Positions 1 through 64,000 of a stretch of 64,000 nt of DNA are shown piece by piece. The stretch is from Falsiroseomonas tokyonensis (GTDB taxonomy: Bacteria; Pseudomonadota; Alphaproteobacteria; Acetobacterales; Acetobacteraceae), in contig NZ_JAFNJS010000001.1 of assembly GCF_019024325.1 (NCBI RefSeq), positions 992,001-1,056,000 on the forward strand. The letters are read 5' to 3'. Numbering within the stretch: position 1 is the stretch's first letter; the number at the start of each line of letters is the position of its first letter. A program made the position numbers and the translations under genes. The notes beneath the pieces were generated by a model. The model was not told the origin of the DNA. It saw only the letters and a program-made list of their open reading frames with translations, and ran no database searches.

Positions 1-883
1 GCGACTCCGGCACCCGCAGCAGGTCCCAGAGCAGGGACAGCGCCACGGCCAGCACCAGCGCGCCGAGCAGCGCGCGCATCTCCTCTCCGCGCAGCTTGGT
101 GCCCATGGCGGCGCCGAATTGCGCGCCGGAGACGCCGCCGGCCAGCAGCAGCAGGGTCAGCACGACATCGACGCTGCCGACCTGGATGGCCTGCAGGAAG
201 GTGACATTGGCGGTGACGAAGACCACCTGGAACAGCGAGGTGCCGATCACGACGGCGGTCGGCATGCCGAGCAGGTAGATCATCGCCGGCACCAGCATGA
301 AGCCACCGCCCACGCCCATGACGGCGGAGAGCACGCCGATGGCGAAGCCGATGCCGAGCGGCGGGATGACCGAGATGTACAGCCGCGACTTGCGGAACCG
401 CATCTTGAAGGGCAGGCCGTGCATCCAGAGGTGCTCGTGCAGCCGCTGCGGCCGCGCCCGCTTGCGGCGCAGGATCGCGGTCAGGCTTTCGCGCACCATC
501 AGCCCGCCGACGCTGCCCAGCACGACGACGTAGAAGATGGCCACGGCGAGATCGACCTGCCCCGCGCGGCGCAGCCAGGCGAACAGCTGCACGCCGGCGA
601 GCGAACCGAGGAAGCCTCCGATGATGAGCACCGTGCCCATCCGCACATCGACATTGCCGCGCCGCCACTGCGCGATGAGGCCGGAGACGGAGGCGCCGAG
701 CGTCTGGTTGGCGCCGGAGCCGACGGCGACGGGCGAGGGAATGCCGATCAGGATCAGCAGCGGCGTCAGCAGGAAGCCGCCGCCGACGCCGAACAGGCCC
801 GAGAGCCAGCCCACGCCAAAGCCGATGCCCAGCAGCAGCAGGGCATCGACCGACATTTCGGCAATCGGCAGATAGACCTGCAT
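1..883 (-). CDS. TauE/SafE family sulfite/organosulfur exporter, 3' end cut by window
   Basis: Multi-pass inner-membrane protein of the TauE/SafE family, whose members export sulfite, sulfoacetate or related anions. About 294 residues are visible from the ATG at 881-883 and the frame runs off the left edge without a stop, so only the C-terminus is missing. The N-terminal segment has the family glycine-rich helix (GWLSGLFGVGGGFLLTP), and a second copy of the pattern (VMGVGGGFMLVPA) follows after a basic cytoplasmic loop, as expected for the duplicated four-helix architecture. It is divergent from the 5'-nucleotidase gene. The substrate cannot be told from sequence. Confidence 0.85.
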   Translation of the reverse strand, partial: MQVYLPIAEMSVDALLLLGIGFGVGWLSGLFGVGGGFLLTPLLILIGIPSPVAVGSGANQTLGASVSGLIAQWRRGNVDVRMGTVLIIGGFLGSLAGVQLFAWLRRAGQVDLAVAIFYVVVLGSVGGLMVRESLTAILRRKRARPQRLHEHLWMHGLPFKMRFRKSRLYISVIPPLGIGFAIGVLSAVMGVGGGFMLVPAMIYLLGMPTAVVIGTSLFQVVFVTANVTFLQAIQVGSVDVVLTLLLLAGGVSGAQFGAAMGTKLRGEEMRALLGALVLAVALSLLWDLLRVPES

Positions 884-1008
884 TCCGCGGGCGAGTCTCG
901 GCTGGCGGCGTGGCGACAAGAAGGCGGTATCAACCTCTGCGCAGGGGGCCGCAACCCGGGCAGGCGCGGGAAGTGTGGTCGTTTCGGTCAGATCGGCGTG
1001 CGCGCGCC

Positions 1009-1040
1009 TGTTGCGCCCGTCACCTGTTGCACCTGTCACC
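1009..1040. repeat. two adjacent 16-bp direct repeats upstream of the 5'-nucleotidase gene
   Basis: TGTTGCGCCCGTCACC is followed directly by TGTTGCACCTGTCACC, 14 of 16 bases identical, 63 bases before the start codon in the divergent intergenic region (884-1102). Tandem 16-mers here could be a regulator binding site. No regulator is assigned. Confidence 0.4.
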
Positions 1041-1102
1041 AGGATGCGCATGACGCGGCGGGGCCGATCCGCTATCCGGGGCGCGAACCGGAGCATGCCG
1101 CC

Positions 1103-2686
1103 ATGACGCAGCACCCCATCCTGGGCCCCATTCTGGGTCGCCGGCTTTTCGCCACACTGCCGCTCGCCCTTGCCGCCCCGGCGCTGCGCGCGCCCGCGGC
1201 GCAGACCGCGGCGCGTGTGACGCTGCTGCATCTGAACGACTTTCACAGCCGGCATGAGGGGGCGCAGCCCTCCGGCGCCGCCTGCCGCGCGGGCGCGCCC
1301 TGCGCCGGCGGAGCGGCGCGGCTTGTGGCCGGCTTCCATGCGGCGCGTGCGGCGGCGGTGGCGGAAGGCCGCGCGGTGCTGGCGCTGGATGCGGGGGACC
1401 AGTTCCTCGGCAGCCTGTTCTACACGCTGCACAAGGGGATGGCGGAGGCCGCGGTGCAGCGGCAGTGGGGCGTGCAGGCCATGGCGCCGGGCAACCACGA
1501 CTTCAATGGCGGGCCGGCGGTGCTCGGCGCCTATCTGCGGGCGCTCGGCGTGCCCTTGCTGGCCGCCAACCTGGATGCGGCGGCGGAGCCGGAGCTGGCT
1601 GGGCTGGTCGCGCCCTACCACGTCTTCACGGTCGGCGGCGCGCGCATCGGCGTGGTCGGGCTGACGCTGGAGAATATCCCGCAGATCTCTTCCCCCGGTC
1701 CCAGGCTGCGCTTCACCGCGGCGGAGGAGGCGGTGGCGCGCGCCATCGCGGCGATCCGCGCGCAGGGCCCGGCCAGCATCGTCGTGCTGTCGCATCGCGG
1801 CCTGTCGGCGGACCAGGCGCTGGCGTCGGCGGTGCCGGGCATCGATGTCATCGTCGGCGGCCATTCGCATACGCTGGTCTCGCCGCCCCAGCTGGCGGAT
1901 GGCGCGGACCGGCCGGTGCGGATCGTGCAGGCCGGTGCGCTGGGCCGCTGGCGCGGCCGGCTCGACCTCGACCTGGCCGCGGATGGAAGGGTGGCCGCGC
2001 ATGCCGGCGGGTCGGAGGAAATCACCGCCGAGATGCCGGAGGATGCGGCGACGGCCCGGCTGGTCGCGGGCTTCGCCGCGCCGCTCGGGGAACTCCGCGC
2101 CCGGCCGGTGGCGCGCAATGCCGGGGGGCTGGAGAATACCACCTGCCGGCTCGGCGAATGCGCCATCGGCAATCTGCTGGCGGATGCGCTGCTGCGCGCG
2201 GCGCCGCAGGCGGATTGTGCCCTGACCAATGCCGGCGGCATCCGCACCGGCCTGCCGGCGGGCCAGATCACGCTGGGCGATGTGCTGACCACGCTGCCCT
2301 TCTCCAACACGCTCGCCACCGCGCGGCTGCGCGGCGCCGTGCTGCTGGCGGCGCTGGAGAATGGCGTTTCCAACCCCGGCAGCGGGCGCTTCCCGCAGGT
2401 TTCGGGCCTCGCCTTCACCTGGAACCCGCTGGCGCCGGCCGGGCAGCGCATCGCGGAGGCGCGCATCACCACCGCGCGCCGTCCCGGCCCGATCGACGCG
2501 GAGGCCGACTACTTGGTGGCGACCAACGACTTCCTGCGCCGCGGCGGCGATGGCTACGCCATGCTGCGCGATGCCGCGCTGGAGGCCTATGACGCAGGCC
2601 CGCCGTTGGAGGATGCCTTCGCGGCGCATCTGGCGGCGCTGGGCGACGTTCCGGCGCGGCTGGAGGGGCGCATCACGGCGCGCTGA
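1103..2686 (+). CDS. secreted bifunctional 5'-nucleotidase / UDP-sugar hydrolase family metallophosphatase
   Basis: Periplasmic nucleotide phosphohydrolase of 527 residues. The N-terminus has a twin-arginine-like signal (GRRLFATLPLALAAPAL). The calcineurin-like metal site is complete: LHLNDFHSR near residue 43, GDQFLGS near 98, GNHDF near 132, LSHRG and GGHSH near 254. The C-terminal 5_nucleotid_C domain carries TNAGGIR, LPFSNTL and NDFLRRGGDGY, which bind the nucleoside. The frame is open far upstream, but homology and the signal sequence begin at this ATG. It converges with the MgtC-like gene six bases away. Likely role: scavenging phosphate and nucleosides from extracellular nucleotides. 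Confidence 0.9.
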   Translation: MTQHPILGPILGRRLFATLPLALAAPALRAPAAQTAARVTLLHLNDFHSRHEGAQPSGAACRAGAPCAGGAARLVAGFHAARAAAVAEGRAVLALDAGDQFLGSLFYTLHKGMAEAAVQRQWGVQAMAPGNHDFNGGPAVLGAYLRALGVPLLAANLDAAAEPELAGLVAPYHVFTVGGARIGVVGLTLENIPQISSPGPRLRFTAAEEAVARAIAAIRAQGPASIVVLSHRGLSADQALASAVPGIDVIVGGHSHTLVSPPQLADGADRPVRIVQAGALGRWRGRLDLDLAADGRVAAHAGGSEEITAEMPEDAATARLVAGFAAPLGELRARPVARNAGGLENTTCRLGECAIGNLLADALLRAAPQADCALTNAGGIRTGLPAGQITLGDVLTTLPFSNTLATARLRGAVLLAALENGVSNPGSGRFPQVSGLAFTWNPLAPAGQRIAEARITTARRPGPIDAEADYLVATNDFLRRGGDGYAMLRDAALEAYDAGPPLEDAFAAHLAALGDVPARLEGRITAR

Positions 2687-2692
2687 ACGGGT

Positions 2693-3937
2693 TCAGCCCG
2701 GCAGGGCGAAGGCCACCGCGCCGCCCAGCAGAAGCGCCGCCAGCGTGGCGCCGGCCAGCGGCCAGGCGAAGGCGCGCGGCCCGGCGGCGGCGGCCAGCAG
2801 CAGCCGCACCAGCGCATTCGCGGCCAGCGCCGCCAGCACCGCCTGGCCGATGGCCGAGCGCGGCACATCCTCCAGCCGCAGCGCGCTGAGCACCGCGACA
2901 TCCACGTCGAAGGCGCCGGACAGGGCGGAACTGCCCAGCAGGCTGGCCGTGCCGAAGCTGCCGACCAGCGCCGCGCTGGCGGTGGAGACCAGGGCGAAGC
3001 CGGCGGCGAAGACCAGCAGCGGCCCCAGGTCGAAGGGGTTGCGGTCCGGGCCGGGCGCCGCCGCCGCCTCGCCACCGCGCCAGACCAGCAGGCCGCCGCA
3101 CAGGGCGAAGACCAGGGCGGCGGCCAGCGCCGCGGGTGCCATGCTGGCCAGCACCGCGGGCTGCAGGATCAGCACCAGCCCCGTCACCCGCAGCACGGAG
3201 ACCATGGCGGCCAGCGAGGCCGCCCCGGCCAGCGCCCGGCTTTCCGCCCCCGCCGCCGCGCTGCGGGCAAAGGCCAGGGTGACGGCGGTGGAGGAGACCA
3301 CCGCCCCCAGCAGCCCGCCCGCCAGCACGCCCCGGCGCGGCCCCAGGATGCGGGCCGCGATATAGCCGAGATAGGAGATGGTCGCGGTCAGGACCGTGAA
3401 GAACCAGATCTCGCGCGGATTGAGCCCGCCCCAGGGGTCGATGGTGCGGTCCGGCAGCAGCGGCAGAATGATGGTGGTCATCACCGCCAGCATCAGGGCG
3501 GAGCGCAATTCCACCCAGCTCAGGCGCCGCAGCGCGGCGTGCAGCATCTCCCGGCTCGCCAGCACCGCGGCCAGCGCGGCGCCGCCCGCCGCCGCCGCGC
3601 GATGATCCCCCGCCACCGCCAGGGCGCCGAGGGCGAAGGTGCAGAGGCCGACGATGGCGCTGGTGGCGCTCAGGCTGTCCTCCGCCATCGCCTCCCGCGC
3701 CTGGAACCAGCCGAAGACCAGGGCGAAGCCGAGGAAGCCGAGCGCCAGGACCAGCGGCGCCTGCAGGCTGGTGGCCAGCGCGGCGAGGACGGCGCCGAGC
3801 AAAGCGGCAATGCCATGGGTGCGGATGCCGGCGGTGCGCCGGCCATCCGCTTCCGCCCGCTCCCGCCAGCCGCGCTCCAGCCCCACCAGCAGGCCGATAG
3901 CGAGCGCGACGCCGAGGCGGAGGATCAGGTCATCCAT
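2693..3937 (-). CDS. MgtC/SapB family membrane protein with DUF4010 domain
   Basis: 414-residue polytopic membrane protein. The first 130 residues match the MgtC/SapB fold (GVALAIGLLVGLERGWRER with its conserved acidic/arginine loop, then GIRTHGIAALLGA). The rest is the hydrophobic DUF4010 region with about seven more helices (motif LGGAVVSSTAVTLAFAR-like at about residue 210). Function of the family is unsettled: MgtC itself affects Mg2+/ATP homeostasis and virulence in enterobacteria. Only 31 bases separate it from the upstream cytochrome c gene, so it may be the last gene of that operon. Confidence 0.8.
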   Translation of the reverse strand: MDDLILRLGVALAIGLLVGLERGWRERAEADGRRTAGIRTHGIAALLGAVLAALATSLQAPLVLALGFLGFALVFGWFQAREAMAEDSLSATSAIVGLCTFALGALAVAGDHRAAAAGGAALAAVLASREMLHAALRRLSWVELRSALMLAVMTTIILPLLPDRTIDPWGGLNPREIWFFTVLTATISYLGYIAARILGPRRGVLAGGLLGAVVSSTAVTLAFARSAAAGAESRALAGAASLAAMVSVLRVTGLVLILQPAVLASMAPAALAAALVFALCGGLLVWRGGEAAAAPGPDRNPFDLGPLLVFAAGFALVSTASAALVGSFGTASLLGSSALSGAFDVDVAVLSALRLEDVPRSAIGQAVLAALAANALVRLLLAAAAGPRAFAWPLAGATLAALLLGGAVAFALPG

Positions 3938-3968
3938 GCACCCTCATGCCGCGGCGCGGCGCGGAACG

Positions 3969-4577
3969 CTACTCCGCCCGCGCCGGCTGATGCGCCAGGT
4001 AATGTGCCAGCGCCGCGATGGCGTCGTCCGGCACGCCGTACATCACCGCGTTCATGTTGGTGTCCGTGCCGCGCCGCTGGCTGTCCCGGTACTGCGCCAG
4101 GGTGTGGCGCAGGAAATCCTCGCGCTGGGCGGCGATGCGCGGGATCTGGTTGCGGCCGCGATAGTCCGGCAGGTGGCAGACGCCGCAATTCATGCTGGCC
4201 GAAAGCTGCTGGCCGCGCTCGGCCAAGGCGGCGTCGCGCGGTGCCAGGTCCGGCGGCGGCGCCGGGGCCAGCGCGGCGAAATGCGCGGCCAGGTCCTCCA
4301 CCTGCTGGTCCGTCAGCCCCTGGGAGAGCTGGTTCATCGGCTCCGCCTGGCGCAGGTTCTCGCGGAACAGGATCATCTGCAGCGTGATGAACTCCGCCGG
4401 CTGCCCCGCCAGGGAGGGGATCTTTTCCAATTCGCTGATGCCGGCCGCGCCGTGGCAGCCGGCGCAGTTGCGCGCCTCGGCGAGGGCAGCGCCCCGCGCC
4501 GCATCCTGCGCGGCGGCGGGGGTCAAGGCGCCGGCGGCCAGTGCGGCCGCCAGCAGGGCGCTTCGCAGAAAGGTCAC
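3969..4577 (-). CDS. di-haem cytochrome c (c4-like), periplasmic
   Basis: 202-residue exported cytochrome with an N-terminal signal peptide ending near AAAQ (residue 24). Two haem-binding sites, CAGCH (38-42) and CGVCH (131-135), lie in two similar halves, the layout of cytochrome c4-type proteins. Downstream methionines could be axial ligands. It starts with GTG, and the GTGA overlap (4574-4577) couples it to the upstream PQQ dehydrogenase, so it most likely receives electrons from that enzyme and passes them to a terminal oxidase. Confidence 0.88.
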   Translation of the reverse strand: MTFLRSALLAAALAAGALTPAAAQDAARGAALAEARNCAGCHGAAGISELEKIPSLAGQPAEFITLQMILFRENLRQAEPMNQLSQGLTDQQVEDLAAHFAALAPAPPPDLAPRDAALAERGQQLSASMNCGVCHLPDYRGRNQIPRIAAQREDFLRHTLAQYRDSQRRGTDTNMNAVMYGVPDDAIAALAHYLAHQPARAE

Positions 4578-5794
4578 TGGCGGTAGGTGATCCGGTAGAT
4601 CGCGCCGTACTGTTCCTCCGCCACCAGCAGCGATCCGTCGCGCATCACATGCACATCGACGGGCCGGCCGAGGAAGCGCTGGTTGGCCTCGTCCCGGAAG
4701 CCTTCCAGGAAGGGCTCGATGCCGGTGACATTGCCCTGCGCATCCAGCTTCGCGACCACCACGTCGTAGCCGTTCAGCCTTTCGCGGTTCCAGGACCCGC
4801 GGCGGGCGATGAAGATCTGGTTGCGATAGGCCTCGGGGAACATCGTGCCGGTGTAGAAGCGCATGCCGAGTGCCGCGACATGCGGGCCGAGCAGCGCGGC
4901 GGGCTGGGCGAATTCGCTGCAGTTGCGCTGCGCCGGCGCGCCGGGGTCGGCCCAGTCGCCGACACAGAAGGGAAAGCCGTGATCCTCGCCGCTGCGGCGG
5001 ACGCGGTGCAGCGTGTCATTGGGGATGTCGTTGCCGGCCCAGTCGCGGCCATTGTTGGTGGCCCAGAGCTCGCGGGTCTGCGGATGGTGGTCCATGCCGA
5101 CGCTGTTGCGGATGCCGCGCGCCTCGATCCGCCGGTCGCTGCCATCGGGGCGGAAGGAGACCAGCAGGGCGAAGCGGTCGCGGTCGAAGTCGCAGACATT
5201 GCAGGGCACGCCGACATTCATATAGAGGCGCCCATCCGGGCCGGGCGTCACGAACTTCCAGCCGTGATGCTCCTCCGTCGGCAGGGCGAAGGCGGCGGTC
5301 AGGTCCGTGCCGCTGCCCGGATTGTCCAGGTTCTGCTCGATATTGTCGAAGCGCAGCACGCGGTTGATGGCGATGACGTAGAGATTGCCGTCCATCACCG
5401 CGATGCCGTTGGGCTGGTTCAGCCCCTGCAGCAGCGTGCGGGTGCGCGTGGTGCCATCCGGGTTGCGGGTGATGGCATAGACGCGGCCGATGGTGCGGCT
5501 GCCGGCGAAGATGGTGCCGTTGGGGCCTTCCGCCATCATCCGCGCGCCGGGAATGCCATGGGCATAGATTTCGGCGGTGAAGCCCTGCGGCAGGCGGATG
5601 GCGGAAAGCGGCAGCTGCTCGCGCGGCGTCACCGTCAGGCGCGGGGCATGCGGGGCCAGGGTGGCGGCCATGCCGCTGCCCTCGCGGCCGATGGCCCAGG
5701 CGGGGGCGGGCGCGGCGGGTTGCTGGGCCTGGACGGCGGGTGCCAGGCAGAGCGCCGCCAGCAGGCCTGCCGCGGCGAAACGGGTTCGGACCAT
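4574..5794 (-). CDS. PQQ-dependent sugar dehydrogenase, L-sorbosone dehydrogenase-like
   Basis: 406-residue soluble periplasmic six-bladed beta-propeller dehydrogenase (COG2133, GDH-B/sorbosone dehydrogenase group). A signal peptide covers residues 1-23 (ending VQAQ). Family signatures include GLNQPNGIAV, HHGWKFVTPGPDGRLY, GIRNSVGMDHHP followed by LWATNNGRDW, and AARRGSWNR-like sequence near residue 330. These surround the PQQ and Ca2+ site in homologues. The stop overlaps the start of a di-haem cytochrome c, an expected electron acceptor. The actual sugar or aldehyde substrate cannot be read from sequence. Confidence 0.85.
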   Translation of the reverse strand: MVRTRFAAAGLLAALCLAPAVQAQQPAAPAPAWAIGREGSGMAATLAPHAPRLTVTPREQLPLSAIRLPQGFTAEIYAHGIPGARMMAEGPNGTIFAGSRTIGRVYAITRNPDGTTRTRTLLQGLNQPNGIAVMDGNLYVIAINRVLRFDNIEQNLDNPGSGTDLTAAFALPTEEHHGWKFVTPGPDGRLYMNVGVPCNVCDFDRDRFALLVSFRPDGSDRRIEARGIRNSVGMDHHPQTRELWATNNGRDWAGNDIPNDTLHRVRRSGEDHGFPFCVGDWADPGAPAQRNCSEFAQPAALLGPHVAALGMRFYTGTMFPEAYRNQIFIARRGSWNRERLNGYDVVVAKLDAQGNVTGIEPFLEGFRDEANQRFLGRPVDVHVMRDGSLLVAEEQYGAIYRITYRQ

Positions 5795-5937
5795 GTCTCT
5801 TTCCCCTCCTTGCGGACCTTGGCGGCCCGCTTCACGGGGCAGGATGCAACCGGGGGCGGCGAGGCTTCAAGCGGCTTTGCAACCGTTTGCGCCTGTGGCT
5901 GGTTGACGTCTGCGCCAGTGCGGCGGAAACGGCCGGC

Positions 5938-6546
5938 ATGTCGGAGATTTCCCAAGGCGACCCGCGTCGCATCGCCCCCGCCGCCGCCCGCAACCGGGAC
6001 CCGATCCTGTCCGCGCTGCGCCCCCTGTTGCCCGCGGCCGGCCTGGTGCTGGAGGTGGCCAGCGGCAGCGGCGAACATGCGCGGCACTTCGCCGAGGCGC
6101 TGCCGGGCCTGACCTTCCAGCCGAGCGACCCGGAGCCCGGGGCGCGGGCCAGCATCGATGCCTGGTGCGCCGGTGCGGCAAACATCCGCCCGGCGCTGGC
6201 GCTGGATGCCACCGGCGACTGGCCGCTGGCGGCGGCGGATGCCGTGCTCTGCATCAACATGATCCATATCGCGCCCTGGGCCGCGACGGAGGGCCTGCTG
6301 CGCGGCGCCGCCAGGTTGCTGCCGGTGGGCGGGCCGCTGGTGCTGTACGGCCCCTATCTCCAGGCGGGGGTGGCGACGGCGCCGAGCAACCTCGATTTCG
6401 ATGCCAGCCTGCGCGCCCGCGACCCCGCCTGGGGCCTCAGGCAACTGGAGGATGTGGCGGCGGCGGCCGCGGCGGCGGGCTTCGGGCCGCCCACCGTCAG
6501 CGCGATGCCGGCGAATAACCTGCTGGTGGCCTTCCGGCGCGGCTGA
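5938..6546 (+). CDS. DUF938 family SAM-dependent methyltransferase
   Basis: 202-residue soluble Rossmann methyltransferase of the DUF938 type (methyltransf_25-like). Motif I is LEVASGSGEHARHFA near residue 37, followed by FQPSDPE (ribose-binding acidic loop) and the family signature CINMIHIAPW near 104. The start is the ATG of MSEISQGDPRR, where family homology begins. The frame is open upstream, but that part would overlap the divergent dehydrogenase gene. Substrate unknown. Confidence 0.85.
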   Translation: MSEISQGDPRRIAPAAARNRDPILSALRPLLPAAGLVLEVASGSGEHARHFAEALPGLTFQPSDPEPGARASIDAWCAGAANIRPALALDATGDWPLAAADAVLCINMIHIAPWAATEGLLRGAARLLPVGGPLVLYGPYLQAGVATAPSNLDFDASLRARDPAWGLRQLEDVAAAAAAAGFGPPTVSAMPANNLLVAFRRG

Positions 6547-6557
6547 GCGCGGCCGGC

Positions 6558-6833
6558 TCAATCGTCGTCGTCGTCGTCATCATCGTCGCGGTCGCGCCGC
6601 GGGGTGCGGCGGTCCGCGTCGCGGCGGCGGTCGTCATCCTCCCGCCAGCGTTCCATGCGCGTCCAGCCACTGCGACCACGCTCATCCTCCACCACCAGGG
6701 TTTCCACCCGGCTGCAGCGACCATTCGAGCAGTTGGAGGAACTGTTGGAGGACTGGCTTTCGGCCATGGCGCCCAGCGGGGCGAGCCAGACGGCGAGAAG
6801 GCCGGTGACGGCGGCGCGGCGGATATGGCGCAT
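6558..6833 (-). CDS. small exported protein with poly-aspartate tail
   Basis: 91-residue hypothetical protein. The start ATG at 6833 is preceded by GGAAGGA about eight bases upstream; a longer in-frame start at 6884 lacks such a site. Residues 1-25 form a signal peptide (RRAAVTGLLAVWLAPLGAMA). The mature part has a Ser/Asn-rich stretch with two cysteines (NCSNGRCS) that could form a disulfide, an Arg/Asp-rich middle and a terminal run of nine aspartates encoded by repeated GAC/GAT triplets. The acidic tail suggests cation (Ca2+) binding in the periplasm. No family recognised. Confidence 0.6.
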   Translation of the reverse strand: MRHIRRAAVTGLLAVWLAPLGAMAESQSSNSSSNCSNGRCSRVETLVVEDERGRSGWTRMERWREDDDRRRDADRRTPRRDRDDDDDDDDD

Positions 6834-6935
6834 GTGGCGGATCCTTCCGTGATGCCCGCCCATTGCGCCGGCTTGGCGGGGCACATGGGTGGCACCCGCG
6901 TGGCGACAAAGCGGCAGGCCATCACGCCAGCGCGA

Positions 6936-8765
6936 TCAGCCGCGTTCCGTCACCCCCGTGGCAAACCCGTCCACCAACTCCCTGATCCGGGCCGGATCCG
7001 ACTGTTCCATCACCCGCCGGGCGAAGCGGGCGCAGTCGCCGATATCCAGCGCGCGGACCGCCTGCTTCACGCGGGGGATGGCGCTGGCATTCATCGACAG
7101 GCAACGGATGCCGAGCCCCAGCAGCAGGGGGACCAGCCGCGGATTGCCGCCCATCTCGCCGCAGACGGAGACCGGCATGCGCAGCCGCAGCGCGGCTTCC
7201 GTGGCGAATTGCATCAGCCGCAGCACGGCGGGGTGCAACGGGTCGTACAGATGGCTGACCTCGGCATCGCCGCGATCCACCGCCAAGGTGTACATGGCCA
7301 GGTCATTGGTGCCGATGGCGAAGAAATCGGCCTCCAGCGCGATGGCATCCGCCGCCAGGGCGGCGCCCGGCGTCTCGATCATCGCGCCCAGCTCGGGCAG
7401 TTTTTCCGGCAGCTTCTCGCCGCGGCGGCGCAGGCGGCGGGCGACGCGCTCATAGATCTCGCGCGCCTGCTTCACCTCGGACGGGATGGTCACCATCGGC
7501 AGCAGCACGCGCACCGCCCCTTCCGGCGCGCCGCCGGCGACGCGGAGGATGGCGGCGAATTGCGCCTCCAGCAGCTCCGGCCGCTTCAGCAGCATGCGGA
7601 TGCCGCGCAGGCCGAGCGCGGGGTTGGGGCTGGCATGCAGCGGCTCGATGCCGGCGGCCAGCGCCTCCATGTCCTTCTCCCCGCCCCAGTCCAGCACGCG
7701 GATGGTCACGGGGTCGCCCGCCATGGCCGCGACGATGGGGCCGTAGGCGGCCAGCTGCGCCTCCTCGTCCGGCAGGTCCTCGCGGTTCATGAAGAGGAAT
7801 TCGGTGCGGAGCAGGCCGATGCCCTGGGCGCCGGCCTGGGCGATCAGCGGCAGCTCCGCCGGGATTTCCATATTGGCGAGCAGCTCCACCGCCTCGCCAT
7901 CCGTGGTCACCGCCGGCAGCCGCCGCAGTTTTGCCAGCCGGGTGCGTTCCTTGGCGTAGCCGGCGACCTGGTCCTTGGCCCAGACCAGGGTGGCCGGGGT
8001 GGGGTGCAGGGCAATGGTCCCCGCCGCGCCGTCCAGCACCATCTGGTCGCCGCGGCGCGCGGCTTCCGTCAGCCCATGCGCGCCGAGGACGGCGGGGATG
8101 CCCAGCGCCCGCAGCATGATGGCGGTATGGCCATCGGCGCCGCCTTCCTCCGTCGCCACGCCGGCGATGCGGCTGGGGTCGAGCAGCGCGGCATCCGCGG
8201 GCGTGACTTCCTCCGCCACCAGGATCGCGCCTTCCGGCACGTCCTTGAAGCTGCGGAAGGGGTTCTGGGTCAGGTTGCGGGTCAGGCGCCGGGCGATCTC
8301 CCGCACTTCCCCCGCGCGGCGCTTCAGGCCGTTCTTGTCGTCGTCGCGGGCCGAGAGGATGACCTCGGCGATCGCATCGGCCTCGTCCCCCACCGCGGTC
8401 TCGGCCGCCAGCAGGCCGGATTCGATGCGCTTGCGGGCGCCGCGGATCAGGCGACTGTCGCCCAGCATCATGGCATAGGCGTCGAGCAGGGGTTCGAGTT
8501 CTTCCTGCGCCTCCTCCGGCAGCACGCCGAGGCGCATCTTCAGCTTGGCGACCTGCTTGCGGGAGGCGCTGACGGCCGCCGCCAGGCGCTGCTTTTCGGA
8601 TTCGACGGCCGCTTCGGCGATGCTGCGGCGCGGCGCCTCGGCCGGGGGTTCGGTGGTGTCGAAGACGGCGCCGATGGCGATGCCCTGCGACACCGGGATG
8701 CCCCGGATGACGATTTCCTTGGTGCGGCGCGGCGCGCGCCTGGCTTCCGGCTTTTCCGCCTTCAT
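6936..8765 (-). CDS. ptsI: phosphoenolpyruvate-protein phosphotransferase (PTS enzyme I)
   Basis: 609-residue enzyme I: PEP autophosphorylates a histidine and the phosphate passes to HPr. The swivelling domain has the active His213 in EEGGADGHTAIMLRALG. The usual Thr-Ser before the histidine is replaced by Asp-Gly, but the histidine is intact. The TIM-barrel domain has LLRTEFLFM, the substrate loops RVLDWGGEKD and IGTNDLAMY, and catalytic Cys535 in VCGEMGG. There is no N-terminal GAF domain, unlike nitrogen-PTS PtsP. It is the last gene of the regulatory PTS cluster, 15 bases after HPr. No sugar permease is present, so the output is probably regulatory. Confidence 0.93.
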   Translation of the reverse strand: MKAEKPEARRAPRRTKEIVIRGIPVSQGIAIGAVFDTTEPPAEAPRRSIAEAAVESEKQRLAAAVSASRKQVAKLKMRLGVLPEEAQEELEPLLDAYAMMLGDSRLIRGARKRIESGLLAAETAVGDEADAIAEVILSARDDDKNGLKRRAGEVREIARRLTRNLTQNPFRSFKDVPEGAILVAEEVTPADAALLDPSRIAGVATEEGGADGHTAIMLRALGIPAVLGAHGLTEAARRGDQMVLDGAAGTIALHPTPATLVWAKDQVAGYAKERTRLAKLRRLPAVTTDGEAVELLANMEIPAELPLIAQAGAQGIGLLRTEFLFMNREDLPDEEAQLAAYGPIVAAMAGDPVTIRVLDWGGEKDMEALAAGIEPLHASPNPALGLRGIRMLLKRPELLEAQFAAILRVAGGAPEGAVRVLLPMVTIPSEVKQAREIYERVARRLRRRGEKLPEKLPELGAMIETPGAALAADAIALEADFFAIGTNDLAMYTLAVDRGDAEVSHLYDPLHPAVLRLMQFATEAALRLRMPVSVCGEMGGNPRLVPLLLGLGIRCLSMNASAIPRVKQAVRALDIGDCARFARRVMEQSDPARIRELVDGFATGVTERG

Positions 8766-8780
8766 CTGACGTCCCGGGGG

Positions 8781-9152
8781 CTAGTCCTCATGGAACCCGG
8801 CCTCCATCAGGCCGACGATGGCCTCCATCGCCTCCTTGGCGTCCCAGCCCTCGGCCTCCACCACCACCTCGCTGCCCTGGCCGGCGCCCAGCATCATCAG
8901 CCCCATGATGGAGCAGGCCGGCACCGATTGCCCGTGGCGGGAGACATTGACGCAGGCGGAGAAGCGTTCCGCAACCGTGACCAGCTTGGCCGCGGCCCGG
9001 GCATGCAGCCCGCGGCTGTTGATGATCTTTACGGTTTTCCGCATGGCCAACCCCCCCGAAGGGTCGCAGCCGCAGGGCCCGGGCTCGGCCGTGAGGGAGG
9101 GCGGCTGCGAGCCGGCCTTGGATTCGCCGGCTTCGTCGGGCCATTCGTTCAT
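8781..9152 (-). CDS. ptsH: HPr phosphocarrier protein, possibly with N-terminal extension
   Basis: HPr accepts phosphate from enzyme I on the histidine of SRGLHARAAAKLV. The regulatory serine (SIMGLMMLGAG), the target of HPr kinase, is also present. Two starts are possible. The ATG at 9152 overlaps the EIIA stop (ATGA), is preceded by GGGGAGACG, and adds a 36-residue Gly/Pro/Ser-rich leader. The ATG at 9044 gives the usual 87-residue HPr but has no clear ribosome binding site. I list the longer form because of overlap and spacing; the shorter one matches family length. Confidence 0.85.
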   Translation of the reverse strand: MNEWPDEAGESKAGSQPPSLTAEPGPCGCDPSGGLAMRKTVKIINSRGLHARAAAKLVTVAERFSACVNVSRHGQSVPACSIMGLMMLGAGQGSEVVVEAEGWDAKEAMEAIVGLMEAGFHED

Positions 9153-9613
9153 TGGTCGTCTCCCCGTTTGGGGCCTCCCTCCGGCGTGGCATGGCCGTTC
9201 ACCGGCATGGTCCTGGCGCCGTCCGACATATCCGCGGCACTGGCGATGTATTTCCGCCCTGCCGCGGTCGCATGCGCGACAGCCTCCGGCAAGGGCTCCG
9301 TGCCGCGAATTTTTGCGAGCTTCACCAGAAGCGGCAGGTTCACGCCCGCAATCACCTCCACCGTGCGGTGGTCACACAGCTGGAAGGCGAGGTTGGAGGG
9401 GGTGCCGCCCAGGATATCGGTCAGCACCACCACGCCATCGCCCTGGTCGACGCGGGCGATGCAGTGGCGGATATCCTCCCGCCGCGCTTCCAGCTTGTCC
9501 TCGGGGTAGATGCAGACCGTCGCGACGGCGCCCTGCGGCCCCACCACGTGTTCCATGGCGAGGCGAAGCTCCTCGGCGAGGCGGCCGTGGGTGACGAGCA
9601 CGAGACCGATCAT
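9149..9613 (-). CDS. PTS EIIA component, mannose/fructose type
   Basis: 154-residue EIIA-Man domain protein. The phosphorylatable His9 lies in LVLVTHGRLAEEL, and the DGVVVLTDILGGTPSN segment is the family signature. The C-terminal 25 residues (Pro/Gly-rich) extend beyond the domain. No EIIB or EIIC partner is encoded nearby, so transport is unlikely; in alphaproteobacteria this type acts as a phosphorylation-state signal. It overlaps rapZ upstream (9610-9613) and HPr downstream (9149-9152). Confidence 0.9.
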   Translation of the reverse strand: MIGLVLVTHGRLAEELRLAMEHVVGPQGAVATVCIYPEDKLEARREDIRHCIARVDQGDGVVVLTDILGGTPSNLAFQLCDHRTVEVIAGVNLPLLVKLAKIRGTEPLPEAVAHATAAGRKYIASAADMSDGARTMPVNGHATPEGGPKRGDDQ

Positions 9614-10530
9614 GATATGTGCGCCAGGGCCTCCCGCCCCGCAGTCGATGCCCCCCCGGTTGCAGAAGGGGGGGTGGCCAGGTCGCGGTGGATCAGGTCC
9701 ACCCGCCAGCCAAGAGACGCCAGATGGGATGCCAGACGCTCCGCCACAAGGACGGAGCGGTGCCGCCCTCCGGTGCAGCCGATCGCGACTGTCAGGTACT
9801 TCTTCCCCTCCGCGGCGTAGCGCGGCAACAGCAGCTCCATCATCCCCGTCATGCGGTCCCAGAATGGGGTGAAGGCGGCATCGGACTCGACAAAGGCGGC
9901 GATCGGCGCATCGCGCCCCGTCATCGGGCGCAGCGCCGGGTCGTAATGCGGGTTGCGCAGGAAGCGCACGTCCCAGACCAGGTCAGCTTCGCGCGGAAGT
10001 CCTTTCGGAAACCCGAAGGAGACGATGCCGATGGCCAGCCCCGCCGCATTTTCCGGCCGGAAGCGGCGCTCGATCAGCCGGCGCAGCTCCGGCAGCGGCA
10101 ATTCGGAGGTATCGACCACCCAATCCGCCGCATCCCGCAGCGGCGCCAGCAGCGCCGCCTCCCGCGCGATGCCTTCCGTGACGCGGCTGCCCAGGGCGCC
10201 GCCGGGGGCGAGCGGGTGGCGGCGGCGGGTTTCGGAGAAGCGGCGCAGCAGCACCCCTTCCTCCGCCGTGGCGAAGACCAGGTTGGCGGCGATGCGCGGA
10301 TCGGCCCGGAGTCGCGACAGCTGGCCCAGCAGGGCGGAGGCATCGAAGCCGCGGGAACGGGTATCGACGCCGATCGCCAGCGGCGCGTCGCCATCCGCCA
10401 CCAGCTCGTCAAGGATCTGCAGCGGCGGGTTGTCCACCGTCTCGAAGCCGAGGTCTTCCAGGGTGCGCAGGATGCTGGCCTTGCCGGCGCCGGACAGGCC
10501 GGTGACCAGGAGGACGGGGCGCGCGCTCAT
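9610..10530 (-). CDS. rapZ: RNase adapter protein RapZ (nucleotide-binding)
   Basis: 306-residue RapZ/YvcJ family P-loop protein. Walker A is TGLSGAGKAS near residue 10; conserved elements include ETVDNPP, GVDTRSRGFD, VSFGFPKGLPREADLV and the C-terminal GCTGGRHRSV pocket. In E. coli RapZ directs RNase E to a small RNA controlling glucosamine-6-phosphate synthase. In alphaproteobacteria its role is less clear, but the linkage with HprK and PTS proteins is conserved. Overlaps hprK by four bases. Confidence 0.93.
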   Translation of the reverse strand: MSARPVLLVTGLSGAGKASILRTLEDLGFETVDNPPLQILDELVADGDAPLAIGVDTRSRGFDASALLGQLSRLRADPRIAANLVFATAEEGVLLRRFSETRRRHPLAPGGALGSRVTEGIAREAALLAPLRDAADWVVDTSELPLPELRRLIERRFRPENAAGLAIGIVSFGFPKGLPREADLVWDVRFLRNPHYDPALRPMTGRDAPIAAFVESDAAFTPFWDRMTGMMELLLPRYAAEGKKYLTVAIGCTGGRHRSVLVAERLASHLASLGWRVDLIHRDLATPPSATGGASTAGREALAHIS

Positions 10531-10994
10531 GCCAGGGCATCGCCCGTTTCGAAGGCGCCGGCCGCCATCCGCGCCCGGCCGCAGGCGGCGGCGAGCGCGA
10601 AGCCCAACCGGTCCGGCGCCGAGGCCCGCAGGCCGTGCAGCGCGACCATGGGCAGGGACAGGCCCAGCGCCTCGTAGCTGGCGGGCGCCGGCAGCCGCGG
10701 CATCGGCGCCCCCTCGGGCAGCAGCCGCGCCACCAGCCGCAGCCGGACGGGGCCCTTGCTCGGCAGGTCCTGCATCAGGCCAAGGCCGCGGATTTCCAGC
10801 ATGCCGCGCAGCGGTGCCGGGGCTTCGGCCAGCAGCGCGCCATCCGCCGCCGCGACCTCCACCTGGTCGTCCGCCACCAGATCCCAGCCCCGGCCGAGCA
10901 GGCGCAGGACGAGATCGGATTTCCCGCTGCCCGAAGGACCCAGGATCAGAACCCCTTGCTCATCCAGGGCCACGCAGGACCCATGCAGCGACAT
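10527..10994 (-). CDS. hprK: HPr kinase/phosphorylase, short alphaproteobacterial form
   Basis: 155-residue protein equal to the C-terminal catalytic domain of HprK; the N-terminal domain of Firmicutes enzymes (about 310 residues in total) is missing, as is normal in alphaproteobacteria. Walker A is GPSGSGKSDL near residue 19, followed by WDLVADDQVEV and the signature LEIRGLGLMQ. It should phosphorylate the regulatory serine of the HPr encoded three genes downstream and reverse the reaction. First gene of the cluster; no ChvI/ChvG-like two-component genes precede it here, unlike many relatives. Confidence 0.9.
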   Translation of the reverse strand: MSLHGSCVALDEQGVLILGPSGSGKSDLVLRLLGRGWDLVADDQVEVAAADGALLAEAPAPLRGMLEIRGLGLMQDLPSKGPVRLRLVARLLPEGAPMPRLPAPASYEALGLSLPMVALHGLRASAPDRLGFALAAACGRARMAAGAFETGDALA

Positions 10995-11127
10995 GACAGG
11001 CAGTTAACCTCGTCTGGTCGGCCAGACCATGGCAGAAAGGTGGCGGGGGTTAAAGGGGACTCCCGAAAGCGCGAGCGGTTGCCAGACCGGTTGCCAGCCT
11101 GGGATCGCCCTGCCAGCTTCCGGCCGC

Positions 11128-12063
11128 ATGACCGAACCCAGCCAAACGACCATCGAAGCGGCGGCCGCCCGCCTGGCCCCCTACATCCGGCGCACCCCGG
11201 TGCTGCGCATGGCCGGCGTTGATCTCGGGCTGGACATCCCGCTGATCCTGAAGCTGGAACTGCTGCAGGCCAGCGGGTCCTTCAAGCCGCGCGGCGCCTT
11301 CAACCGCATGCTGTCGGTGCCGGTGCCGGAAGCCGGGGTGGTCACCGCCTCCGGCGGCAATCACGGCGCGGCGGTGGCCTATGCCGCCCGCGCGCTGGGC
11401 CATCGGGCGGAGGTCTTTTGTCCATTGCCGACGCCGGCCGCCAAGACCGAGCGGATCGAGAGCTACGGCGCCAAGCTGCATCGGGTGGGCGCCGCCTATG
11501 ACGAGGCGCGCATCGCCAGCGAGGCGCATGCGCAAAAGACCGGCGCGCTGCTGGTGCATGCCTATGACCAGCCCGAAATCCTGGCCGGCCAGGGCACCGT
11601 CGGGCTGGAGCTGTGGCAGGACGCGCCGGAGGCGACCCATGTGCTGGTGGCGACCGGCGGCGGCGGGCTGATCGGCGGCATCGCCGCCTGGTATGCCGAT
11701 AAGGGCGCGCAGGTGATCAGCGTGGAGCCGGAGGGCTGCCCGGCCCTGCACCACGCCCTGGCAGCTGGCCATCCGCTGCCCGCCCCGGTCGGTGGCCTGG
11801 CGGCGGATAGTCTCGGCGCGAAGCAGATCGGCGCGCTGTCCTTCGCGGTCGCGCGGCAGCATGTGGCGCAGGCCGTGCTGGTGCCGGATGCAGCGATCGC
11901 CGATGCCCAGCGCCGGCTGTTCTCCGCCCTGCGCCTGGTGGCCGAGCCCGGCGGGGCCGCGGCGCTGGCCGCGCTCACCAGCGGCGCCTTCATCCCGCCG
12001 CCGGGCGCCAGGGTGGCCGTGATTCTCTGCGGCTCGAACACGGATCCGGCGAAGGTGGCCTGA
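11128..12063 (+). CDS. threonine/serine dehydratase-like PLP enzyme
   Basis: 311-residue fold-type II PLP enzyme that probably deaminates threonine or serine to the 2-oxo acid. The PLP lysine lies in ASGSFKPRGAFN, the carboxylate loop is SGGNHGAAVA, the phosphate-binding loop is ATGGGGLIGG, and CGSNTDP ends the core. There is no ACT regulatory domain, so it is a catabolic-type rather than IlvA-type enzyme. The ATG of MTEPSQTT is chosen because homology starts there; an in-frame ATG at 11029 adds an unconserved leader. Confidence 0.85.
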   Translation: MTEPSQTTIEAAAARLAPYIRRTPVLRMAGVDLGLDIPLILKLELLQASGSFKPRGAFNRMLSVPVPEAGVVTASGGNHGAAVAYAARALGHRAEVFCPLPTPAAKTERIESYGAKLHRVGAAYDEARIASEAHAQKTGALLVHAYDQPEILAGQGTVGLELWQDAPEATHVLVATGGGGLIGGIAAWYADKGAQVISVEPEGCPALHHALAAGHPLPAPVGGLAADSLGAKQIGALSFAVARQHVAQAVLVPDAAIADAQRRLFSALRLVAEPGGAAALAALTSGAFIPPPGARVAVILCGSNTDPAKVA

Positions 12064-12188
12064 GGCTTACCGCGAATTCAGCGCCGCCCCATGCGGCCGT
12101 CAGGCGGCGGCGCGCAGGATGGCCTTCTTCGATGGCGATTCCCCCCGGTTGCCCGCGAAACCGCTGCACCCCGGAGAGGACCACCTTC

Positions 12189-12515
12189 ATGCGCAAGACG
12201 CTTCGCCTGCTTTTCGCCGCCGCCCTGCTGGGCGCACCGCTCTGGCTTTCCGCGCCCGCACCGGCCCAGGCCCAGTCCACCACCCCGCAGGTGACCGAGG
12301 GCGCAGCGCCCCAGGCCACCACGCCGCGCCGCACCCGCCGCAGCGCCAGCACCACGCCGCGGCGCAGCCGCAGCGCTGCCACCCGCAGCAGCAGCCGCCG
12401 TCAGACCGCCCAGGCGCGCCGCGCCCGCAGCGCGGAAACCCGCACCGCCCGCGCCACGCGCCAGCCTGGCCAGTCGCGCCGCAGCCGCCAGCCGGCCACC
12501 ACGCCGGTCGGCTGA
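12189..12515 (+). CDS. small exported Arg/Ser/Thr-rich protein
   Basis: 108-residue hypothetical protein. The start at 12189 follows GGAGAGGA about nine bases upstream. Residues 1-28 are a signal peptide (RKTLRLLFAAALLGAPLWL then APAQAQ). The mature chain is low-complexity and strongly basic, built of Arg-Ser-Ala-Thr tracts, so it could bind DNA, polyphosphate or envelope polyanions. No cysteines or domain recognised. It converges with the hydrogenase-like operon. Confidence 0.6.
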   Translation: MRKTLRLLFAAALLGAPLWLSAPAPAQAQSTTPQVTEGAAPQATTPRRTRRSASTTPRRSRSAATRSSSRRQTAQARRARSAETRTARATRQPGQSRRSRQPATTPVG

Positions 12516-12537
12516 TCCCTTCGCGATCCGGGCCGCC

Positions 12538-13089
12538 TCAGCGCGAGGCGGGGGCGGCCTGGGCCTGCATCAGGGCGAGCAGCCCTTCCAGCATCTGCGC
12601 CGGGCTGGGCGGGCAGCCGGGGATCAGCAGGTCCACCGGCAGCAGCTGCGCGATGCCGCCTTCCACCGCATAGCTGCCCTTGAAGACGCCGCCATCCACC
12701 GCGCAATCCCCGGCGGCCACCACCCAGCAGGGCTCCGCCGCCGCGGCGCGCGTGCGCTCCACCGCCTCCCGCATGTTCCGGCTGGCGGGGCCGGTCACCA
12801 GCAGCACATCGGCATGGCGGGGGGAGGCGACGAAGCGCAGCCCGAAACGCTCCAGGTCATAGAGCACGCCGGATAGGGCGGTGATCTCCAGCTCGCAGCC
12901 ATTGCAGGACCCTGCATCGACATGCCGGATCGAAAGGCTGCGGCCGAGCCGGGTGCGCGCCGTCGTCTCCAGCTTCGCCGCCAGCGCCTGCACCACCTCC
13001 TCCGGCGGCGCCTGCACCGGCTCGCTCAGCGGGCGGGAGGTGAGGGCGCGTGCGAGCTTGGGCCAGAGCATTTTCTCGCCACTCCTCAT
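12538..13089 (-). CDS. hyfI: hydrogenase-4-like small subunit (NuoB/HyfI family)
   Basis: 183-residue subunit carrying the proximal [4Fe-4S] cluster of NuoB/HycG/HyfI proteins. All four cluster ligands are visible: Cys62 and Cys65 in GSCNGCELEI, Cys129 in GDCAVDGG and Cys159 in PGCPPSP. The cluster site is therefore intact even though the partner large subunit lacks NiFe ligands. The start ATG at 13089 overlaps the stop of the preceding 78-residue ORF (ATGA). It is the last gene of the hyf-like operon. Confidence 0.88.
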   Translation of the reverse strand: MRSGEKMLWPKLARALTSRPLSEPVQAPPEEVVQALAAKLETTARTRLGRSLSIRHVDAGSCNGCELEITALSGVLYDLERFGLRFVASPRHADVLLVTGPASRNMREAVERTRAAAAEPCWVVAAGDCAVDGGVFKGSYAVEGGIAQLLPVDLLIPGCPPSPAQMLEGLLALMQAQAAPASR

Positions 13090-13322
13090 GCCGTTCTTGC
13101 CACGCGGAACAGGTCGTTGCCCTCGGGGTCGCGGAGAACGAGTTCGGTGCCGGGGGCGACCCGCTCGGCCAGCCATCCGATCTCGTCCAGCGCATGGGCG
13201 CGGTCGTCATAGGCCCAGTGTTCGAGGATGCCGCGGCCCGGGCCCGGCTTGATCAGGGTGATGGTGAAGAGCCCCGAGGCCCCCTGCGCCGCCCCCGCGC
13301 GCGACGGATGGCGCCCACTCAT
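13086..13322 (-). CDS. 78-residue protein of unknown function within hyf-like operon
   Basis: Small soluble-looking protein between the large and small hydrogenase-like subunits. Its stop overlaps the hyfI start (ATGA), which argues that it is translated. The segment from residue 18 reads as a compact domain (LFTITLIKPGPGRGILEHW, then DEIGWLAERV and LVLRDPEGNDLF). It has no cysteines, so it cannot replace the HyfH ferredoxin that occupies this place in E. coli. The first 15 residues are low-complexity and the true start could be internal. Family not recognised. Confidence 0.55.
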   Translation of the reverse strand: MSGRHPSRAGAAQGASGLFTITLIKPGPGRGILEHWAYDDRAHALDEIGWLAERVAPGTELVLRDPEGNDLFRVARTA

Positions 13323-13330
13323 CTTTTGGT

Positions 13331-13672
13331 GCCCTCATACGCCGGGCGGCCGCATCCGCGGCCTTGGCTTCGCGCCGGTGCACTGGCGCGCCGGGCGGGG
13401 CGGCTCGTCTGGGCGCGGGCCGCCTTCGCGGCCTGGATTTGTCCTGTGCCCTCAGACGCCGGGAGGCCGCATCCGCGGCCTTGGCTTCGCGCCGGTGCAC
13501 TGGTGCGCCAGGCGGGGCGGTGGGTCTGGGCGCGGGCCGCCTTCGCGGCCTGGATTTGTCCTGTGCCCTCAGACGCCGGGCGGCCGCATCCGCGGCCTTG
13601 GCTTCGCGCCGGTGCACTGGTGCGCCGGGCGGGGCGGCTCGTCTGGGCGCGGGCCGCCTTCGCGGCCTCGGC
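13331..13672. repeat. 117-bp tandem repeat, about three copies, between hyfG and the small ORF
   Basis: Copies begin at 13331, 13448 and 13565 (period 117, exactly 39 codons); the third is slightly truncated. Units differ at only a few positions. Each unit holds two hairpin-forming palindromes, around GCCGCGGATGCGGC and GGCCGCGAAGGCGGCC (minus-strand sense). Because the period is a multiple of three, several frames stay open through the array and give 39-residue peptide repeats, but no signal of a real gene is seen. It fills the 385-base gap between hyfG and the 78-residue ORF. Related sequence recurs at 63481-63590. Confidence 0.85.
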
Positions 13673-13707
13673 CTGCGGCCGCCGGCGCGGGGAGGCGGGG
13701 TGCGCCG

Positions 13708-15216
13708 TCACAGGTCCACCCCGCTGTACGAACAGTTGAAGCTCTTGTTGCACAAGGGAAAGTCCGCGACGATGTTGTCCTGCATGGCGGCTTCCAGCAG
13801 TGGCCATTGCAGCCAGGACGGGTCGCGCGGGAAGACGGCGCGGATAAGCCCGCCATCGTCCAGCGCCATCCAGGTGACGATCTCGCCCCGGAACCCCTCG
13901 ACCAGCGCCAGCCCCTCGCCGCCCTGCTGCGGCAGGGGCGCGTAGATCTCGCCCGGCGGCAGGGTGGCCAGGATGCGGCGGACCAGGCGGATGCTTTCGG
14001 GGATTTCCGCAGCCCGCACCCGCAGCCGGGCATCCACGTCGCCCTCCTCCCGCAGCGCCAGGCGAGGCGGGCCGCCGGCATAGGGGCCATTGGGGAAGGC
14101 GAGGCGCGCATCGAAGCCGCGGCCGGAGGCGCGGCCGACCACGCCGCCTGCCGCGAATCCCGCGGCGAGCGCCGCCGTCACCACCCCGGTGCCCACCACC
14201 CGGTCCTGCAGGCTGGCATGGCTGTCATAGACGGCCGCCAGCGCCGGCAGCTCCGCCTCCACCGCCGCCAGCGCGGCCAGGATCGCCGCGATGCCGGAGG
14301 GCATCGGCTCCGCCGCCACGCCGCCCGGCGTCACCCGGTCCATCATCAGCCGGTGTCCGAAGGCCTCGAAGTTCGCGCGCAAAAGGCCTTCGCGCAGCAA
14401 GCCGCAGCGGGCCTGCGGCCAGGCGAAGGACGCGTCGTTGCAGACGGCGCCCCAGTCGCCCAGGTGGTTGGCGATCCGCTCCAGCTCCAGCATCGCCGCG
14501 CGCAGCCAGATGGCGCGTGGCGGTGGCGTGGTGGCGGTGGCGGCCTCGGCGGCTTCCGCGAAGGCCAGGGAATGCGCCACGGTGCTGTCGCCGGACAGGC
14601 GGGCGGCGAAGCGGGCCGCGGTGCGGGGCGACTTGCCGAGCATCAGGCCGAGCGTGCCCTTGTGGTTGTAGCCGAGGCGCTGTTCCAGCCGCACCACCAG
14701 CTCGCCCTGCACGGTGAAGCGGAAATGGCCGGATTCGATGACGCCGGCATGCACCGGCCCGACCGGAATCTGGTGCCAGCCCTCGCCCTCCACGGGCAGG
14801 AACACCGGCTGCTCCGCCGGCACCTGGTTCCGCAGCGGGCGCGCGGACAGCGGCGCGGTCAGCGGCCAGCGGCCGTGGTCGAGCCACGGGCGGAGATCCG
14901 CCGCGCCCTCCGCCTGCAGGCCCCAGAGGTCGCGGATCATCCGCTCGAACCGCACCGCGCCGGGCCGGGCGGGGGAGAGTGCCGGGTAGCGGCCGCCCTC
15001 CGCCGGGCTGCTGGCCAGCAGCAGGGTGGCGCTGGCTTCCTCCAGTAGCGCGACATGCACGAAGCCGGGCTCCGCCCACATCGACAGCAGCGCGACCCCC
15101 GGCTCCTCCAGCAGCGCGACCGGCAACCGCGCAAAATCCTCGGGCGCCAGCAGGTGGCGCGGCACGGGGCGGCAGGGCTGGGGGGTGCCGCGGCGGATCA
15201 GGGCGCTGACGCTCAT
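13708..15216 (-). CDS. hyfG: hydrogenase-4-like large subunit (fused NuoC/NuoD type) lacking N-terminal NiFe ligands
   Basis: 502-residue protein: residues 1-130 correspond to the NuoC-like HycE N-domain and the rest to the NuoD/hydrogenase large subunit. The first CxxC of NiFe hydrogenases is replaced: RLSGDSTVAHS (206-216) stands where hydrogenases have RxCGxCxxAHS, so both cysteines are serine. The C-terminal motif is FPLCNKSFNC (486-495), not DPCxxC. The protein therefore cannot carry a standard NiFe centre and is more like the Ehr group (hydrogenase-related complexes). Its start overlaps hyfF by ATGA. Confidence 0.88.
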   Translation of the reverse strand: MSVSALIRRGTPQPCRPVPRHLLAPEDFARLPVALLEEPGVALLSMWAEPGFVHVALLEEASATLLLASSPAEGGRYPALSPARPGAVRFERMIRDLWGLQAEGAADLRPWLDHGRWPLTAPLSARPLRNQVPAEQPVFLPVEGEGWHQIPVGPVHAGVIESGHFRFTVQGELVVRLEQRLGYNHKGTLGLMLGKSPRTAARFAARLSGDSTVAHSLAFAEAAEAATATTPPPRAIWLRAAMLELERIANHLGDWGAVCNDASFAWPQARCGLLREGLLRANFEAFGHRLMMDRVTPGGVAAEPMPSGIAAILAALAAVEAELPALAAVYDSHASLQDRVVGTGVVTAALAAGFAAGGVVGRASGRGFDARLAFPNGPYAGGPPRLALREEGDVDARLRVRAAEIPESIRLVRRILATLPPGEIYAPLPQQGGEGLALVEGFRGEIVTWMALDDGGLIRAVFPRDPSWLQWPLLEAAMQDNIVADFPLCNKSFNCSYSGVDL

Positions 15217-16667
15217 CCCAGCAGCCTCGCCGCATCGCCGAGCAGCGCCGCGAACCAGGCCGGCAGCGCGAAGCCGAGCAGGACGGACAGCGCCAGCAGC
15301 GCCCAGACCGGCCCGCTGGCCCACCACAGCCCGCCGGGCCGCGCGAAGGCGCCCGCCACCGGCGCATCCGGCGTGGCGGGGCCGAGGCAGAGTGACTGCA
15401 TCACCCGCACCAGCGCCGCCCCCGCCAGCAGCAGGCCGAGGCCGAGCGGCAGCAGCAGCCAGGGCTGCGCCGCCGCCGCCGCCGTCACCAGCCGGAATTC
15501 CGAGACGAAGAGCGAGAAGGGCGGCAACCCGGCGAGGCCCGCAATGCCCAGCGCCAGCCCCCAACCCAGCGCCGGATGGCTGCCCGCCAGCCCGCCAATG
15601 TCCGAAATCTTCTGGCTGCCCTTGAGCTGCGCCGCGGCGCCGATGCCGAAGAAGACCGCGCTCTTCACCAGGGAATGGCCCATCAGGTGCAGCATCCCCG
15701 CGACATGGGCGCCCAGCCCGAAGGCGATGGCGGACAGGCCCATATGCTCGATGCTGCTCCAGGCAAACAGCCGCCTTGCATCCCGCCGCCGCCACAGCGC
15801 CAGCGAGGCCAGCAGCAGGGAGGCCAGGCCGAAGCCCAGCAGCAGCGGTCCCGGTTCCAGCGCCCCGGGATTGATCCCGACGATCGCCTTGGCCCGCAGC
15901 ACCGCGACCAGCGCCGCGTTCAGCAACAGGCCCGACAGCACGGCAGAGATCGGCAGCGGCCCCTCGGCCTCGGCATCCGGCAGCCAGCCATGCAGCGGCA
16001 CCAGCCCGGCCTTGGTGCCATAGCCCACCATCAGGAAGACGAAGGCGAGCGAGAGGATCCCGGGATCGCAGCGATCCGCCACCAGCCGCAAGGCGGCCCA
16101 GGACAGACCCGGATCACCGTGGCCGACCAGCGGCTGCGCCGCCAGATAAAGCAGGATCGTGCCGAACAGCGCCAGGGCGATGCCGACGCCGCATAGAACA
16201 AAAAACTTCCACGCCGCCTCGATCGCCGCCGGCGTGCCATGCACCGCCACCATCAGCACCGAGGCGAGCGTCGCGATCTCGATCGCCACCCACATGACGC
16301 CGAGATTGTCGGACAGCAGCGCCAGGAACTGCGCGCCCATAAAGATCTGGAAGGCGGCGTGATAGGCCCGCGCGCGCAGCCCGTCGAAGCGCTCGGCCTC
16401 GACCGTGGCGGCGGAGAACAGGGCCGTGGCCAGGCCGATGATCCCGCCCAGCGCCACCAGCGGCTGGTTCACCCCATCCACCCGGGTCCAGCCCTGCACC
16501 CCCTCCGGCGCCGCCAGCAGCCCGAGCGCGAGGGCGGCGCTGGCGGCGGAGACGCCGCAATTGACCAGCGGCGGCCAGCGCCCGCCCGGTGCCAGCAGGG
16601 CGAGAACCACCGCGCCGGCCCAGGGCAGGAAGACGATGAGCCAGGGCAGGGGGAAGAAATCGGCCAT
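15213..16667 (-). CDS. hyfF: hydrogenase-4-like membrane subunit F (antiporter-like, NuoN/M family)
   Basis: 484-residue protein with about 13-14 membrane helices. Features of proton-pumping antiporter-like subunits include the conserved glutamate helix (MWVAIEIATLASV), the lysine/histidine helix (GTKAGLVPLHGWLPDA) and LFAWSSIEHMGL with HSLVKSAVFF. These residues form the proton path in complex I homologues. It starts by a TGATG overlap with hyfE and ends overlapping hyfG, so translation is coupled. Confidence 0.9.
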   Translation of the reverse strand: MADFFPLPWLIVFLPWAGAVVLALLAPGGRWPPLVNCGVSAASAALALGLLAAPEGVQGWTRVDGVNQPLVALGGIIGLATALFSAATVEAERFDGLRARAYHAAFQIFMGAQFLALLSDNLGVMWVAIEIATLASVLMVAVHGTPAAIEAAWKFFVLCGVGIALALFGTILLYLAAQPLVGHGDPGLSWAALRLVADRCDPGILSLAFVFLMVGYGTKAGLVPLHGWLPDAEAEGPLPISAVLSGLLLNAALVAVLRAKAIVGINPGALEPGPLLLGFGLASLLLASLALWRRRDARRLFAWSSIEHMGLSAIAFGLGAHVAGMLHLMGHSLVKSAVFFGIGAAAQLKGSQKISDIGGLAGSHPALGWGLALGIAGLAGLPPFSLFVSEFRLVTAAAAAQPWLLLPLGLGLLLAGAALVRVMQSLCLGPATPDAPVAGAFARPGGLWWASGPVWALLALSVLLGFALPAWFAALLGDAARLLG

Positions 16668-17341
16668 CAGGGCGGGCCCTCGCCGCGCTGGCGGTCCAGC
16701 AAGCCGGTATCCAGCGTCGCCATGCGGTCGCGCAGCAGGAAGACCACGATGCCCGCGACCAGCGCCAGCATCAGCACCAGGGCGGCGGTGGACAGTTCCA
16801 CCACCAGCGGCATGCCCTGCACGCCGATCGCGGCCAGGACCAGGCCGTTCTCCAGGCTCAGCAGGCCGATCACCTGGCTGATGGCATTGCGCCGCGCGAT
16901 CATCATCAGCATGCCCAGCAGCACCACGGACAGCGCCAGCGCCAGGTTCTCGCGCGTCAGCGCCTGGGCCTGGCCGGCGGTGACCGGCAGCACCACCATC
17001 ACCGCGAGCCCGACCAGCGCGGCGGCGGCGAGCAGGGAGGGCCCGATGCCCAGCGCCGTCTCCACCGTGCGATGCAGGCCAAGCCTGCGCAGCAGCAGCC
17101 GCAGCGCCAGCGGGATCAGCAACGCCTTGGCGCCGAAGGCGAGCAGGGCGGTGACATAGAGGCCGGGTTCGGACTGCAGATGCGCCTGCCAGGCCGCCGC
17201 GGCCGCCAGCAGCCCGCCCTGCACCGCGAAGGCATTGATCACCGCATCGAGCCGCCGCTGATACAGCAGCACGAAGGACAGCAGCAGGATGCCGCCGCCG
17301 AGGAGGTGGGCGATGTCGTAGCCGGTGCTGCCGAAGGTCAT
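16667..17341 (-). CDS. hyfE: hydrogenase-4-like membrane subunit E (NuoK-like)
   Basis: 224-residue polytopic membrane protein of the HyfE family, the NuoK-related subunit of group 4 hydrogenases. About seven helices are seen; the C-terminal half carries the NuoK-like segment with IGLLSLENGLVLAA, which contains the membrane glutamate. The ATG at 17341 (MTFGSTGYDIAH) is used because upstream in-frame sequence translates the GC palindrome rather than protein. Its stop overlaps the hyfF start (TGATG). Confidence 0.85.
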   Translation of the reverse strand: MTFGSTGYDIAHLLGGGILLLSFVLLYQRRLDAVINAFAVQGGLLAAAAAWQAHLQSEPGLYVTALLAFGAKALLIPLALRLLLRRLGLHRTVETALGIGPSLLAAAALVGLAVMVVLPVTAGQAQALTRENLALALSVVLLGMLMMIARRNAISQVIGLLSLENGLVLAAIGVQGMPLVVELSTAALVLMLALVAGIVVFLLRDRMATLDTGLLDRQRGEGPP

Positions 17342-17396
17342 GGCGGGGCGTCCCGGTGAATCTGCGCCGCGGGCGGGGAAGCCGGTGCCAGGTCTG

Positions 17397-17510
17397 GCGC
17401 AGCCCCCCCCACCCAACCCTCCCCCCCCTGCGGGTGGAGAGGGCTTTGCCAGCAGCACAGGAGCCCTCTCCCCCCTACGGGGGGGGGAGGGTTGGGTGGG
17501 GGGGCTGCGC
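17397..17510. repeat. 114-bp near-perfect inverted repeat in the hyfC-hyfE gap
   Basis: The left arm starts GCGCAGCCCCCC with ACCCAACCCTCC and the right arm ends with its complement (GGAGGGTTGGGT, GGGGGGCTGCGC). Inner arms GGAGAGGGCT and AGCCCTCTCC pair as well, leaving a short loop near 17450. This is the most symmetrical member of a dispersed C/G-rich palindrome family also seen at 28363, 37645, 55656 and 61670. It lies where E. coli would have hyfD, which is absent here. Confidence 0.8.
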
Positions 17511-17531
17511 CGAAAAGGCCCGCCTTCCGCA

Positions 17532-18491
17532 TCACGCCAGCCTCGTCGACAGGAACAGCAGCAGCGCCGCCAGCAGCCCGAGCAGCAGCGCCGTCCCCAG
17601 AAACTCCGGCACCCGGAACACCCGCATCTTGGCGATCGCGCTCTCCAGCCCCGCCAGCGCCAGGCACAGCACCGCCATCTTCGCGCCCCAGGCCAGCAGC
17701 CCCACCAGCCAGCCGAGCGGCGCGAAGCCCACCGGCGCCGTGCCGAAGGGGAAAAAGATCGCCGCCAGCAGGGCCAGCCACAGCGTCAGCCGCAGCGCGG
17801 CGGCGGCCTCCCATAGCGCCAGATGCCGGCCCGAGGCTTCGAGGACCATGGCCTCATGCACCATGGTGAGTTCGAGATGCGTGGCCGGATTGTCCACCGG
17901 GATGCGGCCATTTTCCGCCAGCGCCACCGCCAGCAGCGCCACCAGCGCCAGCCCCAGCGAGACCCGCAGACCGAGGCTGCCATCCTGGAACAGCGTGCCG
18001 ATCGCCTCGAGCCCCGTGCTGCCGGCCAGCATGGCCAGCACCAGCGCCACCAGCAGCAGCGCCGGTTCCGCCAGCGCCGCGAAGGACATTTCGCGGGCAG
18101 CCCCCAGCCCGCCGAAGGCGGTGCCGACATCCATGCCCGCCAGCGCCAGCGCCACGCGCCCGGCCGCCAGAAGCCCCGCGATCAGCACCAGGTCGGCCAG
18201 CGGCGCGAAGGCCATCCCTCGGGAAAAACTCGGCACCAGCGCCAGCGCGGCCAGCGCCGCGGTGGCCCCCGCATAGGGCGCGGCACGGCTGATCCAGCTG
18301 GCATTCTCCGCCAGCACCGGCCGCTTGCGGAGCAGCTTGAGAAGATCCCAGAGCGGCTGCAGCGGCGGGGCGCCGGTGCGGCCCATCATGCGCGCCTTCA
18401 GCCAGCGCGTGCCGCCCACCACCAGCGGCGCCGCGGCCAGCACCAGGGCCAGGTGCAGCGCCTGGGTCAGGATGGCGGCGAGTATTTCCAT
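17532..18491 (-). CDS. hyfC: hydrogenase-4-like membrane subunit C (NuoH-like)
   Basis: 319-residue membrane protein of the NuoH/HyfC family with eight helices. The first cytoplasmic loop (TRWLKARMMGRTGAPPLQP) and the acidic loop AENGRIPVDNPATHLELT are the quinone-chamber and electron-module contacts in complex I relatives, and EAMVLEASG follows. The ATG at 18491 overlaps the hyfB stop as TGATG; a GTG one codon upstream is also possible. Confidence 0.9.
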   Translation of the reverse strand: MEILAAILTQALHLALVLAAAPLVVGGTRWLKARMMGRTGAPPLQPLWDLLKLLRKRPVLAENASWISRAAPYAGATAALAALALVPSFSRGMAFAPLADLVLIAGLLAAGRVALALAGMDVGTAFGGLGAAREMSFAALAEPALLLVALVLAMLAGSTGLEAIGTLFQDGSLGLRVSLGLALVALLAVALAENGRIPVDNPATHLELTMVHEAMVLEASGRHLALWEAAAALRLTLWLALLAAIFFPFGTAPVGFAPLGWLVGLLAWGAKMAVLCLALAGLESAIAKMRVFRVPEFLGTALLLGLLAALLLFLSTRLA

Positions 18492-20614
18492 CACCCCGCC
18501 TCCAGCCAGGCGGCCAGCGCCAGCAGCGCCACCAGCGTGCCGAAGGGCAGCATCAGGGTCGCGGTCAGCGGCAGGTCGCGCAGCGCCTCCGCCCGCGCCG
18601 CCAGCGCATCCCGAAGCCGCGCCAGCGGGGCCAGCAGCCAGCGTTCTGAGGGATCGGCGAAGCCGGACTCCACCCGCGCCGGGCCCGGGTCGCCCGGCGC
18701 CGGCATCGTCACGGATTCATGCGCCGCCAGCAGCGACCCGCCGAGCATCCGCCGCAGCGGCTGGCCGAAGCCCGCGGCGCTGGGCTGGGTCACCGGGTCG
18801 CCGAAGGGCAGGTGCTGTGGCGGTGCCATGAAGCCGCAATCCCAGGCGGCTGCGCGCGCCACGCCCGCCGGCGCGCGCCGGCGCACCAGCCACCAGACCA
18901 GGGCACCCGCCACCGCCAGCAGCAGCGCGATGGCCAGGGGCATGATGCGCGCCCCGCCATCGCCGACGCGGATCATGGCCAGGCTGCCGCGCTCCACCAT
19001 GCCATGCGGCACCAGCAGCTGCACCGCACCCTCGGCCAGGGCCAGCAGCGGCCCGGGCAGCAGGCCGAACAGCAGGGTCAGCCCCGCCGGCAGCAGCAGC
19101 GCCAGCCGTGCGGCGCCGCGCCCCTCCACCGCCCCGGCGGCGCGCGGCGTGCGCGGCCGGCCGAGGAAGACCAGGCCGAACAACCGCACCATGGCCGCCG
19201 CCGCCAGCGCCGCGGCCAGCGCGGCCGCCGCCACCACCGCGACCCCCAGCACCTGGAAGGCCAGGTCCCCCACCCGCCAGGCCGCCAGCATCGCCTGGAT
19301 CAGCAGCCATTCGCTGGCAAACCCCGAAAGCGGCGGCAGGCTGGCCGCCGCGGCCGCGCCCACCAGCACGGCGCCGGCGGTCCAGGGCATGGCATGGATC
19401 AGCCCGCCCAGCCGGTCCAATTGGCGGGAGGCCGCGCCACGCGCCACCTCCCCCAACCCGAGGAACAGCAGCGACTTGAACAGCGCGTGGTTCAGCGCAT
19501 GCAGCAGCGCCGCCCCCGCCGCCAGCCCCGCCAGCACGCCGAGATCCGCCGCCCGGAAACAGGCCGCCAGGCCGAGCCCGATGCAGATCAGCCCGACATT
19601 CTCGATGGTGGAGCAGGCCAGCAGGGTCTTGGTGTCCGTCTCCAGATTGGCGCGCAGCGCGCCCAGCACGGCGGAGGCCGCACCCAGCACCAGCAGCGGC
19701 ACGCCCCACCACAAGGGCTGCGCGGGTCCGGAGAGGTCCAGCAGCAGCCGCGCCAGCACATAGATGGCCACCTTGGTCATGGCGCCCGACATCAGGGCGG
19801 AGACATGGCTGGGCGCCGCGGGATGGGCCAGCGGCAGCCAGCCATGCAGCGGCACCAACCCGGCCTTGGCCCCGGCGCCCGCCACCACCAGCGCCAGCAC
19901 GGCCGCGGCCACGAAACCCTGCGGCGGTGCGGTGCGGATCGCGGCGAAGCTCAAATCGCCCGAGGAAGCGGCCAGCAGCCCGATGGCCGGCACCAGGCAG
20001 ATGCCGCTGAAGACCGCGAAGGCCAGGTAGCGGCGCGCGGCGTGGCGGGCCTCGGGGCTCTGGTGATCGGCCGCGACCAGGACCCAGGAGGCGATGGACA
20101 TCGCCTCGAAGCCCAGCACCAGCACGAAGCCATCCGCCGCGATCAGCGCCAGCAGCATGCCGGCCAGGAACAGCGGATAGGCCACCAGCAGCCGCGGCGC
20201 GGCATCCCGCGCATGCGCCAGCCCGAACAGCGCCGAACAGGCGGCCGCCAGCCCCAGCAGCACCAGGAACCAGGCGGAAAGCGCATCCACCGCCACCAGC
20301 GCCGTCACACCGATCGGCAGGGGTTGCGGCGCCACGGCTGCGCCGCCGAGCACGGCCAGGCCGCAGCCGGCCATCACCGCCGCCGCCAGCAGGCAGCCGC
20401 CATGGACCACAAGCCCCGCCCAGGGCCCCGCCGAGTCCCCGATCCAGACCCTTGGGGCCCGCGCCATCGGCACGGCCAGCAATGCCAGCAGGCCGAGGCC
20501 CGCCAGCGTGAGGATCAGCGCCGTCAGCACGGCAGGGGAGCGAAGCGGGTCACTGCCGCCGAGGATAGAAGCCCGCGCCGGCCGGCAGAAGGGGGCGGCG
20601 GGGGGCTGCGCCAT
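18491..20614 (-). CDS. hyfB: hydrogenase-4-like membrane subunit B (antiporter-like, NuoL/M family)
   Basis: About 707 residues with roughly 16 membrane helices, the largest antiporter-like subunit of the complex. Conserved pieces are LVLGFEAMSIASWVLV (key glutamate), GAKAGLVPLHGWLPLAHPAAPS (lysine and histidine) and LLHALNHALFKSLLFLG. The start is uncertain. The ATG at 20614 is used, a GTG at 20530 begins just before the first helix (LTALILTLAGLG), and neither has a strong ribosome site. First gene of the operon, divergent from dctQ. Confidence 0.87.
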   Translation of the reverse strand: MAQPPAAPFCRPARASILGGSDPLRSPAVLTALILTLAGLGLLALLAVPMARAPRVWIGDSAGPWAGLVVHGGCLLAAAVMAGCGLAVLGGAAVAPQPLPIGVTALVAVDALSAWFLVLLGLAAACSALFGLAHARDAAPRLLVAYPLFLAGMLLALIAADGFVLVLGFEAMSIASWVLVAADHQSPEARHAARRYLAFAVFSGICLVPAIGLLAASSGDLSFAAIRTAPPQGFVAAAVLALVVAGAGAKAGLVPLHGWLPLAHPAAPSHVSALMSGAMTKVAIYVLARLLLDLSGPAQPLWWGVPLLVLGAASAVLGALRANLETDTKTLLACSTIENVGLICIGLGLAACFRAADLGVLAGLAAGAALLHALNHALFKSLLFLGLGEVARGAASRQLDRLGGLIHAMPWTAGAVLVGAAAAASLPPLSGFASEWLLIQAMLAAWRVGDLAFQVLGVAVVAAAALAAALAAAAMVRLFGLVFLGRPRTPRAAGAVEGRGAARLALLLPAGLTLLFGLLPGPLLALAEGAVQLLVPHGMVERGSLAMIRVGDGGARIMPLAIALLLAVAGALVWWLVRRRAPAGVARAAAWDCGFMAPPQHLPFGDPVTQPSAAGFGQPLRRMLGGSLLAAHESVTMPAPGDPGPARVESGFADPSERWLLAPLARLRDALAARAEALRDLPLTATLMLPFGTLVALLALAAWLEAG

Positions 20615-20801
20615 CAAGTCTCGCGGGACCGCGGCTTTTCCTGGCCTGCGGCGGGGCCCTGCGGCGCAAAGCCGCTTTCCAAGCCCAGCCCGCGGCGCTA
20701 CAGCAGCCGCCCTGGCGCCGCCTGGCGCCGGATGGGTGCTCGGCCGGGCATTTCCGGTCCTCCGCGGGCCGAAGCGCCGGCGGGCCGAGACCCGAAAACC
20801 C

Positions 20802-21374
20802 ATGCCTTGGGGGATGCGTCCTTTGGGCCCGTTGCTCGCCTTCAGCCGCGGTGTCGATGCCGTGACCGCCGGCTTCGGGCGGATCGCCGACTGGCTGGTG
20901 CTGATCGCCTGCACCGTCAGCGCCGGCAACGCCTTCCTGCGCTACGGCTTCTCCGCCGGGTCCAATGCCTGGCTGGAGCTGCAATGGTATTGCTTCGCCG
21001 GCATGGTGATGCTGGGCGCCAGCCATACGCTGCGGCGGAACGAGCATGTGCGGGTGGACCTGGTCTATGGCTCGCTCGGCATGCGGGCGCGCATCTGGGT
21101 GGATATCCTCGGCCTCAGCTTCTTCCTGCTGCCGGCCATGGCGCTGCTGGCCTGGATGACCTGGCCCTTCTTCCTCGATTCCTGGGCGCGGGCGGAGGTT
21201 TCCTCCTCCCCCGGCGGGTTGCTCCGCTGGCCGGCCAAGCTGCTGCTGCCGCTGGGTTTTTTCCTGATGTGCGCGCAGGGGTTTTCGGAAATCGTGAAGC
21301 GCGTGGCGGTGCTGCGAGGGATCGAGCTGCCGCGCGGCCAGCTTTTCGCCACCTATGCCCGGCCCGATCAATGA
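20802..21374 (+). CDS. TRAP transporter small permease (DctQ family)
   Basis: 190-residue four-helix subunit of a tripartite ATP-independent periplasmic transporter. Family marks are the helix with RYGF, then AWLELQWYCFAGMVMLGASHTLRRNEHVRVD near residues 60-90. An alternative ATG lies four codons downstream. It precedes the large permease by 44 bases. No periplasmic substrate-binding protein gene (DctP) is in the window, so the substrate is unknown. Confidence 0.88.
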   Translation: MPWGMRPLGPLLAFSRGVDAVTAGFGRIADWLVLIACTVSAGNAFLRYGFSAGSNAWLELQWYCFAGMVMLGASHTLRRNEHVRVDLVYGSLGMRARIWVDILGLSFFLLPAMALLAWMTWPFFLDSWARAEVSSSPGGLLRWPAKLLLPLGFFLMCAQGFSEIVKRVAVLRGIELPRGQLFATYARPDQ

Positions 21375-21418
21375 GCGCCGGCCTGCCCCTGCGACGCCCG
21401 GGAGCCTAGGGAAACAAG

Positions 21419-22834
21419 ATGCTCCACGAGGATATCATGCCGCCGCTGATGTTCGGCGGGCTGGTGATCTTCCTGCTGATCGGCTTCCCGGCGGCCTTCT
21501 CGCTCGCCGCCGTCGGGCTGTTCTTCGGCTTCATCTCCATCGAGCTCGGCTTCTTTCCGGAAGCCTGGCTGGGCAACCTGCCGCTGCGCGTCTTCGGCAT
21601 CCTGTCCAACGACCTGCTGCTGGCGATCCCCTTCTTCACGCTGATGGGCGCGGTGCTGGAACGCTGCGGCCTGGCGGAGGACCTGCTGGAGGGCACCGGC
21701 CAGCTCTTCGGCAAGATCCCGGGCGGGCTCGCCTATGCGGTGATCATTGTGGGCGCGATCCTGGGCGCCATCACCGGCACGGTGGCCGCCAGCGTCATCT
21801 CCATGGGCATGATCAGCCTGCCGATCATGATGCGCTACGGCTACGACATGCGGATCGCCACCGGCGTGATCGCGGCCTCGGGCACCATCACCCAGCTGAT
21901 CCCGCCGTCGCTGGTGCTGATCGTGCTGTCCGACCAGCTCGGCCAGTCCGTGGGCGACATGTATGCGGGCGCCATCGGGCCGTCCCTGCTGCAGGTGGCG
22001 CTGTTCCTGCTGTTCATCTGGGGCGTCTCGATGTTCCAGCCGCACAAGGTGCCGCCGCTGCCGGATGAGGCGCTGGCGCCGCGCGACTGGCGGCTGTGGT
22101 GGCGGGTGCTGAAGGGCATGGTCCCTTCGATGGGCCTGATCTTCATGGTGCTGGGCACCATCTTCCTCGGCCTCGCCACCCCCACCGAGGCCGGCGCCAT
22201 GGGCGTGGTCGGCGCCGTGGTGCTGGCGGCGCTGAACCGGCGACTGACCTGGCCGCTGATCCGGGAAGCCATGGGCAATACGATGCGGATCACCAGCATG
22301 GTGATCTTCATCCTGATCGGCGCCACGGTCTTCACCCTGGTCTTCCAGGGCGTGGATGGCGGCATCTGGATCGAGCATCTGCTCGGCCTGCTTCCGGGTG
22401 GCCAGACCGGCTTCCTGGTCTTCGTCAATGTCTTCGTCTTCTTCCTGGCCTTCTTCCTCGACTTCTTCGAGATTGCCTTCATCGTCATTCCGCTATTGGC
22501 GCCGGTCGCGAAATCCCTCGGCATCGACCTGGTCTGGTTCGGCGTGCTGCTCTGCATCAACATGCAGACGGCCTTCATGCACCCGCCCTTCGGCTTCGCG
22601 CTGTTCTACCTGCGGGGCGTGGCGCCGAAATCCGTGCTGACGCGCGACATCTACTGGGGCGCCATCCCCTGGCTCTGCCTGCAGCTGCTGCTGGTGGCGG
22701 TGGTGATCTTCTGGCCGCAGAGCGTGACCTATTGGCTGGATCGCGGGCCGCGGGTGGATCCCAGCACGGTCATCATCGACCTGCCCCCGCCGGCGGCGAC
22801 GCCGGACATGCCCGCCGTGCCGATCTTCCAATGA
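21419..22834 (+). CDS. TRAP transporter large permease (DctM family)
   Basis: 471-residue, about 12-helix subunit that uses the ion gradient to move substrate delivered by a binding protein. Typical segments are ILGAITGTVAASVISMGMISLP, ASGTITQLIPPSLVLIVL and ATPTEAGAMG. At 471 residues it is longer than the usual 425-430 because of a loop and a C-terminal extension, as in the keto-acid/lactate-type TRAP group. Stop overlaps trmO (ATGA). Confidence 0.9.
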   Translation: MLHEDIMPPLMFGGLVIFLLIGFPAAFSLAAVGLFFGFISIELGFFPEAWLGNLPLRVFGILSNDLLLAIPFFTLMGAVLERCGLAEDLLEGTGQLFGKIPGGLAYAVIIVGAILGAITGTVAASVISMGMISLPIMMRYGYDMRIATGVIAASGTITQLIPPSLVLIVLSDQLGQSVGDMYAGAIGPSLLQVALFLLFIWGVSMFQPHKVPPLPDEALAPRDWRLWWRVLKGMVPSMGLIFMVLGTIFLGLATPTEAGAMGVVGAVVLAALNRRLTWPLIREAMGNTMRITSMVIFILIGATVFTLVFQGVDGGIWIEHLLGLLPGGQTGFLVFVNVFVFFLAFFLDFFEIAFIVIPLLAPVAKSLGIDLVWFGVLLCINMQTAFMHPPFGFALFYLRGVAPKSVLTRDIYWGAIPWLCLQLLLVAVVIFWPQSVTYWLDRGPRVDPSTVIIDLPPPAATPDMPAVPIFQ

Positions 22835-23286
22835 AGCTGGTCCCGATCGGCACGGTGCAGGGCGGCCGGGCGGAGCCCATCGACGATGGCTGGGACGGCG
22901 TCGAATCCGAGATCCGGCTGGACCCGGCCGTGCTGGGGCCGGATGCGGCGCTGGGGCTCGACCAGTTCAGCCATGTGGTGGTGGTCTTCGGCTTCCACCG
23001 GCTGGACGCCGCCGTAGTGGAGCACAACGCGCGCCACCCGCGCGGGCGCCAGGACTGGCCGCGCATGGGCATCCTGGCCCAGCGCGGCGCGCCGCGGCCG
23101 AACCGCCTCGGCGTCACCACCTGCGCGCTGCTGGGGGTGCGGGGGATGGTGCTGCGGCTGCGCGGGCTGGACGCAATCGCCGGCAGCCCGGTCTTCGACA
23201 TCAAGCCGCATATGACCGGCTTCGACCCGCGCGGTGCGATCCGCGAACCCGACTGGGCGAGGGAGATCATGGCCGGCTACTGGTGA
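22831..23286 (+). CDS. trmO: tRNA (N6-threonylcarbamoyladenosine37-N6)-methyltransferase TrmO-like
   Basis: 151-residue TsaA/TrmO family (PF01980) protein that methylates t6A37 of certain tRNAs using SAM. Signatures visible: the opening VPIGTV, LGLDQFSHVVVVFGFHR, GILAQRGAPRPNRLGVTTCALL and FDIKPHMTGFDP. Full-length E. coli TrmO is about 235 residues; this is the short form with only the beta-barrel domain. ATGA overlap with dctM suggests co-transcription, probably incidental to function. Confidence 0.8.
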   Translation: MKLVPIGTVQGGRAEPIDDGWDGVESEIRLDPAVLGPDAALGLDQFSHVVVVFGFHRLDAAVVEHNARHPRGRQDWPRMGILAQRGAPRPNRLGVTTCALLGVRGMVLRLRGLDAIAGSPVFDIKPHMTGFDPRGAIREPDWAREIMAGYW

Positions 23287-23351
23287 CCCTCCCGCCCTTG
23301 CGGCAGCGCCCTGGCCGGCGCAATGCGCCGCGACCCTGAGAGTGCAACCAG

Positions 23352-23653
23352 ATGGCTGACGACGACTACGTCTTCGACGAGGCGACCGGCGAATGGCGCC
23401 CGGCCAGTGAGATCGCCGCCGCCGCCGCGCCCGGCCCGGCGCTAATCCGCGATGCCGCCGGCATGCCCTGGCGGATGGCGATTCCGTCACCCTCATCAAG
23501 GATCTGAAGGTGAAGGGTGGCAACCAGACCCTGAAGCAGGGCACCGTCATCCGCTCCATCCGCCTGACCGACAATCCCGAGGAGATCGACTGCCGGCACG
23601 ACAGCATCAAGGGCCTGGTGCTGCGCACGGAATTCGTGCGCAAGCGCGGCTGA
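23352..23653 (+). pseudogene. PhnA/YjdM-like protein gene with a one-base frameshift
   Basis: The first frame (ATG 23352 to TGA 23505-23507) gives MADDDYVFDEATGEWRPASE and continues to RDAAGMP. From about 23468 homology continues in another frame with LADGDSVTLIKDLKVKGG, TLKQGTVIRSIRLT, EEIDCR and GLVLRTEFVRKRG up to the TGA at 23651. Restoring one base in the CCC at 23466-23468 would rejoin them into a normal short PhnA-domain protein of about 100 residues, the form lacking the N-terminal zinc ribbon. Either a recent pseudogene or a homopolymer sequencing error. Confidence 0.8.
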
Positions 23654-23662
23654 GAGGGCGGT

Positions 23663-24490
23663 TCAGAGCATTTCCAGCGCCTGTTTGCGCCTCGGCGGGG
23701 GAAAGGCGGCGTCCAACTCGGCCTTGTCCTGGTCCGTCAACCGCAGATCCCGCGCCGCCACATTCGCCCGCTGATGCGCCGGGTCGCTCGCCTTCGGGAT
23801 CGCGATCACCCCCGGCCGCGCGAGGACGAAGGCCAGCGCCACCTGCGCCGGCGCCACCCCATGCCGCTCGGCCACCGCCCGCAAGGCCCGGTGCCGCAGC
23901 AGCGCCCCGCCCTGGCCGATCGGGGAATAGGCCATCACCGGCATGGCGCGCTCTGCGCAGAAGGGCAGCAGGTCGAATTCCACGCCGCGCGCCTCCAGGT
24001 TCCACAGCACCTGGTTCGTCGCGCAATCCGGCAGCGCCGGGCCCAGTTCCCGCAGATCGGCCACATCCAGGTTGGAGACGCCCCAGCGCGCGATCTGGCC
24101 GCGGGCCCGCGCCGCCTCCATCGCCTGCACCGTCTCCGCCAGCGGCACGCCGCCGCGCCAATGCAGCAGATAGAGATCCAGCCGCTCCACCCGCAGCCGC
24201 TTCAGGCTGGCGGCCAGGGCCACCGGCAGTTTCCTGGCCGAGGCATTGTGCGGATAGACCTTGGAGACGAGAAAAACCTCCTCCCGCCGGCCGGCGATGG
24301 CGTCCCCCACCACCTCCTCGGCGCCACCCTCGCCATACATCTCCGCCGTGTCGATCAGTGTCAGGCCCAGGTCGAGGCCCAGCCGCAGGGCATCGGCCTC
24401 CGCCCGCCGGTCGCCGCCCTCGCCCATCCGCCAGGTGCCCTGGCCGAGGGCCGGAACGGCCGCGCCGTCCTGAAATCGAACCTGCTCCAT
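23663..24490 (-). CDS. aldo/keto reductase
   Basis: 275-residue NADPH-dependent aldo/keto reductase with a TIM-barrel fold. The catalytic tetrad is complete: Asp47 and Tyr52 in IDTAEMYGEG, Lys77 in VSKVYPHN and His110 in LYLLHW. The C-terminal nucleotide loop is IPKASDPAHQRAN. The start at 24490 (MEQVRFQDG) fits family length; the upstream frame belongs to the divergent secreted-protein gene. Substrate unknown; it resembles the 2,5-diketo-gluconate reductase-like group. Confidence 0.87.
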   Translation of the reverse strand: MEQVRFQDGAAVPALGQGTWRMGEGGDRRAEADALRLGLDLGLTLIDTAEMYGEGGAEEVVGDAIAGRREEVFLVSKVYPHNASARKLPVALAASLKRLRVERLDLYLLHWRGGVPLAETVQAMEAARARGQIARWGVSNLDVADLRELGPALPDCATNQVLWNLEARGVEFDLLPFCAERAMPVMAYSPIGQGGALLRHRALRAVAERHGVAPAQVALAFVLARPGVIAIPKASDPAHQRANVAARDLRLTDQDKAELDAAFPPPRRKQALEML

Positions 24491-24524
24491 GGAACCTTGG
24501 CCTCCCTCGCCCCATCTGCCGGGC

Positions 24525-25163
24525 ATGAACCGCACCCTGCTACCCCTGGCGGCCTGCATGGTCGCCGCCACCCTCGCCCAAGCGCAACCCGTGCCCAGCG
24601 TGCAGGGACAGGTGCCGGAGGAGATCGGCAGCTGGCGCCTTTCCTGCCTGGCGGACCGGATGACCGACCGGGCCGATTGCCTGCTGCGGCACCGGGAACC
24701 GGTGGAACAGGCGCCGAGCGCCACCGGATCCTCCCTGGTGCTGGAGGTGCAGGACCGTGGCGGGCATCTGGTGCCGGTGGTGGCGGCGCGCGACCTGTCG
24801 CTGGATTCGGTCAGCCGCGGCCTTCTGGCGGTGACCGGCACGGCGCAGCTGCGCTTTCCGCCGAACCGCTATTTCGAACTGCCCTGCACGCTGGAAGGCC
24901 GCAGCCTGGTCTGCGCCCCGCGGGCCGAGGATGCCGCCCGGGCCGCCAGTGAATTGCGTACCGCGCCGCTGGCGCTGGTGCGGATGACAGGCCTCGGCGC
25001 CGGGTCCGACCGGGCGGAGCCCACGGAATTGCGGCTGAGCCAGACGGCGGAGGCCCTGTCCCGCTTCCGCAGCCGGGTGCCGGAAGGCAGCACGCCGGCG
25101 CCCGCTTCGGGCCTGACGCTGCCCGACATCACCAACCGGCTGCAGCGCCTTTTTGGCAACTGA
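24525..25163 (+). CDS. secreted protein of unknown function, possibly IalB-like
   Basis: 212-residue protein with a signal peptide (residues 1-21, ending AQAQ). The mature part has four cysteines: one pair in WRLSCL and ADCLL near residues 40-53, and a second pair in LPCTLEGRSLVC near 120-130. The pattern of a tryptophan-cysteine strand, a second cysteine pair and a final LAL segment loosely recalls the invasion-associated locus B fold, but this is a weak impression. Divergent from the aldo/keto reductase, convergent with the response regulator. Confidence 0.6.
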   Translation: MNRTLLPLAACMVAATLAQAQPVPSVQGQVPEEIGSWRLSCLADRMTDRADCLLRHREPVEQAPSATGSSLVLEVQDRGGHLVPVVAARDLSLDSVSRGLLAVTGTAQLRFPPNRYFELPCTLEGRSLVCAPRAEDAARAASELRTAPLALVRMTGLGAGSDRAEPTELRLSQTAEALSRFRSRVPEGSTPAPASGLTLPDITNRLQRLFGN

Positions 25164-25175
25164 CCCCGGCCGGCC

Positions 25176-25194
25176 GCCCGCCCCGGGGGCGGGC
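25176..25194. terminator. GC hairpin between convergent genes
   Basis: GCCCGCCCC and GGGGCGGGC form a nine-base stem with almost no loop. It lies in the 39-base gap between two convergent stops and could stop transcription from both sides, although it lacks a T-tract. Confidence 0.4.
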
Positions 25195-25202
25195 CATGCC
25201 GC

Positions 25203-25922
25203 TCAAGCGGCCTGGGCGCGCCCCGCGGTCGGGTCCAGGCGATAGCCGCCGCCTTCGGTGACCAGCAGGCGGGCATTGGTCGGATCGGGCTCGATCTTCT
25301 GCCGCAGGCGGTAGATATGCGTCTCCAGCGTATGCGTGGTGACGGCGCTGTTGTAGCCCCAGACCTCGTTCAGCAGGATCTGCCGCCCGACCGGCCGGCC
25401 GCCGGCGCGATAGAGGTACTTCAGGATCGCCGCTTCCTTTTCCGTCAGCCGGATCTTTCGGTTGCGGGCGGCATCCAGCAGCATCTTCGCGGAGGGGCGG
25501 AAGGTATAGGGGCCGACGCTGAAGACGGCATCCTCGGAATTGTCGAAGACGCGCAGTTGCGCGCGCAGGCGGGCCATCAGCTCCGAAACACGGAAGGGCT
25601 TGGCGATATAGTCGTTGGCGCCGGAATCCAGGCCGCGGACGATGTCCTGCTCCCCATCCGCGCCGGTCAGCATCAGGATGGGCATGCGCATCCCCTGCTT
25701 GCGCAGCCGCGCGCAGAGGTCGCGGCCATCGCCATCCGGCAGGCCGATATCGAGCACGATGGCATCGAAGCGCGCATCCTCGGCGGAGAGATGTGCCAGG
25801 GCTTCGGCGGTGCTTCCCGCCTCGGTCGCGGCGAATTCACCGTCATGCGCCAGTTGCTCCGCCAGCGTCTGCCGAAGCGCCTCGTCGTCGTCCACGACGA
25901 GGATGGGGCGTGGACCGGCCAT
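25203..25922 (-). CDS. OmpR-family two-component response regulator
   Basis: 239-residue DNA-binding response regulator. The receiver domain has the acidic pocket VVDDDE (residues 9-14), phospho-acceptor Asp58 in VLDIGLPDGDG, and the conserved lysine in YIAKPFRVSEL. The winged-helix effector domain has LTEKEAAILKYL, NEVWGYN and the recognition segment THTLETHIYRLRQKIE. The start at 25922 is preceded by GGGAGCTACC; longer starts at 25934 and 25952 are possible. No histidine kinase is adjacent (an orphan in this window). Confidence 0.9.
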   Translation of the reverse strand: MAGPRPILVVDDDEALRQTLAEQLAHDGEFAATEAGSTAEALAHLSAEDARFDAIVLDIGLPDGDGRDLCARLRKQGMRMPILMLTGADGEQDIVRGLDSGANDYIAKPFRVSELMARLRAQLRVFDNSEDAVFSVGPYTFRPSAKMLLDAARNRKIRLTEKEAAILKYLYRAGGRPVGRQILLNEVWGYNSAVTTHTLETHIYRLRQKIEPDPTNARLLVTEGGGYRLDPTAGRAQAA

Positions 25923-26210
25923 GGTAGCTCCCATATCTGTGAGGCCCGACAACGGGCCCGGGGCGGATCGGTTTCACGTCTCCGTGCCATCGCCGCCGAA
26001 ATAAATGGCGGAACGGACCGAACCCGCCGGGCGATATTGCCCTAGCGTATGCGTGATCAGCAAGCCTTGCCATGCGGGTATGACGATTTGCAGGCAAGGC
26101 AGGTCTTCTGCCGCGCTCACGCGTAATTCTTGCGGAGCGCCCCCTTTCAAACGCCTTTGGCGCGCCACATTCGGCATCGTCAATAGGCGCCACACGGAAC
26201 GCCAAATCAA

Positions 26211-27425
26211 ATGAGAAGCATGGTCCCCATCGTCTCCACGCGCCCCAACGGCGTCGATACCGTTGGCGTCAACGACGCTGGCCTGCCCGACCAGCGGGTG
26301 CTGGCCCTGCGCGCCGTCCACCGCGCCGCCAGCGAATTGCGGCGCGGCACGCCCATCCTGCTGCAGGGCCCGGAGGGGGCACTGGTGGTCGCGGCCGCCG
26401 AGACCGTCTCCGCCCGCGGCCTGACGGAACTGGCCGCCGCCGCGCGCGGGCCGGCGGTGCTGCTGCTGGCGCCGGTGCGCGCCGCGGCGGTGCTGCAGCG
26501 GCCGGTGCCGCAGGCCACGGGCGCCGCGCCGATCGGCACGGCCGCCGAGATGGGCGCTGTGGCGCTGCGGCTGTCGCCGGCCCTGCTGGACCCGGCGGCG
26601 CTGCGGTCGCTCGCCGATCCCACGGCCGAACGCCTGCTGCCCGAACAGCCCGAACGCACCGCCATGCCGCCGCAGGCCCTGCCGGCCATCGCGCTCGCCA
26701 AGCTGGCGCGGCTGCTGCCGGCGCTGGTGGTGGCCCCGGCGGCGGAGGCGGCCGCGTCGCGGCTCGACCTTCTCAGCGTGAAGGCGGCCGATGTGCTGGC
26801 CTATCCGGTCGCGGCGCCGGCCAGCCTGACGCGGGTGGCGGAGGCACGCGTGCCGCTGGAGGATGCGCCGGAGGCCCGCATCATCGCCTTCCGCGCGGCG
26901 GATGGCGGCATCGAGCACCTGGCGATCCTGGTGGACAGCGTCTCGCCGGAGGCGAGCAAGGATGCCGTGCCGCTGGTGCGGGTGCATTCCGAATGCTTCA
27001 CCGGCGACCTGCTGGGCAGCCTGCGCTGCGACTGCGGCCCGCAGCTGCGCGGCGCCATCCAGCGCATGGCGGCCGACCCGGCCGGCGGCGTGCTGCTGTA
27101 CCTCGCCCAGGAAGGGCGCGGCATCGGGCTGGTGAACAAGCTGCGCGCCTATCAGCTGCAGGACCAGGGGCTCGATACGCTCGATGCCAACCGGGCGCTG
27201 GGCTATGGCGCGGATGAGCGGAATTTCTGGGTGGCGGCGGAAATGCTGCGCGCCATCGGCGTGCCCCGCGTGCGGCTGCTGACCAACAACCCCGACAAGC
27301 TGGCCGGCCTCGCCGCCTGCGGCATCGAGGTGGAGGGGCGCGAGGCGCATCAGTTCGAGGGCAATGGCGTCAATGACGGCTACCTGGAGACCAAGGCGCG
27401 GCGCTTCGGCCATCTGCTGACCTGA
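26211..27425 (+). CDS. ribA: GTP cyclohydrolase II with N-terminal RibB-like extension
   Basis: 404-residue enzyme converting GTP to the first riboflavin intermediate. The catalytic domain occupies about residues 215-404: zinc ligands in HSECFTGDLLGSLRCDCG, then YLAQEGRGIGLVNK, and LLTNNPDKLAGL. The first 200 residues are an Ala-rich degenerate DHBP-synthase-like domain common in alphaproteobacteria and probably not catalytic. The 288-base upstream region shared with the response regulator shows no FMN riboswitch consensus. Confidence 0.9.
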   Translation: MRSMVPIVSTRPNGVDTVGVNDAGLPDQRVLALRAVHRAASELRRGTPILLQGPEGALVVAAAETVSARGLTELAAAARGPAVLLLAPVRAAAVLQRPVPQATGAAPIGTAAEMGAVALRLSPALLDPAALRSLADPTAERLLPEQPERTAMPPQALPAIALAKLARLLPALVVAPAAEAAASRLDLLSVKAADVLAYPVAAPASLTRVAEARVPLEDAPEARIIAFRAADGGIEHLAILVDSVSPEASKDAVPLVRVHSECFTGDLLGSLRCDCGPQLRGAIQRMAADPAGGVLLYLAQEGRGIGLVNKLRAYQLQDQGLDTLDANRALGYGADERNFWVAAEMLRAIGVPRVRLLTNNPDKLAGLAACGIEVEGREAHQFEGNGVNDGYLETKARRFGHLLT

Positions 27426-27452
27426 CCGGCTGCCCTGGCAGGATCGGGCCCT

Positions 27453-27477
27453 GGCACGGCGCTTGCCTCGCCGTGCC
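27453..27477. terminator. hairpin after ribA
   Basis: GGCACGGCG and CGCCGTGCC form a perfect nine-base stem with a seven-base loop, 28 bases after the ribA stop. There is no T-run, so it may be a Rho-dependent end or an mRNA-stabilising hairpin before the next gene. Confidence 0.45.
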
Positions 27478-27510
27478 GGACCGCGCCCGATGCCAAAGGA
27501 TCCACCAGCC

Positions 27511-27855
27511 ATGGAAGTCAGCGCCACGCGCGCCCCGCCCGAAATCCTGCCTCGCCTCGGGCCGGACGAGCATGTGCCGGTGCCCGGCAACTTGACCTTC
27601 GACGAGGTGATCCAGGCGCTGAACCCGCTGCATCATCTGCCGGTGGTCGGCACGATCTACCGGGCGGCGACCGGGGAGACGGTGAACCCGGCGCTCCGCG
27701 TGCTGGGCGGCGCGTTGCTGGGCGGGCCGATCGGCGCGCTGTCCTCCGCCGTCTTCGCGGCGCTGGAGCAGTTCAGCCCCACCCCCTCCGCCCCCGCGCC
27801 CGCCACCCCCCCCACCGCCCTGGCCAGCGCGCGAGGCCCCCACCGCCATGGATGA
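27511..27855 (+). CDS. conserved hypothetical protein with glycine-rich hydrophobic segment
   Basis: 114-residue protein. The core NPLHHLPVVGTIYRAATGE followed by LRVLGGALLGGPIGALSSAV is a conserved pattern in alphaproteobacterial hypothetical proteins as I recall them. The glycine-rich stretch could form a glycine-zipper membrane helix. The start at 27511 is supported by AAAGGA upstream; 27490 is an alternative. The last eight bases overlap the L,D-transpeptidase gene, so the two are translated together. Confidence 0.65.
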   Translation: MEVSATRAPPEILPRLGPDEHVPVPGNLTFDEVIQALNPLHHLPVVGTIYRAATGETVNPALRVLGGALLGGPIGALSSAVFAALEQFSPTPSAPAPATPPTALASARGPHRHG

Positions 27856-28363
27856 GCCCGGCTGGGCCCTGGTGACCCCCGATGGCCGCTTCCGCTTCGA
27901 GGGCCAGGTGCTGCGCTGCGCCCTGGGCAAGGGCGGCGTGGTGCCGGCGGAGCGCAAGCAGGAAGGCGACGGCGCCACCCCCGCCGCCCGCCTGCCGCTG
28001 CGGCGCCTGCTCTACCGCGCCGACCGCATGCCGCCGCCGCCCGGCGCGGTGCCGGTGGAACCGCTGAGCCCCGAGGATGGCTGGTGCGACGACCCCGCCG
28101 ACCGCGCCTATAACCGCCCCGTGCGCCTGCCCCATGCCGCGCGGCACGAGGCGCTGTGGCGGCAGGACGGGGTCTATGACCTGATCGGCATCCTGGGTTG
28201 GAACGACGCGCCGGTGCAGCGCGGCCGCGGCAGCGCCATCTTCCTGCATCTGGCGCGGCCGGATTTCAGCCCGACCGAGGGCTGCATCGCCCTGGCCCTG
28301 CCCGACCTGCGACAGGTTCTGGCGCGCGGGCTGCTGGGGATCGAGGTGCGGGCGGAGGGTTAG
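27848..28363 (+). CDS. L,D-transpeptidase family (YkuD) protein
   Basis: 171-residue YkuD-domain protein. The catalytic motif is HLARPDFSPTEGCIAL with His134 and Cys146, matching the family HxnSxGC signature. It lacks a signal peptide and starts directly with a strand typical of the domain (GWALVTPDGRFRF), so it belongs to the short L,D-transpeptidase/catalytic-domain-only group. Possible role in peptidoglycan or periplasmic modification, but export is not evident. Confidence 0.85.
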   Translation: MDEPGWALVTPDGRFRFEGQVLRCALGKGGVVPAERKQEGDGATPAARLPLRRLLYRADRMPPPPGAVPVEPLSPEDGWCDDPADRAYNRPVRLPHAARHEALWRQDGVYDLIGILGWNDAPVQRGRGSAIFLHLARPDFSPTEGCIALALPDLRQVLARGLLGIEVRAEG

Positions 28364-28422
28364 CGCACAAAGCCCTCTCCCCCCGACGGGGGCAGAGGGT
28401 TGGGTGAGGGGGGGCAAGCGCT
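28363..28422. repeat. dispersed C/G-rich palindrome between convergent genes
   Basis: CCCTCT with CCCCC pairs with GGGGG and AGAGGG around a three-base loop (28373-28399), followed by TTGGGTGAGGGGGG and bounded by GCGC and GCGC. It sits right after the L,D-transpeptidase stop and before the end of murJ and may serve as a two-way terminator. Member of the same family as 17397 and 55656. Confidence 0.7.
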
Positions 28423-28465
28423 TCCCGCAGTAGGCGCCCCAAGGGCGTTTCCGCAGCCCGTCAGG

Positions 28466-30001
28466 TCACCCCGAGCGCCGCCGCAGCAGCCGCGCCGCCT
28501 CCCGCAGGTCCAGCCCGCGCAACAGCTGCGCGCTGCCGAAATAGGTCACCAGCCCGGCCAGGATCAGCGCCGCAAGGCCGGCGAAGCGGGCCAGCGTGCC
28601 GGTCAGTGGAAACAGCACCGCCTCCAGCCCCAGCAGCACGCCCGCCATCACCGCGGCGGCCGCCAGCAGCCGCGGCGCGCGCCGGCGCAGCCGGCGGTCC
28701 AGCACCAGCTGGCGCCGCCGGGTCAGCAGCAGGCCCAGCACCGCCACATTCACCCAGGCGGCGATGGAGGTGGCCAGCGCAATGCCGACATGCGCCAGCA
28801 CCGGGATCAAGGCGAGGTTCAGCGCCAGGTTCAGCGCCACGATGCCGAGCCCCACCTTCACCGGCGTGGCCGTGTCGCCGCGGGCGAAAAAGCCCGGGGT
28901 CAGCGCCTTCACCAGCACGAAGGCCGGCAGGCCGATGGCGCCCGCCACCAGCGCCGCCGCGGTGGCGGAGGCCGCCTGGGCATCGAAAAGCCCGCGCTGG
29001 AACAGGGTGGCGATGATCGGGCCGGCGGTCACCGCCATGGCCAGCGCCGCCGGCAAAGCGAAGGCCAGCGACAGCTCGATGGCGCGGTTCTGGCTGCGAT
29101 GCGCCTCCAGCTTCCGTCCGGTGCGCAACTGCCGCGCCAGAAGCGGCAGCAGGGCGGTGCCCACCGCGGCGCCGATCACCCCCAGCGGCAGCTGCGCCAC
29201 CCGGTCCGCGTAATACAGGTAGCTGACCGCCCCCGCCGGCAGCATCGAGGCCAGCACCACGTCGATCGCGAGATTCAGCTGCGTCACCCCGGCACCGAAC
29301 AGCCCGGGGATCATCCGCCGCAGCACCGCCCGCACATCCGGCGTGAGCCGCGGCACGGACAGCGGATTGATCGCCATCCCCGCCGCCCGCACCGCCCAGA
29401 GTAGCAGGAGCAGCTGCGCGATGCCGGAGGCCATGACACCCCAGGCCAGCGCATGGCCGGCAGTGGCCACATAGGGCGTCAGCCCCAGCAGCGCCGCCAT
29501 GGAGATCAGGTTGAACAGCACCGGCGTCGCCGCCGCCGCGCCGAAGCGGTTCATGCCGTTCAGCACGCCGGAGACCAGCGCCGCCAGGCAGATGAACAGC
29601 AGATAGGGGAAAGTGATGCGCGTCAGCTCGATCGCCAGCGCCAGCCTTTCCCCGCTGAAGCCCGGCGCCAGCACGAACAGGAGCTGCGGCATGAAGACCA
29701 TGCCCAAAATCACCAGGCAGGCCAGCCAGATCGACATCAGCCCGGCCAGGGAATTGGCCAGGGCGCGTGCCTTGGCCGGCCCGTCCAGCGCGAAGCTGCC
29801 GGCGAAGGCGGGCACGAAGGCGGCATTGAAGGCGCCCTCCCCGAACAGGCGCCGGAACAGGTTGGGCAGCTTCAGCGCGATGAAGAAGGCATCCGCCACC
29901 GGCCCGGCCCCCAGCCGGGCGGCGATCAGCATATCCCGGGCGAAGCCGAGGATGCGGCTCGCCATGGTCCAGCCGCCGACGGTGAAGACGCTGCGTAGCA
30001 T
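28466..30001 (-). CDS. murJ: lipid II flippase MurJ
   Basis: 511-residue, 14-helix MOP-superfamily protein that flips lipid II for peptidoglycan synthesis. Signatures: [19 protein letters not shown] near the start, the essential charged motif [20 protein letters not shown], and LLPLLARQL. The conserved arginines of the cavity are present. Length is typical. It is divergent from a small membrane protein and chemoreceptor pair, with 105 bases between. Confidence 0.95.
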
Positions 30002-30106
30002 CCAGCCTGTGTAGGCCGGAACGCAGCCCGCGTGAATCGGCCGCCGCGCCGCCGGCGGAGTTAAGCCCGCATTGTTGCCTTGCAGGCAGAATGGGGGCCA
30101 TCAGCC

Positions 30107-30460
30107 ATGCCAGACCTCCGCCGTCACCTCACCCAGCTGCTGCCGGTGTTGATGCTGCTGCTCGCGACCGCGGTCCTGGGATGGGCGCAGGCGCGGCCGC
30201 GGCCGGACCAGCCGCTGGCCCTGTTCTTCCCGCCCGGCGTCGCGGAAACGGCCGCCCTGCTGCAGGTCCTGGCCGCGCCCGGCTGGGACCCGATCGCGAT
30301 CCGCCGCCTGGGGCCCTTCACCCTGGCGCTGGTCGCGCCGAACACCCCAGGCTCCGCCGGCCCGGCCCCGCAAGGCGCCTGGCTGGTCCTGCCCGCCATC
30401 GGCCGCGCGCCCTGCGCCGCCGCCAACCTCGCTTTGGACATGGGAAGACCTCTTTCATGA
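30107..30460 (+). CDS. small membrane-anchored hypothetical protein
   Basis: 117-residue protein with one N-terminal helix ([17 protein letters not shown]) that is either a signal peptide or an anchor. The rest ([19 protein letters not shown], then [11 protein letters not shown]) looks like a small alpha/beta domain with one cysteine near the C-terminus. Its stop overlaps the chemoreceptor start (ATGA), so the two genes are probably an operon and this may be an accessory of that receptor. No family recognised. Confidence 0.6.
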
Positions 30461-31917
30461 ACCTGGACCGGATTCGCCGCAGCAGCGCGCGGGCCCTGCT
30501 GTGGCTGCTCGGCGCCCTGGCGCTGGCCGCCCTGCCGCTGGCCTGGCTCTCCGGCGGCGGCAGCGCCGAGATCTGGGGCGGCGGCGGGCTCGCCGCCCTG
30601 GCCGCGGCCGCCGCCCTCGGCCTCGGCGCGCGCGACGCCACCGCGCCGGTCGCGCGGCAGATGATCGCGGTGGCGCTGATGGTGCAGGTCTCGGTGCTGG
30701 TCTGGGTGGCCCCGGCCTGGCTGCGCACGGATATGCACATGGCCTATTTCGCGGCGCTGGCCATGCTGGCCGGGCTGGTGGACCGGCGCGCCATCATCCT
30801 CGGCACCCTGGCGGTCGCGCTGCACCATACCGTGCTGAACGAGCTGGCCCCGATGGCCGTCTTCGGCGGCGAGGGTACGCTGGGACGCGTCGCGCTGCAT
30901 GCCGTGATCCTGGTGGCGGAAGCGGCGGCGCTGCTGCTGGTGCTGACCTGCCTGGAAGGCGCCGCCGCCGCCGCCCAGGCCGCTCAGGCGGAAAACGAGG
31001 CCGCCCTGGCGCGGGAGGAAGCCGAGCGCACGCGGAAGGAGGCCGAGAAGGCCGAGGCCGCCCGCCAGGCGCGCGAGGGACGCATGGCCCTCGCCGCACA
31101 GGTGGAAGGCGAGATCGGCGCCTGCAGCAGCCAGCTCAGCGCCGCGGCGCGGGAGCTGGGCGCGGCGTCGGATGGCCTGGCCGAGGCCGCCCGCAACGGC
31201 GCCGGGGCGACGCAGGCCGCCGCCACGGCCACCGGCGAAGCGGCCCAGGATGTGCAGACCGTGGCCGCGGCGACGGAGGAACTGGCGGCCTCGGTGCAGG
31301 AAGTGACGCGGCAGGTGGCCAGCGCCGCCGGCGTCGCCCGCAGCGTCGCCGATCGCGCCCGCAACACGGATGCCATCGTCACCGGCCTGTCCGAGAGCGC
31401 CGGCCGGATCCATGAGGTGGTGCGCCTGATCGGCGCCATCGCCAGCCAGACCAACCTGCTGGCGCTGAATGCGACGATCGAGGCCGCCCGCGCCGGCGAA
31501 GCCGGCAAGGGCTTCGCCGTGGTGGCCGGAGAGGTGAAGGCGCTGGCCGCCCAGACCGCACAGGCGACGGAGGAAATCGGCCGCCAGGCCGGCGGCATCG
31601 AGACCGCGACCAGCGAGGCGGTGCAGGCGATCCGCGGCATCGTCCAGGTGGTGGCGGAGCTGGAGGAGGTCTCCGCCGCCATGGCCACGGCCGTGCAGGA
31701 ACAGGGCAGCGCCACCCAGGACATCGCCCGCACCGCGCAACGCGTGGCGCAAAGCACGGAACGCGCCGCCGGCGCGGTGGGCCATGCGGAAGGCGCGATC
31801 GGCGCCACGACCCGCGCGGTGGAACAGCTGGAAGCCACCGCGCGGACGCTGGACGGCAGCGCCGCCTCGCTCCGCGCCTCGCTGCAGGCGACGGTGGCCG
31901 GGCTGAGGGCGGGCTGA
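30457..31917 (+). CDS. methyl-accepting chemotaxis protein with polytopic membrane sensor
   Basis: 486-residue chemoreceptor. Residues 1-170 hold about six membrane helices instead of the usual two plus a periplasmic domain, including a histidine-bearing helix pair ([15 protein letters not shown] and [12 protein letters not shown]). No HAMP domain follows; a charged coiled coil (about 175-215) leads directly to the signalling domain. The hairpin tip is complete ([15 protein letters not shown] then [15 protein letters not shown]), so it can bind CheA/CheW. No other chemotaxis genes are nearby. Confidence 0.88.
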
Positions 31918-31960
31918 GCGAAGGGTGGGCTGGGCTGAGGGCGGGCGCGGGCTTCAAGTC

Positions 31961-31989
31961 CTTGCCGCGCCCCGCCCGGACGCCTAGGT
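31961..31989 (+). promoter_or_regulatory. possible heat-shock (RpoH-type) promoter upstream of grpE
   Basis: CTTG (31961-31964) and CCTAGGT (31983-31989) lie with an 18-base spacer, loosely like alphaproteobacterial RpoH sites, 48 bases before the grpE ATG. This is a weak match to a degenerate motif. Confidence 0.25.
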
Positions 31990-32036
31990 GAAGGCGAGCA
32001 GGCCGACACCACCTCGCGAGTCAGAACACCCGATCC

Positions 32037-32645
32037 ATGAGCGATACCCAGGATACGCCGACCCCGGCCGAGAACGCCGCGGCCGCAAACCCGAGCACGG
32101 GCCAGACGACCGACCATGCCAAGGGCGCGGATGCCTCCGCGCAGCCCGGCGCCGAAACCCCGCCGATGACCGAAGCCGAGCGCATCGCGGCCCTGGAAGC
32201 CGAAGTCATCCAGATGCGCGACAAATGGCTGCGCTCCGAAGCCGAAATGCAGAACCTGCGCGCCCGCACCAAGCGCGAGACCGAGGACGCACGCCTCTAC
32301 GCCGTGCAGAAATTCGCCCGCGACGTGGTGGAAACCGCCGAAAACCTGCGCCGCGGCCTGGACAGCCTGCCGCCGGCCGCAGAGGACGAGCCGGAACTGC
32401 TGGGCAAGCTGCGCGGCGGCTTCGAAGGGGTGGAACGTGCCTTCGTCACCATGCTCGAGCGCCACGGCATCGCCCGCGTGGAAGCCCAGGGCAAGACCTT
32501 CGACCCGGAACTGCACCAGGCCATGGCCGAACAACCGGCCCCCGAAGGCACCGAACCCGGCACCATCATCCAGGCCTGGACCCCCGCCTGGACCCTCCAC
32601 GGCCGCCTGCTGAAGCCGGCGATGGTGGTCGTGGCCGGCAAGTAG
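32037..32645 (+). CDS. grpE: nucleotide exchange factor GrpE
   Basis: 202-residue GrpE, which releases ADP from DnaK. The acidic, disordered N-terminus is followed by the long helix (EAEVIQMRDKWLRSEAEMQN then ARTKRETEDARLYA) and the beta-domain with GKTFDPELHQAM and GTIIQAWTPAWTLHGRLLKPA. Length and order are standard. It is separated from dnaK by the DUF3422 gene on the other strand, so it has its own promoter. Confidence 0.95.
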   Translation: MSDTQDTPTPAENAAAANPSTGQTTDHAKGADASAQPGAETPPMTEAERIAALEAEVIQMRDKWLRSEAEMQNLRARTKRETEDARLYAVQKFARDVVETAENLRRGLDSLPPAAEDEPELLGKLRGGFEGVERAFVTMLERHGIARVEAQGKTFDPELHQAMAEQPAPEGTEPGTIIQAWTPAWTLHGRLLKPAMVVVAGK

Positions 32646-32667
32646 CGCGCGTCGCGCTGGTGGTTCA

Positions 32668-32860
32668 CGAGGGGCTTTGCCCCTCGCGCTCCCCACCAGA
32701 GGGCTCGCCCTCTGGACACCCTTTCAGGGACAGGTTGGAGGAGGGGCCTGCGGGCCTTTGCGATCCGCGGGCGCGCCGGCCCCTCCTCCAACCTGTCCCT
32801 CAGGGCATGGGTTCAAAGGGCCAAAGCCCTTTGTGGGGGGTGCCGGGGGGCAAAGCCCCC
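32668..32860. repeat. cluster of five inverted repeats downstream of grpE
   Basis: In order: CGAGGGGC/GCCCCTCG with TTT loop (32668-32686), CCAGAGGG/CCCTCTGG (32696-32715), a 23-base perfect inverted repeat with arms at 32726-32748 and 32778-32800 around a 29-base loop, CAAAGGGC/GCCCTTTG (32814-32833), and GGGGGC/GCCCCC with AAA loop (near 32845-32860). They fill most of the 230-base gap between convergent grpE and the DUF3422 gene. This may be a bidirectional transcription end or an array of repeat elements. Confidence 0.75.
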
Positions 32861-32875
32861 TGGCGAGCACGAGCA

Positions 32876-34171
32876 TCACCCGCGCCGCGCCGACTTCGCC
32901 AGCTTCCGCCGTTGGCGGCGCACGCGGATCCAGACCAGGCCGGCGATGACGGGCACCAGGGCGGCCAGGATGATGTCGAGGCGCAGTGGGCCCCAGGGCA
33001 GGGGTTTCAGCGCGTAGCCGGCGAGGGACAGCACGTAGTAGCTGATGCCGGCGACGGAGAGGCCTTCGACGGTTTCCTGCAGGCGGAGCTGGGCGCGGCC
33101 GGTCTCGGCCATGGCGGCCAGCAGTTTCTGCGTTTGCGCCTCCTGCGCCACCGCAACGCGGGCGCGCAAAAGGTCCACGGCGCGGCCGCAGCGGACGGAG
33201 AGTGCGGCGGTGCGGGTGCCGGTGGCCTGGATGGTGGCGAGTGCCGGGTCCAGCCGGCGTTCCAGGTATTCCGTCAGGGTGGGCAGGCCGTGCAGCCGTT
33301 CTTCCCGCAGCACCTGGAGGCGGCGGCCGACCAGGGCGTGGTAGGCATGGGCGGCGGAGAAGCGGTCCGCCGTTGCATTGGCGATCTGTTCGATGCCGGT
33401 GGCGAGTTCGGAGAGTTCCTCCAGCGCCTCCCGTTCCGCTTCCAGCTCCTCCAGCCCCGAGAGGCGGGAGGAGAGGGAGGCCAGGCGGTCCGAGGCGCGG
33501 GCTAGTTCACCGGCGGCGGCGCGGGCGGGTGGCAGGGCCAGCAGGGCGAAAAGCCGGTAGGTCTCGATCTCCCACAGCGCCTGGGCCAGGCGGCCGGCGA
33601 GGGCCGGGGTCAGGCCGTGGTCCTGCAGCAGGATGCGGGTGAAGCCGTCCGGGCCGAGCCGGAAGTCGGTCCAGGCGGTGGCGGCGCCGCCGGAGAGGCT
33701 GGCGCCGGCCAGGCCATCCGGGGCGAAGCAGCCCGGGGGCGGGGCTTCGTCCTCTCCGGCGGTGGGCAGCACGGCGATATGGGCGGCGACCAGGGTGCGG
33801 CCGGGCAGGGCGGCCAGCCAGTCGGTCGGCACCGCGGCGATGGCGGTGAAGGCGAAGGGGTCGTCCGGGTGGTCGGACAGGCCGGGGCGCAGGAAGGTCC
33901 AGCCGTCGAATTCGGTATGCCGTTCGTAGCGCAGCCGGAAGACGCCAAAATCGGCCAGCACGAAATCGGCGCCGGGGGCCGGGGGTGTCACCCCGTAGCG
34001 GCGGCAGAGGCTGGCGAGGTGGGCGACGCCCGCCCCGCGGTCAGCGCCGGAGTCCCCGGACAGGGCCAGCCGGCTGATCGCGACCGGCGTCTGCAGCGGC
34101 AGGGGCGGGCGGGCGTGGAGTTCGCCCGTCAGCACATCGCGCTGCGGGTGGGGGGGGAGGTGCTGGATCAT
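32876..34171 (-). CDS. DUF3422 family membrane protein
   Basis: 431-residue protein of the DUF3422 family, function unknown. The N-terminus HPQRDVLTGELHARPPLPL is the family signature. A long helical region (about 190-370, rich in Glu/Arg/Leu, coiled-coil-like) follows, and the C-terminus has two membrane helices (YYVLSLAGYALKPL and IILAALVPVIAGLVWIRV). The ATG at 34171 is where homology begins; the upstream frame overlaps the dnaK control region. Relatives are annotated only as hypothetical membrane proteins. Confidence 0.82.
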   Translation of the reverse strand: MIQHLPPHPQRDVLTGELHARPPLPLQTPVAISRLALSGDSGADRGAGVAHLASLCRRYGVTPPAPGADFVLADFGVFRLRYERHTEFDGWTFLRPGLSDHPDDPFAFTAIAAVPTDWLAALPGRTLVAAHIAVLPTAGEDEAPPPGCFAPDGLAGASLSGGAATAWTDFRLGPDGFTRILLQDHGLTPALAGRLAQALWEIETYRLFALLALPPARAAAGELARASDRLASLSSRLSGLEELEAEREALEELSELATGIEQIANATADRFSAAHAYHALVGRRLQVLREERLHGLPTLTEYLERRLDPALATIQATGTRTAALSVRCGRAVDLLRARVAVAQEAQTQKLLAAMAETGRAQLRLQETVEGLSVAGISYYVLSLAGYALKPLPWGPLRLDIILAALVPVIAGLVWIRVRRQRRKLAKSARRG

Positions 34172-34277
34172 GTCGTTGTGGCACCTTACCCAGGTGCCGG
34201 GGGCCAGGAACAGCGGATTGCGCGGTTTCGTCGCGGCGGAATCGCGAGTCTTTCCAAAGCTTGCGCCCGCCGCGGGT

Positions 34278-34306
34278 CTTGTTCCCTGCGCCCGGCCTGA
34301 ATACAT
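34278..34306 (+). promoter_or_regulatory. possible heat-shock promoter of dnaK
   Basis: CTTGTTC (34278-34284) and GAATACAT (34299-34306) resemble a degenerate RpoH site in the 292-base gap between DUF3422 and dnaK. A hairpin ACCGGGG/CCCCGGT follows near 34321-34338 in what would be the leader, and AGGAGA precedes the dnaK start. Assignment is tentative. Confidence 0.28.
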
Positions 34307-34463
34307 GACGGCAGCGCGGCGACCGGGGGCTTCCCCGGTTCGGCCGCAGGACAACCCACCCCGCATCCGTCACGGATCATGGGGGCGGGTGCGGTGCCGA
34401 AGGGTTTCCGGGGTAGCCGGGCCCATGGGCCGTGCCCGTCCGCCGCACAGGAGATAGACTCGG

Positions 34464-36392
<1,929 letters not shown>

Positions 36393-36423
36393 CGCCGGGC
36401 CTCTTCCGGACTGAATGAGCGGC

Positions 36424-36451
36424 GCGCCCGGCTTCGCAAGAAGTCGGGCGC
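36424..36451 (+). other. dnaK-dnaJ intercistronic hairpin with GCAA tetraloop
   Basis: GCGCCCGGCTTC and GAAGTCGGGCGC form a 12-base stem (one G-U pair) closed by GCAA, a GNRA loop, 32 bases after the dnaK stop. Intercistronic hairpins at this place are known in other bacteria to tune the DnaK to DnaJ ratio; here that is inference. Confidence 0.65.
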
Positions 36452-36492
36452 TGCCATGTTGACCACGCCGCCCCGCGAGGACCTACGGGACC

Positions 36493-37644
36493 ATGGCCAA
36501 ACGCGACTATTACGAAGTCCTGGGCGTCGCCCGGGATGCGAGCGAGGAGGACCTGAAGAAGGCCTACCGCAAGCTCGCCATGCAGCACCACCCGGACCGC
36601 AACCGGGGCGATGCCGGGGCCGAGGCGAAGTTCAAGGAGGCCAACGAGGCCTACGACGTGCTGAAGGATGCCGAGAAGCGCGCCGCCTATGACCGCTTCG
36701 GCCATGCCGCCTTCGAACAGGGTGGCGGCGGGGGCGGCGGCGCCGGGATGGGCGGCAACCCCTTCGGCGGCGCCTTCGAGGATATCTTCGAGGAGATGTT
36801 CGGCGGGCTGGGCCGCGGGCGCGGTGGTGGCCGGGCCGCCGCCGGGCGCGGCAACGACCTGCGCCACCAGGTGGAGGTCTCGCTGGAGGAGGCTTTCGCG
36901 GGTTCCAAGAAGACCATCCGCGTGCCGTCCTCCGTGGTCTGCGAGGCCTGCAAGGGCTCGGGCAGCGAGGGCAATGCGGCGCAATCCGCGCAGACCTGCC
37001 CGACCTGCAGCGGCGCCGGCAAGGTGCGGGCGCAGCAGGGCTTCTTCCTGATCGAGCGCACCTGCCCGACCTGCTCGGGCAGCGGCCGCATCATCAAGAA
37101 CCCCTGCAAGGTCTGTGCGGGCCAGGGCCGCGTGCAGCGCGACCGCACGCTGGCCGTGACCATCCCGGCGGGCGTCGAGGACGGCACCCGCATCCGCCTG
37201 TCCGGCGAGGGCGAGGCCGGGCTGCGCGGCGCGCCGGCGGGCGACCTTTATGTCGACGTGGCGGTGCGGCAGCACGCCATCTTCCAGCGCGACGGTGCCA
37301 ATATCTTCGTCAGGGTCCCGCTGCGGATGACGCAGGCGGCGCTGGGCGGGGGTGTCGAGGTGCCGGTGATCGACGGCGGGCGGGCGCGGGTGACGATCCC
37401 CGCCGGCACCCAGACCGGCGACCAGTTCCGCCTGCGCGGCAAGGGTTTTTCCGTGCTGCGCTCCGCCGCGCGGGGCGACATGTATGTGCAGGTGGCGGTG
37501 GAGACCCCGCAGAACCTCTCGAAGCGGCAGCAGGAACTGCTGGCCGAGTTCGAGACCGAATGCGAGAAGACCGGCCGCAGCAATCCGGAAACCGAGGGCT
37601 TCTTCGCCAAGGTGAAGGAATTCTGGGACGGGCTGGGCCGATAG
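36493..37644 (+). CDS. dnaJ: chaperone DnaJ (Hsp40)
   Basis: 383-residue type I J protein that stimulates DnaK ATPase. It has the J domain with HHPDRNRG (the HPD triad) near residue 32, a Gly/Phe-rich stretch, and four zinc motifs ([32 protein letters not shown]) at about 155-220. The C-terminal domains end in a normal dimerisation tail. One hundred bases downstream of dnaK. Confidence 0.97.
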
Positions 37645-37717
37645 GCCCCTCTCCCTCCCCCGCCCTTGCGGGGGGTTGCGCACCGCGCAACGCCGACGGC
37701 TGGTCGGGGTGGGGGCC
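37645..37717. repeat. dispersed palindromic repeat after dnaJ
   Basis: CCCCGC/GCGGGG (with a CCTT loop) and GTTGCGC/GCGCAAC (ACC loop) are nested in an outer pair GGCCCC and GGGGGCC, giving a cloverleaf-like fold of about 73 bases between convergent dnaJ and the glycosyltransferase gene. A divergent member of the C/G-rich repeat family; probably acts as a transcription end. Confidence 0.6.
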
Positions 37718-37729
37718 GCCGACGCTGCC

Positions 37730-38752
37730 TCAATCCAGCCCGAGCTGACCCAGCATGGTCAGGAACTGCCGGGCGGCGCGCTGCAGCGCCGCCGGGCCGT
37801 GGTGGGCCAAGGCGTCCTGCCGCGCGGCCTCGCCCATCGCCTGCAGCCGGGCCGGATCGGCCAGCAGCGTCTCCACCTCCGCCTCCAGCGTCTCCGGCGT
37901 CACCACCAGGCCGGTCTCGCCATGGCGGATGCCGGGATGGATCTCGGCATAGGCCACCACGGGCAGGCCGCAGGCCATGCCCTCCACGATCGCGCGCGGC
38001 AGCCCGTCCTGCAGCGAGGGATGCACCATGACCTTCGCCTGGTGCAGCAAGCCATAGACCCGGTCGGCTGACCGCTGGCCGGCGAAATGGACCAGGGGCG
38101 GGGCCTCCGCCTGCCGCGCCTCCAGCTGCGCGCCGCCGCCCACCAGGCAGATCCGGTGGCGCTGCCCCAGGCCGAAGAGCGCCGTCTGGTTCTTCCGCGC
38201 GTCATGGAAGTGGGCGACGTTGACGATGGCGTAGCGTGCTTCCGGCCGCGGATCGGGCGGCGTGGCCAGCGTCGCATCGAAGTAGCGCGGCATCAGCAGC
38301 GTGCGGCCGCGGGCGTGGTGCATGGCGAAGGCCTGCTGCTGCTGCGCCGGATATTCGGTCAGTACCAGCGCCGCCCGCGGCAGCAGCGGATCCCTTGTAT
38401 AGCCATCCGCCATCAGCACGATCGGGCAGGGATGCAGCGCATCCGCGACGGCGCGGTGCGCTGCATGGCCCAGCCCCTTGAACAGCAGCAGCTGCGGCCG
38501 GAAGTCCCGCACCGCGGCCACCAGCGCCTGGGAGGTTCGCTGCCGGCGCGGCTGGGAGGCATCGTCGCTCGGCAGCACGGTGGCCGGCACCTGTCCGTCC
38601 AGCAGCTCCAGCTGCTGCGGCGGCGCCGAAGCCTCCAGCCGGAACAGCCGCACCTCCACCCCCCGCGCCCGCATCTCGGCCAGGAACAACAGTTCCTGCT
38701 GGCTTTCCTTCAGGCGGCGGTCGGGATGGCTCGCGACAAAGGCCAGGCGCAT
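37730..38752 (-). CDS. glycosyltransferase family 4-like protein
   Basis: 340-residue GT-B fold glycosyltransferase. The C-terminal half has YAIVNVAHFHDARKNQ, then KVMVHPSLQDGLPRAIVEGMACGLPVVAY with the catalytic glutamate typical of GT4. The N-terminal domain is less conserved. The ATG at 38752 is preceded by AGGAGA. Donor and acceptor are unknown; no capsule or LPS cluster surrounds it. The 268 bases up to dapB hold no gene that I can support. Confidence 0.82.
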   Translation of the reverse strand: MRLAFVASHPDRRLKESQQELLFLAEMRARGVEVRLFRLEASAPPQQLELLDGQVPATVLPSDDASQPRRQRTSQALVAAVRDFRPQLLLFKGLGHAAHRAVADALHPCPIVLMADGYTRDPLLPRAALVLTEYPAQQQQAFAMHHARGRTLLMPRYFDATLATPPDPRPEARYAIVNVAHFHDARKNQTALFGLGQRHRICLVGGGAQLEARQAEAPPLVHFAGQRSADRVYGLLHQAKVMVHPSLQDGLPRAIVEGMACGLPVVAYAEIHPGIRHGETGLVVTPETLEAEVETLLADPARLQAMGEAARQDALAHHGPAALQRAARQFLTMLGQLGLD

Positions 38753-39020
38753 CGGCGGTTCTCCTCGGGCGGAGTGATGCCGTGTCTGGCCGCCGCAGGC
38801 CAGGGGGCAGCTGCGGCGGAATCTCGCGCCGGCGCTGCAACCGCGGGGCCTGGCCGACGTTGCATGGAAGACCTCCGCATCCCCCCTGTGGCAGGTCCTG
38901 GCAGGCGGCGGCGCGGTCCCCAAGGTCCCAATCGCGCCGCCGCCCGCCCCCCCTCCGCTCGCTTGACCCCGGCCGCCGGCTGCGCGCAGCTTCCGCCCTC
39001 GCGCTCGGGGGGTTCTCTGC

Positions 39021-39797
39021 ATGATCCGCATTGGCATCGCCGGCATCGCCGGCCGCATGGGCCGGCTGCTGGCCGAGGAGGTGCAGGCCGCCGGCGCCAT
39101 CCTGTCGGGCGGCACGCTGCGCCCGGGCAGCAGGGCGGAGCCCCCCGCCGGCCTTCCCATCCAGCCCGATGCCGCCGCGCTGTTCGCGGCCAGCGACATC
39201 GTCATCGACTTCACCCATGCGGAGGAGGCGGTGCCGCATGCGGAGCTGGCGGCGCGGAGCGCGACCCCGCTGGTACTCGGCTCCTCCGGCCTCTCGGCCG
39301 CGCAGGAACGGGCGGTGGCGGAGGCGGCGCAGCTTGTGCCGGTGGTGCATGCGGCGAATTTCGCCCCCGGCGTGAACCTGGTGCTGGCCCTGGCCGAGAA
39401 GCTGGCAGCGGCCCTGCCGGCCGAGGCCTATGATGCCGAGATCGTCGAGATGCACCACCGGCAGAAGGTGGATGCCCCCTCCGGCACCGCACTCGCCATG
39501 GGCCGCGCCGTGGCAGCCGGACGGGGCACGACGCTGGAGGCGGCGGGGATGGAAAGCGGGCGGGACGGCCATACCGGCGCGCGCCGCACCGGCAGCATCG
39601 GCTTCGCCGCGCTGCGCGGCGGCCAGGTGGTGGGCGAGCATACGCTGCTCTTCGCCGCCGCCACCGAGCACATCGCCATCACCCATCGCAGCTTCGACCG
39701 GCGGTCCTATGCGGTGGGGGCGGTGCGTGCGGCCCAGTGGATCATCGGGCGGCGGCCGGGCCTCTATTCGATGATGGATGTGCTGGGGATGCGATGA
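39021..39797 (+). CDS. dapB: 4-hydroxy-tetrahydrodipicolinate reductase
   Basis: 258-residue enzyme of lysine and peptidoglycan precursor synthesis. The NAD(P) site is GIAGIAGRMGRLLAEE; the catalytic motif EMHHRQKVDAPSGTA, with the histidine and lysine pair, is complete near residues 147-162; IDFTHAEEAVPHAEL and HAANFAPGVNLVL are also seen. ATGA overlap with the next gene. Confidence 0.95.
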   Translation: MIRIGIAGIAGRMGRLLAEEVQAAGAILSGGTLRPGSRAEPPAGLPIQPDAAALFAASDIVIDFTHAEEAVPHAELAARSATPLVLGSSGLSAAQERAVAEAAQLVPVVHAANFAPGVNLVLALAEKLAAALPAEAYDAEIVEMHHRQKVDAPSGTALAMGRAVAAGRGTTLEAAGMESGRDGHTGARRTGSIGFAALRGGQVVGEHTLLFAAATEHIAITHRSFDRRSYAVGAVRAAQWIIGRRPGLYSMMDVLGMR

Positions 39798-40408
39798 GCT
39801 GGGACGCGACGGCCTTGATCGCCGCGACCGGCGGGGTCGTTTGGCACCTTGCGCCGCGCGCCGCGCTGCCGATGCTGCGCCGGCACGGCCTGCTCTCGAC
39901 CGCGGCCCTGGTCAGAATGTTCGAGGTGCCGGAGCCGGATGCGACCCGCCTGCTCGAGACCAATCGCGATCAATTCACCCCGCTGCACCATCCCCGCCAC
40001 GGCACGGTGGAGCTGAGGCGCCAGCAGATGTGGGACAGCAAGCTGGGGCCGGCGCTGGCCGGCAGCGGGACCACGCCCGCGCAATGGCGGCGGCACATCA
40101 ACGGCCATGTCTTCTTCTGGCTGGACCCGGCGCGGCTGGACGGCCTGGCCAAGGCGGACCCGAAGCGCCCGCAGGTGCCGCTTCGCATTGACCTCGTGCG
40201 GCTGCTGCAGCGCCATGAAACGGCGGCGCTGCTCACGCCGATCAATACCGGCGCCGTGCGGCACCCGCGCCATCGGCGCAGCCTGGCCGACTGGCACATG
40301 CTGGGCGCCTATGCCGACCCGCGGGGCCGTCGTCCGGTGGAATTGGCCATTCCATGGGCCGTGCCGGACCTGGCCGCCCTGGTGCTGGACCCCTGGCCTC
40401 AACCTTGA
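39794..40408 (+). CDS. DUF7002-like protein, possible ADP-ribosyltransferase-fold relative
   Basis: 204-residue soluble protein. The start WHLAPRAALPMLRRHGLLS and the later segment INGHVFFWLDPARLDGLA recall DUF7002 proteins and, more distantly, DarT-like ADP-ribosyltransferases, which share a HxT/HLTH-type opening and a VFF segment. The ADP-ribosylation idea is speculative. Overlaps dapB by four bases, so it is translated with it; a functional link to dapB is unknown. Confidence 0.6.
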   Translation: MSWDATALIAATGGVVWHLAPRAALPMLRRHGLLSTAALVRMFEVPEPDATRLLETNRDQFTPLHHPRHGTVELRRQQMWDSKLGPALAGSGTTPAQWRRHINGHVFFWLDPARLDGLAKADPKRPQVPLRIDLVRLLQRHETAALLTPINTGAVRHPRHRRSLADWHMLGAYADPRGRRPVELAIPWAVPDLAALVLDPWPQP

Positions 40409-40447
40409 GTTTCATTGCAGGATGGTGTCCAAGGCGCATGCACTGCC

Positions 40448-40475
40448 TTGACCCCGCCACACCGCACTGCAATAC
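40448..40475 (+). promoter_or_regulatory. possible sigma-70 type promoter of metK
   Basis: TTGACC (40448-40453) and CAATAC (40470-40475) are 16 bases apart, about 80 bases before the metK start. The -35 box overlaps a hairpin (CAAGGC/GCCTTG around GCATGCACT, near 40430-40450). No SAM-II, SAM-IV or SAM/SAH riboswitch consensus was recognised in this 147-base leader. Confidence 0.35.
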
Positions 40476-40555
40476 GCCGCTGTCCCGGATCCACCGGGCC
40501 ATCTAGCCAGGCCGGGGCGTACCGGCCCTCCCGCGACAAGAGGCCGAACCACGCC

Positions 40556-41743
40556 ATGCGCGACAAGGGCGAATACCTTTTCACGTCCGAGAGCGTCTCC
40601 GAAGGCCACCCGGACAAGGTGGCGGACCGCATCTCGGATACCGTGCTCGACGCCTACCTCTCGGCCGACCCCTATTCCCGCGTGGCCTGCGAGACCCTGG
40701 TCACCACCAACCGGGTGGTCCTGGCCGGCGAGACGCGCGGCCCGGGCAGCGTCACCCCCGAGCTGCTGATGCACCTGACGCGGATGGCGATCCGCGACAT
40801 CGGCTATGAGCAGGATGGCTTCCACTGGCAGAATGCCAGCGTGGAGTGCCATCTGCACGCCCAGTCCGCGCATATCGCGCAGGGCGTGGACGCGGCCGGC
40901 AACAAGGATGAAGGCGCCGGCGACCAGGGCATCATGTTCGGCTATGCCTGCACCGAGACGCCGGAGCTGATGCCGGCGCCGCTGTACTACGCCCACCTGA
41001 TCCTGCGCCGCATCAGCGAGATGCGCCGCGCCGGCGACCTGGCCGTGGCCGGCCTGCTGCCGGACGCCAAGTCCCAGGTGACGCTGCGCTACATCGACGG
41101 CAAGCCGGTGGGCGCGACCAGCGTGGTGGTCTCGACCCAGCACGAGGAACGCCTCGACCAGGCCGAGATCAAGCGGATGATCCGCCCGATCATCGAGAGC
41201 AGCCTGCCCAAGGGCTGGATGTGCCCGGACAACGAGCTGTATGTGAACCCGACCGGCACCTTCGTCATCGGCGGGCCGGATGGCGACTGCGGCCTGACCG
41301 GGCGCAAGATCATCGTCGACACCTATGGCGGCGCGGCGCCGCATGGCGGCGGCGCCTTCAGCGGCAAGGACCCGACCAAGGTCGACCGCTCGGCCGCCTA
41401 TGCGGCGCGCTATGTCGCGAAGAACGTCGTGGCCTCCGGCCTCGCCGACAAGTGCACCATCCAGGTGAGCTACGCCATCGGCGTCTCCAAGCCACTGTCG
41501 GTCTATTTCGACCTGCACGGCACGGGCAAGGATGTGGACGAGGCGAAGCTGGCCAAGGTGATGGACGGCCTGGTGAACCTCTCCCCGCGCGGGATCCGGG
41601 AGCATCTGCACCTGAACCGCCCGATCTACGCGCCGACCAGCGCCTATGGCCATTTCGGCCGCACGCCGGATGCGGAGAAGGGCACCTTCACCTGGGAGAA
41701 GACGGACCTCGCCGACGAGATCCGCCGCGCCTTCAACCGGTAA
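40556..41743 (+). CDS. metK: S-adenosylmethionine synthetase
   Basis: 395-residue enzyme making SAM from methionine and ATP. Motifs: [20 protein letters not shown] (residues 8-27), the loop [13 protein letters not shown], the [21 protein letters not shown] phosphate loop and the C-terminal DLHGTGK. An in-frame ATG at 40415 would add 47 unconserved residues; the ATG at 40556 matches the family. Methionine-cycle partner of ahcY at 60251. Confidence 0.96.
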
Positions 41744-41788
41744 TTTTCGGCCGGCCCGCGCCGTGGCGTGGGCTGTTCCTGTCTGATT

Positions 41789-41820
41789 GGGCGGCGGGCG
41801 CAGGCCCGTCGCCCCTTTTC
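41789..41820 (+). terminator. intrinsic terminator between metK and trmB
   Basis: GGGCGGCGGG pairs with CCCGTCGCCC (ten pairs with one G-U) around a CGCAGG loop, followed by CTTTTC and GTTTT. It lies 45 bases after the metK stop and just before trmB, so trmB may depend on readthrough or its own promoter. Confidence 0.75.
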
Positions 41821-41837
41821 GTTTTGAGGCCCTTTTC

Positions 41838-42548
41838 ATGACCGCAGACCGCCCCCCATTGGCCGAGGGCGTGCCGGACCGGCTTTATGGCCGCCAGCGC
41901 GGCCACAAGCTGCGGCCGCGCCAGCAATTGCTGCTGGACGCCACCCTGCCGCGGCTGCGCCTGCTGCCGGAACAGGCCGCCGACCCGCTGGCCGCCTTCG
42001 GCATGCCAGGCGCCAAGCTGTGGCTGGAGGTGGGTTTCGGCGGCGGAGAGCACGCGCTGGAGCAGCACCGCGCCCATCCGGAGGTGGCCTATATCGCTTC
42101 GGAAGTGTTCGAGAACGGGCTGTGTTCCCTGCTGACCCGGCTGGTGCCGGATGGTGGGGAAGCCACCGCCCCGCTGCCGCCCGGCCTGAAGCTGTGGCCA
42201 CAGGATGCCCGCCACCTGCTGGGCCTGCTGCCGGAGGGGGCGCTCGACCGGCTGATGCTGATGTTCCCCGACCCCTGGCCGAAGTCCCGGCATTCCAAGC
42301 GCCGCTTCGTGCATCCGGAGATGCTGCCGCTGGTCGCCCGCGTGCTGCGCCCCGGCGGCGAATGGCGCATCGCCAGCGACGACCCGACCTACCAGGCCTG
42401 GGTGACGGAGGTCTTCGCCGACCAGGCGTTGTTCGCCCTGGCCGAGCGCCACACCACCCGCCCCGAAGGCACGCCGGGCACCCGCTACGAGGCCAAGGCG
42501 GTGCGGGCCGGGCGGCAGCCGATCTGGTGGGTCTTCGTCCGGCGCTGA
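41838..42548 (+). CDS. trmB: tRNA (guanine-N7)-methyltransferase
   Basis: 236-residue SAM-dependent methyltransferase making m7G46 in tRNA. GRQRGHKLRPRQQ at the N-terminus, SAM motif LEVGFGGGEHALEQHR, and the family signature MFPDPWPKSRHSKRRF are present; TRYEAKAVRAG completes the C-terminus. The start at 41838 is the first ATG after the metK terminator hairpin. Confidence 0.94.
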   Translation: MTADRPPLAEGVPDRLYGRQRGHKLRPRQQLLLDATLPRLRLLPEQAADPLAAFGMPGAKLWLEVGFGGGEHALEQHRAHPEVAYIASEVFENGLCSLLTRLVPDGGEATAPLPPGLKLWPQDARHLLGLLPEGALDRLMLMFPDPWPKSRHSKRRFVHPEMLPLVARVLRPGGEWRIASDDPTYQAWVTEVFADQALFALAERHTTRPEGTPGTRYEAKAVRAGRQPIWWVFVRR

Positions 42549-42569
42549 CGTGCCCACCGACCCCTCGCA

Positions 42570-43181
42570 TCAGCCGCTTCGGCGGCGCCGGCGCAGCAGC
42601 AGGCCCAGGCCCATCATGCCGGTCCCGACCAGAGCGAGCGAAGCCGGTTCGGGCACCGCCACGACGCGCCTCGCGACCGTCAGATGCGCGACATCCTCCG
42701 AGAATTTGCCGGGGGGCAGCTCGAAGGGCGGGTTGAAGAAGGGGGTGGTCCAGACCCCCTCGGCGAACAGCTCGTTCAGCAGGAAGGCGGTCAGGTTCGT
42801 GCCCGGCCCGTCCTTGAAGACCAGGATGTAGTCGAACATCGCGAAATCGACATTGCTGACGGACCAGCTGCCGAACTGCCCGGTGCTGGCCGAATCCGTC
42901 AGCACCGTCTGGCCGTTATCCTGCCAGTCGGCGAAGCCGAAGAAGCCCGCCGCGTTGACGTTGGCGATCTCCGCCACATTGCCGGCGTCGGCCGGCGTCA
43001 GATACTGGCAGGCGCTGGCTGCGGATTGCGTGCCGGCCAGGTTCTCGACCTGGGCACCAAAATCCGAGATGTAGAGGGGCGGGCACGCAACCAGGCCCGC
43101 CGCCGCGGGCTTCGTCATCAACAGGGCCGCGCCGAGCGCCACTGCCAGCACGCCTAGACCTTGACCGCTACGCTTCGTCAT
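42570..43181 (-). CDS. exported PEP-CTERM sorting-domain protein
   Basis: 203-residue protein with a signal peptide (to AAAG near residue 27) and a C-terminal PEP-CTERM signal: VPEPASLALVGTGMMGLGLL plus an Arg-rich end. Such proteins are cleaved by an exosortase and linked to exopolysaccharide in other bacteria. The middle is Gly/Asn/Asp-rich with a cysteine pair and no known domain. The ATG at 43181 is preceded by GGAGACGGAG; a GTG four codons earlier is also open. No exosortase gene is in the window. Confidence 0.85.
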   Translation of the reverse strand: MTKRSGQGLGVLAVALGAALLMTKPAAAGLVACPPLYISDFGAQVENLAGTQSAASACQYLTPADAGNVAEIANVNAAGFFGFADWQDNGQTVLTDSASTGQFGSWSVSNVDFAMFDYILVFKDGPGTNLTAFLLNELFAEGVWTTPFFNPPFELPPGKFSEDVAHLTVARRVVAVPEPASLALVGTGMMGLGLLLRRRRRSG

Positions 43182-43360
43182 CTCCGTCTCCACATGCTGT
43201 GATGGGATCGCAGACCAAGGCTCCGCAGACGGGGATCAAGCAACTGCAGTGCCAACGTTGCGAATCAACAACTTGCTGATTGACCTGGGCTCGGATGGCG
43301 GCGTGTTGTGAATTCTGCCGACAGGCTGGGGCCGCACGGCTGCGTCGGATGCGCCAGACC

Positions 43361-43389
43361 TTGCGGAGGCCGAGGATCGGACATATACT
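43361..43389 (+). promoter_or_regulatory. promoter of the rimP-nusA-infB operon
   Basis: TTGCGG (43361-43366) and TATACT (43384-43389) are 17 bases apart and match housekeeping boxes reasonably. They sit in the 317-base gap between the PEP-CTERM gene and rimP; apart from this promoter and the attenuator at 43424 I see nothing else in that gap. Confidence 0.5.
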
Positions 43390-43423
43390 CAGACCACGAG
43401 ATCGCTTTCCGACGTGTCCGGGA

Positions 43424-43451
43424 GGTGGCCCCTAACCGGGCCGCCTTTTTT
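43424..43451 (+). terminator. rimP leader attenuator-type terminator
   Basis: GGTGGCCC pairs with GGGCCGCC (one G-U) around CTAACC and is followed by TTTTTTG. It lies about 35 bases after the predicted -10 box and 48 bases before rimP, so most transcripts starting there would meet it before the first gene. Leader terminators before rimP are known in other bacteria. Confidence 0.7.
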
Positions 43452-43498
43452 GTTGGCCGCTCCCCGGCCCCCGGCCTCGTCGGCCTGGAACCGACCCA

Positions 43499-44137
43499 AT
43501 GGACGACGACCAACCCCATCACGAGGGCCTCGAGGCCCGCATCGCGGCCTCCATCCTGCCGACCCTCGGCCAGCTGGGCTACGAGCTTGTGCGCGTGCAG
43601 GTCAGCGGCAAGGAACGGCCGGTGGTGCAGATCATGGCCGATCGCATCGACGAGGCGACCTTCCGCGTCGAGGATTGCGAGATCATCAGCCACGCCGTCG
43701 GCGCCGTGCTGGATGTGGAGGATCCGATCCGCAGCGAATGGTCGCTGGAGATTTCCTCCGCCGGCATCGACCGCCCGCTGACCCGCGCCAAGGACTGGAA
43801 CCGCTACGCCGGCCAGCTCGCCACGGTGGATCTCCAGGTGCCGCAGGACAATCGCCGCCGGCTGCGCGGCATCGCGCTCGGCGCCGATGCGACCGAGGCG
43901 CGGATCCGGCTGGAGGATGGCACGGAGGTGGTGGTGCCGCGCGGCAATATCCGCCGCGCCAAGCTGGTGCTGACCGATGCGCTGATCGAACACAGCGCGG
44001 CGCTGGCCGCCGTCGCCGATGCCCGCCGCGCGGCGCTCGAGCCGCCGGTCGTGGACGATGATTCCGCTGAAGCGCCGGAGGTGGAGGAGGAAGCTCCCCC
44101 CGCCCCCAAGCGCCGCTCAACCCCGAAGAGGAACTGA
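43499..44137 (+). CDS. rimP: ribosome maturation factor RimP
   Basis: 212-residue protein needed for 30S maturation. The alpha/beta N-domain ([19 protein letters not shown] and [16 protein letters not shown]) and the signature [18 protein letters not shown] are followed by the SH3-like C-domain. A 40-residue acidic/proline tail extends beyond the usual 150-170 residues. First gene of the nusA-infB operon. Confidence 0.93.
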
Positions 44138-44141
44138 CGCC

Positions 44142-45821
44142 ATGGCGATGGATGTCGCGATCGCGCGCCCGGAACTGCTGCTGGTGGCGGATGCCGTCGC
44201 CCGCGAGAAGATGATCGAGCGCGACGAGGTGCTCGAGGCGATGGAGCAGGCCATCCAGAAGGCCGGCCGCGCCAAGTACGGCCATGAGAAGGACATCCGG
44301 GCCGTCATCGACCGCAAGAGCGGTGAGGTGAAGCTCTCCCGCTGGACCGAGGTGGTGGACGCCGAGCCGGTTGAGAACGAGGCGACGCAGCTTTCGCTCC
44401 GCATCGCCCAGAAGATCAAGCCGGGCATCAAGACCGGCGAGTTCATCATCGACCCGCTGCCGCCGATCGATTTCGGCCGCATCGCCGCCCAGACCGCCAA
44501 GCAGGTGATCGTGCAGCGGGTGCGGGAGGTGGAGCGCAGCAAGCAGTACCACGAATACAAGGACCGCGTCGGCGAGATCATCAACGGCGTCGTCAAGCGC
44601 ACCGAATATGGGAACCTGATGGTCGAGCTCGGCAAGGCCGAGGCCCTGCTGCGCCGCGACGAGACCATCCCGCGCGAGGCTTTTCGGAATGGCGACCGCG
44701 TGCGCGCCTATATCTATGACGTGCGCGAGGAACCCCGCGGGCCGCAGATCTTCCTGTCACGCACGCATCCCGGCTTCCTCGCCAAGCTGTTCGCGCAGGA
44801 GGTGCCGGAAATCTACGACGGCATCATCGAGATCAAGGCGGTGGCGCGCGATCCGGGCTCCCGCGCCAAGATGGCCGTGATCTCGCGCGACAGCAGCATC
44901 GACCCCGTCGGCGCCTGCGTCGGCATGCGCGGGTCGCGCGTGCAGGCGGTGGTGCAGGAGCTGCAGGGCGAGAAGATCGACATCATCCCCTGGTCGCCCG
45001 ACCAGGCGACCTTCATCGTCAATGCGCTGGCGCCGGCCGAGGTCACCAAGGTGGTGCTCGACGACGATGCGCGGCGCGTCGAGGTGGTGGTGCCGGACGA
45101 CCAGCTTTCGCTGGCCATCGGCCGCCGCGGCCAGAATGTGCGTCTTGCATCTCAGCTCACGCGTTACGATGTGGATATCCTGACGGAGGCCGAGGAATCG
45201 GAGCGCCGCCAGGAAGACTTCCGGAAGCGCAGCGGCCTGTTCGTCGAGGGCCTCGACGTGGATGACGTCATCGCCGGGCTGCTGGTGACCGAGGGCTTCG
45301 GTTCGATCGAGGACATCATCAATGTCGACGACGAGGAACTCGCCGAGATCGAGGGCTTCGACGAGAATGTCGCCGCCGAGCTGAAGCGCCGCGCCCAGGC
45401 CTTCCTCGACAAGCGCGAGGGCGAGCTGGACGAGAAGCGCCGCGAACTGGGCGTGGAGGATGCGGTCGCCGAGGTTGGCGGCTTCTCCGCCGCCATGCTG
45501 GTGGCGCTGGGCGAGAAGGGCGTGAAGTCGCTGGAAGACCTGGCGGATCTCGCGGGTGATGAACTCGTGGAAATCCTCGGTACGGATGCGGTGGATGAGG
45601 AGACGGCGAATGCCGTGATCCTCGCGGCCCGTCAGTCCGCCGGCTGGTTCGGCGACGAGGATGTGGTCGGCGCGATGGCCGCGCAGAACGGCGAATACGA
45701 CTACGCCGAGGGCGAGGAAGCGGGTGACGCGGAGGCGGTCGAGGAGGCCGAGGCCGGCGACGCCCAGGCGGAACCGGCGGGGGAACCCGATGGGGAACAA
45801 GACGACGCAGCCCGGACCTGA
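44142..45821 (+). CDS. nusA: transcription termination/antitermination factor NusA
   Basis: 559-residue RNA polymerase-binding factor. In order: N-terminal domain, S1 domain (about 130-200), KH1 and KH2 domains ([18 protein letters not shown] and [16 protein letters not shown]), then two C-terminal helix-hairpin repeats and a strongly acidic tail. Two starts are possible: ATG 44142, or 44148 two codons later. Follows rimP by four bases and overlaps ylxR by 32. Confidence 0.96.
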
Positions 45822-46533
45822 CCTGAGGCCAGCCTTTCCGCTGGAGAATCCGCAGGGCTTCGCGCCGCAGGGCGTGCCCGCGGATCCCAGGGAGGAAGCC
45901 GAGGCGGCGGAGGAGCCGGAGACGGGTCCGCTGCGCCGATGCCTGGTGACGCGGGAGCGCCTGCCGAAGGAGGCGATGCTGCGCTTCGTGCTGTCGCCGG
46001 ACCGGGAAGTGGTCCCCGACCTGAACGCAAGGCTGCCCGGCCGGGGAATGTGGTTGAGCGCCCGGGCCGATGTGATAGAACGTGCCGCGACCCGTGGGGC
46101 CTTTGCGAAGGCCGCGCGTGGTTCGGTGCACGTGCCCCCCGACCTTCGCGCGCGGATCGAGACCGGCCTGCATGGGCGGGTCCGCGACCTCGTCGGCTTG
46201 GCGCGGCGCGCCGGGCAGGCGGTGAGCGGGTGGCAGGCAGCCCTGGAGTGGCTGCAGACGGGGCGTGCGGCGCTGCTGGTCCAGGCTTCGGACGGCAGCG
46301 CGGCGGAACGGGCCCGGTTGGTCGGGCTCCGGCAGGTGCCAGCGGTGACCCCGCTGACCGGCGCGGAGCTTGGGGCGCTGTTCGGTCGTGACCGGGCAGT
46401 GCATGTTGCGGTGGCGCCAGGGAAACTGGCGCTGGCGATCGCGGCGGAAGCCGCACGGCTCGCGGGTGTCGCCACCGCAGCCGACAGCAAGGGCAGCGCG
46501 CCGATACGGGGGGTTCCTCCGGCGCCGCCCTAG
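45790..46533 (+). CDS. YlxR-family RNA-binding protein with fused L7Ae-like domain
   Basis: 247-residue alphaproteobacterial form in which the DUF448/YlxR domain ([29 protein letters not shown]) is fused to a ribosomal L7Ae-like domain (about 125-215, [18 protein letters not shown]). Sits between nusA and infB as usual and is probably a nucleoid or ribosome-associated regulator. It starts inside the nusA 3' end; the ATG at 45790 is chosen since the domain begins downstream. Confidence 0.85.
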
Positions 46534-46717
46534 GCGGACCGCCCCCCGGCGGCGACCGGGGAACGTCCTTCGGCCCTTGGGCTGTGGGACATGATCGCTG
46601 CGCTCCGCGGTTTCGGGGTGTGGTACCGACTTCACCCGCGCTCGCGCGGAAGCACAGGGTGCCGCGTTTACTGCGCGGCTGGACATGACGGACGAAAGAT
46701 CAGGTTCGGATCGGCGG

Positions 46718-49657
46718 ATGAGCGACCAGAACGACCAGGATGCGGCCAAGGGCCGGCTTTCCCTCCGACCGGGGGGGCGCCTGGAGCTGGGCAAGACGGT
46801 GGATGCTGGCAGCGTGCGCCAGTCCTTCAGCCATGGGCGCAGCAAGGTCGTGCAGGTCGAGGTGCTGAAGAAGCGCGTCGCGGCCCCGGCCGCGGCGGCC
46901 CAGGCCAAGCCCGGCCTGGCCGCGCCGGCCGCGGCCGGGCCTCGCCCGGCTGGCGGCGCGCCGCGCCCGGCGGGGACCAGCCCGGCAGGCAAGCCGCCCG
47001 CCGCGGCGGGCCGCCCGCTGACACAATCGGAACTCGCCACCCGCCAGCGGGTGCTGGAGGAGCAGCGGCGCGCCGAGGCGCAGCGGCAGCGGGAGGAGCG
47101 CGAGCGCCAGGCGCTGCAGGTCCGCTCCGCCGCCGAGGAAGCCGCGCGCCGCGCCGAGGAAGATCGCCGCCGCGCCGAGGAGGAGGAGCGCCTGGCCGCC
47201 GAGGAGGCGCGCCGCGCCGCCGAGGAAGCCCGTCGCGCCCCGCCGCCGCCCGCGGTGGAGGAGGAGCATGAGGAGCCGGCGCCCGCCCCGGTGCAGGCCG
47301 AGGCCCCGCAGCAGGCGGAGCCCGCCCGCGCCGAGGCGCCGGTGCCGCCCCGCCGTGCCGAGGCCCCGGCCGCGCGCGCCGCGGATCCGGCGCCGCGTCC
47401 GGCCGGCCGCCCGGCCATGCCGGTGCCGCCGCGCCCGCTGGCCCCGCCGCTGCGCACCGGCCGCCCCGGCCCGGTGCCGACGGCGCTCGGCGCCCGGCGC
47501 CCGGCGCCCAACCCCGCCGCGCCCCAGGCCGCCGGTGCGCCCGGTGCCGTGGCCGGCGCCAAGCCTGCCGCCGCCCCGGCCAGCGATACGCCCGCCGCCA
47601 AGCTGACGCTGAAGGCGCGCGCGCCGATGGCGGAGGATGAGGAGGCGCCGCGCGGTGCCGTCCGCCGCCCGGGCATGCCCGGCCCGGCTGGCGCCGTGAA
47701 GAAGGCGGTCATGCCGCCGGCCAAGAAGTCCCTGGTGCCGGGCGGCGATCGTCGCCGCGACGGCCGCATCGACGTCTCCGCGGCGATCGAGGGCGAGGAT
47801 GAGCGCACGCGCTCCATCGCCTCCGTCCGCCGTGCCCGTGAGCGTGAGCGCCGCCAGCAGGAGCTGGCGCGCCTGCGCAGCGGTGCGGAGCGCGTGGTGC
47901 GCGACGTGGTGGTGCCGGAAGCGATCACCGTGCAGGAACTGGCGAACCGCATGGCCGCGCGTGGCGGCGAAGTGGTGAAGGCCCTGTTCCGCATGGGCGT
48001 CATGGCCACGCTGACCCAGTCGATCGATGCCGATACCGCCGAGCTGGTGGTGCAGGAATTCGGCCACCGCGTCCGCCGCGTGGCGGAAGGCGATGTCGAG
48101 ATCGGCCTGGAAGGCGAGGTCGACGCCGATACGGACATGCTGCCGCGGCCGCCCGTGGTCACCATCATGGGCCATGTCGACCACGGCAAGACCAGCCTGC
48201 TGGACGCGCTGCGCAAGGCCGATGTGGCGGCGCGCGAGGCCGGCGGCATCACCCAGCATATCGGCGCCTATCAGGTGACCGTGCCGGGCGGCCAGAAGGT
48301 CACCTTCATCGATACGCCGGGCCACGCGGCCTTCACCGCCATGCGCGCCCGCGGCGCCAGCGTGACCGACATGGTCGTGCTGGTGGTGGCGGCCGATGAC
48401 GGCGTGATGCCGCAGACGATCGAGGCGATCAACCACGCCAAGGCGGCCAACGTGCCGATCATCGTGGCGATCAACAAGATCGACAAAGCCGGCGTGCGGC
48501 CCGAGCGCGTGAAGCAGGAACTGCTGCAGCACGAGATCGTGGTGGAAAGCCTGGGCGGCGAGACGCAGGAGATCGAGGTCTCCGCCACCCAGAAGCTGAA
48601 CCTGGACAAGCTGCTGGAAGCGATCTCGCTGCAGGCGGAAATCCTCGACCTGCGGGCCAATCCGGACCGCGCGGCCGAGGGCACCGTCATCGAAAGCCGG
48701 CTGGACCGCGGGCGTGGCCCGGTGGCCACCGTGCTGGTGCAGAAGGGCACGCTGAAGACCGGCGACATCGTCGTGGCCGGTGCCGAATGGGGCAAGGTTC
48801 GCGCCATGCTCGACGACAAGGCCCGCCAGGTGAAGGAGGCCGCGCCCTCCCTGCCTGTCGAGATCCTGGGCCTGTCGGGCGTCCCCACCGCCGGCGAGAA
48901 TTTTGTTGCCGTGAAGGACGAAACCCAGGCCCGCGAAATCTCGGAGTTCCGGACTCGGAAACTGCGGGAGAAGCAGGTCGCCGCCGTCTCCGCCGGCCGG
49001 GGCAGCCTGGTCGACATGCTGGCCCGCATCCAGGCGGGCGCGCAGAAGGAAGTGGCCGTCGTCGTCAAGGCCGATGTGCAGGGCTCGGCGGAAGCCATCG
49101 CCGTCACGCTCGGCAAGCTCGGCAATGACGAGGTGCGGGTACGCATGCTGCATTCGGCGGTCGGCCAGATCACCGAAAGCGACATCCAGCTGGCCAAGGC
49201 GTCCAACGCCGTCATCGTCGCCTTCAATGTCCGCGCCACCACCCAGGCGCGCGACCTGGCGACGCGGGACGGCGTGGAGATCCGCTACTACTCCATCATC
49301 TACGAGGTGGCGGACGACATCGAGGAGCTGGTGCGCGGCAAGCTGGCGCCGGTGCAGCGGGAGAAGTTCCTGGGCTATGCCCAGATCCTGCAGGTCTTCG
49401 AGGTCAAGCGCATCGGCAACGTGGCGGGCTGCCGCGTGACGGAAGGCGTGGTGAAGCGCGGCTGTGGCGTGCGCCTGCTGCGCGACGGCGTCGTCATCCA
49501 CCAGGGCGAGCTCAGCACGCTGCGCCGCTTCAAGGATGACGTGAAGGAAGTGACCAACGGCTACGAGTGCGGCATGTCCTTCGCCAACTACAACGACATC
49601 CGCGTCGGCGACCAGATCGAGTGCTACGAGACCGAGACGGTCGCCGGCACGCTCTGA
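46718..49657 (+). CDS. infB: translation initiation factor IF-2
   Basis: 979-residue GTPase placing initiator tRNA. N-terminal IF2-associated domain with [17 protein letters not shown], then a long Ala/Pro/Arg/Glu linker (about 60-400), IF2_N ([19 protein letters not shown]), and the G domain with [26 protein letters not shown] and AINKID, followed by domains II-IV. The ATG at 46718 matches the family opening; 46685 is an in-frame alternative. The upstream 150 bases carry no other gene. Confidence 0.96.
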
Positions 49658-49680
49658 CGCCAGACCAGCCGCAGGATGGG

Positions 49681-49713
49681 GGGCGCGGCAGAGATGCCGC
49701 GCCCTTTCTCTTT
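49681..49713 (+). terminator. strong hairpin with T-tract between infB and rbfA
   Basis: GGGCGCGGCA and TGCCGCGCCC form a perfect ten-base stem closed by GAGA, followed by TTTCTCTTT. It looks like an intrinsic terminator inside the operon and could lower expression of rbfA, truB and rpsO relative to infB. Confidence 0.75.
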
Positions 49714-49728
49714 CAGGAATTGACCCAG

Positions 49729-50235
49729 ATGGCCCGCAAGAGCCGTGACGCCGAGGCCCCGCGGCGCGACAGCCGAGTCCCCAAGCCTGCCCCGCGCAAG
49801 GGCGGCGCGGAGGGGCCGAGCCAGCGCCAGCTGCGCGTGGCGGAAGAAATCCGCCATGCCCTGTCCGCCATTTTTGCGCGCGAGGAGTTCCGGGATCCGG
49901 ACCTCTATGACCTGAAGGTGACGGTGACGGAGGTTCGCGCCTCCCCGGACCTGCAGCACATGACGGCCTTCGTCAGCGGGCTGGGGCGCGACCTGTCGCC
50001 GGCGCAGCTGGGCGGGCTGAAGCGCATCCAGCCCTTCCTGCGCAGCCAGGTGGCCAAGGCGGTGCGGCTGCGCACGGCGCCGGAGCTGCATTTTCAGCCG
50101 GACACCGCGCTCGATTACGCCATGCATATCAGCAGGGTGATGCAGCAGCCGGTGGTCCAGCAGGACCTGGCCAAGCCGGTGGAATCACCCCCCGCGGGGA
50201 CCGCGGAAAAGACCAGGGACGACGAAGAACCGTGA
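49729..50235 (+). CDS. rbfA: ribosome-binding factor A
   Basis: 168-residue KH-type factor for late 16S rRNA maturation. Core is [37 protein letters not shown] and [22 protein letters not shown]. Charged N- and C-terminal tails extend the usual 120-130 residue domain. The stop overlaps the GTG start of truB. Confidence 0.93.
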
Positions 50236-51218
50236 ACCAGCCCAACCGCCACCGCCATCGTTCCAAGAAGCCGAAGGGCCGGGAGCTGGATGGCTGGCTG
50301 ATCGTCGACAAGCCCTCCGGCATCGGCTCCACCGATGTGGTGAACAAGGTGAAGCGCGCCTTCGACGCGCAGAAGGCGGGGCATGGCGGAACGCTGGACC
50401 CGCTGGCGACCGGCCTGCTGCCGGTGGCCTTCGGGGCCGCGACCAAGACCGTCCCCTATGTGATGGACGGCACCAAGACCTACCATTTCACGCTGAAATT
50501 CGGCGAGGCGCGGGACACCGACGATGCCGATGGCGCCGTCATCGCCACCAGCGGCGTCCGGCCCACGGATGCCCAGATCGAGGCCGCGCTGCCCGCCTTC
50601 CGCGGCGATATCATGCAGGTGCCGCCGATCTATTCCGCCATCAAGATCGCCGGCGAGCGCGCCTATGACCTGGCCCGCGACGGCCAGGTGGTTGAAATGG
50701 CGGCCCGCCCGGCCAGGGTCGACCGCTTCGACCTGATCGGCCGGCCGGATGCCGACACCGCCATCTTCCATGTGGAATCCGGCAAGGGCGTCTATATGCG
50801 CTCCCTCGCCCGGGACGTGGCGAAGGCGGTGGGCTCGGTCGGGCATATCACCGCGCTGCGGCGCCTGCGCGTCGGCCCCTTCCGCATGGAACATGCGATT
50901 CCGCTGGACTCGCTGCTCGGAACGGGCGATACGCCTCCCCCTTCCCCGGACCTCCTGCTTCCGGTGACGACCGCGCTGGCCGACATCCCGGCACTGGCCG
51001 TTACCGCAGAGGAGGCCGCCCGCCTCTACCAGGGCCAGGCGATCAGCCTGGTGGACCTGATGGGGCGCGTTCCCCGTGAAGCCGATCCCGAAGGGGGCCT
51101 GCTGCGCGCGATGGCGGGGGAGCGTCTGCTCGGCCTGTGCCGGCTGGAGTCTGGTTGGATGCAGCCCGAGCGGCTGATCCAGCTGGAACCCGGGCAACAG
51201 CCTGGCGACGTGGCTTAA
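50232..51218 (+). CDS. truB: tRNA pseudouridine(55) synthase
   Basis: 328-residue enzyme isomerising U55 in the tRNA T-loop. [36 protein letters not shown] (catalytic aspartate) and [16 protein letters not shown] are complete. It starts with GTG, which forms a GTGA overlap with rbfA. The Lys/Arg-rich start precedes the family core by about 20 residues. Confidence 0.94.
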
Positions 51219-51239
51219 CCCCGATCTGGAGGATATGCG

Positions 51240-51581
51240 ATGTCGACGACCACCGAGCAGGCCGCTGCGCCTGCTTCAGCCCCTGCTGGCAAGCCCACCG
51301 TGAAGATCATTGCGGCCACGGACAACGCGGCCCGCGCCGCGCTCATCAAGGAATACGCCACGAAGCCGGGCGATACGGGCAGCCCGGAGGTTCAGGTCGC
51401 CCTGATCTCCGCCCGCGTCGCCATGCTGACGGAGCACCTGAAGGCCCACCCGAAGGACTTCCACAGCCGTCGGGGCCTGCTGGTGCTGGTTGGCCAGCGC
51501 CGTGGCCTGCTGGACTATCTGAAGAAGAAGGACCGCACGCGCTACGAGACGCTGATCGGCCGCCTCGGCCTGCGTCGCTGA
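51240..51581 (+). CDS. rpsO: 30S ribosomal protein S15 with N-terminal extension
   Basis: 113-residue S15 against the usual 89. The core ([39 protein letters not shown] and the GLRR end) is fully conserved. About 24 extra Ala/Pro-rich residues precede it. The ATG at 51240 has a strong GGAGG site and no internal ATG lies before the core, so the extension appears real. Confidence 0.95.
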
Positions 51582-51604
51582 TCGCAGCGCAGCTTTCGCG
51601 CTGA

Positions 51605-51644
51605 ATGGGGCGGACCTTCCGGGGTCCGCCCCATTTGCGTTTCA
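51605..51644 (+). terminator. terminator after rpsO
   Basis: ATGGGGCGGACC and GGTCCGCCCCAT form a perfect 12-base stem with a TTCCGG loop, followed by TTGCGTTT. It closes the rimP-to-rpsO operon and, read the other way, the convergent gene at 51655. Confidence 0.8.
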
Positions 51645-51654
51645 GGCCCCTATT

Positions 51655-52254
51655 TCAGGCCCGGATCCAGGTCTCGGAAAAGGCCAGCATGGCGGTGCTG
51701 ATGCGCTGGCCGGCGATCTCGCGCGGGATGGGCGCGCCGGGGCGGCGCTGGCCGTTCACGGTGACGGTGGCCGTCTCGCAGCCGACGAAGACGGTCGGCA
51801 TGTGGTGGCGCCCGGTGGCGGATTGCGCGGGCGGCAGTGCGAAGCAGAAGGGCTTGCCCAGGCCGCTCCATTCCAGCGCCACCGTCAGGGGGCCGGCCGT
51901 CACCGTCTCGCTGTAATCGGTGCTGGCATCGCCGCCCGTGGCGACGCTGTCGAGCGGCCGGTAGCGCAGGCTGCGCAGTCCGGCCAGGCCGCGCCAGGCG
52001 CCGAAGTGCGCGACGTAGTTTGCCACCAGCCAGCGGGCCAGCGGTTCATTGTCCGTAAGGCAGACATTGCCCTCATCCTCGGCCTGCGGCGCCTGTAGCA
52101 GCACCAGGGCCAGGCCCCTTCCATGCGGGGACAGGACGACGCGGAAGAAGGAGGCCAGGGTGGTGAAGGGGCCGGCGGGGTCGGTCTTCAGTGAAATGCC
52201 CGGATTCTCACCGGACCATTCGACCTCGCCCGGAAACAGCAGCGTCTGGCTCAT
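51655..52254 (-). CDS. hypothetical protein
   Basis: 199-residue soluble protein with no signal peptide or membrane segment. It is rich in aromatic and beta-strand sequence (LFPGEVEWSGENPGISLKTD, FTTLASFFRVVLS, AHFGAWRGLAGLR). The ATG at 52254 follows GGAGGGACGAG. It converges with rpsO. No domain recognised; it looks like a metabolic-type beta-rich protein rather than a mobile gene. Confidence 0.65.
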   Translation of the reverse strand: MSQTLLFPGEVEWSGENPGISLKTDPAGPFTTLASFFRVVLSPHGRGLALVLLQAPQAEDEGNVCLTDNEPLARWLVANYVAHFGAWRGLAGLRSLRYRPLDSVATGGDASTDYSETVTAGPLTVALEWSGLGKPFCFALPPAQSATGRHHMPTVFVGCETATVTVNGQRRPGAPIPREIAGQRISTAMLAFSETWIRA

Positions 52255-52366
52255 CTCTCGTCCCTCCCTTTGCCGGGAGAGACTGCGGGCAGGCGCCGGA
52301 AACAGCAACGCCGCACGCCGGGTTTCCCCGACGCGCGGCGCTGGTCACGTCAGCCGACCGTTGAGG

Positions 52367-52561
52367 TCAGACGCGGTTCTTGCCGTCGATCATGTCGCGC
52401 GCGGCGTCCTTGGTCTCGCCGACCGCCTTCTGGGTCTTGCCCTTGGCGACGTCCAGATGGCCCTCGGCCTCCAGGCGCTCATTGCCGACGGCCTCGCCGA
52501 CCGTCTTCTTCACTTCGCCCTTGGCCTCGTTGAGGGCGCCCTTGATGCGATCCTTGTCCAT
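52367..52561 (-). CDS. CsbD family stress-response protein
   Basis: 64-residue, highly charged, mostly helical protein. DKDRIKGALNEAKGEVKK and AKGKTQKAVGETKDAARD are the CsbD repeat pattern. Family members are general-stress proteins of unknown molecular role. Start at 52561 preceded by AGGAGAAGCGCT. A separate transcription unit with 90 bases to the aminotransferase gene. Confidence 0.85.
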   Translation of the reverse strand: MDKDRIKGALNEAKGEVKKTVGEAVGNERLEAEGHLDVAKGKTQKAVGETKDAARDMIDGKNRV

Positions 52562-52651
52562 AGCGCTTCTCCTATCGGGGGCCCGGCCTGATCGCCGGGC
52601 TTCGGGGATAGAACGCGCATCGCAAGGACCGGTTCGCGCCGAAACCAACTG

Positions 52652-53992
52652 TTACCGTGACACCTCGGCGAGAGCCGCATCCACCGCATCGCCGAAGCGG
52701 TCGACGATGGCGTCGATATCGGCGGCGGTGGCGATATAGGGCGGCGCCAGCAGCACATGGTCGCCCTGGCGGCCATCGATGGTGCCGCCCATAGGGTAGC
52801 ACGCCAGGCCACGCGCATAGGCCGCCTGCTTGATGCGGTCGTGCAGCTTCAGGGCCGGATCGAAGGGCGCCCTGGTGGTGCGGTCGGCCACGAATTCGGC
52901 GGCCCAGAACAGGCCGCGGCCGCGGATCTCGCCGACATGGCGGTGGTTGCCGAGGCGCTCCACCAGCCGCGCCTCCAGCAGCGCGCCCATGGCCTGCACA
53001 TTCTCCAGCAGCTGCTCCTCCCGGATCACCCGCTGCACGGCCAGTGCGGCGGCGGCGGCCATGGGATGGGCCTGGTAGGTATGGCCGTGCATGAAGGCGC
53101 CGGATCCGTCGCGCAGCGCCTCCATCACACGGCGATTGGCCAGGATGCCGCCGATCGGCTGGTAGCCGCCACCCAGGCCCTTCGCCACCACCTGGATGTC
53201 GGGGGTGACGCCTTCCTGTTCCCAGGCATGCATGGTGCCGGTGCGGCCCATGCCGCACATCACCTCATCCAGGATGAGCAGCGCGCCATGCCGGTCGCAG
53301 ACGGCGCGCATGGCGGCAAAGTAGCCGGGCAGGGCGGTGACGCAGCCGAGGGTCGCGCCGACCACCGGCTCCGCGATGAAGGCGATGACGTTTTGCGGGC
53401 CCAGGCGCTGAAATTCCGCCTCCAGCTCCGCCGCCAGGCGGGCGACGTAGTCGGCATCCGATTCGGCGGGGCCGCGGTCGCGATAGGCGTAGCAGGGCGC
53501 AACATGGGTGAAGGCGTCCGACAGGATCGGCTGGTAGATCGCGCGCCGCATGGCATTGCCGCCGGCCGCCAGCGCGCCGAGCGTATTGCCGTGATAGCTC
53601 TGCCGCCGCGCGATGTATTTCTGGCGGTTCGGCTGGCCGATCTCGCAGAAATACTGGCGGGAAAGTTTGAGGGCGGCCTCCATCGCCTCGGAGCCGGAGG
53701 AGCACAGGTAAAGCTGCGTCAGGCCGCCGGGCTCGCCCTCCAGCACCAGGTCGGCCAGCGCCTCCGCGCTCTCGCAGGAATAGAGGGCGGTATGGGCATA
53801 GGTTAGCCGGTCGAGCTGCGCGCGCATCGCCTCCAGCACGCGGGGATGGCCATGGCCGAGGCAGGCGACGGCCGCGCCGCCGGAGCCATCGATGATGGTC
53901 TTGCCGTTCGAGTCATGGAGGAAGATGCCCTCGCCACGCAAAGCGAGGGGCGGGTCCTGCCGCAGGTTGCGCTGGACCAGGTGGCTACGCAT
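52652..53992 (-). CDS. class III PLP aminotransferase
   Basis: 446-residue class III (fold type I) aminotransferase. The PLP lysine lies in QVVAKGLGGGYQPIGG, the phosphate group site in YLCSSGSEAMEAALKLSRQY, and the aspartate in LLILDEVMCGMGRTG. The opening GNLRQ/DSNGKTIIDGSGG-like segment matches the omega-amino acid/aspartate group. It ends an operon nupC-like, ridA-like, aminotransferase with 4- and 8-base overlaps, which suggests nitrogen-compound breakdown; substrate unknown. Confidence 0.88.
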   Translation of the reverse strand: MRSHLVQRNLRQDPPLALRGEGIFLHDSNGKTIIDGSGGAAVACLGHGHPRVLEAMRAQLDRLTYAHTALYSCESAEALADLVLEGEPGGLTQLYLCSSGSEAMEAALKLSRQYFCEIGQPNRQKYIARRQSYHGNTLGALAAGGNAMRRAIYQPILSDAFTHVAPCYAYRDRGPAESDADYVARLAAELEAEFQRLGPQNVIAFIAEPVVGATLGCVTALPGYFAAMRAVCDRHGALLILDEVMCGMGRTGTMHAWEQEGVTPDIQVVAKGLGGGYQPIGGILANRRVMEALRDGSGAFMHGHTYQAHPMAAAAALAVQRVIREEQLLENVQAMGALLEARLVERLGNHRHVGEIRGRGLFWAAEFVADRTTRAPFDPALKLHDRIKQAAYARGLACYPMGGTIDGRQGDHVLLAPPYIATAADIDAIVDRFGDAVDAALAEVSR

Positions 53993-54377
53993 GGGCGGGC
54001 TCTCCGGCGAGTGCGATGCAGGCGAAGGCGACGCGGGCTTCCGTGGGCACGCCGAAGCGGGCGGTGTGGCGCGCCGGCAGGCCGTTCGGGAAGTGTCTTA
54101 CATACTCGGCATTGAGCGCGGCGTAGTCGGCGGGGTCGGTGATCAGCATGGTCATCTGCACCACACGGTCCAGGCTGCTGCCGGCCGATTCGAGAATGGC
54201 CGAGACCTTGGCCAGCGCGTTCCGAACCTCCTCCGCCGGCGTTGCGCCGCGATGCACGCCCTTCGCCGGGTCGTGCGGCGCGGAATGGCCGGAGACGAAG
54301 ACCAGCCCGCCGGCGCGCGTCGCCTCGCTGAAGGGGCGGGGGGAGCCGGCAGGCGGCGGGCCGAGAAATTCGATCAT
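53985..54377 (-). CDS. RidA family protein
   Basis: 130-residue YjgF/YER057c/UK114 (RidA) protein. Homologues hydrolyse reactive enamine or imine intermediates from PLP enzymes. RAGGLVFVSGHSAPHD and EEVRNALAKVSAILESAGSSLDRVVQMT are family sequence; the active-site arginine of catalytic RidA lies near the end (ARVAFACIAL). It overlaps both neighbours, fitting a role in deamination by the adjacent aminotransferase. Confidence 0.87.
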   Translation of the reverse strand: MIEFLGPPPAGSPRPFSEATRAGGLVFVSGHSAPHDPAKGVHRGATPAEEVRNALAKVSAILESAGSSLDRVVQMTMLITDPADYAALNAEYVRHFPNGLPARHTARFGVPTEARVAFACIALAGEPAHA

Positions 54378-55624
54378 GGACTGGTCAGCATCCCCACCAC
54401 CGCCCCCGTCATGCAGCAGGCGATCGTCGCCGCCCCCAGCGCCGGCAGGCCGAGCTTCACGATATCCGCGCGGCGTTCCGGACACATCGCCACCATGCCG
54501 CCCAGCATGATGCCGACCGAGGCGAAGTTGGTGAAGCCGCAGAGCGCATAGGTCAGAATCAGCCGTGACCTTTCGCTCAGCCCCAGCCCGCCGGACTGCG
54601 CGAGTTCGAGATAGGCGACGAATTCGTTCACCACCGTCTTGGTGCCGAGCGAGGCGGCGACCGTCGCGGCGCTCTCGGCCGGGATGCCCATGGCATAGGC
54701 CAGCGGCCAGAACAGCACGGCGCAGATGTTTTGCAGCGTCAGCCCGGTCAGCGGCTCCAGCGCCATGTTCACCAGCGCGACCAGCGCCACGAAGACGATC
54801 AGCGTCGCCATGATGCCGAGCAGCAGGGTCAGCCCATCCTGCGTGCCGCGCACCAGCGCCTCCATCGTGCTGTCATAGAGGCGCGGCGCGGCGGCGGCCT
54901 GTTCCTCCGGCGCGGCGTCCGTGGGCAGGCGCGGGCGCATAAGCAGCGCCACCAGCACGGCGGCGGGGGCGGAGACCAGGCTGGCGGTCAGCAACTGGCC
55001 CGCCGCATCCGGCACCACGGGCGCAATGATCACCGCATAGACCACGAGCATATTGCCGGCGATGGTGGCGAGCCCCGCCGTCATCACCACGAAGATCTCG
55101 CTGATGGAAAGCCGCGCCAGCCAGGGGCGCACCAGCAGCGGCGCCTCCACCATGCCGACGAAGACATTGGCGGCGGTGGCGAAGCCGGCGGCGCCGCCGA
55201 GGCCGAAGGCGCGCGTCAGCAGCTTGGCCAGCGCCTCCACGATCACCGGGATGACGCGCCAGTGGTACAGCACCGCCGCCAGCGCGCCGACCACCAGCAC
55301 CAGCGGCAGGCCCTGGAAGAACAGGATGAAGCCGGCGCCAGGGAAGGGTTCGGTGAAGGGCAGCGGGCCGCCGCCGAGATAGCCGAAGACGAAGCTGGTG
55401 CCGGCGCGGGTGGCGCTGGCCAGGGCGTTCACGGCGGAGCCGAGCAGGCCGAAGGCGGCGCGCAGCGCCGGGATGTGCAGAAGCGCGGCGGCGATCAGCA
55501 CCTGCAGCCCCAGCCCCGCCACCACCACGCGCCAGGGCGTGCGCCGATGGAAGCCGCCGAGCGCCCAGGCCAGCGCCGTCAGTGCCAATAGGCCGAGGCC
55601 GGATTGGAGTTGCAGGGCGCTCAT
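54374..55624 (-). CDS. NupC family nucleoside transporter
   Basis: 416-residue concentrative nucleoside transporter. Domains: N-terminal helices, then GFATAANVFVGMVEAPLLVRPW (nucleoside site), the gate GLATIAGNMLVVYAV and the C-terminal GTKTVVNEFVAYLELA with LTYALCGFTNFASVGIMLGG. The first gene of the three-gene operon with RidA and aminotransferase. Uptake of nucleosides or related compounds is expected. Confidence 0.93.
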   Translation of the reverse strand: MSALQLQSGLGLLALTALAWALGGFHRRTPWRVVVAGLGLQVLIAAALLHIPALRAAFGLLGSAVNALASATRAGTSFVFGYLGGGPLPFTEPFPGAGFILFFQGLPLVLVVGALAAVLYHWRVIPVIVEALAKLLTRAFGLGGAAGFATAANVFVGMVEAPLLVRPWLARLSISEIFVVMTAGLATIAGNMLVVYAVIIAPVVPDAAGQLLTASLVSAPAAVLVALLMRPRLPTDAAPEEQAAAAPRLYDSTMEALVRGTQDGLTLLLGIMATLIVFVALVALVNMALEPLTGLTLQNICAVLFWPLAYAMGIPAESAATVAASLGTKTVVNEFVAYLELAQSGGLGLSERSRLILTYALCGFTNFASVGIMLGGMVAMCPERRADIVKLGLPALGAATIACCMTGAVVGMLTSP

Positions 55625-55655
55625 GCGGCGGACGCCCCTGCAGGCTGCCGAAGAA

Positions 55656-55839
55656 GCCCTCTCCCCCCAACGGGGGGGTTGGACGCATGCGTCCAACGGT
55701 GGGCGAGGGGGGAGTCGGCGCGCAGAACGGCCCCGCGAGCCGGGCGTGCCGCTTGATCGACCTCGTCCCCGCTTCTGCACGGCCCCCCCACCCCGCCGTC
55801 GGACGCATGCGTCCGACCCCCCCGTTGGGGGGAGAGGGC
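55656..55839. repeat. 184-bp inverted-repeat element with 39-base arms
   Basis: The arms 55656-55694 and 55801-55839 are inverted copies with one mismatch. Each starts or ends with GCCCTCTCCCCCC and holds the palindrome GGACGCATGCGTCC. The 106-base interior has a few smaller GC inversions. It fills the 241-base gap between the nupC-like and rmuC genes. Looks like a paired REP element or a small non-autonomous element; no target duplication is obvious. Confidence 0.85.
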
Positions 55840-55865
55840 GTTGTTGGTGACCTCGCTGCCCTCCC

Positions 55866-56831
55866 TCACTCCGCCGCCCTCGCCACCGTTACCTCCGGAA
55901 TATCCAGCGCCCGGATCGCCTCGCTGCGGCGGATGATCTTCTCGGCCGTGATCTCGATGTCCCGCACATCCTGCTGCATGTTCGCGAAATGGCCGCGCAG
56001 GGCGCCGATGCGGCGTTCGAGGCGGGCGGTGTCCTCCGCCAGCGCCTCCACCTCATGCCGGATGCGCCGCGCCTCATCCTGCAGCCGCGCGTCGCGCAGC
56101 AGGCCCCGCATGGTGTTCAGCACGGCCCAGAGGCTGGAGGGCCCCACGATATGCACGCCGCGCCGCGCGGCCTCGGCCACCAGATCCGGATGCGCGGCAT
56201 GCAGCGTGGCGTGCACGGCCTCGGAGGGCAGGAACATCAGCGCGCCCTCCGCCGTCTCCCCGGGGATCAGATATTTCTGGGAGATATCGGCGACATGCTT
56301 GCGGATATCGGCGGTGAAGCGGCGCGTCGCGGCTACGCGCGCGGCGGCGTCCGGCGCGTCCTGCAGCGCGGCCCAGGCCTCCAGCGGGAACTTGCTGTCC
56401 ACCGCGATCGGGCCGGGCGGGAAGGGCAGGCGGATCAGGCAGTCGCAGCGCGTGCCGTTGGACAGGGTGTGCTGCCAGGCGAAGCCGGAGGGCGGCAGCC
56501 GGTCCGAGACCAGGTCGCGCAGCTGCACCTCCCCCAGCGCGCCGCGGGCCTGCTTGTTGCCGAGCACGGCGGCCAGCGAGCCCACCTGGCTGCCCAGCGC
56601 CTCGATATTCTGGCGCGCGGCGTCGATCACCGACAGGCGCTGCTGGATGGCGGCCGCGCTCGCCTGGCTGCGCTCGGCGGCGGCATCCAGCCGGCTGCCC
56701 AGCGCGCGCTCCTGCTCCCGCATCCGCTCCTCGGAGAGGCGGGCGAGGCGGTCCTGGGCGGCGGCCAGCGCCTCCATCATCGCGCCCAGCCGCGCCAGAT
56801 CCTCCCCCCGCCGGCCGCGCAGGGCGAGCAT
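55866..56831 (-). CDS. rmuC: DNA recombination protein RmuC
   Basis: 321-residue RmuC. The coiled-coil N-terminus leads to the nuclease-like core (GNKQARGALGEVQLRDLV, VDSKFPLEAW, FLPSEAVHA and GVHIVGPSSLWAVL). In-frame sequence upstream of this ATG encodes a hydrophobic stretch (LPLALIGGALGLAALLL), which RmuC proteins normally have as a membrane anchor, but no ATG or GTG opens it. A CTG at 56894, behind an AAAGG, could be the true start. Confidence 0.88.
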   Translation of the reverse strand: MLALRGRRGEDLARLGAMMEALAAAQDRLARLSEERMREQERALGSRLDAAAERSQASAAAIQQRLSVIDAARQNIEALGSQVGSLAAVLGNKQARGALGEVQLRDLVSDRLPPSGFAWQHTLSNGTRCDCLIRLPFPPGPIAVDSKFPLEAWAALQDAPDAAARVAATRRFTADIRKHVADISQKYLIPGETAEGALMFLPSEAVHATLHAAHPDLVAEAARRGVHIVGPSSLWAVLNTMRGLLRDARLQDEARRIRHEVEALAEDTARLERRIGALRGHFANMQQDVRDIEITAEKIIRRSEAIRALDIPEVTVARAAE

Positions 56832-56957
56832 CAGCAGCAGCGCGGCGAGGCCCAGGGCGCCCCCGATGAGCGCAAGCGGCAGCCAGTCAGGCAGGGAAGG
56901 ACCTTTCGCGAATCGGGAAGCGGGGCCGGAAGCTTGGCATCCCGCCGCGGCCGATGG

Positions 56958-57566
56958 CTATGCCGCCGCGAAGGCCCCGTCCGCGCCCATCACCATCAGC
57001 CGCCCCGTGGCCACGCCGAAATGCGCGCCGCGCAGGGCCAGCCGGCCTTCCGCCACCGCCTCCGCCAGCCAGGGGAAGGTCATCAGATTGGCCAGCGAGA
57101 TGCGCACCGCCTCCAGCTCGCAGGCCTCCTGCGCCGCTTCCACCGGCAGGCATTCCAGCACGCGGCGGCGCGCTTCCGCGGCAATGCCCATCCAGACCGG
57201 CACGAAATCCCGTGCCTCCGGCGGGGCGCCGTGCAGCAGGGCGGTGATGCCGCCGCACATGGCGTGGCCCATCACCACCAGCTCGGAGACCCGCAGCACG
57301 CGCACGCCGAATTCGAGCGCCGCGCTGGTGCCGTGAAAATCGCTGTCGGGCGCGTAGGGCGGCACCAGGTTCGCCACATTGCGCACGACGAACAGCTCGC
57401 CCGGGCCCGCGCCGAAGATCACGGCGGGGTCCACGCGGCTGTCGGAGCAGGCGATGACCATGGTGTGCGGGCGCTGGCCGCGCGCCGCCAGCTCCTCGAA
57501 CCGCGCGCGTTCCTGGGGCCAGGTCTCGGCGCGGAAGCGGCGGTACCCGTCGAGGAGCCTTTGCAT
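56958..57566 (-). CDS. beta-carbonic anhydrase
   Basis: 202-residue cytoplasmic beta-carbonic anhydrase converting CO2 and bicarbonate. Zinc ligands lie in VIACSDSRVDP near residue 38 and GHAMCGG near 100; VVRNVANLVPPY is the family motif between them. One base separates its start from the purH stop, so it follows purH in the same transcript; bicarbonate could serve purine synthesis, though that is inference. Confidence 0.93.
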   Translation of the reverse strand: MQRLLDGYRRFRAETWPQERARFEELAARGQRPHTMVIACSDSRVDPAVIFGAGPGELFVVRNVANLVPPYAPDSDFHGTSAALEFGVRVLRVSELVVMGHAMCGGITALLHGAPPEARDFVPVWMGIAAEARRRVLECLPVEAAQEACELEAVRISLANLMTFPWLAEAVAEGRLALRGAHFGVATGRLMVMGADGAFAAA

Positions 57567-57567
57567 G

Positions 57568-59142
<1,575 letters not shown>

Positions 59143-59293
59143 GGGAGGGGGACCTGGTTGCATATGGGGCGCGGTATGGACCCGCCGCAGTGCAGCATCA
59201 ACCGATCCCCGTGCGCGGCTGCCCTGCGGCGCGATATTGCCCGGGCCGCGGCCACGGGTTACGCGCCCTTCATCACCCCGCAGGAGACGCCGC

Positions 59294-60115
59294 ATGGACC
59301 AGGCCCCGATCGACACCGTCCGCGCCCGCTACGGCGCCGGCGCCGGCCCGGACCAGGCGCTGGAGGCGACCAACCCGGTGCTGGAGACGCTGCTGGGCCA
59401 CCGCTCCATCCGCAGCTTCACCGACGAAAAGCTGGCGCCGGGCACGCTGGAGACGCTGGTGGCGGCGGCACAGTCCGCACCCACTTCGTCGAATCTGCAG
59501 GCCTGGTCCGTGGTGGCGGTGGAGGATGAGGCGCGGCGTAACCGGCTGGCCGATCTCTCGGGCCGGCAGGGCTTCATCCGCCAGGCGCCGCTGTTCCTCT
59601 GCTGGATCGCCGACAATTCCCGCCTGATCCGGCTGGGGGAGGCGCATCAGCGCAAGATGGAGGGGCTGGACTACCTGGAATCCTTCATGGTGGCGCTGGT
59701 GGATGCGGCACTCGCCGCGCAGAACGCGCTGGTGGCGGCGGAATCGCTGGGCCTCGGCACCGTCTATGTGGGGCAGCTTCGCCAGCATCCCGAAAAGGTC
59801 TCGGCCGAGCTTGGCCTGCCGCCGAACGCCTTTGCCTGCTTCGGCATGGCGGTGGGGCACCCGGCGGTGCAGGGCGCGGTGAAGCCCCGCCTGCCGCAAT
59901 GCCTGGTGCTGCACCGGGAGCAGTATCGGGTGGCGGAGGAACAGGGCGCGATCGCCGGCTACGACCAGGCGCTGGGCGATTTTTCGGTGGCGCAGGGCAT
60001 GGGCCAGCAGGACTGGACGCAGCGCATGATGAGCCGCGTCGGCACCGCGGCCGGGCTTTCGGGGCGGGACCGGATGCGGGATGCGCTGACGGCGCTGGGT
60101 TTCCCACTGAAGTAA
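59294..60115 (+). CDS. nitroreductase family NADPH-dependent oxidoreductase
   Basis: 273-residue flavoprotein of the NfsA/FRP nitroreductase group. The FMN contacts lie in [18 protein letters not shown] and [17 protein letters not shown], and [16 protein letters not shown] with GMAVGHP follow. The ATG at 59294 has AGGAGACGC upstream. Divergent from purH. Native substrate (flavin or quinone reduction) unclear. Confidence 0.88.
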
Positions 60116-60152
60116 TTTGGCCGCCTCCGAAACGAGCAGGTGTGGCCAATAT

Positions 60153-60168
60153 ATAAAGATATCCTTAT
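60153..60168 (+). promoter_or_regulatory. palindromic operator upstream of ahcY, SahR-like
   Basis: ATAAAGATATCCTTAT is a near-perfect 16-base palindrome (one mismatched pair) in an AT-rich pocket of an otherwise GC-rich region, 83 bases before ahcY. It resembles, as I recall them, sites of the ArsR-family S-adenosylhomocysteine regulator SahR found before methionine-cycle genes. No such regulator gene is in the window. Confidence 0.55.
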
Positions 60169-60181
60169 GAGTGGCGGGAAA

Positions 60182-60227
60182 GACTTGGCCCAGGGCGCCG
60201 CGCATGCTACGCGCCGCCTGCCAAGTC
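60182..60227 (+). other. structured leader hairpin before ahcY
   Basis: GACTTGGC (60182-60189) pairs with GCCAAGTC (60220-60227), and the inner GGCGCCGCG nearly pairs with CGCGCCGCC around CATGCTA, making a 46-base hairpin between the operator and the ribosome site (AAAGGA). There is no T-tract. The SAH riboswitch consensus known upstream of ahcY in other bacteria does not fit. Confidence 0.6.
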
Positions 60228-60250
60228 AGACGCGACCCAAAGGATCTTCC

Positions 60251-61660
60251 ATGCCCGACGCCGCCGGCCAGGACTTCATCGTCAAGGACCTCTCCCTCGC
60301 CGCCTGGGGCCGCAAGGAGATCAACATGGCCGAGGACGAGATGCCCGGCCTGATGGCGGTGCGCGCCGAATACGGCGCCGCGCAGCCGCTGAAGGGCGCC
60401 CGCATCGCCGGCTGCCTGCACATGACCATCCAGACCGCCGTGCTGATCGAGACGCTGAAGCATCTCGGCGCCGATGTGCGCTGGTCCTCCTGCAACATCT
60501 TCTCCACCCAGGACCATGCCGCGGCCGCCATCGCCGCCGCCGGCACGCCGGTCTTCGCCGTCAAGGGTGAGACGCTGCCGGAATACTGGGACTATGTGCA
60601 GAAGACCCTGGAATGGGGCGATGGCGGCACGCCGAACGTGCTGCTGGACGACGGCGGCGACATGACGCTGCTGGTGCATTACGGCCTGCGCGCCGAGCAG
60701 GGCGACACCGCCTTCCTCGAGAAGCCGACCAATGAGGAAGAGGAAGTCTTCTACGCCCTCATCAAGAAGCTGGTGAAGACGAAGCCGGGCTGGTTCGCGC
60801 AGCTGGCGAAGTCCATCGTCGGCGTCTCTGAGGAGACCACCACGGGTGTGCACCGCCTGTACGTGATGGCCAAGGAAGGCAAGCTGCTGTTCCCGGCGAT
60901 CAACGTGAATGACAGCGTCACCAAGTCGAAGTTCGACAACCTCTATGGCTGCCGCGAGTCGCTGGTGGACGCCATCCGCCGCGGCACCGACGTGATGATG
61001 GCCGGCAAGGTCGCGATGGTCGCGGGCTTCGGCGATGTGGGCAAGGGCTCCGCTGCCTCGCTGCGCAATGCCGGCTGCCGCGTGATGGTCTCCGAAGTCG
61101 ATCCGATCTGCGCGCTGCAGGCGGCGATGGAGGGCTACCAGGTGGTGACCATGGAGGATGCCGCGCCGGTGGCCGATATCTTCGTCACCGCCACGGGCAA
61201 TGTGGACGTCATCACCGCCGACCACATGCGCGCCATGAAGCACCGCGCCATCGTCTGCAACATCGGCCACTTCGACAGCGAGATCCAGGTCGCGGCGCTG
61301 CGCAACTACAAGTGGGACAATGTGAAGCCGCAGGTCGACGAGATCGAGTTCCCGACCGGCAAGCGCATCATCCTGCTCTCCGAGGGCCGCCTGGTGAACC
61401 TCGGCAACGCCACGGGCCACCCCTCCTTCGTCATGTCCGCGTCCTTCACCAACCAGACGCTGGCGCAGATCGAGCTCTGGGCGAATCCGGGCAAGTACGA
61501 GAAGAAGGTCTATGTGCTGCCGAAGCACCTGGACGAGAAGGTGGCCGCGCTGCACCTGGAGAAGGTCGGCGCCAAGCTGACCAAGATCACCAAGCAGCAG
61601 GCCGACTATATCGGCGTGCCGGAGCAGGGTCCCTTCAAGGCCGAGCAGTACCGCTACTGA
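60251..61660 (+). CDS. ahcY: adenosylhomocysteinase
   Basis: 469-residue NAD-dependent enzyme splitting S-adenosylhomocysteine into adenosine and homocysteine, restoring methylation capacity. NAD loop [13 protein letters not shown], substrate residues in [11 protein letters not shown] and [13 protein letters not shown], and the C-terminal KAEQYRY typical of the family are present. The ATG at 60251 (MPDAAGQ) is preferred over the ATG at 60140, which lies upstream of the operator. Confidence 0.96.
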
Positions 61661-61669
61661 GGCCGCAAG

Positions 61670-61720
61670 CCCTCCCCCGCCTGCGGGGGAGGGTTGGGTG
61701 GGCGCCGACGCCGCCCACCC
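61670..61720. repeat. dispersed C/G-rich palindrome after ahcY
   Basis: CCCTCCCCCGC/GCGGGGGAGGG with a two-base loop (61670-61693), followed by a second inversion GGGTGGGC/GCCCACCC. Shares the GGGTTGGGTGGG core with the repeats at 17397 and 28363 and probably terminates ahcY transcription. Confidence 0.7.
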
Positions 61721-61794
61721 GCTCCGTCCAAATCCCCTTGCATCATCCCCTGCGCTGGACGCAAATGCGGCACTTCCTGAACGAGGTTGCCGTC

Positions 61795-62142
61795 ATGTGG
61801 GTCTGGGTTGTCATCGCCGCCTTGTTCCTGTTCCTGCTGGGCCGCTTCCTGCAGGAGAATGCCGCGACCACCCGGTCCCGCCCCGCGGCGCTGATCGGCA
61901 CGCTGGCCGATGGCGCGGCGCTGGTGGCCCTGACCCTCGGTGTTTTCGGCCTGCTGGTGGCGCTGGTGCTCGGCGTGTTCAGCGGCCATGGGCCGCGCCT
62001 GGCCGGGGAAAGCCTGAATGCCACGCTGATCTGGAGCGGTGCGCTGATCGGCGCCGGGCTGCTGCTGCTGCTGGCCAGCGGCGGCATCCGCCGCCTGGGT
62101 GGCCGTGGCGCCCCGGCTCCCGCGATGCGCGCCGGCCACTGA
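61795..62142 (+). CDS. small multi-helix membrane protein
   Basis: 115-residue inner-membrane protein with three helices: WVVIAALFLFLLGRFLQ, LVALTLGVFGLLVALVLGVF and LIWSGALIGAGLLLLLASG. The start at 61795 has GAGG eight bases upstream; 61765 would add 10 residues. No family recognised; it sits between ahcY and the ccm genes without clear linkage. Confidence 0.6.
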   Translation: MWVWVVIAALFLFLLGRFLQENAATTRSRPAALIGTLADGAALVALTLGVFGLLVALVLGVFSGHGPRLAGESLNATLIWSGALIGAGLLLLLASGGIRRLGGRGAPAPAMRAGH

Positions 62143-62156
62143 GGGCTTATTCCAGC

Positions 62157-62200
62157 GCATTTTCCAAGCCGCCTTGCGAAGCCGCAAGGCTTGAAAATGC
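62157..62200. terminator. bidirectional hairpin between membrane protein and ccmI
   Basis: GCATTTTCCAAGCC and GGCTTGAAAATGC form a long bulged stem, with an inner CCTTGCG/CGCAAGG pair, in the 60-base gap between convergent stops. The A/T tracts in both arms allow it to act in both directions. Confidence 0.7.
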
Positions 62201-62201
62201 T

Positions 62202-62999
62202 TCAGGGCAGCGTCTGCAGCTGCCCCTGCACCACGCCGCGCCAGGGCGCCTCGGCCGGCGCATCGGCCAGCAGGGATTGCCAGATGCGACGGGCATTCTC
62301 CGCGCGGCCGGCGCGGGCCTCCGCCAGGCCTGACAGGAAGCGTAGCCGCGGCTCCTGCGGCGAGGAGCCCAGCGCGCGGGCGATGAGGGCGGCGGCGGCC
62401 TCGGTCTCGCCGCGCTCGATCTCCAGCTCCGCCAGGTCCCCGGCCAGTTCGCCGTCGAAGCGGGCCTCCAAGGCCTTGCGATAGGCTGCCGCGGCCTCCG
62501 CCAGCCGGCCGCGGGAGCGTTCGGCATTGCCGAGCAGGATCTGGCCCTGGCGGCCCATCTCGCTGGCGGGATCGAGCGCGGCGACGCGCGATCGCAGCAT
62601 CTCCAGCATCCGGTCCTCGGCCTCCGCCATGCGCTGGCGCTCGGCGAAGGGCACCGCGGGCATGTCCGGCGTGCCGCGCACCAGATAGAGGCCCAGCGCC
62701 GCGGCGGGCAGCAGGAAGACCAGCGCGGCCAGCACCGCCGAGGTGCGCCCGGGCGTGCCGATATCCGAGGCGTCCCCGGGCGCGGAGAGGATGCGGCGCT
62801 GCACCTCCAGCCGCGCCGCCTGGTGCTGCGCGGCATCGAGGCGCCCAGCCTCCGCCTCCCGGTCCAGCTCCGCCAGCTGCGCCTGATACAAAGCGAGGTC
62901 CGCCTCCGCCCGCCCGCGCAGGCGGGAGGGGCGGATCAGCGCCCAGGCGAGCGGCGCCAGGGCCAGGACCGTGAGGCCGCCAAGCAAAAGCCAGATCAC
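62202..62999 (-). CDS. ccmI: cytochrome c maturation protein CcmI (CycH)
   Basis: 265-residue CcmI-type protein that holds apocytochrome for haem attachment. Two membrane helices in the N-domain (LLLGGLTVLALAPLAWALI and LAALVFLLPAAALGLYLV) flank a charged cytoplasmic loop; the C-terminal part has TPR-like helices (about 140-250). Overlaps ccmH by ATGA. Confidence 0.88.
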   Translation of the reverse strand: MIWLLLGGLTVLALAPLAWALIRPSRLRGRAEADLALYQAQLAELDREAEAGRLDAAQHQAARLEVQRRILSAPGDASDIGTPGRTSAVLAALVFLLPAAALGLYLVRGTPDMPAVPFAERQRMAEAEDRMLEMLRSRVAALDPASEMGRQGQILLGNAERSRGRLAEAAAAYRKALEARFDGELAGDLAELEIERGETEAAAALIARALGSSPQEPRLRFLSGLAEARAGRAENARRIWQSLLADAPAEAPWRGVVQGQLQTLP

Positions 63000-63598
63000 G
63001 CCCTGTTTCCGTCCTTGCCTTGGATGGCGGCCTCGATGTCCGCGAGGCGGCGCTGTTCCTCCGCGCTCAGTGGCGCGGGGGGCGGCACGCTGGCGGTGCC
63101 GCGGCGGGCGAGCAGGATCAGGCCGAAGCCCACCAGCAGCGCCACCAGCGGCGTCGCCCAGAGGATCAGCGTGTTCCAGGCGAAGGGCGGCCGCAGCAGC
63201 ACGAAATCGCCGTAGCGGGCATGCAGGAAGTCCTTCACCTGGGCGTCACTGTCGCCGGCGGTGATGCGTTCGCGCACCAGCAGGCGCAGGTCGCGGGCCA
63301 GGCCCACCTCGCTGTCCTCGATCGACTGGTTCTGGCAGACCATGCAGCGAATCTCGCGGCCCAGCGCGCGGGCGCGTTCCTCCTGCGCCGTATCGGGCAG
63401 CATGTCGGCGGGGCTGGTCACCGCGGCCGCCGGCAGGGGCAGCAGCAGGACCAGGAGAAGCGCTATGCGGCCCGCGTAGCGGGCCGAGCGCGCGAGTGCG
63501 CGCCGCGCCCAGACGGTCCGTGCGGCTGGGAAGGTCCGTGCAGGGCGCGAAGGCAAGGCGGCGGAGCCGCCGCCCGCCGTCTGAGGGCAATCAACCAT
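62996..63598 (-). CDS. ccmH: cytochrome c maturation protein CcmH (CycL) with unusual N-region
   Basis: 200-residue CcmH. The redox motif RCMVCQNQSIEDS near residue 84 reduces apocytochrome cysteines, and a C-terminal helix (LILWATPLVALLVGFGLILLA) anchors the protein. The only start before the signal helix (RIALLLVLLLPLPAAAV) is the ATG at 63598, which gives a 45-residue Ala/Arg-rich lead segment. That segment is encoded by a dispersed repeat (63481-63590), so it may be an insertion or the real start may be non-canonical. Confidence 0.85.
   Translation of the reverse strand: MVDCPQTAGGGSAALPSRPARTFPAARTVWARRALARSARYAGRIALLLVLLLPLPAAAVTSPADMLPDTAQEERARALGREIRCMVCQNQSIEDSEVGLARDLRLLVRERITAGDSDAQVKDFLHARYGDFVLLRPPFAWNTLILWATPLVALLVGFGLILLARRGTASVPPPAPLSAEEQRRLADIEAAIQGKDGNRA
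63481..63590. repeat. copy of the 13.3-13.7 kb repeat unit at the ccmG-ccmH junction
   Basis: On the plus strand it reads CGCGCCCAGACG, then GCGCGAAGGCAAGG, a GGCGGCGGAGCCGCC hairpin and GCCGTCTGAGGGCA. The reverse complement of the 117-bp units at 13331 has the same blocks in the same order (CGCGCCCAGACG, GCGCGAAGCCAAGG, GCCGCGGATGCGGC, GCGTCTGAGGGCA), so this is a single diverged copy in opposite orientation. It lies wholly within the ccmH reading frame, just after the ccmG stop. Confidence 0.7.
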
Positions 63599-64000
63599 GG
63601 CGACGGAGCAGAATGCGCAGATCCTGTTCGAGCACTTCGTCGGTGATCGGCCCGGCATAGCGCCAGCGGATGATCCCCTGCGCGTCCAGCAGATAACTCT
63701 CCGGCACGCCATAGACGCCCCAGTCGATGGCGACGCGGCCAGGTACGTCCTGCGCCAGGCGAGCAAAGGGGTTGCCGTGGCGGCGGATGAACTGGAGGCT
63801 GTCGGGCGCGCGGTCCTTGTAGGCGATGCCGAACACCGGCACGCCTTCCCGCGACAGCTTCATCAGCTGCGGATGCTCGATGATGCAGGGCACGCACCAG
63901 CTGGCCCAGAAATTCACCAGCACCGGCCGGCCCAGGCCGCGCAGATCGGCGGAACCGAAGCTCTCGACGCCCGCATCCGGCAGCGCCGGCAGATCGAAGG
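63591..64000 (-). CDS. ccmG: thiol:disulfide interchange protein CcmG/DsbE, 5' end cut by window
   Basis: The visible 136 residues are the thioredoxin-like domain of CcmG. The active site is NFWASWCVPCIIEHPQL, followed by GVYGVPESYLLDAQGII and the C-terminal RYAGPITDEVLEQDL, all family features. The N-terminal anchor lies beyond the right edge. It reduces CcmH or apocytochrome in the periplasm. Its stop overlaps the ccmH start by eight bases. Confidence 0.9.
   Translation of the reverse strand, partial: FDLPALPDAGVESFGSADLRGLGRPVLVNFWASWCVPCIIEHPQLMKLSREGVPVFGIAYKDRAPDSLQFIRRHGNPFARLAQDVPGRVAIDWGVYGVPESYLLDAQGIIRWRYAGPITDEVLEQDLRILLRRHG

Follow-up and report, generated by a model that had tools for sequence, protein, structure and literature searches.

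The window that we analyzed is a 64,000-nucleotide stretch of the Falsiroseomonas tokyonensis genome. Between positions 12538 and 20614, its minus strand carries a six-gene array, hyqBCEFGI (equivalent to hyfB-C-E-F-G-I). An earlier note on this DNA had listed the same six genes in this order, and our frame checks agree, with no internal stops in any of them. The gene hyqB (18491-20614; 707 amino acids, or 679 from an alternative GTG start at 20530) encodes an antiporter-like membrane subunit, hyqC (17532-18491; 319 amino acids) a NuoH-like membrane subunit expected to contribute to the quinone junction, hyqE (16667-17341; 224 amino acids) a small membrane subunit, hyqF (15213-16667; 484 amino acids) another antiporter-like membrane subunit, hyqG (13708-15216; 502 amino acids) a NuoCD/HycE-like large subunit with all four [NiFe] ligand positions replaced, and hyqI (12538-13071; 177 amino acids) a [4Fe-4S] protein resembling NuoB and hydrogenase small subunits. 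The genes had been described as collinear and overlapping. The overlaps are present at hyqB/hyqC, hyqE/hyqF and hyqF/hyqG, but gaps of 190 and 636 nucleotides separate hyqC from hyqE and hyqG from hyqI, respectively. The larger gap contains a conserved 78-codon gene (13086-13322, minus strand), which we call hyqX, and, between hyqG and this small gene, a GC-rich tandem repeat with a 117-bp unit (13329-13668; 2.9 copies, Tandem Repeats Finder score 631).

Pfam scans assign HyqB and HyqF to PF00361, HyqC to PF00146 and HyqI to PF01058, and give no match for HyqE. The best NCBIfam match of HyqB ("hydrogenase 4 subunit B", 561 bits) is below the cut-off of 667, as is that of HyqE to "hydrogenase 4 membrane subunit" (66 bits; cut-off 136). 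Neither a HyfA/HyfH ferredoxin-like protein nor an NADH-input subunit was found in the gene array. Searches of the window yielded no tRNA with ARAGORN and no Rfam family at the gathering score.

The same six-gene order occurs in 62 of 80 loci (L032-L111), and this arrangement is far beyond chance. One or more genes escaped detection at each of the other 18 loci, usually owing to a contig end, and those detected stay in order. At one locus (L033), hyqB was not found, although space for it exists. HyqG itself is present in all 15 genomes of the genus.

This gene set belongs to a family that has been described. The Hyq "endo-hydrogenase" was reported from Azorhizobium between 2009 and 2012 (PMC2650096, PMC2930871, PMC3357923), and the absence of CxxC motifs from its large subunit was already published (PMC3357923); the window complex is therefore no unrecognized oddity. 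It shares with Hyq of Azorhizobium caulinodans and other diazotrophic Alphaproteobacteria the six structural genes, their order, a HyqG without CxxC and a HyqI with the CxxC-C-C pattern. The window HyqG is 51-67% identical to 12 relatives, and in a tree whose sequence set did not contain A. caulinodans, it joins HyqG of Rhizobium, Mesorhizobium and Azospirillum in a 100/100 branch; the HyqG clade is separate from formate hydrogenlyase and hydrogenase-4. By both sequence and predicted model, the closest solved structure is E. coli formate hydrogenlyase/hydrogenase-4 (HycE, PDB 7z0s; TM 0.86 for the model), followed by NuoCD of complex I (0.77-0.83).

The most conspicuous feature of HyqG is its lack of [NiFe] ligands. 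We number residues according to a 501-residue reference (window positions 13708-15213), to which the initiator methionine adds 1. In a profile alignment to HycE, the four ligand positions are Ser207, Ser210, Ser495 and Gly498: the two former align to the cysteine pair of HycE and MBH, and the two latter to the C-terminal pair of HycE. The motifs RLSGDSTVAHS and FPLCNKSFNC are as the earlier note had written them, and its claim of a hydrogenase-4-like complex lacking the N-terminal NiFe ligands is borne out, with all four aligned positions replaced. Among scoreable rows of related HyqG proteins, which were selected for their similarity to the window protein and do not represent independent samples, position 207 is serine in 126 of 131 and position 498 is glycine in 129 of 131; with five divergent or gapped rows removed, the counts are 126 of 127 and 127 of 127. 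Large subunits of group 4 [NiFe] hydrogenases carry a C-terminal extension that is cleaved during maturation. HycE continues to residue 569, but HyqG ends with SGVDL, which aligns with SCTD of HycE, and in this alignment HyqG has no such extension.

An ordinary [NiFe] hydrogenase with ligands elsewhere in HyqG can accordingly be given a negligible probability. In its favor, two among 40 plasmid records listed annotate the relative as "nickel-dependent hydrogenase large subunit". However, no CxxC occurs anywhere in HyqG, whose five cysteines are at positions 14, 258, 270, 488 and 494, and Cys488 and Cys494 align to Ile and Pro of HycE, off the ligand positions. The replaced ligand positions, the missing extension for proteolytic maturation and the failure to find HypD also speak against it, and intact ligands elsewhere in the protein are rejected.

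Three of these cysteines (258, 488 and 494) were called "completely conserved" in 2012 and proposed as an active site (Sprecher 2012; PMC3357923). The window protein has cysteine at all three positions, but the larger family does not always do so: Cys258 is found in 117, Cys488 in 119 and Cys494 in 112 of 131 rows, leaving 14, 12 and 19 without it. Exclusion of the five divergent or gapped rows leaves 10, 8 and 15 of 127, and all three occur together in 105 of 127. When HycE was used as query, the best 30 loci included 10 with both CxxC motifs (L158-L167) and 20 with neither (L168-L187). Among the latter, Cys occupies position 488 in 5 loci, the other 15 having Val, Asn or Ile there, and position 494 in 18, with Leu in the remaining 2. 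The HyqG of Cupriavidus has no CxxC and carries Ile at 488 and Leu at 494. That the "completely conserved" cysteines are lost in part of the family is a new observation; each is missing in some relatives, and we reject them as a universal catalytic site.

Other parts of the complex are strongly conserved. In HyqI, the [4Fe-4S] motif (CxxC, C, C) comprises Cys56, Cys59 and Cys123 in 127 of 127 rows and Cys153 in 125 of 126. This agrees with the intact site noted previously as Cys62, 65, 129 and 159, which is numbered from an in-frame ATG further upstream (MRSGEK...) rather than from MLWPK. Candidate proton-path residues are likewise near-invariant: Glu170, Lys250 and Lys281 of HyqB in 63 of 63 rows and Lys380 in 65 of 65; Glu135 (70/70), Glu194 (72/72) and Asp201 (71/72) of HyqC; and Glu130 (119/119), Lys219 (120/120) and Lys335 (120/121) of HyqF. 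For HyqB, HyqC and HyqE the alignments hold 65, 72 and 70 rows, other relatives falling under score limits or at contig ends. The near-invariance of the HyqI cluster ligands and the antiporter Lys and Glu residues is a new observation.

Rather than quinone ligands of complex I, HyqG retains the hydrogenase-type residues His155, Glu160 and His163 (124-127 of 130 rows). Ser207 and Asp209 are near-invariant, and Arg361, Asp368, Arg370, Arg396 and Glu439 are invariant. His38 and Tyr87 of Nqo4, which we take to be the ligands of the quinone head in complex I, correspond to Ile159 (125/130) and Gly208 (125/131), and only the equivalent of Asp139 is kept, as Asp260 (125/131). A quinone site of the complex I type is therefore not conserved.

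The gene hyqX, which the earlier note overlooked, lies between hyqG and hyqI in all 15 genomes of the genus and is a genus-wide seventh gene of the operon, likewise newly observed; 148 other genomes of the same bacterial family gave no match. Its stop codon overlaps the upstream in-frame ATG of hyqI, and in 4 of the 15 genomes its start and the hyqG stop share 4 nucleotides. Against the window sequence, dN/dS is 0.07-0.53 over 14 pairs, calculated by simple pairwise counts for a GC-rich gene. The product has no match in Pfam or NCBIfam, and a single weak sequence match in the PDB (30 residues of a designed coiled coil, E = 0.001). The predicted fold is beta-beta-alpha-beta-beta, and none of 696 Foldseek matches reached E <= 0.001. 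PsaD, a ferredoxin-docking subunit of photosystem I, is among the weak fold matches (TM 0.28-0.40, not significant). A degenerate HyfH ferredoxin was considered and rejected, given the complete lack of cysteine, the predicted fold and the absence of significant Foldseek matches. We take HyqX to be an accessory protein confined to this lineage, which might act in docking or assembly.

Genes flanking the operon do not point to a dedicated electron donor. Neighboring genes were called with a GC3 heuristic. Pfam scans covered 90 of the 107 candidate proteins upstream and 107 of the 127 downstream, the rest being excluded by hand, and the comparison is among the 25 commonest families out of 112 and 169. 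Within this scope, the one neighbor that recurs widely is a regulator of the XRE type, located upstream of hyqB (33 of 59 loci). HTH_3 occurs in 22 of the 90 upstream neighbors; DctP, with 4, ranks next among families other than HTH. Other neighbor clusters extend over fewer loci, among them an ABC-ATPase-like one (14) and a DctM-like one (8, including the window). These 25 commonest families thus include no regularly linked donor gene and no dehydrogenase as a recurrent neighbor, and a dedicated donor gene beside the operon is rejected for the families shown. The regulator gene hyqR was not found at the head of the operon in the window, nor in 26 of 59 other loci, and is therefore not treated as defining Hyq. 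A sigma-54 promoter was also sought; the two one-mismatch sites in the window are at chance level, and neither is near hyqB.

The earlier note saw no maturation gene nearby, and this extends genome-wide for one marker: HypD (PF01924), a marker of [NiFe] cofactor assembly that here stands in for all Hyp genes, was not found in the 99.7%-complete genome that contains the window. As a control, 4 of 14 genomes match PF01924. Neither a NifD match nor a [NiFe] large subunit besides HyqG was found in this genome. In the genus, HypD occurs in 1 of 15 genomes and NifD over its curated cut-off in none; five give NifD-profile scores of 19-22 bits, where the cut-off is 653.55. In 12 genomes of the genus, PF00374 is matched solely by partial stretches (61-63 positions) inside HyqG; six of these pass the cut-off, and the window's match is below it. 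Among 240 genomes of Alphaproteobacteria, a set that includes incomplete genomes, 26 have HyqG; three of these have NifD and six HypD, leaving 23 without NifD over the cut-off. NifD itself was counted in 7 of the 240 over that cut-off and in 18 when weaker matches are included. Both markers are overrepresented in Hyq genomes (Fisher p = 0.03 for NifD and 0.003 for HypD). Hyq is not tied to N2 fixation or to hyp genes, which is a new observation, and control by NifA and sigma-54 together with co-occurrence with nif characterizes A. caulinodans, not the family as a whole. The window also differs from the Azorhizobium hyqRBCEFGI operon: neither hyqR nor a sigma-54 site near hyqB was found, NifD and HypD were not found in the genome, and the extra gene lies between hyqG and hyqI.

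Related systems place the complex further. Ehr complexes, as characterized in two reports (PMC6349859, PMC10284858), are group-4-hydrogenase-like, lack the [NiFe] ligands and have subunits resembling Mrp antiporters. The window complex shares the missing ligands and, through PF00361 in HyqB and HyqF, the Mrp-like subunits, so the suggested fit to Ehr stands, and with it the reading as hydrogenase-4-like and NiFe-less; what had been missed was the known Hyq family and the seventh gene. Judged by sequence, the complex is HyqBCEFGI, an Ehr-type member of the complex I/group-4 hydrogenase superfamily that has lost its [NiFe] site. Ehr of Margulisbacteria was tentatively paired with formate dehydrogenase genes, whereas none was seen at the window locus. 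With HycE and HyfG of E. coli the complex shares a hyf-like gene order, but hyfA, hyfD, hyfH, hyfJ and hyfR were not found in the array, and the [NiFe] ligands and maturation extension are absent. Unlike respiratory complex I, it has no NADH-input genes in the array, and Ile159 and Gly208 stand at the Nqo4 His38 and Tyr87 positions. Clusters of hyfBCEFG(I) are described for Cupriavidus metallidurans, Acidithiobacillus ferrooxidans and A. caldus (PMC2864759, PMC7735108, PMC3826726); they have the window's gene set in other lineages, although hyfI is not named for A. caldus in the portions available. HydDB classes the A. ferrooxidans counterpart of HyqG as a non-hydrogenase (PMC7735108), and one A. 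caldus cluster adjoins a carbonic anhydrase gene (PMC3826726).

Functional data come from Azorhizobium, where hyq is induced by NifA and its deletion slows diazotrophic growth (PMC2650096). In diazotrophic culture, H2 release relative to the parent is 15-fold higher after hyq deletion and 45-fold higher after deletion of both hyq and hup (PMC3357923). Under microaerobic conditions, by contrast, hyq deletion in a hup-minus background lowers release from 61,000 to 14,000 pmol per 10^9 cells per min, and a nifK hup strain with intact hyq releases 56,600 (PMC3357923). H2 recycling persists when the whole 20-gene hup/hyp operon is deleted, and Rhodocista centenaria, with hyq and no hup/hyp, is stated to recycle H2 (data not presented there) (PMC2930871). 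The published hyq deletion also removed hyqR, a cell-free assay was not at hand according to the authors, and a word search of the 2009 and 2012 papers (12 of 14 places for 2009) found no genetic complementation. The published H2 phenotypes were recorded in vivo only, from whole-operon deletions that include the regulator.

We favor, with a probability of roughly 45%, a model in which Hyq is a redox-driven, reversible proton pump between quinone and a soluble low-potential carrier, with the 78-amino-acid protein as an accessory. The redox-driven pumping is what we infer; the ligand loss, the failure to find HypD and the retained cluster and proton-path residues are read from sequence and speak for it, as do the closeness of the HyqG model to HycE and NuoCD, the want of a regularly linked donor gene among the families shown, and the NifA induction and slower diazotrophic growth after deletion in Azorhizobium (PMC2650096). 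Electrons would pass through the single HyqI cluster, to or from quinone at the junction of HyqG, HyqI and HyqC. The other partner would be a soluble ferredoxin- or flavodoxin-like carrier that docks at the place of HyfH in Hyf complexes, and electron flow would be coupled to proton movement through HyqC, HyqF and HyqB. In diazotrophs, Hyq would couple the proton-motive force to electron exchange with the low-potential pool supplying nitrogenase; the Falsiroseomonas complex would serve another low-potential reaction. Several points count against such a pump. One HyqI cluster makes a very short electron path, and the complex I-type quinone site is not conserved. Also, raised diazotrophic and lowered microaerobic H2 release after hyq deletion, and the high release of the nifK hup strain, are not predicted by simple electron delivery to nitrogenase, and the enrichment of NifD and HypD would fit a link to H2 metabolism.

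These same phenotypes, together with H2 recycling without hup/hyp in the deletion strain and in R. centenaria (PMC3357923, PMC2930871), are the case for a true nickel-independent H2:quinone oxidoreductase (an "endo-hydrogenase"), activating H2 perhaps at a site of other residues. We regard this as improbable: H2 chemistry without a metal site is not known, 14, 12 and 19 of 131 rows lack the respective proposed cysteines, the supporting deletions took out hyqR, the word search of the two papers found no complementation, the authors had no cell-free assay at hand, and NifD is absent over the cut-off from 23 of 26 Hyq genomes. An unlikely reading is that the former [NiFe] pocket of HyqG binds and converts a different small substrate, for instance formate or some other two-electron donor, with the electrons going on to the HyqI cluster and quinone. 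Its lining would perhaps comprise Ser207, Asp209, Arg361, Asp368, Arg370, Arg396 and Glu439, and it is the strict conservation of these polar residues (their pocket position being presumed), the retention of hydrogenase-type His155, Glu160 and His163 rather than complex I quinone ligands, and a formate role suggested for hyfBCEFGI of Acidithiobacillus (PMC7735108) that argue for it. Nevertheless, only complex I and hydrogenase families are recognized in HyqG, with no other cofactor-binding family, a dehydrogenase is never a recurrent neighbor among the families shown, and the model has low confidence around the pocket (pLDDT <50 at residues 144-164, 175-184 and 495-501). We doubt strongly that Hyq transports ions without any redox function or is a relic in decay. 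One branch from the same bacterial family (L030, L031, L135 and L136) is indeed fast-evolving and has lost much of the motif; against this stand the HyqI cluster cysteines, invariant or nearly so in 127 rows, the likewise conserved proton-path residues, the six-gene order in 62 of 80 loci, with the rest mostly cut by contig ends, and HyqG in every genome of the genus.

The one functional claim made for Ehr/Hyq, that it acts as a bidirectional hydrogenase despite lacking [NiFe] ligands, is based on whole-operon deletions and odd in chemical terms. A version specific to the window, in which Hyq exchanges H2 with quinone without a [NiFe] cofactor or Hyp maturation and the 78-amino-acid protein is an added subunit, seems to us very improbable. 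If it were true, Falsiroseomonas Hyq would represent a nickel-free H2 enzyme, widespread and derived from a disarmed hydrogenase. Because NifD, HypD and any other [NiFe] large subunit were not found in this genome, hyq-dependent H2 exchange or proton pumping here would be attributable to Hyq itself. Falsiroseomonas therefore offers a clean background for the function of Hyq, and the genus-specific hyqX a new handle on its partners.

The earlier note described a six-gene hyfB-C-E-F-G-I region, and the operon (window 12538-20614; here hyqBCEFGI) is indeed real and intact, with every gene on the minus strand. Its genes had also been called overlapping, which holds for B/C, E/F and F/G, not for C-E and G-I. 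HyqB and HyqF are antiporter-like subunits (PF00361), HyqC is NuoH-like (PF00146), HyqI is a NuoB-like Fe-S subunit (PF01058), and HyqG is a NuoCD/HycE-like large subunit (PF00346 and PF00329, with PF00374 sub-threshold). The small membrane subunit HyqE has a sub-threshold NCBIfam match and none in Pfam. Head to head with hyqB lie TRAP transporter genes for DctQ and DctM (20820-22834, plus strand), and a DctM-like cluster occurs in 8 of 81 compared sequences (the window counted), mostly from the same bacterial family. Elsewhere in the window (3972-5794, minus strand), a cytochrome c protein adjoins a glucose/sorbosone dehydrogenase-like protein; the two may form a periplasmic dehydrogenase pair.

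The window complex is a member of an already known kind. In Azorhizobium caulinodans, hyqRBCEFGI was described as a NifA-controlled 'endo-hydrogenase' (PMC2650096, PMC3357923, PMC2930871). In passages of Sprecher 2012, HyqG of eight genera is said to lack both CxxC motifs and to have three completely conserved cysteines (Cys258, Cys488 and Cys494 in window numbering), and a [NiFe] site is considered uncertain or even unlikely (PMC3357923). The Ehr concept, to which the complex had been assigned, covers the same missing-ligand feature, as set out in PMC6349859 and PMC10284858. Six-gene hyf clusters of Cupriavidus (PMC2864759) and Acidithiobacillus ferrooxidans (PMC7735108) were judged improbable as hydrogenases in those accounts; hyfBCEFG clusters of A. 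caldus, which have a carbonic anhydrase gene or formate dehydrogenase and carbon-fixation genes in their vicinity, are regarded as hydrogenases by the paper describing them (PMC3826726).

A profile of 13 HyqG sequences (the window and 12 relatives) ranked Escherichia coli HycE (7z0s) first in the PDB, followed by Pyrococcus furiosus MBH and then complex I 49-kDa subunits. In the profile alignment, SGDS of HyqG (Ser207, Ser210) is aligned with CGIC of HycE, and NCSYSG with DPCYSC, so that the HycE cysteines stand opposite Ser495 and Gly498; both cysteines of FPLCNKSFNC fall opposite Ile and Pro. All four ligand positions are replaced, the N-terminal pair as the earlier note had described, and window HyqG contains no CxxC anywhere. 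It ends in SGVDL, without the extension present in HycE. Conservation was scored on 132 distinct rows, 131 of which have letters at the scored columns (L137 has a gap there). Ser207 is kept in 126/131, Asp209 in 127/131 and Gly498 in 129/131, and Arg361, Asp368, Arg370, Arg396 and Glu439 are invariant (131/131). Only one of the 131 rows, HyqG of a Xanthobacteraceae MAG (L073, 2174-3538), has Cys in place of Ser207, at the first of the N-terminal ligand positions. The predicted HyqG structure (mean pLDDT 86.6) is somewhat closer to HycE (TM 0.86) than to E. coli NuoCD (0.77-0.83), and is uninformative on pocket filling because confidence is low over residues 144-164, 175-184 and 495-501.

The three cysteines are not universal: of the 131 rows, 117 keep Cys258, 119 keep Cys488 and 112 keep Cys494. 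When four divergent rows and the gapped row are set aside, the counts are 117/127, 119/127 and 112/127, with all three in 105/127, and one or more are already gone in L017, L019, L020 and L021, relatives 60-67% identical to window HyqG. The [4Fe-4S] site of HyqI is intact, as had been claimed, its ligands C56, C59 and C123 being Cys in 127/127 rows and C153 in 125/126. Proton-path residues of HyqF (E130, K219, K335) and HyqB (E170, K250, K281, K380) are fully or almost fully conserved. Two Nqo4 residues of complex I, His38 and Tyr87, which we take to hold the quinone head, correspond to Ile159 and Gly208 of HyqG; the Asp139 position is Asp260, with Asp in 125/131 rows.

A tree was built from 60 of 65 large subunits, after omission of five sequences nearly identical to HycE. 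In it, alphaproteobacterial HyqG, including that of the window, forms a 31-row branch (support 100/100), one of whose members, L099, carries a Betaproteobacteria label. HycE/HyfG with CxxC group together (99/98), and NuoCD/NuoD make up a further branch (100/100). Cys-less rows of Burkholderiales, Methylocalor, Rhodococcus and other Proteobacteria fall outside the HyqG branch, and the deep joins are uncertain because of the long branches of L030, L031, L144, NuoCD and NuoD. Four fast-evolving, divergent HyqG of the same bacterial family (L030, L031, L135, L136) retain little of the Hyq signature and lack Ser207-Gly208-Asp209.

Between hyqG and hyqI lies a 78-codon frame of no known family (13086-13322, minus strand). 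It is kept in all 15 genomes of the genus, where 14 pairwise comparisons with the window's copy give dN/dS values of 0.07-0.53. Beyond the genus it was found in none of the 148 remaining genomes of the family sample, none of eight further genomes and none of the collected loci (best E 0.55). In 4 of the 15 genomes, hyqG and the frame share 4 nt at the junction of stop and start; in the other 11 they are 18-411 nt apart. The window's spacer, 385 nt, is mostly a GC-rich tandem repeat (13329-13668; 117-bp unit, 2.9 copies) that parts the two genes. Given this range within one genus (-4 to 411 nt), the repeats may be later insertions into a formerly tightly coupled operon. Across the genus, the 78-codon gene lies 176-190 nt from the codons for the CxxC of HyqI. 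The protein has no Cys and no Pfam or NCBIfam match, and its one weak PDB sequence match is a designed coiled coil. A model built from two sequences (mean pLDDT 81.7) predicts strands 19-25 and 31-38, helix 41-52, and strands 60-64 and 70-75; a fold search with it gave no significant match.

Of 59 loci with hyqB and 1.5 kb or more of upstream sequence, 33 have an XRE-type gene (hyqR) immediately before hyqB; none was found in the window or in the five loci of its family that were checked (L032, L033, L036-L038). In one of these five, a Roseomonas MAG (L033), hyqB was not found despite room upstream of hyqC. In Pfam scans of the neighbours, 22 of 90 proteins on the upstream side carry HTH_3, as do 6 of 107 on the downstream side. 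Within the 25 most frequent families listed per side, no non-HTH family occurs more than four times, and these lists revealed no donor enzyme with a regular link to hyq. HypD occurs twice among the 90 upstream neighbours, so that a few hyq loci do stand beside hydrogenase maturation genes. On Variovorax plasmid 3 (L145) and Paraburkholderia plasmid pBN1 (L146), hyfB is immediately preceded by a fused MFS/spermidine synthase gene, with a universal stress protein gene close by; just upstream, L145 also carries a second pair of NuoC/4Fe-4S genes. On Methylovirgula plasmid pHY1 (L149, 1-4219), an HTH-headed hyq operon adjoins an F-type ATP synthase operon that is transcribed divergently and includes AtpZ/AtpI; the latter operon may encode an N-ATPase.

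That no maturation gene lies nearby, as first noticed, extends genome-wide for the marker HypD, which had no match in the genome carrying the window (6.16 Mb, 99.7% complete) and was positive in 4 of 14 control genomes. Across the genus, HyqG is in 15/15 genomes, HypD in 1/15 (G014) and NifD over cut-off in none, five having matches of 19-22 bits against a cut-off of 653.55. PF00374 gives one partial match, within HyqG, in each of 12 genus genomes; six pass the family cut-off, and that of the window (21 bits) is below it. Of 240 alphaproteobacterial genomes, 26 have HyqG (E <= 1e-60). NifD exceeds its cut-off in 7, three of which also have HyqG, and HypD occurs in 16, six of them with HyqG. 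Both markers are enriched in Hyq genomes (Fisher p 0.030 and 0.0034), also without three divergent HyqG hits (G055, G060, G192; NifD 3/23, HypD 5/23; p 0.021 and 0.011), and Hyq thus has some association with H2/N2 metabolism. A statement in a 2010 paper has hyq generally missing from non-diazotrophs (PMC2930871). The counts contradict it, with 23 of 26 Hyq genomes lacking NifD and 20 lacking HypD, although absence in a single draft genome is weak evidence.

The Hyq complex of the window, then, lacks [NiFe] ligands, is encoded in a genome in which HypD was not found, and keeps its cluster and proton path. We put at about 0.45 the probability that it is a reversible redox-driven proton pump, in which electrons would pass between quinone and a putative soluble low-potential carrier through the HyqI cluster, coupled reversibly to proton pumping. 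The estimate is no higher because the partners are putative, the residues at the quinone-head positions differ from the complex I ligands, and this reading accounts only in part for the published H2 phenotypes. Those phenotypes are the case for a nickel-free H2 enzyme, the high microaerobic H2 output of a nifK hup strain being a real point in its favor (PMC3357923). However, that evidence is in vivo only, the authors stating that a cell-free assay was not at hand, and the deletion behind the phenotypes also removes hyqR; we accordingly consider such an enzyme quite improbable. What is new about this member of an already described family is one lineage-specific gene, together with two results that weaken published claims about the catalytic site and about diazotrophy.
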